64,000 nucleotides of DNA, taken from Serratia surfactantfaciens (GTDB taxonomy: Bacteria > Pseudomonadota > Gammaproteobacteria > Enterobacterales > Enterobacteriaceae). The translations under genes and the position numbers were made by a program. The stretch lies in assembly GCF_001642805.2 (NCBI RefSeq), contig NZ_CP016948.1, positions 124,001 through 188,000 on the forward strand, written 5' to 3'. Shown here in pieces: positions 1-64,000 of this stretch; the first letter of the stretch is position 1; every line of letters starts with the position of its first letter. Under the pieces are notes generated by a model that had not been told where the DNA came from, did no database searches, and was given only the letters and a program-made list of their open reading frames with translations.

Positions 1-740
1 GTGAGCGACATCGCCATCGAGTTGATGCCGTTCTTCAGCATGTGCAGCTCGCCGAGCATGTAGCCCTCCACGCGGCTGTCGAGCTGGCCGCGGCGGATGC
101 GGTCGACGGTGTTCACCATGTTGCGGATCGGGCCGGTCACGTCGCGCATCAGCCGGTAGGCGAACAGGATGGCGATGCACATGCACAGCAACAACAGCAG
201 GGTAGAGACAAAGACCTCTTTATATTGCTGCAGCCGCACCGACTGCAGATCCAGCTCGATCGCCACATAGCCCAGGTTGTTGTCGGGATGGCTGCCGCCG
301 TCGGCGTTTTCATCCGGATATTGGTTTTCCGACAGGATCGGCGTGCGCAGGATCAGCGAATCGCCGCGCCGGGTGAGCATCAGGTCGGTGGGCAACGGTA
401 CGCCTTTCGGCAGCTGCAGCTGGGCGAAGTTGTGATGATAATTGGAGGTGACGAACAGGTTGTTCTGCGCATCGAACACGGTGATCGAACGCACGATGTC
501 CGAATGGCGGCGATGCAACAGACTGACCAACTGCCTGACCGACTCGCGGCTGCGGAACGTCATGCCGTACTCGCTGGCCACCGCCAGCGGCTCGATGATG
601 CTGGCGCCGGCGTCGACCAATTGCTCCTGCAGCTCGTTGTAGCGATGCACCACGAAGAAGGTGCTGAGCAGCAAACCAATCAGCAAGGTCGGGGCCAGAA
701 TCAGGATCATCATGCGCGCACGCAGGCTGTATTTGGTCAT
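1..740 (-). CDS. barA: BarA sensor histidine kinase, N-terminal part (cut by window start)
   Basis: Hybrid inner-membrane sensor kinase that phosphorylates the response regulator UvrY and so drives CsrB/C RNA synthesis. Only about the first 246 codons are present, running off the left edge. Read on the minus strand the protein begins [20 protein letters not shown]; a first membrane helix (about residues 10-31) precedes a periplasmic sensor segment. A second hydrophobic helix follows, and then a HAMP linker, recognisable by its GPIRNMV-like start, near the window edge. The kinase, receiver and Hpt domains lie outside the window. It is divergent from rlmD, as in E. coli, with 66 bases between the start codons. 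Confidence 0.9.
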
Positions 741-806
741 GGGATTCCAATGTGGGAGAATTGACAGCTGACACTAGCTTAATGAACCAGCACACAATCG
801 ACAAAT

Positions 807-2156
807 ATGGCGCAATTCTACTCTCCCAAACGCCGCGTGACGACCCGGCAGAGCTCACAAATCTTCACCGTGACGGTGAGCGATCTCGATCCTTTCGGCC
901 AGGGCGTGGCGCGCCACGACGGCAAAGCGGTGTTCGTGCCGGGCGTACTGCCGGGCGAGCAGGCAGAAATTCAGCTGACCGAAGACAAGCGCCAGTTCGC
1001 CAAAGGCAAGCTCAAGCGCCTGCTGAGCCGCAGCCCGCAGCGGGTGGAACCGCGCTGCCCGCATTTTGGCGTATGCGGTGGCTGCCAGCAGCAGCACGCG
1101 GATGAGGCGCTGCAACAGCAGAGCAAGGCGGCGGCGCTGGTGCGCATGATCGCCCGCGAAACCGGGGTAACTCCCCAGCAGGAACCGGTGATCGCCGGCC
1201 CGGAATACGGCTATCGCCGCCGCACCCGCCTTAGCCTGGCGTGGCAGCCGAAGCAGCAGCGCCTGATGATGGGTTTTCGCCAGGCGGCCTCCAGCGAGCT
1301 GGTGGCGGTGGCGCACTGCCCGGTGTTGCGGCCGGAGCTGGAACAGCTGCTGGCGCCGGTGCGCACCTGCCTGAGCGGGCTGCAGGCGGTGCGGCGGCTG
1401 GGGCATGTGGAGCTGGTGCTGGCGGATAACGGTCCGCTGCTGGTGCTGCGCCATCTCGATGCGCTGAAGGACGCGGATCGGCAGGCGCTGTTGGCGTTTG
1501 GCGAGCGGGAAAACGTCGCCGTTTACCTGGCGCCGGACAGCGAGCGGTTGGAAAAACTGTGCGGTGACGCGCCGTATTATCAGGTTGACGGGCTACGCTT
1601 AGACTTCAGCCCGCGCGACTTTATTCAGGTCAATGACGCCGTAAACCAACAAATGGTGGCGCAGGCCCTTGAATGGCTCGACATTCAACCCAATGATCGG
1701 GTGCTGGACCTGTTCTGCGGCATGGGCAACTTCACTCTGCCGCTGGCGCGCCGCGCTGCTGCGGTGGTGGGCATCGAAGGTGTTGCCACGCTGGTAGCGA
1801 ATGGGCAATATAATGCACATAAGAATAAGCTGAATAATGCGTCGTTTTTCCATGAGAATCTGGAGGACGACGTGGAGCGGCAACCTTGGGCAGCACAAGG
1901 GTTTGATAAGGTGATGCTGGATCCCGCCCGCGCCGGTGCGGCCGGGGTGATGTCACATATTGTAAAACTGGCGCCGGCGCGGGTGGTTTATGTTTCCTGT
2001 AACCCCACCACGCTGGCTCGCGACAGCAAAGTGCTGTTGAGCGCCGGTTATCGTCTTGCGCGCGTGCGGATGTTGGATATGTTTCCGCACACGGGGCATC
2101 TTGAATCAATGGCGCTGTTTATCAACGAGCGCGCGCCAGAGGTCGCTGCAAAGTAG
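807..2156 (+). CDS. rlmD: 23S rRNA (uracil-1939-C5)-methyltransferase RlmD
   Basis: SAM-dependent enzyme making m5U1939 in 23S rRNA; cytoplasmic. The 449-residue product has an N-terminal TRAM domain, then the iron-sulfur cysteine cluster [10 protein letters not shown] (about residues 84-93). The SAM-binding loop reads [11 protein letters not shown] (about 298-308). The catalytic [11 protein letters not shown] motif (about 397-407) carries the nucleophilic cysteine. Length and motifs fit the RumA/RlmD family. It lies 9 bases before relA, which starts after the Shine-Dalgarno GGAGAGG, so the two are probably co-transcribed. Confidence 0.97.
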
Positions 2157-2165
2157 GGAGAGGTT

Positions 2166-4397
2166 ATGGTTGCGGTAAGAAGTGCACATCTGAATACGGC
2201 GGGTGAGTTCGCTCTCGATGAGTGGATCGCCAGCTTGGGGCTACCTAACCCGCAGTCATGTGAGCGATTGGCCGCAACCTGGCGTTATTGTGAGCAGCAG
2301 ACCCAAAACCATCCCGACGCCTCGCTGCTGCTGTGGCGCGGCCTGGAGATGGTGGAAATCCTCTCGACGCTGAGCATGGACAACGACAGCATGCGCGCCG
2401 CGCTGCTGTTCCCGCTGGTGGACGCCGGTATCGTGCAGGAAGAGATCCTGACCGAAGCGTTCGGCAAGGGCATCGTCGCGCTGGTGCACGGCGTGCGCGA
2501 CATGGACGCCATTCGCCAACTGAAAGCCACCCAAAACGACTCGATGGCCTCCGAACAGGTCGACAACGTGCGCCGCATGCTGTTGGCGATGGTAGAGGAT
2601 TTCCGCTGCGTGGTCATCAAGCTGGCGGAGCGCATCGCCCATCTGCGCGAGGTGAAAGACGCGCCGGAAGACGAGCGCGTGCTGGCGGCGAAAGAGTGTT
2701 CCAATATCTACGCCCCGCTGGCTAACCGGCTCGGTATCGGTCAGCTGAAATGGGAGCTGGAAGATTTTTGCTTCCGCTACCTGCACCCGGAAGAATACAA
2801 GCGCATCGCCAAGCTGTTGCACGAGCGCCGCATCGATCGCGAACAGTTCATCGACGATTTCGTCGCCGGGTTGCGCGCCGAGATGGCCAGCGAAGGCATT
2901 CGGGTAGAGATCTACGGCCGGCCGAAACACATCTACAGCATCTGGCGCAAGATGCAGAAAAAGCACCTGGCATTCGACGAACTGTTCGACGTGCGCGCGG
3001 TGCGCATCGTGGCGGAGCGTCTGCAGGATTGTTATGCGGCGTTGGGCATCGTGCATACCCACTTCCGCCATCTGCCGGACGAGTTCGACGACTACGTCGC
3101 CAACCCGAAACCCAACGGCTACCAGTCGATCCATACCGTGGTGCTGGGGCCGCGCGGCAAAACCGTCGAGATTCAGATCCGCACCCGGCAAATGCACGAG
3201 GACGCCGAGCTGGGCGTGGCCGCGCACTGGAAGTACAAAGAGGGCGCGGGGGTTACCGTGCGCTCCGGCTACGAAGAGCGCATCGCCTGGCTGCGTAAGC
3301 TGATCGCCTGGCAGGAAGAGATGGCGGACTCCGGCGAGATGCTCGACGAAGTGCGCAGCCAGGTGTTCGACGATCGGGTCTATGTGTTTACCCCGAAAGG
3401 CGACGTGGTGGATCTGCCGGCCGGCTCCACGCCGCTCGACTTCGCCTACCATATTCACAGCGACGTCGGTCACCGCTGCATCGGTGCCAAGATCGGCGGC
3501 CGCATCGTGCCGTTCACCTATCAGCTGAAGATGGGCGATCAGATTGAGATCATCACCCAGAAGCAGCCGAACCCGAGCCGCGACTGGCTGAACCCGAACC
3601 TGGGCTACGTCACCACCAGCCGCGGGCGCTCGAAGATCCACAACTGGTTCCGCAAGCAGGATCGCGACAAGAACATTCTTGCCGGCCGCCAGATGCTGGA
3701 CAACGAACTGGAACACCTCGGCATCAGCCTGAAAGAGGCCGAAAAGCTGCTGATCCCGCGTTACAACATGAACTCGCTGGACGAAGTGTTGGCGGCGATC
3801 GGCGGCGGGGACATTCGCCTGAACCAGATGGTGAATTACCTGCAGGGCAAGTTCAACAAACCGAGCGCCGAAGAGCAGGATCGCGAGGCGCTGCGCCAGC
3901 TGGTGCAGCAAAAAGCGCCGCCGCCGACCCGCAACAAGGACAACGGCCGAGTGGTGGTGGAGGGGGTGGGCAATCTGATGCACCACATCGCCCGCTGCTG
4001 CCAGCCGATCCCGGGCGACGACATTGTCGGCTTTATCACCCAGGGGCGCGGCATCTCGATCCACCGTGCGGATTGCGATCAGCTGGTCGATTTGCAATCC
4101 CACGCGCCGGAACGCATTGTCGACGCGGTATGGGGCGAAAGCTACTCCAGCGGCTATTCGCTGGTGGTGCGTGTGATGGCCAATGACCGCAGCGGCTTGC
4201 TGCGCGATATCACCACTATTCTGGCCAACGAAAAGGTCAACGTGCTGGGCGTCGCCAGCCGCAGCGACACCAAGAAACAGCTGGCCACCATCGACATGGA
4301 TATCGAAATCTACAACCAGCAGGTGCTGGGGCGGGTGTTGGCGAAGCTGAACCAGCTGCCGGACGTGATAGACGCCAAGCGTCTGCACGGCAACTAA
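2166..4397 (+). CDS. relA: GTP pyrophosphokinase RelA, (p)ppGpp synthetase I
   Basis: Ribosome-associated alarmone synthase that makes (p)ppGpp from ATP and GTP/GDP when uncharged tRNA occupies the A site. The 743 residues match the family length. In order there is a degenerate hydrolase region, the synthetase domain with FDELFDVRAVR (about 275-285), and a TGS domain (RVYVFTPKGDVVDLP, about 405-419). A zinc-finger/CC region (HHIARCCQP) and a C-terminal ACT domain (NDRSGLLRDITTILANEKVN) follow. The hydrolase region lacks a clear HD metal motif, as expected for RelA rather than SpoT. It sits between rlmD and mazG. No mazEF toxin-antitoxin pair follows it. Confidence 0.98.
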   Translation: MVAVRSAHLNTAGEFALDEWIASLGLPNPQSCERLAATWRYCEQQTQNHPDASLLLWRGLEMVEILSTLSMDNDSMRAALLFPLVDAGIVQEEILTEAFGKGIVALVHGVRDMDAIRQLKATQNDSMASEQVDNVRRMLLAMVEDFRCVVIKLAERIAHLREVKDAPEDERVLAAKECSNIYAPLANRLGIGQLKWELEDFCFRYLHPEEYKRIAKLLHERRIDREQFIDDFVAGLRAEMASEGIRVEIYGRPKHIYSIWRKMQKKHLAFDELFDVRAVRIVAERLQDCYAALGIVHTHFRHLPDEFDDYVANPKPNGYQSIHTVVLGPRGKTVEIQIRTRQMHEDAELGVAAHWKYKEGAGVTVRSGYEERIAWLRKLIAWQEEMADSGEMLDEVRSQVFDDRVYVFTPKGDVVDLPAGSTPLDFAYHIHSDVGHRCIGAKIGGRIVPFTYQLKMGDQIEIITQKQPNPSRDWLNPNLGYVTTSRGRSKIHNWFRKQDRDKNILAGRQMLDNELEHLGISLKEAEKLLIPRYNMNSLDEVLAAIGGGDIRLNQMVNYLQGKFNKPSAEEQDREALRQLVQQKAPPPTRNKDNGRVVVEGVGNLMHHIARCCQPIPGDDIVGFITQGRGISIHRADCDQLVDLQSHAPERIVDAVWGESYSSGYSLVVRVMANDRSGLLRDITTILANEKVNVLGVASRSDTKKQLATIDMDIEIYNQQVLGRVLAKLNQLPDVIDAKRLHGN

Positions 4398-4410
4398 GCC
4401 CACGGCACTT

Positions 4411-4443
4411 TTCGGGCCGCATCCGATGTCGATGCGGCCCGAA
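4411..4443 (+). terminator. Hairpin between relA and mazG
   Basis: A 13-base perfect inverted repeat (TTCGGGCCGCATC / GATGCGGCCCGAA) with a 7-base loop, starting 14 bases after the relA stop. No T-run follows, so it is either a weak terminator or an RNA-stabilising or processing hairpin. It occupies the place where E. coli carries mazEF. Confidence 0.6.
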
Positions 4444-4497
4444 CTCCATCAGTTCCGGCGGGCATATCAGCACGCCCTTTTTTCTCAGAGATTTTTT

Positions 4498-5292
4498 ATG
4501 ACCCAATCCACTCCGCTGCAGCGTCTGTTGAACATCATGAAAACGCTGCGCGACCCACAGGTCGGTTGCTCGTGGGACCGCAAGCAAACCTTCGCTACCA
4601 TTGCGCCCTACACGCTGGAGGAAACTTACGAGGTGCTGGACGCCATTGAGCGGCAAGATTACGCCGATCTGCGCGACGAGTTGGGCGATTTGCTGTTCCA
4701 GGTGGTGTTCTACGCCCAGATGGGGCAGGAACAGGGGCTGTTCGATTTCGATGAGGTGTGCACCGCCATCAGCGATAAGCTGGAGCGTCGTCATCCGCAT
4801 ATCTTCGGCGACGCCGAGGGCGGAGACAGCGAAACCGTCGCGGCGCGTTGGGAGCAGCTGAAAGCGGGCGAGCGCGCCGAAAAAGCGCTGCACTCGGTGC
4901 TGGACGATATTCCGCAGGCGCTGCCGGCATTGATGAAAGCGCACAAGATCCAAAAACGCTGCGCCTCGGTCGGCTTCGACTGGAACACTCTGGGCCCGGT
5001 GCTGGACAAAGTGTACGAAGAGATCGATGAAGTGATGCACGAAGCCCGCCAGGCGGTGGTCGACGAGAGCAAGCTGGAAGAGGAGATCGGCGATCTGCTG
5101 TTCGCCACGGTGAACCTGTCGCGTCATCTGGGGCACAAGGCGGAGAACGCGCTGCAGGCGGCGAACCGCAAGTTCGAACGCCGCTTCCGCCAGGTGGAAG
5201 AGATCGTTCAGCAACGCGGGCTGCGGTTGGAAGACGCCACGCTGGAGCAGATGGAAGAGGCCTGGCAGCAGGTGAAAAAATCTGAAATCTGA
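4498..5292 (+). CDS. mazG: Nucleoside triphosphate pyrophosphohydrolase MazG
   Basis: Hydrolyses NTPs and dNTPs to the monophosphates; in E. coli it affects ppGpp level and removes non-canonical nucleotides. The product is 264 residues, beginning MTQSTPLQRLLNIMKTLRDP, matching the E. coli length. An in-frame upstream ATG at 4426 is rejected because it would lie inside the preceding hairpin and add 24 residues unlike the family. Two tandem MazG folds are visible: EETYEVLDAIE with DELGDLLFQVVF (about 40-75) and a second copy with LEEEIGDLLFATVNL (about 197-211), each showing the acidic metal-binding motif. Confidence 0.97.
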   Translation: MTQSTPLQRLLNIMKTLRDPQVGCSWDRKQTFATIAPYTLEETYEVLDAIERQDYADLRDELGDLLFQVVFYAQMGQEQGLFDFDEVCTAISDKLERRHPHIFGDAEGGDSETVAARWEQLKAGERAEKALHSVLDDIPQALPALMKAHKIQKRCASVGFDWNTLGPVLDKVYEEIDEVMHEARQAVVDESKLEEEIGDLLFATVNLSRHLGHKAENALQAANRKFERRFRQVEEIVQQRGLRLEDATLEQMEEAWQQVKKSEI

Positions 5293-5354
5293 ATGGATGG
5301 AGGCACACGGCGAGTGAGTTTCTTGACCCGCCGGTTCAACATCAGTCGATATCG

Positions 5355-5386
5355 CTCTTCTGCGTAGGGGACCTGTCGCAGAAGAG
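5355..5386. repeat. Inverted repeat downstream of mazG and tnpR
   Basis: CTCTTCTGCG and its exact complement CGCAGAAGAG flank a 12-base spacer that contains GGGGACC. It lies between the converging mazG and tnpR stop codons and could be a factor-dependent or shared terminator. The inner GGGG...CGCAGAA order resembles the outer end of Tn3-family terminal repeats, but no matching partner was found on the far side of the island. Confidence 0.45.
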
Positions 5387-5389
5387 CCA

Positions 5390-5950
5390 TTAACCGCATC
5401 TTTTCAGGTATTGGTAAAGCGTCTCTCTGCTGATGCCAAATTCGCGAGCAAGCTGCGTTTTCCTCTCACCGTTTGTTGCGCGTAACCGCAATTCAGCCTG
5501 TTGCTCGGAGGACAGCAATTTTTTTCTACCCCGGTAAGCGCCGCGCACTCTGGCCAGCGCGATGCCTTCGCGCTGGCGTTCACGAATTAAAGCTCGTTCG
5601 AATTCGGCAAATGCGCCCATGACAGACAGCATTAGCTTATCCGCTGATGAATCTTTACCGGTAAACGTCAAACTCTCTTTCACAAACTCAACGGTGACGC
5701 CTTTATCGGTCAGTCTGTGGACCTGACGTTGCAGATCATTCAGGTTGCGTGCCAATCTATCCATGCTCTGAACCACCACGGTATCGCCGTTGCGCACTGC
5801 CGAGAACAGGGCATCCAGCTCTGGGCGTTGTAGATCCTTGACTGACGCGTTATCAATGAAAGATTTATCTACCAGAGTTCTTTCCAGTTGCTGTTCGGGA
5901 CTCAGTTCACAGTGACTAATCCGAATGTAGCCAATACGTTGACCGTTCAT
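5390..5950 (-). CDS. tnpR: Tn21-type serine resolvase (TnpR)
   Basis: Small serine recombinase of 186 residues that resolves cointegrates of Tn3-family transposons at a res site. The N-terminus reads GQRIGYIRIS with the catalytic serine at position 12. Next come the MDRLARNL motif (about 64-71) and the E-helix region MLSVMGAFAEFERALIRERQ (about 108-127). A C-terminal helix-turn-helix follows (LAREFGISRETLYQYL). Length and motifs are very close to Tn21/Tn501 TnpR. No tnpA, merA or integron genes are present, so it is an orphan. Candidate res dyads lie just upstream of its start. It faces away from the RiPP operon and is probably a remnant of, or helper for, the element that brought the operon here. 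Confidence 0.93.
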   Translation of the reverse strand: MNGQRIGYIRISHCELSPEQQLERTLVDKSFIDNASVKDLQRPELDALFSAVRNGDTVVVQSMDRLARNLNDLQRQVHRLTDKGVTVEFVKESLTFTGKDSSADKLMLSVMGAFAEFERALIRERQREGIALARVRGAYRGRKKLLSSEQQAELRLRATNGERKTQLAREFGISRETLYQYLKRCG

Positions 5951-5970
5951 ACGCCTCCGATGCTGAATAT

Positions 5971-6035
5971 GTCATGAATAATCTATGACTTTAATTTCCT
6001 GTGTCAGTAAATAATATTTAAACCTTATTCTGACA
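5971..6035. promoter_or_regulatory. Candidate res site for the resolvase
   Basis: Directly upstream of tnpR are two dyads. One is GTCAT-9-ATGAC (5971-5989). The other is TGTCAG...CTGACA spanning 6002-6035, exactly 34 bases, the length of res subsite II in Tn3-type elements, with AT-rich halves (TGTCAGTAAATA / TGTCAGAATAAG). A third, imperfect dyad GTTAGAG-GTATA-GCTCAAC (6061-6079) lies where a crossover subsite I would be expected. Assignment as res is inference from spacing and half-site similarity. Confidence 0.5.
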
Positions 6036-6045
6036 CTTTTAGTTT

Positions 6046-6074
6046 TTGGCTTTATATTGCGTTAGAGGTATAGC
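6046..6074 (+). promoter_or_regulatory. Candidate promoter of the RiPP operon
   Basis: TTGGCT, 17 bases, then TATAGC form a plausible sigma-70 promoter, about 155 bases upstream of the precursor start. The whole 5951-6229 interval is strongly AT-rich and holds no other gene. It overlaps the candidate res subsite I, so resolvase binding could influence transcription. No close match to a known regulator site was recognised. Confidence 0.35.
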
Positions 6075-6229
6075 TCAACTTTTTGAAATAGTCTTTAAAT
6101 TATCAATCCAGTAACAAAAAACTTATCCTGTGTAACATTTTTGGTTTTTTCTTCTTTATCTTTAACAATGTTTAAGTAAAGGTAATTGCGCACATCAATT
6201 CCGGTGTGCAATACAAAAAGGATTATGTG

Positions 6230-6385
6230 ATGTCTAAATTAGCCAAAGAAATTAGCATGAATAAAGCAGCCGTCACCGTTGCAGCTGATAAAAAAGACGC
6301 ACGAAAAGCACTGGCTCAATCTATGCTGGATAGCGTTTCTGGCGGTTGGGTCAACGCCTTTGCGCGTTGGTCTAAGAGTTTCTAA
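6230..6385 (+). CDS. xyeA: XyeA-like triceptide (RiPP) precursor peptide
   Basis: 51-residue peptide read directly from the bases, too short for routine ORF calling. AAGGA lies 7 bases before the ATG. The leader (residues 1-39) is Lys/Ala/Asp-rich and ends LDSVSGG, a classical double-glycine site for a C39-peptidase exporter. The 12-residue core WVNAFARWSKSF contains three aromatic-x-(N/R/K) triplets: WVN (40-42), FAR (44-46) and WSK (47-49). In the XYE family of Enterobacterales, radical SAM/SPASM enzymes join the aromatic ring to the beta-carbon of the third residue of such triplets, giving three-residue cyclophanes. The following genes supply maturase, protease and exporter. The modified product and any antibacterial activity are inferred. 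Confidence 0.88.
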   Translation: MSKLAKEISMNKAAVTVAADKKDARKALAQSMLDSVSGGWVNAFARWSKSF

Positions 6386-6395
6386 TTAGTCTTGG

Positions 6396-6419
6396 TGCAG
6401 GGTGGGAAACCACCCTGCA
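6396..6419 (+). terminator. Attenuator hairpin between precursor and maturase genes
   Basis: Perfect 10-bp stem TGCAGGGTGG / CCACCCTGCA closed by a GAAA tetraloop, 10 bases after the precursor stop and followed by TTTCCTCATTT. The weak, interrupted T-tract suggests partial termination or protection of the precursor mRNA from 3' decay. Either would make more precursor than enzyme, as is common in RiPP operons. Confidence 0.75.
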
Positions 6420-6450
6420 TTTCCTCATTTGTTGAACCGTGGTGCAGGCA

Positions 6451-7629
6451 ATGACGAATAAGAAAAAAATAAAGCATCTTGAAATAATTCTAAAGGTTAG
6501 TGAACGATGCAACATTAACTGCACGTATTGCTATGTATTCAACCTGGGCAATGATTTGGCAATAAATTCAAAACCAATTATTTCTCATAACATCATTAAA
6601 GACCTGAGGGGGTTCTTCGAGCGGGCCTGTCAGGAGTATGAAATAGAAACGGTACAGGTTGATTTTCATGGTGGCGAACCATTAATGATGGGGAAAGAGC
6701 GTTTCGATAACGCCTGCAAAGAGCTTATTTCAGGTGATTACCAAGGCGCCAGGCTCAACCTGGCCTGCCAAACAAACGCTATCCTTATTGATAATGAGTG
6801 GATTGATATTTTCTCGAAATATAATATCAGCGTGGGTATTTCTATTGATGGTCCTAAGCACATTAACGACAGGCACCGTCTGGATAGAAAGGGCCGCAGC
6901 ACCTACGAAGGTACGGTAAAAGGGCTGGAGATGCTACAGGCAGCCTGGAAGGCGGGTCGGCTTATCGATGAACCCGGTATCCTGTGCGTCGCCAATCCCT
7001 CGGTAAAAGGTGCTGAGATTTATCGCCATTTTGTTGATGTGCTGAAATGCAAAAAATTTGACTTCCTCATTCCTGATGAAAGCCATGATACGTGTACCGA
7101 TCCTGACGGACTGTCAGATTTTTATTGCTCAGCGTTGGATGAGTTCTTTTTGGATGCGGATAAAGAGGTGTATGTACGCTACTTCCATACGCACATTCAA
7201 TCCATGTTGAGTTCAGAATTCAGTCCAGTAATGGGGGTGAGTAAAGCCGGAAGCGACACTCTCGCTTTCACGGTGAGCTCCGATGGCGATCTGTATGTGG
7301 ATGATACGCTCAGAACGACTAATGACGCTATATTTACGCCTATTGGCAATGTTCAGGATTTAATGCTGTCAGGCACGTTGGCTTCATGGCAGATGAAAAA
7401 ATATATGGCGGTGAATAATCAGCTTCCTACCGTTTGCGCTGATTGCGTATGGCAAAAAGTTTGCGGCGGTGGCCGCCATATTCAACGCTATTCCTCAGGC
7501 GATGATTTCAACCGTGAAACCGTGTTCTGTCCGTCGATAAGAAAGATTATGAGCCGCGCGGCTTCGCATTTGATTGAATCGGGTGTGAGTGAAGATATAA
7601 TCATGAAAAACCTAGAGGTTAACTCATGA
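6451..7629 (+). CDS. xyeB: XyeB-like radical SAM/SPASM cyclophane-forming maturase
   Basis: Predicted to form three-residue cyclophane crosslinks on the upstream precursor. The 392-residue protein has the radical SAM motif CNINCTYC (C20, C24, C27), then DFHGGEP typical of the SAM-binding fold. The C-terminal SPASM region has CADCVWQKVCGGG (C329, C332, C338) and a later ETVFCPS cysteine for auxiliary iron-sulfur clusters. The start is uncertain: a GTG at 6439 is in frame, but neither start has a strong Shine-Dalgarno; the ATG was preferred. The stop overlaps the next start by ATGA, implying translational coupling. Base composition is clearly more AT-rich than flanking housekeeping genes, consistent with acquisition by transfer. 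Confidence 0.9.
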   Translation: MTNKKKIKHLEIILKVSERCNINCTYCYVFNLGNDLAINSKPIISHNIIKDLRGFFERACQEYEIETVQVDFHGGEPLMMGKERFDNACKELISGDYQGARLNLACQTNAILIDNEWIDIFSKYNISVGISIDGPKHINDRHRLDRKGRSTYEGTVKGLEMLQAAWKAGRLIDEPGILCVANPSVKGAEIYRHFVDVLKCKKFDFLIPDESHDTCTDPDGLSDFYCSALDEFFLDADKEVYVRYFHTHIQSMLSSEFSPVMGVSKAGSDTLAFTVSSDGDLYVDDTLRTTNDAIFTPIGNVQDLMLSGTLASWQMKKYMAVNNQLPTVCADCVWQKVCGGGRHIQRYSSGDDFNRETVFCPSIRKIMSRAASHLIESGVSEDIIMKNLEVNS

Positions 7630-8489
7630 TCAAACGGCTATCCTTGTTGGCATTCTTTTTTTCCGGCATTAGCATGGCGGATCCACCCGCTGATTTTGGG
7701 CGTTTGCGGTATGATGAGCGTGGGTTGCCGCTAATTGATGTGCGGATCGATAACCGCCTTCATACCTTAATGCTGGATACCGGCAGCGGGGAGGGGATGC
7801 ATCTTTATAAACACGATCTTGACAACTTGGTGGCTAATCCGAGTCTGGAAGTGTCGAAACAAGCGCCTCGTCGGTTGATGGATGTTTCCGGTGGAGAAAA
7901 TAATGTCTCCGCCTGGAAAATTAGCCGGTTATTTATTTCAAACATTCCTTTCGATAATGTTGAAACGGTCAGTTTCAAACCATGGGGATTAAGCATTGGC
8001 GGTGATGTCCCCGTGAATGAAGTTATGGGATTGGGGCTTTTTCGAGAGCGCCGGGTGCTGATGGATTTTAAAAACGATCGGTTGCAACTGTTGGCCGATT
8101 TGCCTTCTGACATAAAGAAATGGTCATCTTACCCTATTGAACCCACCGCCTCTGGGCTACGCGTTATCGCCTCTGCAGGCGATACGTCTTTGCATCTGAT
8201 TGTCGATACGGCGGCCAGCCATTCTCTGTTGTTTTCCGACCGTTTGCCGCCAGGCCTCCTGTTTTCTGGCTGTCGCGATATTGAACCTGAAGCATCAAAC
8301 CTGGATTGCAGGGTGACAAAAATCGCTTTTACGGATCGTGAAGGGACGACTCGTGATGATCTGGCCGTTGTCACCCTTGGCGCAACGCCTCAGGAACTGG
8401 ATTTCGACGGCTTGTTGGGAATGAAGTTCATGCGGGGACATCAGGTGATCATCGATATGCCTGAGCGCCTGCTCTATATCAGCCGTTAG
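7626..8489 (+). CDS. Exported two-lobed retropepsin-like aspartic protease
   Basis: 287 residues with a signal peptide (IKRLSLLAFFFSGISMA, cut near residue 18), so periplasmic or membrane-associated. It has two aspartic-protease lobes. Lobe one has DTGSG (D51) and the closing motif VNEVMGLGLFRERRVLMDF (130-148). Lobe two has VDTAAS (D194) and FDGLLGMKFMRGHQVIIDM (260-278). Each half carries the hydrophobic-(D/N)xx(L/M)G pattern of clan AA proteases, suggesting an internally duplicated, self-dimerised enzyme. Sitting between maturase and exporter genes, it probably trims the exported peptide or removes leader remnants. It could instead be a protective or immunity factor. Confidence 0.82.
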   Translation: MIKRLSLLAFFFSGISMADPPADFGRLRYDERGLPLIDVRIDNRLHTLMLDTGSGEGMHLYKHDLDNLVANPSLEVSKQAPRRLMDVSGGENNVSAWKISRLFISNIPFDNVETVSFKPWGLSIGGDVPVNEVMGLGLFRERRVLMDFKNDRLQLLADLPSDIKKWSSYPIEPTASGLRVIASAGDTSLHLIVDTAASHSLLFSDRLPPGLLFSGCRDIEPEASNLDCRVTKIAFTDREGTTRDDLAVVTLGATPQELDFDGLLGMKFMRGHQVIIDMPERLLYISR

Positions 8490-8493
8490 CGCG

Positions 8494-9711
8494 ATGGACA
8501 AAGAAAACTCTCTTTTCCGCCCGGAGGCGTTGCAGCATAAAAAAAATGCCTGGCTGGGCGATTTTACCGTGTCGGCACCATCAGTGTTGCCAATTGCCTT
8601 ATGGAGCGCCGCTGCTGTTTTGCTGGTGGCTATTCTCCTGTTATTTACCACCTATGCCAAAAGGGTCCCTGTCACCGGGCGAGTGATCTATACCCCCTCC
8701 GCAGCGGAGGCGGTATTCAATCATGAAGGCATCATCGGCCGCATCGAAGTCCGCCAGGGAGAAAGGGTGAAAAAAGGCGATGTTATCGCAACGTTTTCAC
8801 GCGACGTCGCCTATGCGGGGGGAGGAATGAATCAGGCGTTGCAAGATGCGGCTCAGCGTCAACTTACTGAATTGCAAAAGCGTGCGGAAGAACGGCGTAA
8901 AGAGGGGGAAGAAGAACGCCTGCGTTTGCGTGAGAAAGTCGGCGCCAAAGAACGGGAAATGGTGGCGATTCAAGCCGCGGCGGCGGCAGAGTCGGAGCGT
9001 GTCGCCGGTTTGAAGAAGCGCATGGAGCTTTATCAACAGCTGTTACAGAAAGGTATTACGACCGTACAAGAGAAAATTGAGCGGGAGAACGAATACCATG
9101 ATTCCATCGCGCAGTTGAACACGCATCGAATCAATATCGCGCGGGTGAAAGGCGAGCTGCTGCAATTCCTGGATGAGCTGGCTCGCTCTGAATCGCAGGA
9201 AAAACAGTCTATTACTGACATTCAACAGCAGAAGGTTACGCTGCAACAACAGGTGATTAATGCTTCTGCGGTCGTGGAGTCGCGGGTAGTGGCTCCACTT
9301 GATGGCGTCGTCGCTTCAATGAGCATTTTGGAAGGGCAGAGAGTGGCTGCGGGTGCCGTTGCTGCGGTCGTGGTGCCGGAAAACGCGCGCCCATTCGTGG
9401 AAATGTGGATCCCGCCTTCCGCGTTGCAGGAAGTGAAAGCGGGTCAGCATGTTTTCATGCGTGTCGCATCATTGCCTTGGGAGTGGTTTGGGAAAGTGTC
9501 CGGTACGGTTGCTGCCATCAGCGCAAGTCCTGAGGCCCTAACGGGAAACAACCGGCGCTTTCGCGTGTTGATAACGCCCGATGTGGGCACGCGTGCGCTC
9601 CCGGTGGGCGTGGACGTCGAGGCCGATATCTTGACGACGCATCGGCGCATCTGGGAATGGCTGTTTTTACCATTAAAACAAAGTATTAACCGTATGACGG
9701 CTGAGAGTTGA
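8494..9711 (+). CDS. HlyD-family membrane fusion protein for peptide export
   Basis: 405-residue periplasmic adaptor linking the exporter ATPase to an outer-membrane channel such as TolC. A short cytoplasmic N-terminus precedes one membrane helix (about 32-52, PIALWSAAAVLLVAILLLF). A lipoyl half-motif follows (GIIGRIEVRQGERVKKGDVI), then a long Gln/Glu/Lys-rich coiled-coil hairpin (about 105-255). The second lipoyl half is ESRVVAPLDGVVASM, and a beta-barrel completes the protein. It starts 4 bases after the protease gene and is followed 3 bases later by the ABC exporter. No dedicated outer-membrane factor is encoded here, so a housekeeping TolC is presumably used. Confidence 0.92.
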   Translation: MDKENSLFRPEALQHKKNAWLGDFTVSAPSVLPIALWSAAAVLLVAILLLFTTYAKRVPVTGRVIYTPSAAEAVFNHEGIIGRIEVRQGERVKKGDVIATFSRDVAYAGGGMNQALQDAAQRQLTELQKRAEERRKEGEEERLRLREKVGAKEREMVAIQAAAAAESERVAGLKKRMELYQQLLQKGITTVQEKIERENEYHDSIAQLNTHRINIARVKGELLQFLDELARSESQEKQSITDIQQQKVTLQQQVINASAVVESRVVAPLDGVVASMSILEGQRVAAGAVAAVVVPENARPFVEMWIPPSALQEVKAGQHVFMRVASLPWEWFGKVSGTVAAISASPEALTGNNRRFRVLITPDVGTRALPVGVDVEADILTTHRRIWEWLFLPLKQSINRMTAES

Positions 9712-9714
9712 CAC

Positions 9715-11838
9715 ATGGTTTTTTCCTGGCAAAAAACGCCGCTTATCCTGCAGTCGGAAATGAATGAGTGCGGGCTGGCCTGTTTGGCCATGATGGCCGG
9801 CTATTTCGGCAAACGCATCGATCTCGCCTCGGCGCGCACCCTCCACGGCGCAAGCAGCCATGGGATGACGCTGCGGGATCTCATTACGGCGTTTGAACGG
9901 GTGGGGATGACGGCTCGCGCTTCGCGCGTGGAGCTCGATGAACTGCGTTCGCTGACCCGCCCCGCAATTCTTCATTGGTCATTCAATCATTTTGTGGTGC
10001 TGGTGAAAGTCACGCGTCGAGGCGCCGTGATCCTCGATCCCGCCATTGGTCGGCGCAGTATCTCCCTGCGCGAACTTTCCGATAAGTTCACCGGCATTCT
10101 GATGGAGGCCTGGCCGGCGGAGACCTTCGATAAAAAACCGCTGGAAATGAATGTTACCGTATCCGATCTTTTTCGTGGCGTACGGGGCTTAAGACGCATT
10201 TTTACCGGCGTTCTGATGCTTTCGGTTTTGGTGGAACTGCTCTCAATTGCCGTGCCGGCCGCTTCGCAATTTACTATCGATACATTAGTGCGTTCATCGG
10301 ATCGTGAAGGGATATTTTTTGTCGGTATCGTGGTCATTGCAGCATTGCTGATTAAGTCCGCCTTTTCCGTGGTACGTGCCTGGATTTTGATGAACCTTCG
10401 CTATACGCTGGGCGTCAAATGGGCCGAAATGTTCTTTAACCGGCTTATCAGGCTCACGCTGTCATTTTTTGAAAAGCGCCATACCGGCGATATCGCGTCG
10501 CGTTTCCAATCGTTGACCGCCATTCAGGAAGCGTTCACGGCCGATATGGTTGCCTCGCTCCTTGATGCGATTGTGATTGTTATTTCGATGGCGATTATTT
10601 TTACCTATTCTCCTGTGCTCGCTATCGGTCCCCTGATCGCCGCCTGTGCATATGCCGCCTTAAAAGCGGGCCTGTTCTCGACATACCGCAATCGTAAAAT
10701 CGAACATATCGCTTTTGAAGCGGTGCAATCCTCCCACTTCCTTGAGACGGTTAGAGCGATAAGCGCGATCAAAATGTTGAATTTGACGCCGGTTCGCCGC
10801 CGCGAATGGGTCAACCATGTGGTCAACAGCACACATGCAGGGAACCAACTGTTTAAACTTGATTTGCTGACCAATACGGCGGCTGTATTGCTTGTGGGTT
10901 TTTCCGGGATTTACGTACTTAGCGTCGGCGCCATCGGGTTCGATAAAGGCATTACGACTGGCGCCTTGTTGGCTGTGATGCTTTATGCCGATATGGTGAT
11001 TACCCGCACGGTGAAGTTAGTCAATGCGGTTTCCGACTTCTGTCTGGTATCCATGCATAGCCAGCGTCTGACAGACGTGGCGGTTTCACCTGTGGAACGG
11101 GATGAAGGGGAGCATGTATCGCCACAGCTGAATGGGCATATCGTGATCCGCAACTTAGCGTTCCGCCATTCCCAGGCCGAGCGCAACATCTTCGAGGGGA
11201 TCAATCTTGAGGTCATGCCAGGGGAAAACGTGGCGATTGTCGGGCCGTCCGGGTGTGGCAAGTCAACATTCCTCCATGTGTTGGCGGGGTTGTACGAATC
11301 TACCGAAGGGGATGTTTTCATCAATAATGTGGGGATGTCCGGCATGGGCAAACGAGACATTCGTGAACATGTCGCTTTTGTCATGCAAGACGACAAACTC
11401 CTGGCCGGAACCATACAGCAGAATATTACCGGTTTTACCGCATCACCCGATATGGAACGCATGGCTGAGTGTGCCAACCATGCGTCCATTGACGAGGAGA
11501 TCAGCGCATTTCCGCAGGGATACGATTCGATGATTGGTGATATTGGCAGCACGCTTTCTGGCGGGCAACGCCAGCGTATTTCTATCGCCAGAGCGCTGTA
11601 CCGGCAACCTCATGTGCTGTTGCTTGATGAGGCAACCAGCGATCTTGATATTGATAACGAAAAAAGGATCACTCGCGCTATCGGGCAATTGCCAATAACC
11701 CGCATTTTTGTTGCCCATCGCCCGGAAATGATCAAGTCAGCGGATAGGGTCTTTAATCTTCATTTGAACGCTTGGGTAAAGCAGGAAAGCCGGGGGACCG
11801 CTACAATGTTGATCGCCGACAAGGTTCACTCAAGCTGA
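9715..11838 (+). CDS. Peptidase-containing ABC exporter (C39 / PCAT)
   Basis: 707-residue inner-membrane exporter that cleaves the leader after the double glycine and pumps the peptide out. The N-terminal C39 peptidase has QSEMNECGLAC with Q13 and C19, then H92 (FNHFVVL) and D108 (LDP), a complete catalytic set. A transmembrane domain of about six helices occupies roughly 155-440. The nucleotide-binding domain has Walker A GPSGCGKST (about 510), signature LSGGQRQR (about 613), Walker B VLLLDEATSDLD (about 634) and an H-loop VAHRPE. Last gene of the operon. The active peptidase fits the GG site of the precursor. Confidence 0.94.
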   Translation: MVFSWQKTPLILQSEMNECGLACLAMMAGYFGKRIDLASARTLHGASSHGMTLRDLITAFERVGMTARASRVELDELRSLTRPAILHWSFNHFVVLVKVTRRGAVILDPAIGRRSISLRELSDKFTGILMEAWPAETFDKKPLEMNVTVSDLFRGVRGLRRIFTGVLMLSVLVELLSIAVPAASQFTIDTLVRSSDREGIFFVGIVVIAALLIKSAFSVVRAWILMNLRYTLGVKWAEMFFNRLIRLTLSFFEKRHTGDIASRFQSLTAIQEAFTADMVASLLDAIVIVISMAIIFTYSPVLAIGPLIAACAYAALKAGLFSTYRNRKIEHIAFEAVQSSHFLETVRAISAIKMLNLTPVRRREWVNHVVNSTHAGNQLFKLDLLTNTAAVLLVGFSGIYVLSVGAIGFDKGITTGALLAVMLYADMVITRTVKLVNAVSDFCLVSMHSQRLTDVAVSPVERDEGEHVSPQLNGHIVIRNLAFRHSQAERNIFEGINLEVMPGENVAIVGPSGCGKSTFLHVLAGLYESTEGDVFINNVGMSGMGKRDIREHVAFVMQDDKLLAGTIQQNITGFTASPDMERMAECANHASIDEEISAFPQGYDSMIGDIGSTLSGGQRQRISIARALYRQPHVLLLDEATSDLDIDNEKRITRAIGQLPITRIFVAHRPEMIKSADRVFNLHLNAWVKQESRGTATMLIADKVHSS

Positions 11839-12058
11839 AACGGTTAAGCTCGTGGTCAGGTCAGAGGCGCATGGCTGCCGTCGGCAGCAAAAGGCCAACA
11901 AACTGAAATCTAAGGCGTTTTATCGCTCCTGAGGGGCGGTAAAAAGAAATATTCTCCGCTAACTCTTTGTATTTCCTGGAGGGTTTGCGGGGCGCCGGCG
12001 GAGTAAACCCTGATGAACACGGGAGGGCGGCCGAGATGATGGACAGCAAAACGATCGT
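11839..12058. other. Right boundary of the RiPP island, no gene
   Basis: Holds two hairpins but no credible gene. The first is GCTGCC-GTC-GGCAGC (11874-11888). The second is a 9-bp stem with two G-U pairs (11921-11941, TATCGCTCC-TGA-GGGGCGGTA). Neither has a T-run, yet one may end the exporter transcript. A candidate peptide beginning at an ATG near 12013 is only 8 codons. No terminal inverted repeat or target duplication matching the left side could be recognised. Confidence 0.5.
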
Positions 12059-12087
12059 TTGTAGGTCAGGAGAGGTTCGGGTATACT
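12059..12087 (+). promoter_or_regulatory. pyrG promoter
   Basis: TTGTAG, a 17-base spacer and TATACT, with transcription expected near 12094 and a leader of roughly 48 bases before pyrG. The good -10 hexamer and spacing fit a strong sigma-70 promoter for this housekeeping gene, which lets pyrG be expressed independently of the inserted island. Confidence 0.65.
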
Positions 12088-12126
12088 ACTTTCCCGTCCT
12101 GGTTCTTCCATCGTCTTTAAACCTAA

Positions 12127-13779
<1,653 letters not shown>

Positions 13780-13791
13780 AATATTTGGTAG

Positions 13792-15156
<1,365 letters not shown>

Positions 15157-15179
15157 GTTCGACCGATTCGGTTGCTAAA

Positions 15180-15206
15180 TAAAAACCCGCCGCGGCGGGT
15201 TTTTTT
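15180..15206. terminator. Terminator after eno
   Basis: CCCGCC-GC-GGCGGG stem with an A-run on the left and seven Ts on the right (15200-15206), a textbook intrinsic terminator that could work in both directions. Confidence 0.9.
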
Positions 15207-15453
15207 ATGTTTTAAATTCGTGATGATTGTCATTTTAATAATAAGTTTTTTATTGAAAGCGTGGTTTTGTTTAACCCGATAATTTCATTAAAGATAGTAA
15301 ACGCGATTATTTTATATTCCCATTTTGTTTGCTTTATAACTATTCGTTACTAGACTGCCAATAAGGCAGTTTATTTTCGCCGTTCTGCCGTAGACCTTGA
15401 ACATCACCATACCTTAATACTGCCGGCTTGCTGGCCGGTTGAGCGAGGGCTTG
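15207..15453. other. AT-rich intergenic region before the sulfur operon
   Basis: About 250 bases with no protein gene, strikingly AT-rich for this genome. It contains a small hairpin ACTGCC-AATAA-GGCAGT followed by TTATTTT (15354-15377), which could end a short upstream transcript or attenuate the downstream operon. The promoter of the following operon must lie here, but no convincing -35/-10 pair could be singled out. Confidence 0.4.
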
Positions 15454-16644
15454 ATGCGACAACGAATCATCATTGTCGGCGGTGGAACCGGCGGCACCAT
15501 CCTGGCCAATTTATTGGCTGCAAAATTACACCGGGAAATTATTAATAATAAAGTCGAGTTATTAATGATATCGGATTCACCGCTGCATTATTACAAACCG
15601 GCGTTTATGTATGTGGCATTCAATTCTTTTTTCAAGCAGGAGCTTACGCGCTCACAGCGGAGTTTATTGCGGCCTGAAATACAGTTTATTATTGATAAAG
15701 CAGAATCTTTCGATTTAAAACAGCGAAGTATAGCGACACAAAGCGGTAAATTTTATTCCTATGATTTTCTGGTTTTCGCCACCGGCTGCGTACCCTGGCC
15801 AGAGCGCATCGAAGGGTTGGCGCAGGCGGGCGATCATTTCTACCAGTATCAGGCCGCGCAGCAGTTGGCGCATAAGCTGGCGACGATCGAGAAAGGCCGC
15901 ATTTTCATCACCGTGTCCTTCCCTGAAACGCCCAACGTGCCCCACCAGTGCGGCATCGCCCCGATCGAAACCACCCTGATGCTGGACGACTACCTGCGGC
16001 GGCGCGGCGTGCGCAAGGCGGTGGAGATCGTTTATACCTACCCAACCATTTCTCAACTGCTGCGTAACTGCCTGTTTTTACAGCGCCCGACCGGCGAAGC
16101 GTTGCCCGCCATTTTTGCCGCACGTGACATTCTCCACCAGCGTGGGTTTACCCTCAGCCGGGTAGACGCCCAACGTAACATCGCCTATTCCGCTGAGGGG
16201 GAAGAGCAGTCGTTCGACATTCTGATGGCAACGCCGCCGATTCGCGCAGTCGAAGCGGTGCGCAATACAGGGTTGAGCGAGAGTCAAAACGGTGAAGGCT
16301 GGCTGCCGACCGATCATCAAACGCTGCAGGTCTACGGCCAGCAGGGCGTGTATGTCATAGGCGATACCGTGGATTTGCCGGTCAGCAAGGCCGGCGGCTC
16401 TTGCCATAATCAGGCGCCGGTCATTGCCGACAACATCGTGGCGGAAATGCGGCTGGGCCAAACCGTGAGCCATTATGACGGCAAGGTGCAGGCGGTCGCG
16501 CAAATGGGGCTGAATGCCGGCATGCCGCTGGTGTACGACTACCGTCACGACGTGCTGCCGACGCCCGCCACCAAGGTGGGCGGCATGCTGCGCAATGGGT
16601 TTAACCGCGGCCTTTACTGGGCCACGGTAAGGGGGCTGATATGA
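15454..16644 (+). CDS. Sulfide:quinone oxidoreductase-like FAD flavoprotein
   Basis: 396-residue pyridine nucleotide-disulfide-type flavoprotein. The N-terminal FAD-binding motif is IIIVGGGTGGTILAN, then FATGCVPWP (about 113-121), HQCGIAPIE (about 166-174) and a C-terminal FAD contact VIGDTVDLPVSKAGGSCHNQAP. Spacing of the cysteines and absence of a CxxC redox pair fit the SQR family, which oxidises sulfide and passes electrons to quinone. The ATG at 15454 after GAGGGC is preferred to an in-frame TTG at 15439. The stop overlaps the next start (ATGA). Downstream methionine gamma-lyase supports a sulfur role. Substrate is inferred. Confidence 0.78.
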   Translation: MRQRIIIVGGGTGGTILANLLAAKLHREIINNKVELLMISDSPLHYYKPAFMYVAFNSFFKQELTRSQRSLLRPEIQFIIDKAESFDLKQRSIATQSGKFYSYDFLVFATGCVPWPERIEGLAQAGDHFYQYQAAQQLAHKLATIEKGRIFITVSFPETPNVPHQCGIAPIETTLMLDDYLRRRGVRKAVEIVYTYPTISQLLRNCLFLQRPTGEALPAIFAARDILHQRGFTLSRVDAQRNIAYSAEGEEQSFDILMATPPIRAVEAVRNTGLSESQNGEGWLPTDHQTLQVYGQQGVYVIGDTVDLPVSKAGGSCHNQAPVIADNIVAEMRLGQTVSHYDGKVQAVAQMGLNAGMPLVYDYRHDVLPTPATKVGGMLRNGFNRGLYWATVRGLI

Positions 16645-17045
16645 CGGAAAGCACGGTGCATGCGGCTGACCTGCAATCATTGGCGGCGTTGCTCGAGAAA
16701 CTGCAGCCGCTGCTGGCGGGTGGCCGGTTGGATAACGTGGTCGATCTGTTGTCGCTGTTGTCGGACGTGGTGGATATTGCCGACAACGCGCTGGTGGAGA
16801 AATTAGCCGGCGTCTTTGAAGGTTTGGTGACCCTCGGCTGGGAAGGCGGAACGGCGCTGCAGATGGCGCACAGCGAGCTGCAGTTGAATCCACCACCGGC
16901 CAGTTTTCGCGCGCTGTACGCCTTGCTGAAGCAGCCGGATACCCTGCTGGGGTTAACGTTGCTGCTGCGTACTTTACAAATCATCGGCCAGCGCACGCGA
17001 GACAGCGCGTTGCCGTCAGCCCTGCCAGATGAATCGTCGAATTAA
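16641..17045 (+). CDS. DUF1641-family small protein, partner of the SQR-like flavoprotein
   Basis: 134 residues, mostly predicted amphipathic helices, Leu/Asp-rich with no signal peptide, TM segment or cysteine. The pattern LDNVVDLLSLLSDVVDIADNALVEKLAG and the following glycine-rich stretch resemble DUF1641, proteins commonly encoded beside SQR-type or formate-dehydrogenase-like oxidoreductases. The 4-base overlap with the flavoprotein gene suggests equimolar synthesis and a complex, perhaps a membrane or quinone-docking subunit. Function is not established. Confidence 0.65.
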   Translation: MTESTVHAADLQSLAALLEKLQPLLAGGRLDNVVDLLSLLSDVVDIADNALVEKLAGVFEGLVTLGWEGGTALQMAHSELQLNPPPASFRALYALLKQPDTLLGLTLLLRTLQIIGQRTRDSALPSALPDESSN

Positions 17046-17075
17046 GCTTCACCCACTCAGGTAAGGAGTTGTGTT

Positions 17076-18272
17076 ATGTCCGCTACAGCAGTTGGCCACG
17101 ACTTTGCCACCCGGGCTATTCATTACGGCTACGATCCTCAGCGGTATCAGGGGGCACTGTCTCCGCCGGTGTTTATGAGCTCTACGTTTGCTTTTCCCAC
17201 GGCGGAATACGGCGGCGCCTGCTTTGCCGGCACCGAGCCGGGGTACTTTTATTCGCGTATCGCCAACCCGACGTTAAACCTGCTCGAGCAACGCATCGCC
17301 AACCTGGAGGAAGGGGAAGCTGCGGTGGCGTTCGCTTCCGGTATGGGGGCGATCACCGCGTGTTGTTGGACGCTGCTCAGACCGGGTGATGAGCTGATTG
17401 TCGACGAAACCGTCTATGGTTGCACCTTCAGCTACTTTCATCATGGTCTGGCGCGCTTTGGCGTCAAGATAACCCACGTTGATCTGACCCGGCCGGAGCG
17501 GTTGGCGGCGGCTATTGGACCGCGTACCCGCCTGGTGTATTGCGAAACGCCGGCCAATCCCAATATGCGTTTGATCGATATCGCCGCCGTGGCGGAGATT
17601 GCCCATCGGCATCAGGCGCTGTTGCTGGTGGACAACACCTACTGTACGCCCTATCTGCAGCGGCCTTTGGCGCTAGGCGCCGATATCGTGGTGCACTCGG
17701 CGACCAAGTACCTCGGCGGGCATGGGGATCTCCTGGCCGGGATCGCGGTGACGCGTCAGGCGTTGGCCGAGGCGATCCGTCTGGAGGGGCTAAAGGACAT
17801 GACCGGGGCGGTACTGTCGGCGCAGGATGCCGCGCTGGTGCTGCGTGGGATGAAAACCCTGCCGCTGCGCATGGATCGTCATTGCGATAATGCGCAGCGC
17901 CTGGCGGAGATGTTGGCGGAGCATCCGGCGGTCGAGCGGGTATATTACCCCGGCCTGGCGAACTTCCCGCAGCATGCGTTGGCGCAGCGGCAAATGGCGC
18001 GCCCCGGCGGCATGCTGGCGTTTGAGCTGCGGGGTGGCCTGCATGCAGGCATTCGTTTCCTCAACGCGCTGCAGCTCATCTTGCGCGCGGTCAGCCTGGG
18101 CGATTGCGAAAGCCTGGCGCAGCACCCGGCCAGCATGACGCACTCGGCCTACACGCCGGAAGAGCGGAAACGGCACCATATCAGCGAGGGGCTGGTGCGG
18201 CTGTCCGCCGGGCTGGAGGCGTTTGACGATCTGCAGGCGGATATCCTGCAGGCGTTGGCGCAGGCGCAATAA
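17076..18272 (+). CDS. megL: Methionine gamma-lyase (PLP-dependent)
   Basis: 398 residues, the usual length of methionine gamma-lyase. It belongs to the Cys/Met metabolism PLP family: the PLP lysine lies in [13 protein letters not shown] (about K210), and [14 protein letters not shown] and NPNMRLIDI are present. The motif [13 protein letters not shown] carries the cysteine (about C116) that distinguishes methionine gamma-lyase from cystathionine gamma-synthase. It degrades methionine to methanethiol, ammonia and 2-oxobutyrate, and can release sulfide from cysteine or homocysteine. It follows the SQR-like gene pair by 30 bases with a strong AAGGAG ribosome site, suggesting one operon that produces and disposes of volatile sulfur. 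Confidence 0.85.
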
Positions 18273-18294
18273 AAAACCCGCCGCAGCGGGTTTT
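18273..18294. terminator. Bidirectional terminator between megL and the permease gene
   Basis: AAAACCCGC-CGCA-GCGGGTTTT, a perfect 9-bp stem with A and T flanks, lies between two converging stop codons and can end transcription from both sides. Confidence 0.85.
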
Positions 18295-18308
18295 ACCTTC
18301 AGCGAACG

Positions 18309-19703
18309 CTACATCTGCTGCGTTGCCGCAGTGACCGGCGAGCCACCGCCTTTCTTGCGCACCCACAGCCAGTAAGCCACGGTGAGGAGGGCTATCCATA
18401 CCAGCCCGACGTACAGCGCGATGCGGCTCTCTTCGAAGTAGCCGAGCAGGCCGATGACGAACGCCATAAAGGCGGTCGCCAATGCCGGCGCTACCGGCCA
18501 CCACGGTACCGGGAAGCTTAACTGACGAGCTTCTTCCGGCGACAGCGTGCGGCGCATGACGATCTGCGACAGCAGGATCATCAGCCATACCCAGACGGTG
18601 GCGAAGGTGGCGATCGAGGCGATGATCATGAAGACTTTCTCTGGAATCAGATAGTTGAGCACTACCGCCAGCAGCAGAGCGACCGACATCACCAGCACCG
18701 TCATCCACGGCACGCCGCTGGCGGTCAGTTTGGTGAAGCTGCGCGGCGCCTGGCCGTCCTGCGCCATGCCGTACATCATGCGGCCGGCGCCGAAGATGTC
18801 GCTGTTGATGGCCGAGATGGCGGCGGTGATCACCACCACGTTCAGCACGTTGGCGGCGGAGCTGATGCCGAGGTTGCTGAAGATCTCAACGAACGGGCTG
18901 CCGTTCTGGCCGATGCTGTTCCACGGGTAGATCGCCATCAGCACCGTCAGCGTCAGCACGTAGAACAACAGAATGCGCACCGGCACGGCGTTAATCGCTT
19001 TCGGCAGCACTTTGGCGGGGTCTTTCGCCTCGCTGGCGGTGATGCCGATGATCTCGATGCCGCCGAAGGCGAACATCACTACCGCCAGCGACGCGACCAC
19101 GCCGCCGATGCCGTTAGGCATAAAGCCGCCGTGTTGCCACAGGTTGCTGATGCCGGTGGCGTGCTGGGTCTGTCCGAAACCGAACAACATCACCGCCGCG
19201 CCGCCGACGATCATCGCCACGATGGCGGCGACCTTGACCAGCGACAGCCAGAATTCCATTTCACCGAAGACCTTGACGCTGCACAGGTTGAGCGCGCCGA
19301 TAAACAGGATGATGCTGAGTACCCAGACCCACTGAGCGACGTCCGGGAACCACAGCCCCATATAGATGCCGAAGGCGGTGACGTCCGCCAGGGCGACGAT
19401 CACCATTTCAAAGGTGTAGGTCCAGCCGGTGAGGAACCCGGCCAGCGGGCCGAGGTAGTGGCTGGCGTAGTGGCCGAACGAGCCGGAGACCGGTTGGTGC
19501 ACCGCCATTTCACCCAGCGCGCGCATCACCATGAACACCGCCGCGCCGCCCACCAGGTAGGCCAGCAGCACGGCCGGACCGGCCAGCTGAATGGCGCCGG
19601 CGGAGCCATAGAACAGACCGGTGCCGATCGCCGAGCCGAGAGCCATGAAACGGATATGCCGCGCGTTTAGTCCGCGTCTGAGTTGTGTTGTTTCGTTACG
19701 CAT
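18309..19703 (-). CDS. ProY/HutT-type amino-acid permease, probably histidine
   Basis: 464-residue APC-superfamily permease with about 12 membrane helices. Conserved pieces include [22 protein letters not shown] near the start and [16 protein letters not shown] in the middle. It is closest in memory to E. coli ProY, but it sits downstream of hutU-hutH, so histidine (or urocanate) uptake is the likely job. The start at 19703 has GGGAAGC upstream; a longer 490-residue reading adds a Pro/Cys-rich extension unlike the family. It is the third gene of the hut unit, behind a strong intercistronic hairpin. Confidence 0.85.
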
Positions 19704-19740
19704 GTTGCTTCCCGTTAAGTGTTTGCCGAACAGGCACGCG

Positions 19741-19776
19741 CTGCCCGCGCCGGGTGGAACGCACCCGGCGGGGCAG
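19741..19776 (-). terminator. Intercistronic hairpin between hutH and permease
   Basis: Long GC-rich inverted repeat: TGCCC and GCCGGGTG pair with CACCCGGC and GGGCA around a short loop. There is no T-run, so it likely stabilises the upstream mRNA or lowers expression of the permease relative to hutUH. Confidence 0.55.
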
Positions 19777-19805
19777 AACAAACTGCGTGATTCAGTGTGT
19801 GATGA

Positions 19806-21341
19806 TTATGCCTGGCTAGGCAGCAGCGCCGCAGGCAGCAGCGATGTCAGGTGACCGGCCGCCAAGAGTTGGCTGGCGGCTTCAATGTCGGGGGCGAAGA
19901 AACGATCCTTGTCATAGAAACTGACATGCTCGCGCAGCAGACGGCGCGCCTGCTCCAGACCTTCCGAGGTCTTCAGGCCGTTGCGGAAATCCAGGCCCTG
20001 GCAGGCGGCCAGCCATTCGACCGCCAGAATGCCGCGTACGTTGTCCGCCATGCTCCACAGGCGGCGGCCGGCGGCCGGTGCCATGGAGACGTGGTCTTCC
20101 TGGTTGGCGGAGGTTGGGATGCTGTCGACGCTCGATGGATGTGCCAACGCTTTGTTTTCGCTGGCCAGCGCCGCGGCGGTGACCTGGGCGATCATGAAGC
20201 CGGAATTCACGCCGCCGTTCTCCACCAGGAACGGTGGCAGCTGCGACATGTGTTTGTCCATCATCAGCGAGATGCGGCGTTCGGACAGCGAACCGATTTC
20301 GGCAAACGCCAGCGCCAGATTATCGGCGGCCATCGCCACCGGTTCGGCGTGGAAGTTGCCGCCGGACAGCACGTCGCCCTGTTCGGCGAACACCAGCGGG
20401 TTATCGGAGACGGCGTTGGCTTCGATCTCCAGCACCTCGGCGGCCTGGCGGATCTGCGTCAGGCAGGCGCCCATCACCTGTGGCTGGCAGCGCAGGGAGT
20501 AAGGATCCTGCACTTTTTCACAGTTGCGGTGTGAGTCGGAGACTTCGCTGCGTGCGCCGAGCAGGTGGCGGTAGGCGAGGGCGGCGTCGATCTGGCCGCG
20601 CTGGCCGCGCACCTCGTGGATACGCGCGTCAAACGGGCTGCGGGAGCCCAATGCCGCTTCCACCGTCAGGCTGCCCGCCACGGTCGCGGCGGCGAACAGG
20701 TCTTCCGCATCGAACAGGCCGCGCAGCGCGAAGGCGGCGGAGACCTGGGTGCCGTTCAGCAGCGCCAGGCCTTCTTTCGCCGCCAGCGTCAGCGGTTTCA
20801 GGCCGGCTTTGGCCAGTGCTTCGGTCGCCGGCAACCATTGGCCCTGATGGCGCGCCTGGCCTTCACCCAGCAGCACCAGGCTCATGTGTGCCAATGGCGC
20901 CAGGTCGCCGGAAGCGCCGACCGAGCCTTTCAATGGGATATGCGGATAAACTTCGGCGTTGACCAGCGCGATCAGCGCCTGAATGACTTCCAGACGAATG
21001 CCGGAGAAGCCGCGCGACAGGCTGTTGATCTTCAGCACCATGATCAGGCGCACCAGATTGTCGTCGGTCGGCTCGCCCACGCCGGCGGCGTGTGACAGCA
21101 CGATCGAACGCTGCAGGTTTTCCAGATCGTCGCGGGCGATGCGCGTCGAAGCCAGTAGGCCAAATCCGGTGTTGATGCCGTAAGTAGTGCGGTTTTCTTC
21201 AACGATGCGCTCTACGCAGGCCACGCTCTGCTGGATAGGGGCATAGGCGTTGTCGTCCAGCGTCAGCGTCACCGGATGTTGGTAGACGTCGCGTAGCTGG
21301 GCCAGCGTCAGTTTGCCTGGGCGAATAGTCAGCGCTTTCAT
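19806..21341 (-). CDS. hutH: Histidine ammonia-lyase HutH
   Basis: First step of histidine catabolism, releasing ammonia to give trans-urocanate. 511 residues, standard length. The motif [15 protein letters not shown] (about 139-153) provides the Ala-Ser-Gly that cyclises to the MIO electrophile. The downstream [14 protein letters not shown] and [10 protein letters not shown] motifs are also conserved. The start codon overlaps the hutU stop by ATGA, so translation is coupled. Expression is presumably set by the HutC-like operator before hutU. Confidence 0.97.
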
Positions 21342-23029
21342 GCTTTTTCTCCTTGGGTGGCGGCAACCATCGGCAGGTTCAGGCCTTGCTCGCGGGCGCA
21401 GTCGATAGCGATATCGTAACCGGCGTCGGCGTGACGCATGACCCCGGTAGCCGGGTCGTTGTGCAGGACGCGGGCGATGCGCTCGGCGGCCTCATCGGTG
21501 CCGTCGCAGACGATCACCATGCCGGAGTGTTGGGAGAAGCCCATGCCGACGCCGCCGCCGTGGTGCAGGGAAACCCAGGTGGCGCCGCTGGCGGTGTTCA
21601 GCAGGGCGTTCAGCAGCGGCCAGTCGGAAACTGCGTCGGAGCCGTCTTTCATCGCTTCGGTTTCACGGTTCGGGCTGGAAACGGAGCCGGAATCCAGGTG
21701 GTCGCGGCCGATGACGATCGGGGCGGACAGTTCGCCGCGGCGCACCATCTCGTTGAACGCCAGGCCCAGTTTGGCGCGCTGGCCGAGGCCAACCCAGCAA
21801 ATGCGCGCCGGCAGGCCCTGGAAGCTGATGCGCTCGCGCGCCATGTCCAGCCAGCGGTGCAGGTGTTCGTCATCCGGGATCAGCTCTTTCACCATGGCGT
21901 CGGTTTTGTAGATGTCCTGTGGATCGCCGGACAGCGCCGCCCAGCGGAACGGCCCGATGCCGCGGCAGAACAGCGGACGGATGTAGGCCGGCACGAAGCC
22001 CGGGAAGTCGAAGGCGTTGTCGACGCCGGTTTCTTTTGCCATCTGGCGAATGTTGTTGCCGTAGTCGAAGGTCGGCACGCCCATCTGCTGGAAGGCCAGC
22101 ATGGCTTTGACGTGATCGGCCATCGACTGTTTGGCGGCGGCGACCACTTTAGCCGGCTCGGTCTGGGCGCGCTGGCGATACTCTTCCCAGCTCCAACCCT
22201 TCGGCAGGTAGCCGTTCAGCGGGTCGTGGGCGCTGGTCTGGTCGGTGACCATGTCCGGGCGCACGCCGCGGCGCACCAGCTCCGGCAGGATTTCCGCCGC
22301 GTTGCCGCACAGGGCGATGGAGATGGCTTTGCCTTCTGAGGTGTATTTTTTGATGCGGGCCAGCGCGTCGTCCAGATCTTTGGCCTGCTCATCGACATAG
22401 CGGGTTTTCAGACGGAAATCGATGCGGCTCTGCTGACATTCGATGTTCAGCGAGCAGGCGCCCGCCAGCGTGGCGGCCAGCGGCTGCGCGCCGCCCATGC
22501 CGCCCAGACCGGCGGTCAGCACCCAACGGCCCTGCAGGCTGCCGTCGTAGTGCTGGCGGCCCGCTTCGACGAAGGTTTCGTAGGTGCCCTGAACGATGCC
22601 CTGGCTGCCGATGTAGATCCAGCTGCCGGCGGTCATCTGGCCGTACATGGCCAGGCCTTTGGCATCCAGTTCGTTGAAGTGTTCCCAGGTCGCCCAGTGT
22701 GGCACCAGGTTGGAGTTGGCGATCAGCACGCGCGGCGCGTTGCTGTGGGTTTTGAATACGCCGACCGGCTTGCCGGACTGCACCAGCAGGGTTTCGTCTT
22801 CTTCCAGCGTTTTCAGGGTTTCGACGATCTTGTCGTAGCAATCCCAGTCGCGCGCGGCGCGGCCGATGCCGCCGTACACCACCAGCTCGTGTGGGTTCTC
22901 CGCAACTTCAGGATCGAGGTTGTTCATCAGCATGCGTAACGGCGCTTCGGTCAGCCAGCTTTTTGCGTTTAATTGTGTGCCGCGTGGCGCGCGTACATCG
23001 ACATTGCGAACTTTGTTATTTGTAGTCAC
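21338..23029 (-). CDS. hutU: Urocanate hydratase HutU
   Basis: Second step of histidine breakdown, urocanate to imidazolonepropionate, using tightly bound NAD. 563 residues from a GTG at 23029 preceded by GAGGAAAAT; this start gives [19 protein letters not shown] as in homologues. An upstream in-frame reading would add 35 unrelated residues. Visible motifs are [10 protein letters not shown], the [12 protein letters not shown] nucleotide-binding stretch (about 170-181) and the [15 protein letters not shown] region. First gene of hutU-hutH-permease. hutI, hutG/hutF and hutC are not in the window. Confidence 0.96.
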
Positions 23030-23372
23030 AGCATTTTCCTCAAACAGTATCGGTGCAGATTCCATGCCGCGGTGGGGATGAGAACCACGGCATAACAATG
23101 CGTAGGGCTTATTAACATATACTTGTATGTACAAGCATATGCAACACTGACCAGTTGCCGCTGAAAAGTGGCATAAGAAAAAGTTATTTTCTTTTTATAT
23201 CAGGTTGATATGCGTTTTTTTATCACCGGCCTCATGTGCACAAGGCCGGAGAAAAGTGAGCTATTCGGCAAAAATGAATTAAAAATGACTCATTTTTGGG
23301 CGGCTAGTCACAATATTTTTACAGACTGATTACAGTTGGCGGCGGAGGATAAACAACCCCTATCACCGCAGG
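23030..23372. other. hut regulatory region, no gene
   Basis: About 340 bases upstream of hutU without a credible coding sequence. It contains the HutC-type operator at 23117-23140 and otherwise AT-rich DNA in which the hutU promoter must lie. The right end runs into the terminator of the MFS gene. Confidence 0.6.
23117..23140. promoter_or_regulatory. HutC operator upstream of hutU
   Basis: ATAT-A-CTTGTA-TG-TACAAG-C-ATAT, a 24-base dyad with a perfect CTTGTA/TACAAG core at 23122-23135. The known HutC (GntR-family) recognition pattern in Klebsiella and Pseudomonas hut promoters is TGTA-N2-TACA within CTTGTATGTACAAG. Repression relieved by urocanate is inferred. Confidence 0.85.
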
Positions 23373-23397
23373 AAAAAAAGCCCGCCATGAGCGGGCT
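23373..23397 (-). terminator. Terminator of the AAHS-type MFS gene
   Basis: On the minus strand AGCCCGC-loop-GCGGGCT is followed by seven Ts, just after the MFS stop codon; a canonical intrinsic terminator separating this gene from hutU. Confidence 0.88.
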
Positions 23398-23405
23398 GGC
23401 AAGGA

Positions 23406-24746
23406 TCAGGCGGCCGGTTGCAGCGTCGGTTTGCGGCTCATCTTGCATACCGTCGCGATGGCGGCGATCAGCGCCGGCACGCACAGGAACATCAGGATGC
23501 TCTGCACTTCCCATTGCATGGCCAGCAGTTGAGCCCCCATCATGGTGCCGGCGACGCCGCCGAAGCGGCCGATGCCCTGCATCCAGGCGATGCCGGTGGC
23601 GCGGCTGTGGGTGGGGTAGAAGGTGGCCGCCAGCGTTTGCAGGCCGGACTGCGCGCCGTTCATGGTGACGCCCATCAGGAAGATGAAGGCGCCAAGCAGC
23701 ACGATCTGCTTGTCTTCGGTGGCCATCGCCACGATCAGCAGGGCGGTGACGACAAAGCCGCTCGAGACCACCTTATGCGCATTCCAGCGATCCATCAGCC
23801 AGCCGGCCACCAGAATGCCCAGCGTGCCGCCGAAGGTGAACAGCGAGGTGAGCATCGCCGATTGCTCCAGCTGATAGCCCAAGCCCTGCATCAGGATCGG
23901 CATCCAGCTCAGCAACACGTAGTAGATCACCAGCCCCATGAAGTAGGTCACCCACAGCATCAGCGTGCCGAGCAGGTAAGGGCGACTGAACAGCAGGCCG
24001 ATGCTGGTCTTGGTCTGCGCCAGCTTCTCTTCGTACAGGTAAAAACGCGTCACGCCGTCGAGGCTCTGGCTGACGAAACGCTGCGCGATGCGTTTGATCT
24101 TCGCCGCTTCCTGTCCACGGTTAACCATATACTTGACCGATTCCGGCAGCAGCAGGATCAGCAACACCGTCAGCGCCAGCGGCGCGATGGCGCCGAGCAG
24201 CAATACGCTGTGCCAGCCGTAGTTCGGGATCAGCCACGACGAAATGGCGCCGCCGCCGGCCGCGCCCAGCGGAAAGCCGCAGTACATGGTGTTGATCGCC
24301 AGCGAACGGCAGCGCTGCGGCGCGTATTCGGAGATCAGCGTGATGGCGTTGGGCATCGCCGCTCCCAGCCCGAGGCCGGTGAGGAAACGCCACAGCGTCA
24401 GGCTATTGAGCGAACCGGCGTAGGCGGTGGCCAGGCTCGACAGGCCGAAGAACAGGCAGGAAAACACCAGCACGCGCTTGCGGCCGATGCGGTCGGAGAT
24501 CGGCCCGGCGATCAGCGCGCCGAGCGATAGCCCCAGCAGCGCGGCGCTCAGCACCGGCCCCAGGTCCTGTTTCACTATGCCCCAGTCTTTGGCGACCGAC
24601 GGCGCGATATAGCCCATAGCGGCGGTATCAAAACCGTCGATGGCGAGGATCAGGAACCCGAGAATGATCAGTGTCCAGTGAAACAGCGAAAACTTGCTGT
24701 CGTCGATGGCCTGTTGAATGTTTAACTCGCTGGTGGAATGAGTCAT
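23406..24746 (-). CDS. MFS transporter, AAHS (aromatic acid:H+ symporter) type
   Basis: 446-residue major facilitator with about 12 membrane helices. The N-terminal DGFDTAAMGYIAPSVA motif in helix 1 and the loop GPISDRIGRKR between helices 2 and 3 are signatures of the PcaK/BenK-like family, which take up benzoate-type acids and related compounds. The ATG at 24746 begins MTHSTSELNIQQAIDDSKF; the longer reading is poorly supported. A TGTATATACA operator matching the HutC pattern lies about 70 bases upstream, and it neighbours hutU. It may therefore import urocanate or another imidazole/aromatic acid. Substrate is inferred only from context. Confidence 0.88.
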   Translation of the reverse strand: MTHSTSELNIQQAIDDSKFSLFHWTLIILGFLILAIDGFDTAAMGYIAPSVAKDWGIVKQDLGPVLSAALLGLSLGALIAGPISDRIGRKRVLVFSCLFFGLSSLATAYAGSLNSLTLWRFLTGLGLGAAMPNAITLISEYAPQRCRSLAINTMYCGFPLGAAGGGAISSWLIPNYGWHSVLLLGAIAPLALTVLLILLLPESVKYMVNRGQEAAKIKRIAQRFVSQSLDGVTRFYLYEEKLAQTKTSIGLLFSRPYLLGTLMLWVTYFMGLVIYYVLLSWMPILMQGLGYQLEQSAMLTSLFTFGGTLGILVAGWLMDRWNAHKVVSSGFVVTALLIVAMATEDKQIVLLGAFIFLMGVTMNGAQSGLQTLAATFYPTHSRATGIAWMQGIGRFGGVAGTMMGAQLLAMQWEVQSILMFLCVPALIAAIATVCKMSRKPTLQPAA

Positions 24747-24813
24747 GGCACCCTCTAAACGCAGATGTAGTCGTGATGGAACGTGGCCGGAACTGTCGCC
24801 CGGCTTGTGTTTG

Positions 24814-24827
24814 CTTGTATATACATC
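24814..24827. promoter_or_regulatory. HutC-like operator upstream of the MFS gene
   Basis: CTTGTATATACATC contains a perfect TGTA-TA-TACA core (24816-24825), the same pattern as the hutU operator. It lies 68 bases before the MFS start codon, a reasonable promoter-proximal position. Co-regulation with hutUH is inferred. Confidence 0.6.
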
Positions 24828-25010
24828 TGCGCGTCGGCGCTTTATGTCAAATATAATTATCTTATTTGTTAACTGCGTGTTGTTTTCTGTGGAGCAGCTT
24901 GCACCGCCGATGAAATGCCGAAGGCCGGTTAACAAATTAAATGAACGCCATTAGCGGTGAGATATGCTGACGGCGGCGCCGAGGATAAAATTTAATACAT
25001 TTTTGGCCGT

Positions 25011-25039
25011 TTGGTCGCCGGGCCGGAATCTGCGATAAT
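25011..25039 (+). promoter_or_regulatory. queE promoter
   Basis: TTGGTC, 17 bases, then TGCGATAAT (TG-extended -10 GATAAT at 25034), with the queE ATG 31 bases further on. The interval between the MFS start and queE otherwise holds no recognisable gene. Confidence 0.55.
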
Positions 25040-25069
25040 CGCTTTTTACTTTTCCAGATTGAGAAACCG

Positions 25070-25741
25070 ATGCAGTACCCGATCAATGAGATGTTCCAAA
25101 CCTTGCAGGGCGAAGGCTTTTTCACCGGCGTGCCGGCCATTTTCATCCGCCTGCAGGGCTGCCCGGTAGGGTGCAGCTGGTGCGACACCAAACATACCTG
25201 GGAAAAGGAAGCCCATCGGGAAGTAGACCTGCAACGGATCCTGGTCAAAACAGAAGAGAGCGACGCCTGGGGCAACGCCACCGCCGAACGGCTGTTGGCG
25301 GTAATGCGCCAGCAGGGCTACACCGCGCGCCATGTCGTGATCACCGGCGGTGAACCCTGTATCTACGATCTGACGCCGCTGACCGAGCTGTTCGAACAGC
25401 ATGGCTACAGCTGCCAAATTGAGACCAGCGGCACCCACGAAATCCGTTGTTCCGCCAACACCTGGGTGACGGTTTCGCCGAAGGTGAACATGCGCGGCGG
25501 CATGAAGGTGTTGGATCAGGCGCTGCGGCGCGCCGACGAGGTGAAACATCCGGTGGCGCGTGAGCGCGACATCGAGGCGCTGGATGCGCTGCTGGCGACG
25601 TTGCAGGACGACAAGACCCGCATTATCGCGCTGCAGCCGATCAGCCAAAAAGAAGAGGCGACCCGCCTGTGCATCGAAACCTGCATCGCGCGCAACTGGC
25701 GGCTGTCGATGCAGACCCACAAGTATCTGAACATCGCCTAA
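25070..25741 (+). CDS. queE: 7-carboxy-7-deazaguanine synthase QueE
   Basis: Radical SAM enzyme converting 6-carboxytetrahydropterin to CDG in queuosine biosynthesis. 223 residues. The iron-sulfur motif is GCPVGCSWCDTKHTW, with the three cysteines in CxxxCxxC spacing (about 31, 35, 38). VITGGEPCIYDL is the SAM-contacting GGE motif. The C-terminal QTHKYLNIA tail is conserved in enterobacterial QueE. Convergent with queD, which makes its substrate, across a shared terminator. Confidence 0.96.
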   Translation: MQYPINEMFQTLQGEGFFTGVPAIFIRLQGCPVGCSWCDTKHTWEKEAHREVDLQRILVKTEESDAWGNATAERLLAVMRQQGYTARHVVITGGEPCIYDLTPLTELFEQHGYSCQIETSGTHEIRCSANTWVTVSPKVNMRGGMKVLDQALRRADEVKHPVARERDIEALDALLATLQDDKTRIIALQPISQKEEATRLCIETCIARNWRLSMQTHKYLNIA

Positions 25742-25746
25742 AATCA

Positions 25747-25773
25747 GGGCGCCATTGCGGCGCCCTTTCTTTT
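25747..25773. terminator. Shared terminator between queE and queD
   Basis: GGGCGCC-ATTGC-GGCGCCC followed by TTTCTTTT, six bases after the queE stop; the T-run reaches the stop codon of the convergent queD gene. Confidence 0.85.
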
Positions 25774-26131
25774 AACCTTTATATACGCATCCCGCAGTAC
25801 AGGTCTCTTTCACCATCACCGCCGTCAATTCCGGCAGCTGGGGCTTGAGCTGCTGCCAAATCCAGGCGGCGAGCACTTCGCTGGTGGGATTTTCCAATCC
25901 TGGAATATCGTTCAGATAATGGTGATCCAGCCGTTCCCAGATCGGGGAAAACACAGCCTTGAGCTCGGCGAAATCCATCACCCAACCGGTGTGGGGATCC
26001 ACTTCACCGGTCACTTCCAGACGCACCATAAACGAATGCCCATGCAGACGGCCGCATTTATGGCCCTCCGGCACGTGCGGCAAACGGTGTGCGGCTTCAA
26101 ACTGAAAATCTTTAAACAGCGTGGTTGCCAT
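25772..26131 (-). CDS. queD: 6-carboxy-5,6,7,8-tetrahydropterin synthase QueD
   Basis: Converts dihydroneopterin triphosphate to 6-carboxytetrahydropterin, the substrate of QueE. 119 residues. Zinc-binding histidines are seen in [10 protein letters not shown] and GRLHGHSF. The catalytic cysteine is in HKCGRLHGH, and the conserved [17 protein letters not shown] segment lies about 68-84. Adjacent and convergent to queE. Confidence 0.96.
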
Positions 26132-26567
26132 TATTACGGCCTCATTGACTCAAAAACCGCCGCATAGTACCGGAAAGCGCGTCTGCTTGCCATTTATACC
26201 GTTATGGTCTACCGCCACGGCCAACGCGCCCGGTTAACACTTTTTTTGTTTGGTGTTTGCGGCACCTATCGGCTGGGGTTATGAGCCGAAATGTTGAACG
26301 GTGAAAAAATGATGAAAAAAAGTGCTTTATTTTCATCTGGATAAAAAACTTTGTTTAACGGTTTAAGCGTTATCCCTTACCGGAAAAACAGCTTAGTCAT
26401 TTTGGTTATGATTTATTGCTATCCCTTATTTAATCGTTGCTATTCTGCTCGGTAACCTTACAAACTCTCCTGATCTTTTCCGCACACCCGACGCAGCGAA
26501 GAGACAGCGACTGACACTGGCGCGCGCCTGGCAGCAAAGGCGCTAAGTATAGGAAATAAGTACAGCA
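26132..26567. promoter_or_regulatory. cysJIH upstream regulatory region
   Basis: About 435 bases with no coding potential seen. The part from 26290 to 26450 is AT-rich and contains repeated TTATT/ATCCC elements (for example TATCCCTTATTTAATC at 26418-26433) like those in CysB-bound enterobacterial cys promoters. Activation by CysB with N-acetylserine is expected from the family. No single site could be fixed with certainty. Confidence 0.45.
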
Positions 26568-28370
26568 ATGACGACTCAGGCTCCTCCAACATCTTTGCTC
26601 CCGCTGACGCCCGAACAGCTGGCGCGCCTGCAGGCGACGATCGGCGATTATTCGCCGACGCAGCTGGCGTGGCTGTCCGGCTATTTTTGGGGAATGGTCA
26701 ATCAACAGCCCGGAGCCGTGGGCATTGCGCCTGTCGCCCCAGCGGCGGCTGCCGGCATCACCATCATTTCCGCATCGCAGACCGGCAATGCGCGCCGCCT
26801 GGCGGAGCAGCTGCGAGACGATCTTTTGGCCGCCAATCTGAGCGCCACGTTGGTCAGCGCCGGCGACTACAAATTCAAACAGATAGCGCAAGAGCGCCTG
26901 CTGGTGATCGTCGCCTCTACGCAGGGGGAGGGCGAACCGGCGGAAGAAGCGGTGGCGCTGCATAAATTCCTGTTCTCGAAGAAGGCGCCGAAGCTGAATG
27001 ATACCGCTTTTGCGGTGTTCGGGCTGGGCGACACCTCTTATGAGAATTTCTGTCAGTCTGGTAAAGATTTCGACGGCAAACTGGCCGAACTGGGCGCCGA
27101 GCGCCTGGTGGAGCGTGTGGACGCCGACGTGGAGTACCAGGAGCTGGCCGCCGCCTGGCGCAAACAGGTGGTGTCGGTGCTGAAGGCGCGCGCGCCGGCG
27201 GAAAGCGCCGCGCCGGGCGTGTTGGCCAGCGGCGCGGTCGATCTGATCGACAGCAGCCCGTACAGCAAGGAACAGCCGCTCACCGCCCAACTGGCGGTCA
27301 ATCAGAAAATTACCGGCCGTGCGTCGGATAAAGACGTGCGCCATATCGAGATCGATCTGGGCGACTCCGGCCTGCGCTATCAGCCGGGCGATGCGCTCGG
27401 CGTATGGTTCGACAACGATCCGGCGCTGGTGGACGAACTGGTGCAGCTGTTGTGGCTGAAAGGCGACGAGCCGGTCGAGGTGGAAGGGCAAACCCTGCCG
27501 CTGGCGCAGGCGCTGCGCAGCCATTTCGAACTGACGCAGAACACCACGCCGATCGTCGATAAATACGCCGCGCTGTCGCGCGACGAAACGTTGATCGGCC
27601 TGCTGGCGGATAAAGCTGCGCTGCAGCATTACGCGCACAACACGCCGATCGTCGACATGGTGCGCCAGGCGCCGGCGGATCTGAGCGCCGAACAGCTGGT
27701 CGGCCTGCTGCGCCCGCTGACGCCGCGCCTGTACTCCATCGCCTCTTCGCAGGCGGAGAACGAAAGCGAAGTGCACATCACCGTGGGCGTGGTGCGTTAC
27801 GACATCGACGGGCGCGCCCGCAGCGGCGGCGCCTCCGGTTTCCTGGCGGATCGCCTGGAGGAGGACGGCGACGTGCGAGTGTTTATCGAACACAACGATA
27901 ACTTACGCCTGCCGGCCAACCCGGAAGCGCCGGTGATCATGATCGGCCCGGGCACCGGCATCGCGCCGTTCCGCGCCTTTATGCAGCAGCGCGATGCCGA
28001 CGGCGCCGGCGGCAAAAACTGGCTGTTCTTCGGCAACCCGCACTTTACCGAAGATTTCCTGTATCAGGTCGAATGGCAGCGCTACGTGAAAGACGGCCTG
28101 CTGACCCGCATCGATCTGGCCTGGTCCCGCGACCAACAACATAAAATATACGTACAAGACAAACTGCGCGAACAGGGCGCGGAAGTGTGGCGCTGGATTC
28201 AGGAAGGCGCGCACATTTACGTCTGCGGCGATGCCAATCGCATGGCAAAAGACGTGGAAAACACATTACTGGAACTGGTGGCCGAGCACGGTGGCATGGA
28301 TACCGAGCAGGCGGATGAATTTTTAAGTGAGCTGCGCCTTGAGCGCCGTTATCAGCGAGATGTTTACTGA
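26568..28370 (+). CDS. cysJ: Sulfite reductase flavoprotein alpha subunit CysJ
   Basis: NADPH-dependent diflavin reductase feeding electrons to CysI. 600 residues. An FMN-binding flavodoxin domain ([15 protein letters not shown], about 66-80, and STQGEGEP, about 117-124) is followed by an FAD domain (RLYSIASS near 388) and an NADPH domain ([14 protein letters not shown] near 462). The protein ends [12 protein letters not shown]. The stop codon overlaps the cysI start in TGATG, giving coupled translation. First gene of cysJIH. Confidence 0.97.
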
Positions 28371-30085
28371 TGAGTGATAAACACCCCGGGCCTTTGGTAG
28401 TCGAAGGCAAACTGGCCGATGCGGAGCGCATGAAGAAGGAGAGCAACTTCTTGCGCGGCACCATCGCCGAAGATTTGAACGACGGCCTGACCGGCGGCTT
28501 CAACGGCGACAACTTCCTGCTGATCCGTTTTCACGGTATGTACCAGCAGGATGACCGCGACATTCGCGCCGAACGCGCCGAGCAGAAGCTGGAGCCGCGC
28601 CACGCCATGATGCTGCGCTGCCGCCTGCCGGGCGGCGTCATCAGCCCGCAGCAGTGGCTGGGCATCGACAAGTTCGCGCAGGAAAGTACGCTGTACGGCA
28701 GCATTCGCATCACCAACCGCCAGACGTTCCAGTTTCACGGCATTCTGAAAGGCAACGTCAAACCGGTGCACCAACTGCTGAACCGTCTGGGGCTGGACGC
28801 GCTGGCGACTGCCAACGACGTGAACCGCAACGTGCTGTGCACCTCCAACCCGGTGGAGTCCGAGCTGCATCAGGAAGCCTACGAGTGGGCGAAGAAGATC
28901 TCCGAACACCTGCTGCCGCGCACCCGCGCCTACGCAGAAGTGTGGCTGGATCAGGAGAAGGTGGCCACCACCGACGAAGAGCCGATTTTGGGATCGACCT
29001 ACCTGCCGCGTAAATTCAAAACCACGGTGGTGATCCCACCGCAAAATGACGTCGATCTGCACGCCAACGACATGAACTTCGTGGCGATCGCCGAAAACGG
29101 CAAGCTGGTGGGCTTCAACCTGCTGGTGGGCGGCGGGCTGTCCATCGAGCACGGCAACAAGAAAACCTACGCGCGCCAGGCCAGCGAGTTCGGCTACATT
29201 CCGCTCGAGCATACGCTGGCGGTGGCGGAAGCGGTGGTGACCACGCAGCGCGACTGGGGCAATCGTACCGATCGCAAGAACGCCAAGACCAAATACACGC
29301 TGGAGCGCGTCGGGGTGGACGTTTTCCGCGCCGAAGTGGAAAAGCGCGCCGGCATCACCTTTGCACCGATCCGGCCGTATGAATTCACCGGCCGCGGCGA
29401 TCGCATCGGTTGGGTGAAGGGCATCGACGATCAGTGGCACCTGACGCTGTTTATCGAGAACGGTCGCCTGCTGGACTATCCGGGGCGCCCGCTGAAGACC
29501 GGTATGGCGGAGATCGCCAAGATCCATAAAGGCGACTTCCGTCTGACGGCGAACCAAAACGTGATCATCGCCGGCGTGCCGGAAAGCGAGAAGGCGAAGA
29601 TCGAAGCCCTGGCGCGCGAACATGGCCTGATCGACGACCAGATCAGCGAGCAACGCAAAAACTCGATGGCCTGCGTGTCTTTCCCGACCTGCCCGCTGGC
29701 GATGGCGGAGGCCGAGCGCTTCCTGCCGCAATTCGTCACCAAGGTGGAAGGGATCATGCATCGGCACGGGGTGGGCGACGAGCATATCGTGCTGCGCATC
29801 ACCGGCTGCCCGAACGGCTGCGGCCGCGCGCTGCTGGCGGAGCTGGGGCTGGTGGGCAAGGCGGTCGGCCGCTATAACCTCCATTTGGGCGGCAACCGCG
29901 AAGGCACGCGTATTCCGCGCATGTACCGCGAGAACATCAACGAAGACGAGATCCTGAGCGAGATTGACCTGCTGGTGGGGCGCTGGGCGAAGGAGCGCAA
30001 CGCCGGCGAAGGCTTCGGCGACTTCACCGTTCGCGCGGGCATCGTCAAACCGGTGCTGGATCCGGCGCGGGATTTCTGGGAGTGA
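28370..30085 (+). CDS. cysI: Sulfite reductase hemoprotein beta subunit CysI
   Basis: Siroheme/4Fe-4S enzyme reducing sulfite to sulfide with six electrons. 571 residues. The cluster cysteines appear as [10 protein letters not shown] (about 436-445) and [10 protein letters not shown] (about 480-489), the paired motif that bridges siroheme to the cluster. Arginine-rich siroheme-binding stretches include [15 protein letters not shown]. Siroheme comes from CysG, encoded 2 kb downstream. Confidence 0.97.
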
Positions 30086-30146
30086 GGCCGGGCGGCCTCT
30101 GGGCAGAGGGGCCGCACAGGCAATTTCAAGTAGCAGGAGAGACAAC

Positions 30147-30881
30147 ATGGCTGAATTCGATCTGGCGGCGCTGAACGCGTTGCCCAAATCCGGGCAGGCG
30201 CTGGCATTGGCGGTGGTCAACGGCCAACTGGAGACCCTCAGCGCCGAACAGCGCGTTGCATGGGCGCTGGAGCATCTGCCCGGCGAGTTCGTACTCTCGT
30301 CCAGTTTCGGCATTCAGGCGGCGGTATGTCTGCACCTGGTGACGCGCATCCGGCCGGATATCCCGGTGATCCTGACCGACACCGGTTACCTGTTCCCGGA
30401 AACCTATCGCTTTATCGATCAACTGACCGACCAGCTGAAGCTGAATCTGCAGGTGTTCCGCGCCGAACAGTCTCCCGCCTGGCAAGAGGCGCGCTACGGC
30501 AAGCTGTGGGAACAGGGCGTGGAAGGGATTGAAAAGTACAACCAGATCAACAAGGTTGAGCCGATGAATCGCGCGCTGGAGACGCTGGGCGCGCAGAGCT
30601 GGTTCGCCGGCCTGCGGCGCGAACAGTCCGGCAGCCGCGCCAATCTGCCGGTGCTGGCGGTGCAGCGCGGGGTGTTCAAGATCCTGCCGATCATCGACTG
30701 GGACAACCGCAAGATTTACCAGTATCTGACCGAGCACGGACTAAGCTATCACCCGCTGTGGGAGCAGGGCTACCTGTCGGTAGGCGATACCCACACCACC
30801 CAGAAGTGGGAGCCGGGCATGAGCGAGGAAGAGACGCGTTTCTTCGGGCTGAAGCGCGAGTGCGGTCTGCACGAAGGCTAA
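30147..30881 (+). CDS. cysH: Phosphoadenosine phosphosulfate reductase CysH
   Basis: Thioredoxin-dependent reduction of PAPS to sulfite. 244 residues, starting at the ATG after AGGAGAG; a longer in-frame reading is unsupported. The PP-loop-like [11 protein letters not shown], the [11 protein letters not shown] motif and the C-terminal catalytic KRECGLHEG are all present. Only one catalytic cysteine and no CC pairs are seen, which fits the PAPS-specific rather than APS-specific class. Last gene of cysJIH. Confidence 0.97.
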
Positions 30882-30899
30882 ACGAGGCGAATCACACGA

Positions 30900-30932
30900 C
30901 AGGGCTCAGCAATGCTGGGCCCTGTTTTTTTT
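30900..30932 (+). terminator. Terminator of cysJIH
   Basis: CAGGGCTCAGC-AAT-GCTGGGCCCTG forms an 11-bp stem with one G-U pair followed by eight Ts, 18 bases after the cysH stop. Confidence 0.92.
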
Positions 30933-30937
30933 GCGGG

Positions 30938-32008
30938 CTACTTTTTCTTTTTCGCTTTCGGCGGGTGCGCCTGCGCCAGCTCTTTGATCAGCGGCAGCAG
31001 GATCTGCACGCTGTCGCGGCTGCGTTTATCGATCCGCCCCGGCAGGTAGCGATCCAGATACTGCAGGTTGTCATACTGCGGGCGGTGCCAGGTGACGCCC
31101 TGCGGGAAGTGCGGGCTGACGGCGCGTTGCTGGTAACCGTCCTTGTCGCCCAGCGACCAGTTGGTGGCTTCCACCGACAGCACCGGGATGCCCGCCGCAT
31201 CGAATACCTCTTGATCGGAGCAGCAGCCGGTACCCTGCGGATGCTGTGCATTGCCAGGGTTGGTGGCGGCGGCGATGCCGTAGCGGTGGGCGATATCCAG
31301 CGCGCGATCGCGGGAGCGCTTCGCCATCTGCGGCGGCGTGTTGCGCCCGGCGTTGAAGTACAGGCGATCGCCGGTGATCAGACTGTCGAGGTTGATCACC
31401 AGTACGGTGTTGCTTTTCTCTTCCGCGCTCATGCGCTGCAGGTAGTTCTGCGCCCCCAGCGAACCGATCTCTTCGGCGCTGGTGGCGACGAAGCGCAGGC
31501 CGTAGGCGGTGGGGATGTTCTTCAGGCGTTCCGCCAGTTCCAGCATCACGCCGATGCCGGAGGCGTTGTCGTCGACGCCCTGCAGCGTCAAGCCGCCGAG
31601 ATTGTTATCCAGATCTTCGTCGCTCTGCGGCGTATAGGTGTCGAAGTGGGCGACGATCACTATCTGTTTCGGGCTGTCGCCGTTGCGGGCGGCGATCACC
31701 GAGCTGGCGGTGACGTTGTTCCAGTTCTTCTTGCCGTCTTTGCTGGTGTAGAGATAGCGCGTATTGACGCTGCGAATATCGCTTTGGTAGCCCATCTTGC
31801 TGAACTGCTGCTTCAGGTAGTCGGCGGTGAGCAATTCGGCCGGGCTGCCCGCCATGCGGCCGGGGAAGTAAGTGGCGATGTGGCGGGTCTGTTCGGCGGC
31901 GAAGCGGCCCATTGGCGCGTCTTTGGCGGGCTGTGCGGCACACACGCTGAAGACGCCGCCGAGTGCGAGGGCCAGCAGGCTGGTCTTCAGGTAAAAACGG
32001 GAAAACAT
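30938..32008 (-). CDS. iap: Iap-type M28 zinc aminopeptidase (alkaline phosphatase isozyme conversion)
   Basis: 356-residue exported protease with a signal peptide ([20 protein letters not shown]). Zinc ligands of family M28 appear in order: [34 protein letters not shown] and the C-terminal [11 protein letters not shown]. In E. coli Iap trims the N-terminus of alkaline phosphatase and lies beside cysDNC, the same neighbourhood as here. The start at 32008 is chosen because AAGGA precedes it and a signal peptide begins there. A basic Lys-rich tail (PPKAKKKK) ends the protein. Confidence 0.9.
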
Positions 32009-32178
32009 ACCGAAAAATCCTTCTTTGCTATCGGCGCTGCCGATCATTTTTCTGCGGCACCCAGTATGAGACGCCGGGCGGCATTACACAATTTCCCTGT
32101 CTCTTAATTTCGCGCGAACGCGCAAAGCATCGCCTCGATTATCACCGTTTGCCTCCTGCGCTGCGGCCTATATTCCAT

Positions 32179-32235
32179 AAAGGAACTAATCATTCCTTTT
32201 CGTCATTTCAGAGGCTAAATCTCAGCCCGTATAGT
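32179..32235 (+). promoter_or_regulatory. cysG-cysDNC promoter region with a perfect dyad
   Basis: AAAGGAA-7-TTCCTTT (32179-32199) is a perfect inverted repeat, followed about 30 bases later by a candidate -10 TATAGT (32230-32235). The TTCC-containing repeat upstream of a -10 lacking a good -35 resembles activator-dependent cys promoters, so CysB is the likely activator. This is inference. Confidence 0.5.
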
Positions 32236-32268
32236 CACACTATCTTTCTGTTATATGAAAAGGCTGTT

Positions 32269-33699
32269 GTGGACTATCTACCAATATTCGCCGACCTGAA
32301 ACAACGTCCGGTGCTGGTCGTTGGCGGTGGTGACGTGGCTGCGCGCAAAGTCGATCTGCTTCAGCGCGCCGGGGCTGAAATACGGATAGTTGCGCAGTCG
32401 CTCTCACCGGAACTGGAACAACAACGTCAGCTGGGGCGGGTGCTCTGGCTGGGGGAAAGCTTTGACCCGCAGCAGTTGGACGACGTGTTTCTGGCGATCG
32501 CCGCCACGGACGACAACGCCCTGAACGCCGCGGTGTTCGCCGAGGCGGATAAGCGCCGGGTGTTGGCCAACGTGGTGGACGATCAGCCGCGCTGCTCGTT
32601 TATCTTCCCGTCGATCATCGATCGCTCGCCGCTGGTGGTGGCGGTGTCGTCCAGCGGCCAGGCGCCGGTGCTGGCGCGCCTGCTGCGCGAAAAGCTGGAG
32701 GCGTTATTGCCCGCCAGTTTGGGGCAGATGGCGCAGGTAGCGGGCCGCTGGCGCGGCCAGGTCAAACAGCGGTTGGCTTCGATCGGCGAACGTCGCCGTT
32801 TCTGGGAGAAAACGTTCGGCGGCCGTTTCGCCACGCTGGTGGCCAACGGCCAGACGGCGCAGGCGGAACGGCAGCTGGAGCAGGATTTACACCACTTCGC
32901 CGCAGGCGATGAAGGCGCACAGGGCGAGATCGCCCTGGTGGGCGCCGGGCCGGGCGACGTGGGGCTGTTGACCCTGCGCGGGCTGCAGGTGATGCAGCAG
33001 GCGGACGTGGTGCTGTATGACCATCTGGTCAGCGGCGAGATCCTCGATCTGGTGCGGCGCGACGCCGAGCGCATCTGCGTGGGCAAGCGCGCCGGCGCGC
33101 ACTCGGTGATCCAGGAAGAGACCAACCGGCTGCTGGTGGAGCTGGCGCAGCAGGGCAAACGGGTGGTGCGCCTCAAGGGCGGCGATCCGTTCATCTTTGG
33201 CCGCGGCGGCGAAGAGCTGCAGGTGGCCGCCGCCGCCGGCATTCCGTTCCAGGTGGTGCCTGGCGTCACGGCCGCCGCGGGCGCGACCGCCTACGCCGGC
33301 ATTCCGCTGACGCATCGCGATCACGCGCAGAGCGTGACCTTTATCACCGGCCACTGCCGCCCCGACGGCGATGGCCTGGACTGGGCCGATCTGGCCCGGG
33401 CGCGGCAAACGCTGGCTATCTACATGGGCACCATGAAGGCGGCGGACATCAGCCAACGCCTGATCGCCCATGGCCGCGACGCTGCGACGCCGGTGGCGGT
33501 GATCAGCCGCGGCACGCGCGCCGATCAGCAGGTGCAGATCGGCACGCTGGATCAATTGGAACACCTGGCCCAACGGGCGCCGTTGCCGGCGCTGTTGGTG
33601 ATCGGCGAGGTGGTGGAACTGCACCATCAAATCGCCTGGTTCGGGCATCAATCGCAGACGGAAGGGGCCGCGCGCCCGGCCGTCGTGAATTTGGCATAG
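32269..33699 (+). CDS. cysG: Siroheme synthase CysG (trifunctional)
   Basis: Makes siroheme from uroporphyrinogen III. The GTG start at 32269 follows AAAGG and gives 476 residues beginning (M)[19 protein letters not shown]. The N-terminal half is the precorrin-2 dehydrogenase/ferrochelatase ([18 protein letters not shown] motif, [19 protein letters not shown]). The C-terminal half is uroporphyrinogen-III methyltransferase ([32 protein letters not shown]). It directly precedes cysDNC, so cofactor supply is tied to sulfate assimilation, unlike the nir-linked cysG of E. coli. Confidence 0.96.
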
Positions 33700-33721
33700 G
33701 CAAGGCTTTTAAGGACCTGTT

Positions 33722-34630
33722 ATGGACGAAAAACGACTCACTCATTTGCGGCAATTGGAGGCGGAGAGTATCCATATCATCCGTGAAGTCGCCGCTGAAT
33801 TCGCTAACCCGGTGATGCTGTACTCCATCGGTAAAGACTCTTCCGTGATGCTGCATCTGGCGCGCAAGGCGTTCTTCCCCGGCACGCTGCCGTTCCCGCT
33901 GCTGCACGTCGATACCGGCTGGAAATTCCGCGAAATGTACGAATTCCGCGATCGCACCGCGAAGGAGTACGGTTTCGAGCTGTTGGTGCACAAAAACCCG
34001 GAAGGGGTGGCGATGGGCATCAACCCGTTCGTGCACGGCAGCGCCAAGCATACCGACATCATGAAGACCGAGGGCCTGAAGCAGGCGTTGAACAAGTACG
34101 GTTTCGACGCCGCCTTTGGCGGCGCGCGGCGCGACGAGGAGAAATCGCGTGCCAAAGAGCGCATCTATTCGTTCCGCGATCGCTTCCACCGCTGGGATCC
34201 GAAAAATCAGCGGCCGGAGCTGTGGCACAACTATAACGGCCAGATCAACAAAGGGGAGAGCATCCGCGTCTTCCCGCTGTCGAACTGGACCGAGCTGGAT
34301 ATCTGGCAGTACATCTTCCTGGAAAAGATCGACATCGTGCCGCTGTACCTGGCGAAACCACGCCCGGTGGTGGAGCGCGACGGCATGCTGATGATGGTGG
34401 ACGACGATCGTATCGATCTGCAGCCGGGGGAAGTGATCAGCCAGCGCATGGTGCGTTTCCGCACCCTGGGTTGCTGGCCGCTGACCGGCGCGGTGGATTC
34501 GCAGGCGCAAACCCTGCCGGAGATCATCGAAGAGATGCTGGTCTCCACCACCAGTGAACGCCAGGGGCGGATGATCGACCGCGATCAGTCCGGCTCGATG
34601 GAGCTGAAAAAGCGTCAAGGGTATTTCTAA
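33722..34630 (+). CDS. cysD: Sulfate adenylyltransferase subunit 2 CysD
   Basis: Catalytic subunit of ATP sulfurylase, making APS from sulfate and ATP. 302 residues. The PP-loop is [15 protein letters not shown] (about 37-51), and [16 protein letters not shown] with the ending [12 protein letters not shown] is typical of enterobacterial CysD. Starts 22 bases after cysG and 11 bases before cysN; operon cysG-cysD-cysN-cysC. Confidence 0.98.
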
Positions 34631-34641
34631 GGAGCCGCCGG

Positions 34642-36069
34642 ATGAACAACGCAATTGCACAACAAATCGCTGACCAGGGCGGCGTCGAATCCTATCTGCA
34701 CGCGCAGCAGCACAAGAGCCTGCTGCGCTTTCTGACCTGCGGCAGCGTCGACGACGGCAAAAGCACCCTGATCGGCCGCCTGCTGCACGATACCCGCCAG
34801 ATCTACGAGGATCAGCTGTCGACGCTGCACAGCGACAGCAAACGCATCGGTACCCAGGGCGAGAAACTCGATCTGGCGCTGCTGGTGGACGGCCTGCAGG
34901 CCGAACGCGAGCAGGGCATTACCATAGATGTGGCCTATCGCTATTTCTCGACCGAAAAGCGTAAATTTATCATCGCCGATACCCCGGGACACGAGCAGTA
35001 CACCCGCAACATGGCCACCGGTGCCTCCACCTGCGATCTGGCGATCCTGCTGATCGACGCGCGCAAAGGGGTACTGGATCAGACTCGCCGCCACAGCTTT
35101 ATCGCAACCCTGCTGGGCATTCGCCATCTGGTGGTCGCGGTAAACAAAATGGATCTGGTGGATTATCAGGAAGCGGTGTTCGAACAGTTCAAACAGGATT
35201 ACCTGACCTTCGCCCAGCAGCTGCCGGGCGATCTGGATATCAAATTCGTGCCGCTGTCGGCGCTGGACGGCGACAACGTGGCGAGCGAAAGCGCCCATAT
35301 GCCGTGGTACAGCGGCCCGACGTTGTTGGAAGTGCTCGAGAGCGTCGACGTGGTCAGCGAGCGTGAAAACCAGCCGCTGCGCTTCCCGGTGCAGTACGTC
35401 AATCGCCCGAACCTCGATTTTCGCGGCTATGCCGGCACGCTGTCCGCCGGCGTGGTGCGGGTGGGGCAACGGGTCAAGGTGCTGCCTTCCGGCGTGGAGT
35501 CCAGCGTGGCGCGCATCGTGACCTTCGACGGCGATCTGCAAGAGGCGGTGCCGGGCGAGGCGATTACGCTGGTGCTGAAGGATGAGGTGGACATCAGCCG
35601 CGGCGATCTGCTGGTCGATGCCGGCGAAAGCCTGCAGGCGGCGCAGAGCGCGCTGGTGGACGTGGTGTGGATGGCCGAACAGCCGCTGGTGCCGGGCCAG
35701 AGCTACGACATCAAGATCGCCGGCAAAAAGACCCGCGCTCGCGTGGAGAGCATCCGCCATCAGGTGGAGATCAATACGCTGGCGCAGCACCCGGCTGACA
35801 CCCTGCCGCTCAACGGTATCGGGTTGGTTGAGCTGACCTTCGACGAACCGCTGGTGCTGGACAGCTACCAGAGCAACCACGACACCGGCGGGCTGATCTT
35901 CATCGATCGCATGAGCAACGTTACGGTCGGTGCCGGTCTGGTGCGTGAAACGCTGCAGGCCGCCTCGGCGGCGCGCGGCGAGTTCAGCGCCTTCGAGCTG
36001 GAGCTGAATGCGCTGGTGCGCAAACACTTCCCGCACTGGGGTGCGCGCGATCTGCTCGGTGGCCAGTAA
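34642..36069 (+). CDS. cysN: Sulfate adenylyltransferase subunit 1 CysN (GTPase)
   Basis: GTP-hydrolysing partner that drives the sulfurylase reaction. 475 residues with EF-Tu-like GTPase motifs: GSVDDGKST (about 34-42), DTPGHEQYT (about 113-121) and NKMDL. EF-Tu-like beta-barrel domains follow. No fused APS kinase domain is present; CysC is a separate gene, as in E. coli. Confidence 0.98.
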
Positions 36070-36076
36070 GGTGGCC

Positions 36077-36697
36077 GTGGAACTGAGGGCGAGCGGGCCG
36101 GACGATGAGAACGTGGTTTGGCATCCGCATGCGGTGACGCGTGCGGATCGCGAAGCGCGCAACGGCCACCGCGGCGTGGTGTTGTGGTTTACCGGGCTGT
36201 CCGGCTCGGGCAAATCCACCGTCGCCGGCGCGCTGGAGCAGGCGTTGCACGGTCTCGGTGTCAGCACCTATCTGCTGGACGGCGATAACGTGCGGCACGG
36301 CCTGTGTCGCGATCTCGGCTTCTCCGACGAGGATCGGCGCGAGAACATTCGCCGGGTGGGGGAGGTGGCCAAACTGATGGTGGACGCCGGGCTGGTGGTG
36401 CTGACCGCGTTCATTTCGCCGCACCGCGCCGAGCGGCAGATGGTGCGCGAGATGCTCGGCGAGGAGCGCTTTATCGAGGTGTTCGTCGACACGCCGTTGG
36501 CGATCTGCGAGGCGCGCGATCCGAAGGGATTGTATAAGAAAGCGCGCGCCGGCGAGCTGCGCAATTTCACCGGCATCGACGCGGTTTACGAGGCGCCGCA
36601 ACAGCCGGAAATTCACCTCGATGGCCAACAATTGGTAACAAATTTGATTGCGCAATTGTTAGACGTGTTGCGTGGTCAGGCTATTATCAAACCCTGA
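36077..36697 (+). CDS. cysC: Adenylylsulfate (APS) kinase CysC
   Basis: Phosphorylates APS to PAPS, the substrate of CysH. Walker A is GLSGSGKST, followed by [11 protein letters not shown] and [13 protein letters not shown]. The C-terminal [18 protein letters not shown] motif is conserved. Start choice: GTG at 36077 has AAGG five bases upstream (206 residues); GTG at 36071 is also in frame and immediately follows the cysN stop. Terminal gene of cysG-cysDNC. Confidence 0.94.
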
Positions 36698-36703
36698 ATT
36701 CAA

Positions 36704-36738
36704 AAAAAGCGTGTGGCGTTTTTCGCCATGCGCTTTTT
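36704..36738. terminator. Terminator after cysC
   Basis: AAAAAGCG...TGGCG-loop-CGCCA...GCGCTTTTT, a near-perfect stem beginning just after the cysC stop and ending in a five-T run. Confidence 0.85.
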
Positions 36739-36781
36739 ACTCTAAGCCGCCGCAGAGCGAGCCGAATAACCAGGGATCACT

Positions 36782-37108
36782 ATGCAAAATGTCACGCCTA
36801 TCTTGATCGACTCCAAGCAGTCAAAACAGGAGAGAGAGGAGCCGTCTTATTCTTTCCTGGGCGGCGTCAGCGGCTTTGTTTTCTACTGGCTGGCATTCGC
36901 GTTGCCGTTTCTGGTTTACGGTTCCAACACGCTGTTTTTCCTGCTCTATACCTGGCCGTTCTTCCTGGCGCTGATGCCGCTGTCGGTGCTGATCGGCATC
37001 ACCCTCAGCATGCTGTTGCGCGGCCGTCTGATCCTGACGCTGCTGCTGACCGGCGCGATCGTGCTGTGCTTGTTCTGGCTGGTGTTCAGCTTCCTGACCG
37101 GGTGGTGA
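36782..37108 (+). CDS. ygbE: YgbE-type DUF3561 inner-membrane protein
   Basis: 108-residue membrane protein with a short charged N-terminus rich in Lys/Glu and about three hydrophobic helices (about 30-46, 50-76 and 82-104). Size, sequence and position after cysC match E. coli YgbE. Function is unknown; no enzyme motif is visible. A compact GC hairpin follows it. Confidence 0.85.
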   Translation: MQNVTPILIDSKQSKQEREEPSYSFLGGVSGFVFYWLAFALPFLVYGSNTLFFLLYTWPFFLALMPLSVLIGITLSMLLRGRLILTLLLTGAIVLCLFWLVFSFLTGW

Positions 37109-37113
37109 GAGAG

Positions 37114-37135
37114 CGGGCGCCGATGCCGGCGCCCG
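37114..37135. terminator. Hairpin between ygbE and the ABC transporter operon
   Basis: CGGGCGCC-GATGCC-GGCGCCCG, a perfect 8-bp stem between converging genes; no T-run on either side, so termination is possible but not certain. Confidence 0.55.
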
Positions 37136-37160
37136 AAGGATTGCAAAGCCGTGCCGAAGG

Positions 37161-37883
37161 TTACAAAACTTTGCTCAGAAACGCCTGAGTGCGCGGATTG
37201 GCCGGCTGGCTGAAGATCTGCTGCGGCGCACCCTCCTCCTGAATGATCCCCTGATCGATAAACAGCACCCGGTCGGCCACCTCGCGGGCAAAGCCCATCT
37301 CATGCGTCACCACCACCATGGTCATGCCCTCGTGGGCCAGTGATTTCATCACCGCCAACACTTCGCCCACCAGCTCAGGATCGAGCGCGGAGGTCGGTTC
37401 GTCGAACAGCATGATCTTCGGCTCCATCGCCAGCGCGCGGGCGATCGCTACCCGCTGCTGCTGGCCGCCGGACAGGCTGTTGGGGTAGGCGTCGAGCTTG
37501 TCGAGCAGGCCGACCTTGAGCAGCAGCTGTTCTGCTTGCGCGATAGCTTCGGCGCGCGGCTGTTTCTTCACGCTCATTGGCGCCATGATGATATTTTCCA
37601 ACACCGTCATGTGCGGGAACAGGTTGAAACGTTGGAATACCATGCCCACGCTTTCCCGCATCTTGTTCAGGTCGGTTTTCTGATCGTGGACGGCGAAACC
37701 GTTGACCTCGATCTCGCCGCCGGAGAGCGTCTCCAGCGCATTGATGCAGCGCAGGAAGGTGCTTTTGCCCGAGCCTGAAGGGCCGATGACGCACACCACT
37801 TCGTTGGCGGCGATCCGGCAGGAAATGCCGCGCAGCACGTGGCTTTCGCCGAACTGTTTTTGCAGATTATGTACGCGAATCAC
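37161..37883 (-). CDS. Polar amino-acid ABC transporter ATP-binding protein (GlnQ-like)
   Basis: 240-residue ATPase of a PAAT-type importer. Walker A is GPSGSGKST (about 34-42), signature [15 protein letters not shown] (about 138-152), Walker [15 protein letters not shown] and the H-loop [13 protein letters not shown] start overlaps the end of the permease gene by 17 bases, so translation is coupled. With the binding protein and permease upstream it forms a complete importer. Confidence 0.92.
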
Positions 37884-38631
37884 TTTTACCGAACCTCTTT
37901 TCCATGTGTTGCACCAGCAGCGAGAGCAGGAAGGTGATGACCCAATAGACCAGCGAAATGGTCAGATAGGGCTCCCAGTAGGTGGCGTAGGCGCCGGAGA
38001 CGGTACGGGCGGCATAGGCCAGATCCGCCAGGCCGATGGCGGAGGCCAGCGACGAATCCTTGACGATGGCGATGGCGTTGTTGCCCAGCGGCGGCAACAT
38101 GCGGCGGAAAGCCTGCGGCAGGATCACCTGGCGCATGGTCTTGCCATAGCTCATGCCCAGCGAACGCGAGGCCTCCATCTGGCCGCGGTCGATCGACTGG
38201 ATCCCGGCGCGAAAGATCTCCGAGACATAAGCGCCGGCATTGAGGGTGATCGCCACCACGCAGGAGAGAAAGGCGCCGTAGTCGGCGCGCAGCGCACGGG
38301 CGAAATCGACGCTCATCAGGCCGCTGGTGACCAGCAGGCCGTCGCGCGGATTGATGAACAACGGCACCAGCGCAAAGTGCACCACCATGATCTGTACAAA
38401 CAGCGGCGTGCCGCGAAAGGCGCTGATGTAGATGCGCACCGGCCACTGAACGCCGTAACGCAGGATGGGTTTCCAGATGCCGTGCGGCGCCTGCGCCAGG
38501 CGGCCCAGCCCGAGGATCAATCCCCAGGTGGTGCCCAGCAGCACGCAGATAATGGTGCATTTGATGGTCATCCAGGCGCCTTCCATAAACAGCGGCGCGT
38601 ATTCCTGGATGATCTCCCAGCGGAAGTTCAA
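37867..38631 (-). CDS. Polar amino-acid ABC transporter permease (HisM/GlnP type)
   Basis: 254-residue inner-membrane permease with about five helices. The EAA-type cytoplasmic loop reads [23 protein letters not shown] (about 154-176, where it docks on the ATPase). The start is an uncommon TTG at 38631, supported by AAGGA seven bases upstream. Only one permease gene is present, so the channel is probably a homodimer. Confidence 0.9.
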
Positions 38632-38700
38632 GGGGTATTCCTTCTTGGTAGGCTGAAACGGTGGTGCGCCGGCGGCCTGGTGGGCGCCGGCAACAGGGGA

Positions 38701-39471
38701 TTATTCCGCCGGCAGCGTCGGTACGTTGCTGTCGAACCAGGTTTGGTAGATCTTGGCGTAGGTGCCGTCGGCGACGATCTTCTTCAGACCGGCGTTGATC
38801 TTGTTGCGCAGATCATCGTTGCCTTTGGCGACGGCGATGCCGAAATACTGGCGTTCGAACTTGGCGTCGGGCACCAGCTTGAAGGCTTTCTCCGGGTGAG
38901 TTTTGATATAGAACTTGGCTACGCCGACGTCGCCGACCGCCGCGCCGATGCCGTCTTCATACAGCTCCTGCAGCATCAGCGGGGTATTGTCGAAGCGTTT
39001 GATGGCGGTGCTGTTCTTACCCAGCACGTCGGACACCACGATGTCGCCGGTGCTGGAGTTCACTACGCCGACCTTCAGCGCTTTCAGCGCGGCGATGGAG
39101 TCCACTTTCGAGTCTTGCGGCACGACGATGGCCTGTTCCGCCGGGAAGTAAGGCGCGGAGAAATCAACCATCTGCTTGCGCTTATCGGTGATGGTGATGC
39201 CGGAAATGATGATATCGCGATCGCCGGAGTTCAGCGTGGCGAAGATGCCTTCCCACGGCGTATTGATCAGTTTGATCTGGAAACCCTCGGCCTTGGCTAC
39301 CGCTTTGATGATGTCGATGTCGAAACCTTCCAGCTGCTTTTGACTGTTTTCAAATTCGAACGGCCGATAGGTGCCGCCGGAGCCGACGACATAGGTAGGC
39401 TCAGCCGCCAACGCGGCGGTGGAGAAGGTGGCGGCCAGGCAGGCGCCGATCAGAACTAAACGTTTTAACAT
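38701..39471 (-). CDS. Periplasmic amino-acid-binding protein of ABC importer
   Basis: 256-residue family-3 solute-binding protein with a signal peptide ending near AALAAEPTYVV. Ligand-site features include YRPFEFENSQKQLEGFDIDI, the DIIISGITIT arginine-contact region and VGDVGVAKF. The family covers Gln, Arg/Lys/His and cystine binders; a cationic or polar amino acid is likely, but the exact ligand cannot be read. First gene of the minus-strand importer operon. Confidence 0.9.
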   Translation of the reverse strand: MLKRLVLIGACLAATFSTAALAAEPTYVVGSGGTYRPFEFENSQKQLEGFDIDIIKAVAKAEGFQIKLINTPWEGIFATLNSGDRDIIISGITITDKRKQMVDFSAPYFPAEQAIVVPQDSKVDSIAALKALKVGVVNSSTGDIVVSDVLGKNSTAIKRFDNTPLMLQELYEDGIGAAVGDVGVAKFYIKTHPEKAFKLVPDAKFERQYFGIAVAKGNDDLRNKINAGLKKIVADGTYAKIYQTWFDSNVPTLPAE

Positions 39472-39874
39472 CGCGATCCCCGATAATGAAAGGTTATATA
39501 TTGGAATTATTTATGCACTATGAGTGCATAAAAATAAGCTTATGTGAATGAAAGTGCAACCGCTGCATGATGATTATTATTTCTATGGTGTTAAATATTC
39601 ACTTTTGGCACGGTAACGGTGAAAGCGATGGGGCAGAGGGCGGCGGTATAGTGATTCTTGCTGCATAATGGGAAAAAGACAGTGTGCGCCTTACCGGAAA
39701 ACACGTCGCGCACGCCGGGCAAAAGGGGCTTTTTTTGCCGCTTTGGCAGCGGAATTAGGCTATAAACTCGAGAACCCTTCATCCGTATTCTGAATTTGGC
39801 GTTGAAATGCCGCTCTCAGTGTGGAGTCCAACGAGAAGTTGTGGGATGATTGGTCGGTTTTTCAGGGGGCGGAG
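39472..39874. promoter_or_regulatory. Divergent regulatory region between ABC importer and ftsB
   Basis: Contains a perfect 21-base dyad TTATGCACT-ATG-AGTGCATAA (39511-39531) upstream of the binding-protein gene. Two further ArgR-box-like stretches, TGCATAAAAATAAG (39525) and TGAATGAAAGTGCA (39545), lie about 20 bases apart. The rest, up to ftsB, shows no gene; a hydrophobic 63-codon reading at 39591-39782 is not convincing. Confidence 0.45.
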
Positions 39875-40195
39875 ATGGGAAAACTTACGCTGCTATTGCT
39901 GGCATTGCTCGGTTGGTTACAGTATTCACTGTGGCTGGGCAAAAATGGTATTCACGATTACGTGCGGGTCAATGAAGACGTTGCGGTCCAACAGGGCAAC
40001 AACGCTAAGTTGAAAGCGCGTAACGATCAGCTGTTTGCCGAAATCGATGATTTGAACGGCGGTCAGGAAGCGATCGAAGAGCGAGCGCGTAATGAACTGG
40101 GCATGATCAAGCCCGGTGAGACTTTCTATCGTCTGGTTCCTGACCAATCCAGACGCAACGCGGCGTCTTCCTCGCAAAATAACGCACAAAAATAA
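39875..40195 (+). CDS. ftsB: Cell division protein FtsB
   Basis: Bitopic divisome protein joining FtsL and FtsQ. 106 residues from the ATG at 39875. A single N-terminal membrane helix ([19 protein letters not shown]) is followed by a coiled coil (about 30-70, [20 protein letters not shown]) and the conserved [20 protein letters not shown]. The tail is Ser/Asn/Gln-rich. Starts the ftsB-ispD-ispF-truD-surE-pcm group. Confidence 0.96.
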
Positions 40196-40198
40196 CGC

Positions 40199-40906
40199 AT
40201 GAATCACTCCGCAGGCACCTTTCCCTCGGTGATTGCCGTCTTGCCCGCTGCCGGTATCGGCAGCCGCATGCAGGCGGAATGCCCGAAGCAATATTTAACC
40301 ATCGGCCGGCACAGCATCGTCGAACACGCCATCCACGCCCTGTTGCGCCACCCGCGCATTGAGCGGGTGATCGTGGCGATCGGCCCGGAAGATCGTCAGT
40401 TCGAACGGTTGCCGATCGCCCAGGATCCGCGGGTGATCGTCACCGAGGGCGGCAAACAGCGCGCCGATTCGGTGATGGCCGGGCTGAAGCTGGCGGGCGA
40501 TGCGGACTGGGTGCTGGTGCATGACGCCGCGCGCCCCTGCCTGCACGCCGACGATCTTGAACGCCTGCTGGCGATCACCGCGCACAGTAAGGTCGGCGGC
40601 ATACTCGCCGCGCCGGTGCGTGACACCATGAAGCGCGCCGAACCCGGCCGCGAAACCATCGCCCATACCGTCGAACGGCAGGATCTGTGGCACGCGTTGA
40701 CGCCGCAGCTGTTTCCGCTGCCGCTGCTCAAACAGTGCCTGCAACGCGCGCTGGATGAAGGCGCGAACGTCACCGACGAAGCCTCGGCGCTGGAGCATTG
40801 CGGTTATCATCCGCTGCTGGTCGCCGGGCGGGCGGACAATATTAAAGTAACGCGGCCGGAGGATTTGGCGCTGGCGGCGTTCTATTTGACCCAGTTAGAC
40901 AATTAA
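40199..40906 (+). CDS. ispD: 2-C-methyl-D-erythritol 4-phosphate cytidylyltransferase IspD
   Basis: Third step of the MEP isoprenoid pathway, CTP-dependent. 235 residues. The CTP-binding signature is [17 protein letters not shown] (about 18-34), with [11 protein letters not shown] near 103-113 and [13 protein letters not shown] at the C-terminus. Starts 3 bases after ftsB and 10 bases before ispF. Confidence 0.97.
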
Positions 40907-40916
40907 GGAGCGCACC

Positions 40917-41390
40917 ATGCGTATCGGTCACGGTTTTGACGTACATAAATTCGGCGGCGAAGGCCCGTTGGTGATCGGTGGCGTTCGCATCCCTTACGAT
41001 AAAGGTTTGCTGGCCCATTCCGACGGCGATGTTGCGCTGCACGCCGCAACCGACGCCTTGTTGGGCGCGGCGGCGCTGGGCGATATCGGCAAGCTGTTCC
41101 CCGATACCGATCCGGCGTTCAAAGGCGCCGACAGCCGCGAGCTGCTGCGCGAAGCCTGGAAACGCATTCGTGCCAAAGGCTATCGCCTTGGCAACCTCGA
41201 TATCACCATCATCGCCCAGGCGCCGAAAATGGCGCCGCACATCCCGCAGATGCGCGTGTTCCTGGCGGAAGATCTGCAGTGCCATATGGATGACGTCAAC
41301 GTGAAGGCCACGACGACCGAGCAGCTCGGCTTCACCGGGCGCGGCGAGGGCATCGCCTGCGAAGCGGTCGCCTTGCTGATCAAGGAATAA
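40917..41390 (+). CDS. ispF: 2-C-methyl-D-erythritol 2,4-cyclodiphosphate synthase IspF
   Basis: Makes MEcPP, with zinc bound at the DVH motif ([13 protein letters not shown]) and the [12 protein letters not shown] histidine. 157 residues, ending [11 protein letters not shown]. The order ispD-ispF-truD and tight spacing indicate one transcript. Confidence 0.97.
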
Positions 41391-41394
41391 CGGT

Positions 41395-42441
41395 ATGGAT
41401 ATGGCGAATCTGACCTGGCTGCATGGCCGCCCGCAGAGCACCGGGGTGCTGAAAGCCAATCCGGAAGATTTCGTGGTGGTGGAAGACCTGGGTTTTGCAC
41501 CGGACGGCGAAGGCGAGCACGTGCTGGTGAACATCCGTAAAAATGGCTGCAATACCCAGTTCGTGGCCGACTATCTGGCGCGCTTCGCCGGCATTCACGC
41601 CCGTTCCGTCAGCTATGCGGGCTTGAAGGATCGTCACGCGGTGACCGAACAGTGGTTCTGCCTGCATATGCCGGGCAAGGAAACGCCGGACTTCTCCCGC
41701 TTTACGTTGGAAGGCTGCGAGGTGCTCTCGTATGCCCGTCACCTGCGCAAGATGCGCATCGGCACTCTGAAGGGCAACCACTTTACGCTGGTGCTGCGCC
41801 AGATTTCCGATCGGCAGGACGTGGAGCGCCGCTTGCAGGCGATCGCCGCACAGGGCGTGCCGAACTACTTTGGCAGCCAGCGTTTCGGCCGCGGCGGCAA
41901 CAACCTGGTGATGGCGCGCCGCTGGGCGAATGACGAAATCCGCGTCAAAGAGCGCAGTAAACGCAGCTTCTACCTGTCCGCCAGCCGCAGCGCGCTGTTC
42001 AATCAGATTGCCGGCCGGCGCCTGGCCGATGGACTGCAGCGCACCGTGCTGGAAGGGGATGCCCTGCAGCTGAGTGGGCGCGGCAGCTGGTTCGTTGCCA
42101 AAGCCGATGAGCTTGAGACGTTGCAGCAACGGCTGGATGCCGGCGAGCTGGCGATCACGGCGCCCTTGCCGGGTGACGGCGAGCCGGGCACCGCCGGCCA
42201 GGTATTGGCTTTTGAACAACAATGCTTGGCGGAACAACCGGAATTGCTTACGCTTTTAAAGCGCGAGCGTGTCGAACCCGCTCGTCGGGCCCTGCTGCTG
42301 CAGCCGCAAAATATGCTGTGGAACTGGTGGGATGACGTTACCGTGGAGCTGCGTTTCTGGTTGCCGGCAGGCAGCTTCGCGACCAGCGTGGTTCGCGAGA
42401 TCATGCAGCAGGATGACAGCGATGCGGATATTACTGAGTAA
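41395..42441 (+). CDS. truD: tRNA pseudouridine-13 synthase TruD
   Basis: Isomerises U13 in tRNA-Glu. 348 residues. The catalytic aspartate lies in [14 protein letters not shown] (about D80), with [15 protein letters not shown] near 155. The 3' end overlaps the surE start by 20 bases, the usual enterobacterial arrangement. Confidence 0.97.
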
Positions 42442-43183
42442 CGATGACGGCGTTAGCGCCCCGGGCATTCAGGCGTTGGCGGCGGCGCTGCGGGAGTTCG
42501 CCGAGGTGCAAGTGGTGGCGCCGGATCGTAACCGCAGCGGCTCTTCCAATGCCCTGACGCTGGAGTCGCCGCTGCGTACGCAGACGCTGGCCAACGGCGA
42601 TATCGCGGTGCTGCAGGGGACGCCGACCGACTGTGTCTATCTTGGCGTCAACGCGCTGATGCGCCCGGCGCCGGACATCGTGGTCTCCGGCATCAACGCC
42701 GGGCCGAATTTGGGCGACGACGTCATCTATTCCGGCACCGTCGCGGCGGCGATGGAGGGGCGGCACCTGGGGCTGCCCGCGCTGGCGGTGTCGCTGAACG
42801 GCCATCAGCACTATGCGACCGCCGCCGTCATTACCTGCCACATCCTGCGCGCGCTGCAGCGCGAGCCGTTGCGTACCGGAAAAATCCTGAATATCAACGT
42901 GCCGGATCTGCCGCTGGCGGAGATCAAAGGCCTGCGCGTCACCCGTTGCGGCAGCCGCCATCCCGCCGATAAGGTCTTCTGCCAGCAGGATCCGCGCGGA
43001 CAAAATCTCTACTGGATCGGGCCGCCTGGTGATAAATTTGATGCCGGGCCGGATACCGACTTTGCGGCGGTGGAACAAGGCTATGTGGCGATCACGCCGC
43101 TGCAGGTGGATTTGACTGCCTACGCGGCGCAGGAAGTCGTAAAAACATGGTTAACCAAGGCAGAGGTTAGCGGGGAATGGTGA
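42422..43183 (+). CDS. surE: 5'/3'-nucleotidase SurE
   Basis: Metal-dependent survival phosphatase. 253 residues from the ATG at 42422 (a longer in-frame reading is the shadow of truD). The metal site is [12 protein letters not shown], with [21 protein letters not shown] at about 87-107. Overlaps truD at the front and pcm by 7 bases at the end, so the three are translationally linked. Confidence 0.97.
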
Positions 43184-43803
43184 ACAAGCGTATGCAAACA
43201 TTGCTGACGCAGCTGCGGCAGCAGGGGATCCGGGACGAAAAGTTGCTGCAGGCGATCGAAGCGGTGCCGCGCGAACGTTTTGTCGACGAGGCGCTGGATC
43301 ACAAGGCCTACGAAAATACCGCGCTGCCGATCGGTTCCGGCCAGACCATCTCCCAGCCTTATATGGTGGCGCGCATGACCGAACTGCTGAACCTGACGCC
43401 CACTTCGAGGGTGCTGGAGATTGGCACCGGTTCCGGTTATCAAACCGCCATTCTGGCGCATTTGGTGCAACACGTTTGTTCCGTCGAACGCATCAAAGGG
43501 TTGCAATGGCAGGCCAAGCGCCGTCTGAAGCAGCTCGATCTCCATAATGTTTCTACCCGCCACGGCGACGGCTGGCAAGGCTGGGCGTCGCGCGGTCCGT
43601 TCGATGCAATCATCGTCACTGCCGCGCCGCCGGAAATTCCGCAGGCGCTGGTGGAGCAATTGGACGACGGCGGTATTTTGGTGCTGCCGGTCGGCGAACA
43701 GGCCCAAACCCTCAAACGCATTCAGCGTCATGGCAACGAATTCGTTGTCGACGCGGTGGAAGCGGTGCGTTTTGTGCCGCTGGTGAAAGGCGAATTGGCC
43801 TAG
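43177..43803 (+). CDS. pcm: Protein-L-isoaspartate O-methyltransferase Pcm
   Basis: Repairs isoaspartyl residues using SAM. 208 residues. The SAM loop is [14 protein letters not shown] (about 81-94), with the substrate segment [18 protein letters not shown] preceding it and [18 protein letters not shown] following it. Stationary-phase survival gene, adjacent to nlpD-rpoS as in E. coli. Confidence 0.97.
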
Positions 43804-44110
43804 CGATTGTCTGATTTTTAGACCGCCCGCAAAATCTGTTGCACTTTCATCACGTCCAGATAAGGTTTTCTCGTTCCAATCAGGCTAATTTTCACTAGAA
43901 TTGGCCTTTCTACGTAGTTGTCTTATGGTGCGACATCGCCAATGTGGTTAGCATTGGCGCGCATTTTGATGCTCCGGCGGGAGATAACCTGGCGTTCAGG
44001 GATCGGCCGGCGGCGCCTTTGCATCGCAGAAACTGGGAAGTGGCAAAAGCTCGGCTACGATGTAAAGGGTATTTTGGATATATCACTGATATTGCTGTCA
44101 TGGGGGAAGC
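43804..44110. other. Intergenic region pcm-nlpD
   Basis: Just over 300 bases with no credible gene. An overlapping ORF at 43918 runs into nlpD in another frame and is not family-like. The promoter of nlpD-rpoS must lie here; no single hexamer pair stands out. Confidence 0.4.
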
Positions 44111-45127
44111 ATGAGCACGGGAAGCCCAATGATTACGTTACGCCGGGTAGCGGTGTGTACGATGGTAAGTTTGTGGTTGGCGGGGTGTACGAATACTGCC
44201 TCGACGTCGGCCCCTATCAGCAGCGTGGGCGGCGGCGGCGCCGTTCCATCCGGCAATAATAATGGCGGAGCGCAGCAGGTCAGCCCAGAAGGCCGCATTG
44301 TCTATAACCGCAGTTATAACGCCATCCCTAAAGGGAGCTACAGCGGCGGCGACACCTATACGGTCAAGCGCGGCGATACGCTGTTTTACATCGCCTGGAT
44401 CACCGGCAACGATTTCCGCGACCTGGCGCAGCGCAACAATATTCCCGAGCCGTACAGCCTGAATGTTGGCCAAACCATTCAGCTTGGTAATGGTTCTGCC
44501 AACGGCGGCGGCGGTATGCTGGCGACGACAGACGCTACCAAAGGCGGCGTTCCGAAGCCACCTTCCACTACCCAGATCCAGACGGCAACGGTTGATTCTC
44601 AATCAACTAACGCGTATTCTGAAAACTCGGGTAAACAGAATGTAGGTAAGATGTTACCTGCAGCGGGTGCCGCAGCGGTTGGGACCGCGACTGCGCCTGT
44701 TACCGCACCGGAAGCCGCTCCACCAGTGAGCAGCACCGTCAGCAACAGTTCTCCGGTCAGCACTTGGAGATGGCCGACTGACGGTAAGATTATTGATAAC
44801 TTTTCCTCATCAGAAGGTGGGAATAAGGGCGTCGATATCGCCGGTTCCCGTGGGCAGCCTATCTTCGCTACCGCCGATGGCCGCGTAGTGTATGCAGGCA
44901 ACGCTTTACGGGGTTACGGTAATCTAATCATCATCAAACACAATGATGATTACCTGAGCGCCTACGCTCATAACGACACAATGCTGGTCCGGGAACAACA
45001 AGAAGTGAAGGCGGGTCAAAAAATAGCCACCATGGGTAGCTCCGGTACCAGTTCAGTACGTTTGCATTTTGAAATTCGTTACAAGGGGAAATCCGTAAAC
45101 CCGCTGCGTTATCTTCCGCAGCGATAG
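44111..45127 (+). CDS. nlpD: Murein hydrolase activator NlpD (lipoprotein)
   Basis: Outer-membrane lipoprotein activating AmiC during septum splitting. 338 residues. The lipobox is SLWLAGC. A LysM domain ([20 protein letters not shown]) and a low-complexity linker lead to a C-terminal LytM domain that is catalytically degenerate ([33 protein letters not shown]). The main rpoS promoter in enterobacteria lies inside nlpD, so the 3' half of this gene doubles as rpoS leader DNA. Confidence 0.97.
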
Positions 45128-45181
45128 ATTGGGCAGAATACGCTGAGATTCTGCTCGCGGTATCACGGGTAGGAGCAGCAT

Positions 45182-46180
45182 ATGAGCCAAAATACGCTGA
45201 AAGTTAACGAGTTACATGATGATGCGGATTTCGACGAGAATGGAGCTGAGGCTGAGTCGTTTGATGAAAAAGCGCTGGTAGAAGAAGAGGCCAGCGAGAA
45301 CGATTTAGCGGAAGAAGAGCTGTTGTCTCAAGGCGTTACGCAACGCGTATTGGATGCGACGCAGCTCTATCTGGGCGAGATCGGTTATTCCCCTCTGCTG
45401 ACCGCAGAGGAAGAAGTCTATTTTGCGCGGCGTGCTCTGCGCGGTGACGTGCCGTCCCGCCGCCGCATGATTGAAAGCAACCTGCGGCTGGTAGTGAAAA
45501 TTGCCCGCCGCTACAGCAACCGCGGTCTGGCGCTGCTGGATCTGATCGAAGAGGGTAACCTCGGTCTGATTCGCGCAGTGGAAAAATTTGACCCGGAACG
45601 CGGTTTCCGCTTCTCCACTTATGCAACCTGGTGGATCCGTCAGACGATTGAGCGGGCGATCATGAACCAAACCCGTACCATTCGTTTGCCTATCCATATC
45701 GTCAAAGAACTGAATGTCTATCTGCGCACCGCGCGCGAGCTTTCTCATAAACTGGATCATGAACCGAGCGCTGAAGAGATTGCCGAGCAACTCGACAAGC
45801 CGGTAGATGACGTCAGCCGCATGCTGCGCCTGAATGAGCGCATCACCTCGGTGGATACGCCGCTGGGCGGGGATTCGGAGAAAGCGCTGCTGGACATTCT
45901 GGCCGACGAAAAGGACAACGGGCCTGAAGACACCACGCAAGATGACGATATGAAGCAAAGCATCGTCAAATGGTTGTTCGAACTGAACGCCAAACAGCGT
46001 GAAGTGTTGGCGCGTCGTTTCGGCCTGCTGGGCTATGAAGCGGCGACGCTGGAAGACGTGGGCCGGGAGATTGGCCTGACGCGTGAACGCGTCCGTCAGA
46101 TTCAGGTTGAAGGTCTGCGCCGCCTGCGTGAGATCCTGCAGATGCAGGGTCTGAGCATTGAGGCGCTGTTCCGCGAATAA
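45182..46180 (+). CDS. rpoS: RNA polymerase sigma factor RpoS (sigma-38)
   Basis: General stress and stationary-phase sigma factor. 332 residues. It has region 1.2 ([15 protein letters not shown]) and region 2 with [20 protein letters not shown] and the -10 recognition helix [17 protein letters not shown]. Region 3 ([18 protein letters not shown]) and region 4 ([20 protein letters not shown]) follow. No truncation or frameshift is seen. Confidence 0.98.
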
Positions 46181-46205
46181 TGCCGGTTGTTGAACCGCAT
46201 CAAAT

Positions 46206-46238
46206 AAAAACGGTGAGCATGATGCTCACCGTTTTTTT
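46206..46238. terminator. Bidirectional terminator between rpoS and mutS
   Basis: AAAAACGGTGAGC-ATGAT-GCTCACCGTTTTTTT, a perfect 9-bp core with A and T runs, between the converging rpoS and mutS genes. Confidence 0.92.
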
Positions 46239-46260
46239 ATGCCTGCGTTTATCGCCTCAA

Positions 46261-48816
46261 CTACACCATATTTTTCAGCCGATAGAGCCATTCCAGCGCC
46301 TGACGCGGCGACAGGGAATCCGGATCCAGCGCCTCCAGTGCTTCTACCGCCGGCGAAGTCTCTTCCTGCAGCAGCGTCATCTGGGTGGCATCGACACTGC
46401 CCGATGCGGTGTGGCTGGAGATAGACTCCAGTTCGCGCAGCTTCTGGCGGGCGCGCTTGATGACGTCGCGCGGCACGCCGGCCAGCGCGGCGACCGCCAG
46501 GCCATAGCTTTTGCTGGCGGCGCCGTCCTGCACGGTGTGCATGAAGGCGATGGTGTCGCCGTGTTCAAGCGCGTCCAGATGCACGTTGACCACGCCTTCC
46601 ATTTTCTCCGGCAGGGTCGTCAGCTCGAAGTAGTGGGTGGCGAACAGCGTCATTGCCTTGATGCGGTTAGCCAGGTTCTCGGCGCAGGCCCAGGCCAGCG
46701 ACAGGCCGTCGTAGGTGGAGGTACCGCGGCCTATCTCATCCATCAACACCAGGCTGTGCTCGGTGGCGTTGTGCAGGATGTTGGCGGTTTCAGTCATCTC
46801 CACCATGAAGGTGGAGCGGCCGGAAGCCAGATCGTCCGCCGCGCCGACGCGGGTGAAGATGCGATCCACCGGGCCGATGGTGGCCTTGGTAGCCGGCACA
46901 TAGCTGCCGATGTGCGCCATCAGCACGATCAGCGCCGTTTGCCGCATATAGGTACTTTTACCGCCCATGTTTGGGCCGGTGATGATCAGCATGCGACGCT
47001 GTGGCGACAGGGTGAGCGGGTTGGAGATAAACGGCTCGCTCAGCACCTGCTCCACCACCGGGTGGCGGCCTTCGGTGATGCGGATCCCCGGCTGCTCGCT
47101 CATGGTCGGGCAGGCGTAGTTCAGGGTATCGGCGCGCTCGGCCAGGTTGGCCAGCACGTCCAGCTCGGCCAGTGCGGCGGCGCTTTGTTGCAGTTCCGCC
47201 AGGTGCGGCAGCAGCAGGTCGAACAGCTCGTCGTACAGGCTTTTCTCGATCGCCAGTGCCTTACCCTTGGAGGTGAGCACTTTGTCTTCATACTCTTTCA
47301 GTTCCGGGATGATGTAGCGCTCGGCATTTTTCAGCGTCTGGCGGCGCACATAGTGGATCGGCACCAGGTGGCTTTGGCCGCGGCTGACCTGAATGTAGTA
47401 GCCGTGTACGCCGTTGAAGCCGACCTTGAGCGTATCCAGCCCCAGCTTTTCACGCTCGCGGATCTCCAGCCGGTCGAGGTAGTCGCTGGCGCCGTCCGCC
47501 AGCGCGCGCCACTCGTCCAACTCGCTGTTGTAGCCGGGGGCGATCACGCCGCCGTCGCGCACCAGCACCGGCGGTGATTCAATGACCGCGCGTTCCAACA
47601 ATTCGCGCAGTTCGTCGAACTGGCCCACCTGCGACAGTAGCTGCTGCACGTGCGGCGTCTCTACGTCTTGCAGCAGCGCGCGGATGTCCGGCAACTGTTG
47701 GAAAGCATGGCGCATGCGCGCCAGATCGCGCGGACGGGCGGTGCGCAGCGCCAGACGCGCCAAAATACGTTCCTGATCGCCCACCTGACGCAGCGAAGGC
47801 TGCAGATCCGCGAACAGTTCCTGCAATGCGCCGATCGCCTGCTGGCGGGCAGTCAGGACCTTGATGTCGCGGGTTGGCATGTGCAGCCAGCGTTTCAGCA
47901 TGCGGCTGCCCATTGGCGTCACTGTGCGATCGAGGATCGCCGCCAGCGTGTTGTCGCTGCCGCCGGATAGGCTCTGCGTCAGCTCCAGATTGCGGCGGGT
48001 GGCGGCGTCCATGATGATGCCGTCCTGCTGGCGCTCCATGGTGATGCCGCGAATGTGCGGCAGCGAAGTGCGTTGGGTATCTTTGACGTACTGCAGCAGA
48101 CAGCCTGCGGCACGCAGCGCCTGGTGCGCCTGCTCGACGCCAAAGCCGGTCAGATCGCGGGTGCCGAACTGCAGGTTGAGCTGCTGGCGTGCGGTCTCCA
48201 GTTCGAATTCCCACAGCGGGCGGCGGCGCAGGCCATGGCGCTGTTCGATCAGCGTCATCTGTTCGAAGGTTTCCGGGTAGAGCAGCTCGGCCGGATTGGT
48301 GCGCTGCAGCTCGGCGGCCATGGTTTCCAGATCCTGCGGCTCGGCGACGCGGAAACGGCCGGAGCTGACGTCCAGGGTGGCGTAACCGAAGCCGCGCGCG
48401 TCTTGCCAGATCGCCGCCAGCAGGTTGTCCTGGCGTTCTTGCAGCAGCGCTTCGTCGGTGATGGTGCCGGGGGTGACGATGCGCACCACTTTGCGCTCGA
48501 CCGGCCCTTTGCTGGTGGCCGGATCGCCGATCTGTTCGCAGATCGCGACGGATTCGCCGAGCTGCACCAGCTTGGCCAGGTAGTTCTCTACCGCGTGGTG
48601 TGGCACGCCGGCCATCGGGATCGGCTCGCCCGCCGAGGCGCCGCGTTTGGTCAGCGAGATATCCAGCAGTTGGGAAGCGCGCTTGGCGTCGTCGTAAAAC
48701 AGCTCGTAGAAGTCACCCATGCGGTAGAACAGCAGGATTTCAGGATGCTGGGCCTTGAGGCGCAGGTATTGCTGCATCATCGGCGTGTGCGAATCGAGTT
48801 TATCGGTGCTATTCAT
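46261..48816 (-). CDS. mutS: DNA mismatch repair protein MutS
   Basis: Recognises mispairs and loops. 851 residues from the ATG at 48816; seven extra codons are possible from 48837 but less family-like. The Phe-x-Glu mismatch wedge lies in [13 protein letters not shown]. Further motifs are the Walker [11 protein letters not shown] and the Walker B-like [19 protein letters not shown], with FATHYFELT after it. Intact. Confidence 0.97.
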
Positions 48817-49126
48817 ACGATTATTTTTCCAATCCATTGAATGTAAAGGTCACTGTGATTTTCATTGTCGTCATTCGCTATCACATTGTTTCAGCAGGCG
48901 TCGCCCCATTCAGCGCTTTGGCGGGCGGCGCAAATCAAGTCATCAAAACGCCAAACGGCGTGTTCAAACCCAAGGTTTGCACAGACGCTTATACTAGCCC
49001 AGCGGGCAATCGGCTGTCACAGGTAAAAATGGGAAGCGCTGCGCAAGGCGGGTTGGTAACGAAGCGAGATTGTCGTTCGTCTGCGGGCAACAACACAAGT
49101 CGCCGCCCGCAGTAGTGGTGGAGAGG
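48817..49126. other. Intergenic region between mutS and the SMP-30 gene
   Basis: No gene with family support. It includes the mutS promoter area and an inverted repeat CTGCGGGC-16-GCCCGCAG (49081-49112), possibly the terminator of the SMP-30 operon on the minus strand, though without a T-run. A 92-codon reading on the plus strand here has no recognisable features. Confidence 0.4.
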
Positions 49127-50119
49127 TTATTGCGCGGTGGTGAGAGGCAAGGGCAGTTGATAGAGACGGAAGCTGTCGGGCACGTCAGTTTCATGGCCGG
49201 GCAGCAGGCGGTGGCGGATGCGCGACTCGCTGACGAAGGCGCAGCCTTGCGGGGTGATAGTCAGGTTGACCGGCGATTCCATACCTTCGCGCAAGACCTC
49301 AAGTTGGTGCATGCCTGCCGCCTTCGGCAACGCGATCCGCAGGATCCGCCCGTGGCCGCTCTGGATCGCGTTTTCCAGCACGATCAGCGCGCCGTCCGGT
49401 GCCAACCCCATTCCGTCCGGGTTTTCGATGAGGCGCGGCAGCTGCATTTCCGTCAGCTGCGGCTGGGGATCGTTATAGCTGAGGGTGTAGAGCTTACCGG
49501 TACCGAAATTGGCGACTGCCATCAGCCGATCGTCGAGCAGCACGATCCCGGCGGCGCCCAGCCCGCTAGGGGCCGCTAACTGCGGATCCTGAAACAGCGT
49601 ACTGAATGCCGTCTCGCCTGGCCGCAGGCGCAGGATGCCGCCGCCGCGGGTTTCCGTCACGTACACCGTACCGTCTGCGCCGAGCACGATATCGTTGCCC
49701 ATTTCGCCCGCCGGCAGCGCCAGGCTGCGGTCGAGCGTGCCATCCGCGACGTTCAGCGCGTAGATGCGGTTGGCTCGCGCTTTGCCGCCGGAGAGGAAGT
49801 CCGGCGAATTGCCCCACAGCAGCCCGCGTTTTTCGTCCAGCCTCAGCGCGTTTGAGGCGAACACCGTGTCAGCGCCGGGGAAAAAGGTTTCCCACGCTTT
49901 ACCCGGCCGTTTACGCAGCACATTGCCGCTGGTGACAAAGCCGACATACAGGGTGCCGTCCGCCGCGCGGGCGATGCCGTTGGGGTAAAGCGCGCCGGGC
50001 GGCAGCGTCATGCTGCTTGCGGCGCAGGCTGCGCTGATGGCGGCCTGTGCCGGAACGCTAAGGGGAAGTGTGGTGGCGAGGGTGAAAAACACCGCTCGCA
50101 CGGTAACAGCGTATGACAT
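49127..50119 (-). CDS. Exported SMP-30/gluconolactonase-like beta-propeller protein
   Basis: 330 residues with a signal peptide (VRAVFFTLATTLPLSVPAQA). Repeated blades such as YPNGIARAADGTLYVGF, GNDIVLGADGTVYVTE and PDGMGLAPDGALIVLEN are typical of six-bladed SMP-30/gluconolactonase/LRE folds. Probably a periplasmic lactonase or sugar-acid-processing protein; the exact substrate is unknown. Third gene of a minus-strand unit with the aldo-keto reductase and SDR; AGGAGAG precedes the start. Confidence 0.75.
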   Translation of the reverse strand: MSYAVTVRAVFFTLATTLPLSVPAQAAISAACAASSMTLPPGALYPNGIARAADGTLYVGFVTSGNVLRKRPGKAWETFFPGADTVFASNALRLDEKRGLLWGNSPDFLSGGKARANRIYALNVADGTLDRSLALPAGEMGNDIVLGADGTVYVTETRGGGILRLRPGETAFSTLFQDPQLAAPSGLGAAGIVLLDDRLMAVANFGTGKLYTLSYNDPQPQLTEMQLPRLIENPDGMGLAPDGALIVLENAIQSGHGRILRIALPKAAGMHQLEVLREGMESPVNLTITPQGCAFVSESRIRHRLLPGHETDVPDSFRLYQLPLPLTTAQ

Positions 50120-50149
50120 GTCTTCTCTCCTGCAATGAAGGCAAATGGG

Positions 50150-51121
50150 CTACCAGCGCTCGGGGCGGGCAACGCGCGCGATAGGCGCCTCCAGCGCGGC
50201 CACGTCTTCCGGCGATAGCCTGAGGGTGAGCGCTGCCAGGGCATCCTGCAGATGATGCGGCTTGGACATGCCCACCAGCGGCGACGCCACGCCGGGTTTG
50301 GCCAACAGCCAGGCCAGCGCGATCTGTGCCGGAGGAACGCCGTGCGCGGCGGCCACCTCCGCTACCGCAGCGACGGTACGCTCAACTTCGTCTCTGCTGC
50401 CGTACCAACGAGGTGCCTGTTCGTCGGTGGCGGCGCGCAGCGTGCCGGCCGTACCTGAACCGGCCAGCACGCCGCGCGCCAGCGGCGACCAGGGCGTCAG
50501 GCCGAGCCCTTCTTCCAGACACAGCGGGATCAGCTCCTCTTCGTCTTCACGCGTCACCAGGTTGTATTGGCTCTGCAGCGAAATAAACGGCGCCAGGCGG
50601 TGCTGACGTTGAAAGGCCAGCATTTTCATCAGGCGCCAGGCGTGCAGTGAAGACGCGCCGAGATAGCGGATCTTGCCCGCCCGCACCAGGGCGTCGAGGG
50701 TGTCGGCGGTTTCTTCGATCGGCGTTTCGGTATCGAAGCGGTGCAGCACGAACAGATCCAGGTAATCCGTTCCCAATCTCTGCAAAGAGGCGTCGACGCT
50801 GTGCAGCAGGTGCTTGCGCGACAGCCCGCGGCTGTTCGGCTGCGCATCCATCGGGAAGTAGGCCTTGGTGGCGATCACCACGTCTTCACGACGGGCGAAC
50901 GCTTTCAGTGCGCGACCGAGGAGACGCTCGCTTTCTCCGCCGGAGTAAATGTTGGCGGTATCGAAGAAATTGATGCCCGCTTCCAGCGCTTCGCGAATAA
51001 AGGGGCGCGCCTCGTCTTCCTTCAGCACCCAGGGGCGCCAGGCCGGATCGCCGTAGGTCATGCAGCCCAGGCAGAGGCGGGACACCTTCAGGCCGCTGTC
51101 GCCAAGCCGAACGTAGTTCAT
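50150..51121 (-). CDS. Aldo/keto reductase
   Basis: 323-residue NADPH-dependent oxidoreductase of the TIM-barrel AKR superfamily. Catalytic residues appear as NFFDTANIYSGGESERLLG (Asp and Tyr), VIATKAYF (Lys) and LFVLHRFD (His). LGLTPWSPLARGVLAG begins the cofactor-binding part. Strong GAGGAGG ribosome site. It lies 12 bases after the SDR gene and 30 before the SMP-30 gene, so is likely co-transcribed. Substrate unknown. Confidence 0.9.
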   Translation of the reverse strand: MNYVRLGDSGLKVSRLCLGCMTYGDPAWRPWVLKEDEARPFIREALEAGINFFDTANIYSGGESERLLGRALKAFARREDVVIATKAYFPMDAQPNSRGLSRKHLLHSVDASLQRLGTDYLDLFVLHRFDTETPIEETADTLDALVRAGKIRYLGASSLHAWRLMKMLAFQRQHRLAPFISLQSQYNLVTREDEEELIPLCLEEGLGLTPWSPLARGVLAGSGTAGTLRAATDEQAPRWYGSRDEVERTVAAVAEVAAAHGVPPAQIALAWLLAKPGVASPLVGMSKPHHLQDALAALTLRLSPEDVAALEAPIARVARPERW

Positions 51122-51133
51122 GGCGTCGCCTCC

Positions 51134-51934
51134 TCAGCGCATGCCGGCGATGGTGTAACCGCCGTCCACCAGCAGGCTTTGGCCGGTGATGAAGCGGGCC
51201 TCGTCCGTCGCCAGCCACAGTGCCACATCGCCGATATCTTCCGATTCGCCCAGGCGGCCGGCGGGCGTATGGGCGATAAAGGGCGCGAACGCCGCGCTGT
51301 CGGCCACGCTGCTGCGCGCCATCGGCGTGTCGATGATGCCGGGGTTGATGTTGTTGACGCGGATGCCCTGGCCGCTGTATTCGAGCGCCACTGCGCGGAT
51401 CATCGCATCGAGCGCCCCTTTGCTGGCGGAGTAGCTGGATGAACCGGCCAGTGCGCCGTGGGTCAGCCAGGAGGAGGTGTTGATGATCACGCCGCCCGAG
51501 CGTTGAGCCAGGAAGGTTTCAATCTCGTATTTCATCGCCAGCCAGACGCCTCTGAGGTTAATGGCGATAACCCGGTCAAAATCTTCGCTGGTCTGTTCGG
51601 TGATGGGGGCGAAGTTGCCGATGATGCCGGCGTTGTTGAGGGCGACGTCGAGTCGGCCGTAATGGGCGGTCACCGCGGCGAGCAGCCGGCGGATATCACC
51701 CTCCTGGGCGACGTCGGTCACGATGGGCAGGGCGTCGCCGCCGGCCAACGCGATATCGCGCGCCGTGGCTTCGATCTCCGCCGCGCGCCGGCCGGCCAAC
51801 GCCACTTTGGCGCCCTCGCGGGCATAGGCCAGCGCTGCGGCGCGGCCGATGCCGGTGCCGCCGCCGCTCACCAGTACGACTTTACCCGCCAGCCTGCGCG
51901 GCGTTTCATGAGTTGGAGCTGTAGCATTAATCAT
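51134..51934 (-). CDS. Short-chain dehydrogenase/reductase (SDR)
   Basis: 266-residue classical SDR. The cofactor loop is VSGGGTGIGRAAALAYA, followed by NNAGIIG, the catalytic Ser-Tyr-Lys set (NTSSWL, YSASKGAL) and the C-terminal SLLVDGGYTIAGM. The start at 51934 has CAGG upstream; a longer reading to 51967 is possible. Divergent from a LysR regulator, probably its control target. Confidence 0.9.
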   Translation of the reverse strand: MINATAPTHETPRRLAGKVVLVSGGGTGIGRAAALAYAREGAKVALAGRRAAEIEATARDIALAGGDALPIVTDVAQEGDIRRLLAAVTAHYGRLDVALNNAGIIGNFAPITEQTSEDFDRVIAINLRGVWLAMKYEIETFLAQRSGGVIINTSSWLTHGALAGSSSYSASKGALDAMIRAVALEYSGQGIRVNNINPGIIDTPMARSSVADSAAFAPFIAHTPAGRLGESEDIGDVALWLATDEARFITGQSLLVDGGYTIAGMR

Positions 51935-52040
51935 CGCATCGATACCTGGTAATGGGTTCGATCGCAATGCTATGTTGTTAGATGACGGATAACTATCCGC
52001 TAAAAATTCATCTCACTATTAGATAATTTATATCAATAGC
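51935..52040. promoter_or_regulatory. Divergent control region between SDR operon and LysR gene
   Basis: 106 bases containing AT-rich elements (ATGTTGTTAGATGACGGATAACTAT and ATTCATCTCACTATTAGATAAT) in which a LysR-type T-N11-A site could lie. Divergent regulator-target layout is typical of this family; the exact site is not resolved. Confidence 0.4.
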
Positions 52041-52934
52041 ATGAAGAAACCCGAACTGTCCGGCCTGGCGGCCTTCGTGGCTATCGCCAGTGAACGCAGC
52101 TTCCGCCGCGCCGCCGCTCGGCTGGGCGTAACGCCGCCGACGCTGACCCACACCCTGCGCGAACTGGAGGCGCAGGTGGGCATTCGCCTGCTGAACCGCA
52201 CCACCCGCAACGTCTCGCCGACGGAGGCCGGTGAGCATCTGTTGGCACAGCTGGTGCCGGCCTTTACCGATATCGACGCCGCGCTGGAAAGCCTGAATGC
52301 GTTTCGCGACGGGCCGCGCGGCCTGGTGCGCATCAACGCGCCGCGTTCGGCCATCGAGCTCGCCATCGTGCCGCTTCTGGGGCGCTTGGCCAGCGAGTAC
52401 CCCGGCATTACGCTGGAAGTGGTGGCGGACGAGGGGTTCGCCAACATCGTCGAACAAGGCTTTGACGCCGGTATCCGACTCGGTGAGGATCTGCACAACG
52501 ATATGCGCGCGGTGCGCGTGACGCCAGATCTGCGTTTTGCCATCGTCGCCACGCCGGACTATTTTCAACGGCATGGCGAACCGGCGCATCCGCAGGATTT
52601 GCTGCAGCATCGCTGCATCGGTTGGCGCAAGGCCTCTTCGGGCGAGCGCTACAAATGGGCGTTTCAGCAGGGCGAGCAGCGATTTTCCGTGGCGGTCAAC
52701 AGCCCGCTGATCGTGGATGACGCCAGACTGTTGCTGCAGGCGGCGTTGGCGCACGTCGGCATCGCTTTCGCCATCGAGCAGGAGGTGGAAGAACACCTGG
52801 CGAGCGGGCGGCTGCGGCGAGTGTTGGCCGACTGGTGCGCGCCGTTTCCCGGTTTTTACCTCTATTATCCCAATCGTAGAAATCACCCCGTGGCGTTGAC
52901 CACGGTGATCGAGTTGCTGCGTCTGCCCACGTAA
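52041..52934 (+). CDS. LysR-family transcriptional regulator
   Basis: 297 residues. The N-terminal winged helix-turn-helix is FVAIASERSFRRAAARLGVTPPTLT, with LLNRTTRNVSPTEAG after it. A C-terminal substrate-binding domain includes VRINAPRSAIELAIVPLL and EQGFDAGIRLGEDLHND. It most resembles regulators of divergent SDR/AKR genes and probably controls the adjacent SDR-AKR-SMP30 unit. A short GC hairpin (TCCCC/GGGGA around 52939-52973) follows it. Confidence 0.9.
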   Translation: MKKPELSGLAAFVAIASERSFRRAAARLGVTPPTLTHTLRELEAQVGIRLLNRTTRNVSPTEAGEHLLAQLVPAFTDIDAALESLNAFRDGPRGLVRINAPRSAIELAIVPLLGRLASEYPGITLEVVADEGFANIVEQGFDAGIRLGEDLHNDMRAVRVTPDLRFAIVATPDYFQRHGEPAHPQDLLQHRCIGWRKASSGERYKWAFQQGEQRFSVAVNSPLIVDDARLLLQAALAHVGIAFAIEQEVEEHLASGRLRRVLADWCAPFPGFYLYYPNRRNHPVALTTVIELLRLPT

Positions 52935-53147
52935 TCCTCCCCACGCCACCGCGTGCGGGATGGCAGGGGGGAATCAAGCCTGAACTATTTTTATATCCTC
53001 TCCATTTGTTCCGGCTCAAATAAACCCTTAAATTCTCAGCGCGTTCATAACTGGCTGTTTATAATTGCTATTTGAGTATTTATTGCGAATATTCTGAGTT
53101 TTTATCGGTTATTTGAGAGCCCGGTCACACTATTTTTTTGTGCGAAA

Positions 53148-53163
53148 TGTGAAGAGGGTCAAT
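53148..53163. promoter_or_regulatory. Candidate CRP site upstream of chbB
   Basis: TGTGA-AGAGGG-TCAAT matches the TGTGA-N6-TCACA consensus at eight of ten positions. A candidate -10 TATACT lies at 53228-53233. The 52974-53349 interval holds no gene and must carry the chb promoter, where NagC, ChbR and CRP act in E. coli. Assignment is by similarity. Confidence 0.4.
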
Positions 53164-53349
53164 CCGCCAGGTCAATGAGAGACGGTTATGTTACCTCCTG
53201 GCTTACCGATCCGTTTTTCATGCTCCGTATACTGTCCGTAACCAGGGCAACGTGACGGAAATTTTCATAAGGAATGTGCGTGAAGCAATCGTGATTGCAT
53301 CTGGCATACAAATAACACGGGGTTTTTTTGATTATCTGAGGTGCTTGGT

Positions 53350-53667
53350 ATGGAAAAGAAAAAAATCTATCTGTTTTGTTCTGCCGGTATGTCCACTTCC
53401 CTGTTGGTATCAAAAATGAAGGCGCAGGCCGAGAAATATGAAGTGCCGGTGATCATCGCCGCTTACCCGGAAGCGCTGGCCGCCGAGAAGGGCGTTGAAG
53501 CGGATCTGATCCTGCTGGGGCCGCAGATCGCCTACACCTTGCCGGAAGTGCAAAAACAGCTGCCCAACAAACCTGTGGAAGTCATCGATCCGCTGCTGTA
53601 CGGCAAGGTCGATGGGCTGGGCGTACTGAAGGCCGCGGTGGCCGCCATCAAGAAAGCCAACCAATAA
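53350..53667 (+). CDS. chbB: PTS N,N'-diacetylchitobiose-specific IIB component ChbB
   Basis: 105-residue phosphotransferase IIB protein. The active-site cysteine is in [17 protein letters not shown] (about C10), and [22 protein letters not shown] ends the protein, nearly identical in pattern to E. coli ChbB. It receives phosphate from a IIA domain and passes it to the incoming sugar with ChbC. GAGG sits before the chosen ATG. Confidence 0.95.
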
Positions 53668-53679
53668 CAGGAGGCCGCC

Positions 53680-55041
53680 GTGAATACCCTCATTGCCTCG
53701 CTCGAGAAGGTTATCCTGCCTTTCGCCGTAAAAATCGGTAAGCAGCCCCACGTCAACGCCATCAAGAACGGCTTTATCCGCCTGATGCCGCTGACCTTGA
53801 CCGGGGCGATGTTCGTGTTGATCAACAACGTGTTCCTCAGCTTCGGTGAGGGATCGTTCTTCTATTCGTTGGGCGTGAGGTTGGACGCCTCCACCATCGA
53901 GACGCTTAACGGCCTGAAGAGCATCGGCGGCAGCGTTTACAACGGTACGCTGGGGATCATGTCCCTGATGACGCCGTTCTTTATCAGCATGGCGTTGGCC
54001 GAAGAGCGCAAGGTCGATCCGCTGGCCTCGGCACTGCTGGCGGTGGCGGCCTTCATGACCGTCACGCCGTTCAACGTCGGCGAGGCCTATGCGGTGGGCG
54101 CCAACTGGCTGGGCGGCGCCAACATCATTTCCGGTATGGTGATCGGGTTGGCGGTGGCTGAGATGTTTGCTTTCATCGTGCGGCGCAACTGGGTGATCAG
54201 CCTGCCGGACAGCGTGCCGGCTTCGGTGTCGCGCTCTTTCTCGGCGCTGATCCCCGGCTTCATCATCCTCTCCATCATGGGGCTGGTGGCGTTCGCGCTG
54301 GCGCATTGGGGCACCAACTTCCACCAGATCATCATGGACGGCATTTCGGCGCCGCTGGCCAAGATGGGCAGCGTGGTGGGTTGGGTGTACGTGCTGTTCT
54401 CTTCGCTGCTGTGGTTCTTTGGGGTGCACGGCTCCATGGCGTTGGCGGCGCTGGACAGCGGCATCATGACACCGTTCGCGCTGGAAAACGTGGAGCTGTA
54501 CAACAAATACGGTTCTGTCGAAGCGGCGGTGGCCGCCGGTAAAGAGTTCCACATGTGGGCGAAACCGTTCGTCGACTCCTATATCTACCTCGGCGGCACC
54601 GGCTCGACGCTGGGCCTGATCATCGCCATCTTCATCGCCTCGCGCCGCGAGGATTACCGCCAGGTCGCCAAGTTGGCGACACCATCCGGCATTTTCCAGA
54701 TCAACGAGCCGATCCTGTTCGGCCTGCCGGTGATCATGAACCCGGTGATGTTCATTCCGTTTATTCTGGTACAGCCGGTGCTGACCATTATCACTTCGCT
54801 GGCTTATTACTCCGGACTGATCCCGCCGATCACCAACATCGCGCCCTGGACCATGCCGGTCGGCCTGGGGGCGTTCTTCAACACCAACGGCAGCATCATG
54901 GCCATGTTGCTGAGCCTGTTCAACCTGGCGGTCGCCACCGTGATTTACCTGCCGTTCGTGGCGATCTCCAACAAGGCGCAGAGCCAGATCGATGCGGCGA
55001 CAGAAAGCGAAGAAGACATCGCCAACGCGCTGAAATTCTAA
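53680..55041 (+). CDS. chbC: PTS N,N'-diacetylchitobiose-specific IIC component ChbC
   Basis: 453-residue membrane channel of the lactose/chitobiose PTS family. GTG start after GGAGG. Conserved pieces are [74 protein letters not shown] and the [10 protein letters not shown] tail. It acts with ChbB. In E. coli chbA (IIA) follows; here a glycosidase follows instead. Confidence 0.95.
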
Positions 55042-55049
55042 CTGTGGAA

Positions 55050-55070
55050 CGGGGCGGCGTGGCCGCCCCG
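55050..55070 (+). terminator. Hairpin between chbC and the GH1 gene
   Basis: CGGGGCGGC-GTG-GCCGCCCCG, a perfect 9-bp stem 8 bases after the chbC stop, without a T-run; probably an mRNA-stabilising or attenuating element. Confidence 0.55.
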
Positions 55071-55084
55071 CGAGGGACGCGAGT

Positions 55085-56470
55085 ATGGAATATCAATTTG
55101 CCGACGGGTTCTGGTGGGGCAGCGCCACCTCCGCGCCGCAGTCTGAAGGGGCGGCCGCGCGGGACGGCAAGAGCCGCAACATCTTCGACTATTGGTACGA
55201 GATCGCGCCTGAGCGCTTTCACGATCGGGTGGGGCCGGCTGAGGCCTCGACCTTTTATGACCATTTCCGCACCGACATCGGACTGCTCAAAACGTTGGGC
55301 CACAATACCTTCAGAACGTCGATCTCGTGGTCGCGGCTGATCCCGGACGGCGACGGCGAGGTGAACCCGCAGGCGGTGGCTTTCTATAACGCGATGATCG
55401 ACGAGCTGCTGGCGCAGGGCATCACCCCGTTTATCAATCTCTATCACTTCGATATGCCGCTGTGCATGCAGCAGCGCGGCGGCTGGGAAAGCCGGGCGGT
55501 GGTCGAAGCCTACGCGCGTTACGCCGATATGTGTTTCGCTCTGTTTGGCGATCGGGTCACCCACTGGTTCACCTTCAACGAGCCGATCGTGCCGGTGGAG
55601 GCCGGTTACCTGAATGACTTGCACTACCCTTGCGTGGTGGACTTCAAACGGGCGGTCACCGTGGCGTATCACAGCGTACTGGCGCATGCCATGGCGGTGC
55701 AGCGTTTCAGAGCGCGCGGGTTGCCGGGGAGCATCGGCATCATTCTGAATCTGAGCCCGACCTATCCGCGCTCCGATGCGCCGGAGGATCTGCAGGCCGC
55801 ACACGACGCCGATCTGCTGCTCAATCGCAGCTTTCTCGAGCCGGTCGCCAAGGGACGTTATCCGACGGCGCTGCTGCACCTGTTGGAGCAGCATGGGCTG
55901 ATGCCGCACTGCGAGCCGCAGGACGCGCAGCTGATCGAAGGCGGCGTGGTGGATATCCTCGGCGTCAACTACTACCAGCCGCGCAGGGTGCAGGCGAAAG
56001 AGGGGCGTTGCGCCGCGGGGCCGATCGCATCGCCGGAGGATTTGTTCAGCTACTATGCAATGCCGGGCCGCAAAATCAATCCGCATCGCGGTTGGGAGAT
56101 CTATGAGAAGGGGCTGTACGACATCCTGATGGATCTGAAAGAGAACTACGGCAATCTGCCTTGTTATATTTCGGAAAACGGCATGGGCGTCGAGGGCGAA
56201 GAAGCGTTTATCGGCGCAGATGGGCGGGTGGAAGACGACTACCGCATCGACTTTATTCGCGAGCACCTGAAGTGGTTACACCGCGCGCTGGCGGAAGGTT
56301 CGCAATGCAAGGGCTATCATCTGTGGACCTTTATCGACTGCTGGTCCTGGTTGAACGCCTACAAGAATCGGTATGGGCTGGTGCGGCTAGATCGGGCGGA
56401 TCAGCGGCGCACCATCAAGAAAAGCGGTTACTGGTTTGCCGAGGCGGCCAGACGCAACGGATTTGACTAA
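55085..56470 (+). CDS. GH1 6-phospho-beta-glucosidase
   Basis: 461 residues of glycoside hydrolase family 1. The acid/base glutamate is in WFTFNEPIV (about 155-163) and the nucleophile in YISENGMG (about 359-366). The substrate-phosphate side of the family includes NRYGLVRLD near the C-terminus. Predicted to hydrolyse the phosphorylated disaccharide delivered by ChbBC. It occupies the place of the GH4 enzyme ChbF of E. coli, so substrate preference may be shifted towards cellobiose-type sugars. Confidence 0.88.
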   Translation: MEYQFADGFWWGSATSAPQSEGAAARDGKSRNIFDYWYEIAPERFHDRVGPAEASTFYDHFRTDIGLLKTLGHNTFRTSISWSRLIPDGDGEVNPQAVAFYNAMIDELLAQGITPFINLYHFDMPLCMQQRGGWESRAVVEAYARYADMCFALFGDRVTHWFTFNEPIVPVEAGYLNDLHYPCVVDFKRAVTVAYHSVLAHAMAVQRFRARGLPGSIGIILNLSPTYPRSDAPEDLQAAHDADLLLNRSFLEPVAKGRYPTALLHLLEQHGLMPHCEPQDAQLIEGGVVDILGVNYYQPRRVQAKEGRCAAGPIASPEDLFSYYAMPGRKINPHRGWEIYEKGLYDILMDLKENYGNLPCYISENGMGVEGEEAFIGADGRVEDDYRIDFIREHLKWLHRALAEGSQCKGYHLWTFIDCWSWLNAYKNRYGLVRLDRADQRRTIKKSGYWFAEAARRNGFD

Positions 56471-56485
56471 CGGGAGGCCGGCGCC

Positions 56486-57334
56486 GTGTCCGATAACCAA
56501 ATTTCACTGAGCGCAAACGACGTGAAGCTGATTCGCGAGCAGGATTTCTTTAACTGCAAAGATTTTCACCTGTTTATCTACAACAAGGTGGAAAGCGCCA
56601 CCGGGCTGCATCAGCACGACTATTACGAGTTCACCATCGTGCTGAGCGGCAAATGCTATCAAGAGATCAACGGCAAACGGGTACTGCTGGAACGGGGGGA
56701 TTTCGTCTTTATTCCTATCGGTTCCTACCACCAGAGCTTTTACGAGTTCGGCGCGACGAAAATCTTCAACGTGGCGGTCAGCAAAGCGTTCTTTGAAGAG
56801 CATTACTTGCAACAGCTGCCGCGTTGTTTCGTCGCCTCGCAGGCCTATAGCCTGAGAAGCGAGTTTTTGGCCTATATCGAATCGGTGGTGAGCTCGCCGC
56901 AGTTTCGCGAGGACGACTTCGCCGAATTCCTCGAAACATTGACCTTCTACGTGATCAGCCGCATCCGACATTATAAAGAAGAAAACGACGGCGGCGATGA
57001 TATCCCGCAGTGGCTGAAGAACACCCTGGCCGGCATGCATGACAAGGCGATGTTCGGCGAAAAGGCGTTGGCGAACATGGTGGCGCTGTCGGGGAAAACT
57101 CAGGAGTACCTGACCCGAGCGATGCGGCGCTACTATCAGAAGACGCCGATGCAGGTGATCAATGAGATTCGCATCAACTTCGCCAAGACGCAGCTGGAGG
57201 TCACCAACTATTCGGTCTCCGACATCGCTTTTGATTCCGGCTATGGCGATGTCAGCCTGTTCATTAAAAACTTCAAGCGGCTCACCGACGTGACCCCAGG
57301 TAACTACCGAAAAAAGTGTTACGGCCCTCTTTAG
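56486..57334 (+). CDS. chbR: AraC-family regulator ChbR of the chb operon
   Basis: 282 residues from a GTG start. The N-terminal cupin half ([38 protein letters not shown]) and the C-terminal AraC helix-turn-helix pair ([43 protein letters not shown]) match E. coli ChbR. In E. coli ChbR represses, or activates with CRP, depending on chitobiose-6-P. It lies within the operon, 15 bases after the glycosidase. Confidence 0.93.
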
Positions 57335-57339
57335 GGCCG
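57322..57339 (+). terminator. Hairpin at the end of chbR
   Basis: CGGCCCT-CTTT-AGGGCCG, perfect 7-bp stem overlapping the chbR stop codon; no T-run follows, so it may only modulate expression of chbG. Confidence 0.5.
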
Positions 57340-57482
57340 CTCCCGATCAGTATCAACGCCGATATGCCGATGAGCTTCAGGGCGCCGGTCGGTTAATCAT
57401 TTGATTTTTACCTTAACGAAGGGGAATGCCGCGCCGAGCGGTCGGCCTTCCCTCGCCAAAAATCTATCCCGCGGGAGCCTCT

Positions 57483-58244
57483 ATGGAAAAACTACTGATC
57501 GTGAATGCCGACGATTTCGGCCTGAGCAAAGGGCAGAACTATGGCGTCATCGAGGCGTATCAGCATGGCGTCGTTTCCTCCACCACGGCGATGGTGAACG
57601 GCGGCGGCGCGCAGCATGCGGCGGCGCTCAGCCGGCAATATCCGGGGTTGCCGATCGGGCTGCATTTCGTTTTGACCCATGGCAAGCCGCTGGGCGCCAT
57701 GCCTTCGCTGGTCAACGAACATGGCGAACTGGGCAAATGGCTGTGGCGCCGCGCCGAGGCCGGCGAGCTGCAGCTGGACGAAATTCACGAGGAGCTGCAG
57801 CGCCAGTTCGCGCGGTTTGTGACGCTGTTCGGCCGAGCGCCGACGCATATCGATAGCCACCACCATGTGCATATGCAGCCGCAGATTTATCCGCTGGTGG
57901 AGGCGTTCGCGCAGGCGCAGGGTCTGCCGCTGCGCCTCGATCGCGAAGAGGCGAAACGGCGCGATATTACGTTGCAGATGCCCTGCAGCACCGATGCCTT
58001 TGACGCGGGATTCTACGGTGAGGCGATCTCCGAAGCCTTGTTCCTGCAGAGGTTGGCGCGTGCCGACGAGCAGGGCGTCGAGTCATTGGAAATAATGTGC
58101 CACCCGGCGTTTCTCGATGCGACCATTCTGCAGAGCCAATACTGCCACCCGCGTCTCGTCGAGCTGGATGTGTTGACCGCGCCGACGCTGAAAGCGGCGA
58201 TCGCCGAACGCGGTTTCCTGCTGGGCTCCTTCCAGGATCTGTAA
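57483..58244 (+). CDS. chbG: Chitooligosaccharide deacetylase ChbG
   Basis: Deacetylates chitobiose-6-phosphate so that ChbR and the hydrolase can act. 253 residues of the YdjC-like family. Metal and catalytic residues are visible in [15 protein letters not shown] (Asp pair), [14 protein letters not shown] (His cluster) and MCHPAFLD. The ATG at 57483 gives the family start MEKLLIV. Last gene of the chb group. Confidence 0.94.
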
Positions 58245-58253
58245 CGCCGCCGT

Positions 58254-59633
58254 TTACAGCATGGCGTGCGCCTTTTTCAGGCCGGTGTCCTCTTCCGGAT
58301 CGGCGCCCTGAGGCAAAGGCTCCACCTCTTGTTCTTCGGGCTGCGGATCGTCGACCTCGGGCGCCACTTCCGGCGGCGGCATGGTGTCGTGAATGATCTG
58401 TTCATCGAAGGTCGGGTTGAGCGCCGGCGACAGCGGCGAGCTGGCGAGGCTGTCCGGCAGCGGGATGTGCGGCACCGGCGCGTCCTGCGCCAGCTGCGGT
58501 TCCTCCGCTTTCGTCGTGCGGCTGAGGGCCGCCAGCAGCACGCCGCACAGGGCGAAGAAGGCGTACAGGATATTGCCGCCCAGCGGTTCGATCAGCGCGC
58601 CGACCGCCAATGGCCCGATGCTGGCGCCGACGCCGAACGCCATCAGCAGACAGGCGGCCAGCGAGACGCGGCGCTCCGGCTCTATCAGATCGTTGGCCAG
58701 CGCCACCGCCAGCGGGTAGAGCGTAAATTGCAGCATGCTGACGACGAACCCGACTGCCAGCAGCAGCGGGAAATCGATGTGCGGCAGCAGCGCCAGCGGC
58801 AGCGCCGCTACGATCAGCAAAATGGCGTTGAGGCGCATCAGCAAGGGGCGGTTGTAGCGATCCGACAGCCAACTGAGCGGAAACTGCGCCACCAGCCCGG
58901 CGAAGATGGACAGCGCCATGAACAGGCCGGTTTGCTGAGTGGTTAAGGATTGCAGGCTGGCGTAGACCGGCGCCAGGCCGTAAAACGAGCCGACCACCAT
59001 GCCGATCACCAGCGTGGTGGCCAATACTTTGGGGATGGCGCCGACGAAGTAACGCAGTTCCATCGGTGCCGGCGACATGTGGCGCGCATTGGTGCGGGTA
59101 GTGAGGGCGATCGGCACCAGGCAGAGCGCGAAGCACAGTGCGATCACCAGCAGCGTGGCGATACCCAGGTTGCTTTGCAGCATCAGCACGATTTGGCCCA
59201 GCGACATGCCGAGATAGGTTGCCGCCATATAGAAACCGAACACCATGCCGCGCTGGTTGGATTCCGCCTGGTCGTTCAGCCAGCTTTCCAGCACCATGTA
59301 CTGGCACATCATGCACAGCCCGATCACCAGACGCAGCGCGACCCAGGCGGGAATGAACTCCGTCAGGCCGTGCCCCAGCACCGCGGCGGTGATGATGCCG
59401 GCGCAGGCTACGTAGGCGCGGATATGCCCGACGCGGGCGATGAGAAAGTGGCCGACCTTGCCGCCGATCACCAATCCGATGTAGTTGGCGGCGATGATGG
59501 CGCCGATCAGCGCGCTGCTGACATGGATGGAGGTCAGCCGCAGCGAAACGTAGGTAGTGAGCAGGCCCGAGCCCAACAGCAGCAGCAGGGTGGTGGTGTA
59601 CAACGGCAAGAATACGCCCAACGTTTTTTTCAC
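58254..59633 (-). CDS. YcaD-type MFS transporter with acidic C-terminal tail
   Basis: 459 residues from a GTG start. About 12 membrane helices with FGFYMAATYLGMSLGQ and FPLSWLSDRYNRPLLM (the loop between helices 8 and 9) as in YcaD-like proteins. After residue about 390 comes a Pro/Glu/Asp-rich cytoplasmic tail (MPPPEVAPEVDDPQPEEQEV) lacking a membrane character. Substrate is unknown. Convergent with chbG, only 9 bases between the stops. Confidence 0.88.
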   Translation of the reverse strand: MKKTLGVFLPLYTTTLLLLLGSGLLTTYVSLRLTSIHVSSALIGAIIAANYIGLVIGGKVGHFLIARVGHIRAYVACAGIITAAVLGHGLTEFIPAWVALRLVIGLCMMCQYMVLESWLNDQAESNQRGMVFGFYMAATYLGMSLGQIVLMLQSNLGIATLLVIALCFALCLVPIALTTRTNARHMSPAPMELRYFVGAIPKVLATTLVIGMVVGSFYGLAPVYASLQSLTTQQTGLFMALSIFAGLVAQFPLSWLSDRYNRPLLMRLNAILLIVAALPLALLPHIDFPLLLAVGFVVSMLQFTLYPLAVALANDLIEPERRVSLAACLLMAFGVGASIGPLAVGALIEPLGGNILYAFFALCGVLLAALSRTTKAEEPQLAQDAPVPHIPLPDSLASSPLSPALNPTFDEQIIHDTMPPPEVAPEVDDPQPEEQEVEPLPQGADPEEDTGLKKAHAML

Positions 59634-59876
59634 TCTATCATCCTAATCTCTTCGGGTGCGCCCTGAGGCCGCCGCCGCAGCGTGCCGCCTCCGTGATGTT
59701 CCTTGTGCTGGTGCGCCGCCGCTCGATGGGGCGCTTCTTTTGATACTAGCAGCTTGACCGGGCGCTTAAAACCGCACCGCCTGCGAGGCGCTGCGCATTT
59801 CCACGCGCCGGCCGCCGCGTCGCCTTGATAAATGCTACTATCGGGCGCATATACCTGAATTCGCGAAGGAGGGGTT

Positions 59877-60365
59877 ATGAGTGAAAACCAACTGCGCCGG
59901 CTCAGCGTGCTGGCGGGGGAGAAGCTGAAGGCGCAGAACCGCTGGATCACCTGCGCGGAATCCTGCACCGGCGGCGGTATTGCCAAGGCCATTACCGACA
60001 TCGCCGGCAGCTCTGCCTATTTCGATCGCGGTTTCGTCACCTACAGCAACGCGGCGAAGCATGATCTGCTGGGGGTGAGCGAAGCCACGTTGACGGCGCA
60101 CGGCGCGGTCAGTGCAGAGGTGGTGCGCGAGATGGCGATAGGGGCGCTGCGTGCGGCGCGGGCCGATCTGGCGCTGTCGGTGAGCGGCATCGCCGGCCCG
60201 GACGGCGGCAGCGAGGAAAAGCCGGTTGGCACCGTGTGGTTCGGCTTCGCCAACAGCGATGGCCGGGGGCTGGTGCGCAAGATGCAATTCAAGGGCGACC
60301 GCGATGCGGTGCGGCTGCAGGCGACGATCTTCGCGCTGCAAACCGCCATTGACGAATTTTTGTAA
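59877..60365 (+). CDS. pncC: Nicotinamide-nucleotide amidase PncC (CinA C-terminal type)
   Basis: Converts NMN to nicotinate mononucleotide in NAD recycling. 162 residues. The catalytic serine is in CAESCTGGGIAKAITD, with TYSNAAKHDLLGV and GIAGPDGGSEEKPVGTVWF completing the active site. Immediately upstream of recA as in E. coli (former ygaD). The ATG at 59877 follows AGGAGGGG. Confidence 0.96.
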   Translation: MSENQLRRLSVLAGEKLKAQNRWITCAESCTGGGIAKAITDIAGSSAYFDRGFVTYSNAAKHDLLGVSEATLTAHGAVSAEVVREMAIGALRAARADLALSVSGIAGPDGGSEEKPVGTVWFGFANSDGRGLVRKMQFKGDRDAVRLQATIFALQTAIDEFL

Positions 60366-60372
60366 ATTAGGC

Positions 60373-60400
60373 TTGATACTGTATGACCATACAGTATAAT
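60373..60400 (+). promoter_or_regulatory. recA promoter with LexA (SOS) box
   Basis: TTGATA (60373-60378), 16 bases, TATAAT (60395-60400). The spacer is the SOS box CTGTATGACCATACAG (60379-60394), CTGT-N8-ACAG, almost identical to the E. coli recA operator. Strong promoter, repressed by LexA until DNA damage. Confidence 0.96.
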
Positions 60401-60476
60401 TAGTGACATTTCCTGCACAACATACATTCAGTGGCAGTGTGGGGTAACACCGGCATTGCGAAACGAAGGAGCAAAA

Positions 60477-61541
60477 ATGGCTATTGATGAGAACAAGCAA
60501 AAGGCGTTAGCTGCGGCACTGGGCCAGATTGAGAAACAGTTCGGCAAAGGCTCCATCATGCGTCTGGGTGAAGACCGCTCCATGGACGTGGAAACGATCT
60601 CCACCGGCTCACTGTCACTCGATATCGCCCTGGGCGCCGGCGGCCTGCCGATGGGCCGCATTGTAGAAATCTACGGCCCGGAATCGTCCGGTAAAACCAC
60701 GTTGACGCTGCAGGTGATCGCCGCTGCGCAGCGCGAAGGCAAAACCTGTGCGTTCATCGACGCCGAGCACGCGCTGGATCCTATCTATGCGAAAAAGCTG
60801 GGCGTCGATATCGACAATCTGCTGTGCTCTCAGCCGGACACCGGCGAGCAGGCGCTGGAAATCTGTGATGCTCTGACCCGCTCCGGTGCGGTTGACGTTA
60901 TCATCGTCGACTCCGTGGCGGCGCTGACGCCGAAGGCGGAAATCGAAGGTGAAATCGGCGATTCGCACATGGGCCTGGCGGCGCGCATGATGAGCCAGGC
61001 GATGCGTAAGCTGGCCGGCAACCTGAAAAACGCCAACACCCTGCTGATCTTCATCAACCAGATCCGTATGAAAATCGGCGTGATGTTCGGCAACCCGGAA
61101 ACCACGACCGGCGGTAACGCCCTGAAGTTCTATGCTTCGGTGCGTCTGGATATCCGCCGCATCGGCGCCATCAAAGAGGGCGATGAAGTGGTGGGTAGCG
61201 AAACCCGCGTGAAAGTGGTGAAGAACAAAATCGCTGCGCCATTCAAGCAGGCTGAGTTTCAAATCATGTACGGCGAAGGCATCAACAGCCGCGGCGAGCT
61301 GGTCGATCTTGGCGTTAAGCACAAGATGATCGAAAAAGCCGGCGCCTGGTACAGCTATAACGGCGAGAAGATCGGTCAGGGCAAGGCGAACGCCTGTAAC
61401 TTCCTGAAAGAAAATCCGGCGATCGCCGCCGAGCTGGACAAGAAGCTGCGCGACCTGCTGCTGCACAGCGGCGGTGAACTGGTGGCCGCTTCCGGTGACG
61501 ACTTCGAAGACGACGAAGCGGAAACCAGCGAGCAGTTCTAA
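60477..61541 (+). CDS. recA: Recombinase RecA
   Basis: DNA strand-exchange protein and SOS co-protease. 354 residues from the ATG after GAAGGAG. Walker A is GPESSGKTT (about 67-75). Loop L1 and L2 regions include [15 protein letters not shown] and [15 protein letters not shown]. An acidic C-terminal tail ends [11 protein letters not shown]. Intact. Confidence 0.99.
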
Positions 61542-61551
61542 TCGCTGAAGG

Positions 61552-61578
61552 TATGCGCCGCCGCTTGTGTGGCGCATA
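61552..61578 (+). terminator. Hairpin between recA and recX
   Basis: TATGCGCC-11-GGCGCATA, a perfect 8-bp stem just after the recA stop with no T-run. In E. coli a leaky terminator here keeps RecX far below RecA; the same attenuation is inferred. Confidence 0.6.
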
Positions 61579-61598
61579 TCCCATAAATTCAGGCTTGA

Positions 61599-62114
61599 AT
61601 GATGAATGATTTGCTAAGCCGCGCCATGCGCCTGCTGTCGCAACGCGATCATAGTGAAGCTGAACTGCGCCGCAAACTTGCGGCGCAGCCGTTTGTGGCG
61701 AAAGCCCGTTTTGGTGGCAAGGGGCCACATGCGCCGGCATCATCGCCGGTGGCTGAAGAGCCGGTGGATCCTGCGCAGATCGAGCAGGTTATCGCCTACT
61801 GTTATCAGCATAACTGGCTGGACGATCGGCGTTTCGCTCACAGTTACATCGGTAGCCGCAGCCGCAAGGGTTATGGCGCGCAGCGTATCCGCAGCGAACT
61901 GATGCAAAAGGGCGTGGATAAAGCGCTGGTGCAGGACGCGCTGGCGGAATGCGACATCGACTGGTGTGAACAGGCTAAACAGGTGGCGCAGCGAAAATTT
62001 GGCGATGTATTGCCAACCGACTGGAAAGAGAAAGCCAAAGTGCAGCGTTATCTGCTCTATCGCGGCTTCTTCCAGGAAGAAATTCAGTCAATTTACCGTG
62101 ATTTTGCGCAATGA
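61599..62114 (+). CDS. recX: Regulatory protein RecX
   Basis: Inhibits RecA filament growth. 171 residues (ATG at 61599; the next codon is also ATG). The three-helix repeats are recognisable in RDHSEAELRRKL, LDDRRFAHSYIGSRSRKGYGAQ and the C-terminal LLYRGFFQEEIQSIYRDFA. It follows recA in the SOS-controlled unit. Confidence 0.95.
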   Translation: MMNDLLSRAMRLLSQRDHSEAELRRKLAAQPFVAKARFGGKGPHAPASSPVAEEPVDPAQIEQVIAYCYQHNWLDDRRFAHSYIGSRSRKGYGAQRIRSELMQKGVDKALVQDALAECDIDWCEQAKQVAQRKFGDVLPTDWKEKAKVQRYLLYRGFFQEEIQSIYRDFAQ

Positions 62115-62247
62115 GCGCACACGGGGTTTTACTTCCCTCTGAAGAAAATTTATCTTATCCCCACTTTTTGTTCGTGAGCTGGTTGTCATCGTCGGGATGA
62201 CGCGTCGCCGGCTCACGTGTCGTTATTCTAGCCTTTCCAGGAAAATT

Positions 62248-64000
62248 ATGAGCAAGAGCACCGCTGAGATCCGTCAAGCGTTTCTCGATTTCTTTCATAG
62301 TAAGGGTCACCAGGTTGTAGCAAGCAGCTCCCTGGTGCCTAACAATGATCCGACATTGCTGTTTACCAATGCCGGCATGAACCAATTTAAGGATGTTTTC
62401 CTGGGGCTCGACAAACGCGCCTATTCCCGCGCCACCACCTCGCAGCGCTGCGTGCGCGCAGGCGGCAAGCATAACGACCTGGAAAACGTCGGTTATACCG
62501 CTCGTCACCACACCTTCTTTGAAATGCTGGGCAACTTCAGCTTCGGCGATTACTTCAAGCACGACGCTATCAGCTACGCGTGGGAACTGCTGACCGGTGA
62601 AAACTGGTTCAACCTGCCGAAAGAAAGACTGTGGGTCACCGTATATGAAACCGATGACGAAGCCTTCGACATCTGGCAGAAGCAAATCGGCGTTCCGGCC
62701 GAGCGCATTATCCGCATCGGCGACAACAAGGGCGCGCCTTTCGCTTCCGATAACTTCTGGCAGATGGGCGACACCGGCCCATGCGGCCCGTGCACCGAGA
62801 TTTTCTACGATCACGGCGATCACATCTGGGGCGGCCCTCCAGGCAGCCCGGAAGAAGACGGCGACCGTTACATAGAGATCTGGAACATCGTTTTCATGCA
62901 GTTCAACCGTCAGTCCGACGGCACCATGCTGCCGTTGCCGAAACCTTCGGTGGATACCGGCATGGGTCTGGAGCGCATCGCGGCGGTGTTGCAGCATGTG
63001 AACTCCAACTATGAGATCGACCTGTTCCGCACCCTGATCGCCGCCGTAGCGAAAGTGACCGGCGCGACCGATCTGGACAACAAATCCCTGCGCGTTATCG
63101 CCGACCACATCCGTTCTTGCGCCTTCCTGGTGTCTGACGGCGTGATCCCGTCTAACGAAAACCGTGGCTACGTGCTGCGTCGCATCATTCGGCGCGCGAT
63201 CCGTCATGGCAACATGTTGGGCGCGAAAGACACCTTCTTCTACAAGCTGGTGGCACCGCTGATTGAAGTGATGGGCCCGGCGGCCGACGAGCTGAAACGC
63301 CAGCAATCCTTGGTTGAGCAGGTGCTGAAAACCGAAGAAGAGCAGTTTGCCCGCACGCTGGAGCGTGGCCTGGCGCTGCTGGACGAAGAGCTGGCCAAGC
63401 TGCAGGGCGATACCCTGGACGGCGAAACCGCTTTCCGTCTGTACGACACCTACGGCTTCCCGGTCGATCTGACCGCTGACGTTTGCCGCGAGCGCGGTCT
63501 GAAAGTCGACGAAGCAGGCTTTGAAGAGGCGATGGAAGCGCAGCGCCGCCGCGCGCGTGAGTCCAGCGGTTTCGGTGCCGACTACAACAGCCTGATCCGC
63601 GTGGACGGCAGCAGCCAGTTCAGCGGCTACGATCACGACGAGCAGCAGGCGACGGTCATCGCACTGTTCCGCGACGGCCAGCCGGTCGATCAGATCAGCG
63701 CCGGCGAAGAGGCGGTGGTGGTGCTGGATGAGACGCCATTTTACGGTGAGTCCGGTGGCCAGGTCGGCGATAAAGGCGTGCTGAAAGCCGCCGGCGCAGA
63801 ATTTGTGGTCAACGACACCCAGAAATACGGCCAGGCTATCGGCCATCAAGGCAAGCTGGCGCAAGGTTCGCTGAAGCTGAACGATCGCGTTGACGCGCAG
63901 ATCGATACCGAGCGTCGCAACAGCATCCGTCTGAACCACTCCGCAACCCACCTGTTGCACGCCGCGCTGCGCCAAACGTTGGGCGACCACGTTGCGCAGA
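62248..64000 (+). CDS. alaS: Alanyl-tRNA synthetase AlaS, N-terminal two thirds (cut by window end)
   Basis: Charges tRNA-Ala. About 584 codons are present and the reading continues off the right edge (E. coli AlaS is 875-876 residues). Class II aminoacylation motifs are seen in the first 250 residues: [32 protein letters not shown] and [11 protein letters not shown]. The tRNA-recognition region follows, and [18 protein letters not shown] starts the editing domain at the window edge. AGGAAAAT precedes the ATG. Confidence 0.97.

What the first reader, a model, noticed from the sequence alone, without database searches (positions are those of the whole stretch)
5390..11838. Acquired XYE-type triceptide (cyclophane RiPP) island between mazG and pyrG
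Seen: a 51-residue GG-type precursor, radical SAM/SPASM maturase, exported aspartic protease, HlyD adaptor and C39-peptidase exporter, all in one direction with 4-base overlaps or gaps, in DNA more AT-rich than both flanks and next to an orphan resolvase. Known: in Enterobacterales the XyeA/XyeB type installs three-residue cyclophanes on short C-terminal cores. Inferred: this locus makes an exported, crosslinked, possibly antibacterial peptide. The family is described, but this core and this five-gene layout may not be.
Basis: partly seen in the sequence, partly recalled or inferred. Interest (0 to 1): 0.88.

Follow-up and report, generated by a model that had tools for sequence, protein, structure and literature searches.

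The report
XyeA peptide island with candidate immunity protease
A Serratia chromosome carries a complete, already recognised kind of gene set for making and exporting a small cross-linked, probably antibacterial peptide, and its unexplained protease gene is kept alone by some relatives that lost the rest, which makes it a good candidate for the gene that protects cells from the peptide.

Summary
Window 6230-11838 is a complete five-gene XyeA/XyeB triceptide cluster: precursor and maturase score well above the curated NCBIfam cut-offs (72.9 vs 33 and 582.8 vs 450 bits). It is an acquired island: 24 of 29 Serratia genomes with mazG have an empty mazG-pyrG site, and the island swaps the last codons of mazG. 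The family, core pattern and gene order are not new: the same order is annotated on a Xenorhabdus bovienii megaplasmid. The likely product is a three-cyclophane 12-mer; the related xenorceptides are reported BamA inhibitors, inferred here. The new result is the exported aspartic protease. Two Serratia species keep only this gene at the island site, a third keeps it beside a decayed xyeB, and two Xenorhabdus keep it in gutted clusters. The lone Serratia copies are under purifying selection (p = 1e-11). No BamA change marks the full-island Serratia. I propose that it is mainly the self-immunity gene and can persist as an orphan. Against this, two other relics kept no intact protease, and pyrG next door is as similar between the two lone-gene species. 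No experiment was possible.

The parts
5275..5292 (.). left border of the island: supplies the last codons of mazG (tail KKSEI* in place of K[RCS]QE[SN]* or KRKES*)
   Evidence: tail KKSE[IV] in 5 of 5 Serratia carriers and in 0 of 20 non-carriers whose tail was read (4 of 29 genomes not read)
5390..5950 (-). small serine resolvase, part of the Serratia island
   Evidence: PF00239 103.4 bits; 85% and about 78% (two pieces) identical copies in the two other full Serratia islands; matches in 3882 plasmid records at 60-80% identity
6230..6385 (+). xyeA, 51-aa precursor; 39-aa leader ending GG; core WVNAFARWSKSF (predicted rings W1-N3, F5-R7, W8-K10)
   Evidence: TIGR04495 72.9 bits (cut-off 33); leader hydrophobics at -4, -7, -12; rings inferred from the family
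6394..6421 (+). stem-loop between xyeA and xyeB (12-bp stem, 4-nt loop)
   Evidence: fold -25.5 kcal/mol, z -2.46; a hairpin with a 4-nt loop in the intergene of 6 of 6 clusters folded (z -1.7 to -4.8; weakest in G286)
6439..7629 (+). xyeB, radical SAM/SPASM cyclophane maturase (GTG start at 6439 or ATG at 6451)
   Evidence: TIGR04496 582.8 bits (cut-off 450); CNINCTYC motif read in the sequence
7626..8489 (+). secreted two-lobed pepsin-like aspartic protease; motifs D51-TGS and D194-TAAS; candidate self-immunity gene
   Evidence: PF13650 27.9 bits (gathering 24.3); model and fold; both motifs in 29 of 29 relatives compared; retained without the other genes
8494..9711 (+). HlyD-family periplasmic adaptor
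   Evidence: PF13437 53.7 bits
9715..11838 (+). C39 peptidase-ABC exporter (PCAT); its last codons are read from native DNA of the mazG-pyrG gap
   Evidence: PF03412 116.9 bits, PF00005, PF00664
11798..11838 (.). right border zone: island joins the displaced mazG 3' end and native intergenic DNA
   Evidence: the native part is present in empty sites

Best explanation
An acquired XyeA/XyeB triceptide island. Shown by sequence: the family identity of the genes, the island nature, and the persistence of the protease gene where the others are lost. Inferred: (1) XyeB closes three i/i+2 C-C cyclophanes on the core (W1-N3, F5-R7, W8-K10; expected [M+H]+ 1492.712 against 1498.759 unmodified). (2) The C39 domain cuts after GG, and the ABC-HlyD pair with a host TolC-type channel exports the ringed 12-mer. 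(3) Outside, it acts on competing Gram-negative bacteria, most likely at BamA like xenorceptide A2. (4) The Sec-exported aspartic protease sits in the periplasm and destroys or disarms peptide that comes back; it is mainly a self-immunity enzyme. Because immunity is useful without production, the gene can survive and spread alone as an orphan.
For: Identity. Island. Leader fits the C39 rule in PMC10885120 (passages). BamA action of a relative: PMC12971899 (passages). Immunity: the protease is the only island gene between mazG and pyrG in Serratia G408 and G401 and the only intact one in G398; all carriers share the island's left border. G408 vs G401: 37.5 of 212 synonymous and 20.5 of 649 nonsynonymous sites differ, p = 1e-11; one shared deletion is assumed, from their shared layout. 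Xenorhabdus G447 and G177 keep an intact protease in otherwise gutted clusters; against the G286 copy these too are constrained (p = 2e-7 and 3e-4). In that genus 8 of 30 genomes have XyeB and all 8 have a protease gene, but 11 of 19 with the protease lack XyeB. The tree needs 8 changes between clustered and lone state, 5 of them forced by starred branches. Both Asp motifs stand in 29 of 29. No BamA column marks the two full-island Serratia among 30; the beta-1 segment is identical in 26 of 30, all five carriers included.
Against: Whole-cluster DNA scans also found relics without an intact protease: G440 (protease broken, nothing intact) and G423 (exporter intact, hlyD broken, rest not found, contig end); G427 has a 91-base scrap of the exporter's end, not counted. 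So the protease is the lone survivor in 4 of 6 relic events (P = 0.017 if each of five genes were equally likely; 0.033 for 4 of 7), and that null is crude because the gene is shorter than xyeB, hlyD and abc. G177 still has another XyeB cluster elsewhere. Between G408 and G401 the protease (93.3%) is more alike than mazG (85.2%) or relA (89.4%) but hardly more than pyrG (92.8%), so its exchange between them is not shown. The tree tool warned of long branches, and lone/clustered labels are only weakly grouped (75 of 500 shuffles as low). A lone clade at a fixed place in Xenorhabdus could be housekeeping. A protease of this family was found near every XyeB place above cut-off that I examined, which fits maturation equally well. 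A pepsin-like enzyme in a neutral periplasm is unusual. BamA as target is carried over from a relative. No peptide or activity was observed.
Confidence: 0.58

Rival explanations
1. The aspartic protease is a maturation enzyme: it trims the exported peptide (for example its C-terminal end) into the active form, in the manner of two-step leader processing with a second secreted protease.
For: A protease of this family lies near every XyeB place above cut-off that was examined; second secreted proteases such as CylA and LicP are known after PCAT cleavage (PMC10885120, passages).
Against: The gene is kept under purifying selection where precursor, maturase and exporter are gone; the predicted core already follows GG and ends two residues after the last ring.
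Confidence: 0.28
2. The protease works on host envelope proteins and is only hitch-hiking in the cluster; lone copies are housekeeping genes.
For: A lone clade sits at one fixed chromosomal place in several genomes of the Xenorhabdus genus.
Against: Matches are rare: 7 of 394 genomes of the order at E <= 1e-20 and 5 of 30 in Serratia; lone and clustered copies are mixed in the tree.
Confidence: 0.14
3. The island is silent or its product is a signal rather than an antibacterial.
For: No expression data; the promoter scan upstream found 3 sites on both strands against a mean of 1.5 in shuffles, which is no evidence either way.
Against: All five reading frames are open and conserved across species: xyeA core identical and xyeB 94% in MSU97; a relative is reported bactericidal.
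Confidence: 0.15

Closest known systems
XyeA/XyeB triceptides (TIGR04495/TIGR04496; XncA/XncB of Xenorhabdus)
   Same: precursor and maturase far above curated cut-offs; aromatic three-residue motifs after GG; exporter genes
   Different: only small core changes; F-x-R in place of the F-x-N seen in five precursors of the Xenorhabdus genus, while X. japonica has F-x-R too
Xenorceptide A2 (bamabactin, BamA inhibitor)
   Same: the review describes it as a peptide antibiotic that inserts as a strand in BamA (passages of PMC12971899); that it comes from the XncA/XyeA family is recalled, not from a call
   Different: sequence of A2 not seen here; activity of this peptide untested
xye cluster of Xenorhabdus bovienii CS03 megaplasmid (NZ_FO818638.1)
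   Same: same five genes in the same order; protease 70% and XyeB 84% identical; two recombinase genes upstream
   Different: plasmid-borne; protease annotated only as hypothetical protein
Orphan immunity genes of bacteriocins
   Same: protective gene kept by non-producers
   Different: known as a concept (search listing of 8 of 25 papers); none of those 8 titles and abstract starts speaks of an aspartic protease
Pepsin-like aspartic peptidases (e.g. PDB 9iy9, Bacteroides fragilis)
   Different: 16% identity to 9iy9; linkage to a RiPP cluster

Membership tests
XyeA precursor (TIGR04495) | score above curated cut-off over whole length | tested here: met
   72.9 vs 33 bits, residues 2-51 on model 1-50
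XyeB maturase (TIGR04496) | score above curated cut-off | tested here: met
   582.8 vs 450; next best YhhB 238.6, below its own cut-off of 445
Triceptide | three-residue aryl-Cbeta cyclophanes in the product | not testable with these tools
   needs mass spectrometry and NMR; expected masses
Xenorceptide-type BamA inhibitor | binds BamA lateral gate | not testable with these tools
   only the relative's activity is reported; BamA of the full-island Serratia shows no residue of its own
PCAT exporter (C39-ABC) | C39 peptidase, ABC membrane and ATPase domains; GG leader with hydrophobics at -4, -7, -12 | tested here: met
Aspartic peptidase, two-lobed | PF13650 above gathering score; two catalytic Asp motifs; pepsin-like fold | tested here: met
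Self-immunity gene of a RiPP cluster | kept without the biosynthetic genes and under selection | tested here: met
   but sole intact survivor in only 4 of 6 relic events
Self-immunity gene of a RiPP cluster | protects cells from the product | not testable with these tools
   bench test proposed
Genomic island | empty sites in relatives and defined borders | tested here: met
Genomic island | integration by its own recombinase | tested here: inconclusive
   resolvase present at the left end; no clear flanking repeats

The most novel reading that the evidence does not exclude
The cluster's exported pepsin-like aspartic protease is a dedicated immunity enzyme against a BamA-directed cyclophane peptide: a proteolytic defence that acts in the periplasm, leaves BamA unchanged, and persists in enterobacteria as an orphan resistance gene after the producing genes are lost.
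Probability: 0.43. Interest if true: 0.72.

Novelty: new member of a known kind. Interest (0 to 1): 0.47.

Why it matters
The peptide cluster itself only extends a described family. The protease matters because peptides that jam BamA are sought as antibiotics for Gram-negative bacteria, and I saw no account of how producers of this family survive them in the listings or the passages. If a protease already present in some enterobacteria disarms such peptides, it is both the answer to producer self-protection and a resistance gene to watch for. It can be tested with one gene in a laboratory E. coli.

Tried and rejected
1. I first read the exporter's tail in the protease-only loci as a scar of a deleted cluster. 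Empty sites hold the same sequence, so I dropped it; the shared left border in mazG carries the argument instead. 2. BamA change as immunity: not seen in Serratia (main BamA copy of each of 30 genomes; the second copies of G409 and G410, which have empty sites, were left out of the comparison). 3. 'The protease always survives': rejected by G440 and G423. 4. Exchange of the lone gene between G408 and G401: suggested by mazG and relA, not by pyrG; left open. 5. Solved-structure relatives of the precursor: none convincing (best E 1.2). 6. E. coli: no DNA match to the protease gene in 20,395 records. 7. PADLOC: only matches to about the last 35 residues (PDC-M08B, best E 3.5e-8); not pursued. 8. 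Integration repeats for the resolvase: nothing convincing. 9. Two papers on triceptides are not held, so statements about print rest on the listings and the passages. 10. The precursor pattern search caught 11 of 15 full clusters; the other four (MSU97, G177, G660, G443) did not match my pattern; ORFs for MSU97 and G177 were seen. 11. In the tree G654 gave no protease row and was left out: 29 of 30 loci used. 12. Three XyeB-like loci below the cut-off (G015, G095, G313) have no protease match in their genomes at E <= 1e-20; not pursued.

Full report
What is there. The window holds, between mazG and pyrG, a serine resolvase on the minus strand and then xyeA, xyeB, a secreted aspartic protease, an HlyD adaptor and a C39-ABC exporter on the plus strand. 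XyeA scores 72.9 bits against a cut-off of 33, and XyeB 582.8 against 450.

The precursor. The leader ends in GG with hydrophobic residues at -4, -7 and -12, the rule for C39 exporters given in PMC10885120 (passages). Among 11 of 15 clusters whose precursor my pattern caught, core residue 1 is W in 11, residue 3 is N in 10, residue 8 is W in 11, residue 10 is K or R in 11, and residue 7 is R in 6 or N in 5. The window's core letters recur in 4 of the 14 rows (P0001, P0002, P0005, P0013). The core is therefore ordinary for the family. The rings are inferred from XncB chemistry (PMC11002830, passages).

The island. Of 30 Serratia genomes searched, 29 have a mazG match. Two hold the full island (the window's genome and G403, which is S. 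marcescens MSU97), two hold only the protease gene (G408, G401), one holds the protease behind a decayed xyeB (G398), and 24 are empty, with mazG-pyrG spacing of 354-384 bases in 21 and 501-506 in 3. The island's left end supplies the last codons of mazG: KKSE[IV] in all 5 carriers, in none of the 20 empty sites whose tail was read, with 4 not read. XyeB above cut-off is rare: 3 of 394 genomes of the order. The same gene order lies on the X. bovienii CS03 megaplasmid beside two recombinase genes. S. rubidaea NCTC12971 has it at mazG-pyrG too; its record splits both xyeB and pyrG over frames, which may be sequencing error.

Why immunity. A maturation enzyme has no use without its substrate; a protective one has. 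In G408 and G401, two species, the protease sits alone with the same layout on both sides. The copies differ at 37.5 of 212 synonymous and 20.5 of 649 nonsynonymous sites (Fisher p = 1e-11). If the deletion happened once, all of that divergence came after the loss, so the lone gene is under selection. It is more alike (93.3%) than mazG (85.2%), relA (89.4%) or the bamA region (89.0%) of the same genomes, but hardly more than pyrG (92.8%), so exchange between the species is possible, not shown. Scanning 30 genomes of the Xenorhabdus genus (identified through G435 = X. japonica DSM 16522) and 30 Serratia genomes with whole-cluster DNA gave six relic events: protease the only intact gene in four (G408/G401 as one, G398, G447, G177), nothing intact in G440, exporter intact in G423 at a contig end. 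A 91-base scrap in G427 was not counted, and the many short matches of other ABC exporters were not taken as relics. In the Xenorhabdus genus XyeB occurs in 8 of 30 genomes (9 places, each with a protease gene within about 5 kb); 11 of the 19 genomes with the protease lack XyeB, though several of these are distant members that may belong to other exporter clusters. The tree needs 8 changes between lone and clustered, at least 5 by starred branches; it carries a long-branch warning.

BamA. If the product acts like xenorceptide A2 (PMC12971899, passages), the producer must be protected. No BamA column separates the two full-island Serratia from the others among 30 genomes, and the beta-1 segment is the same in 26 of 30, all five carriers included. 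Protection must then come from elsewhere; the protease is the only gene of the cluster without another assigned job.

Limits. No product, activity or expression was observed. Two papers on triceptides that I tried are not held here. The genome set has one genome per species. The equal-chance test for survivors (P = 0.017 for 4 of 6; 0.033 for 4 of 7) ignores gene length.

Noticed in passing
window 6394-6421: A strong stem-loop between xyeA and xyeB; hairpins with a 4-nt loop in the intergene of 6 of 6 clusters folded. It may stabilise the precursor message or damp read-through.
   Followed up: partly
window 5275-5292 and 11798-11838: The island supplies the last codons of mazG, and the displaced native end has become the last codons of the exporter gene.
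   Followed up: partly
window 5390-5950: The island resolvase has matches in 3882 plasmid records (60-80% identity), among them a 119-kb Serratia nevei plasmid.
   Followed up: partly
L160, L161: Two Serratia genomes (G409, G410) carry a second full-length BamA gene in a locus where I saw no RiPP genes.
   Followed up: partly
L058, L112, L113, L116: A lone clade of the protease lies at one fixed place beside prmC-like and SulP-like genes (own reading of the ORFs) in four genomes of the Xenorhabdus genus looked at.
   Followed up: partly
L108, L111: Other XyeA/XyeB-like clusters put the protease after the exporter instead of after xyeB.
   Followed up: no
L106: xyeB of genome G660 falls in two frames while the protease beside it is open; a decaying cluster or a sequencing error.
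   Followed up: no
window 14501-16000: A second AT-rich stretch (G+C 47-50%) downstream of pyrG.
   Followed up: no
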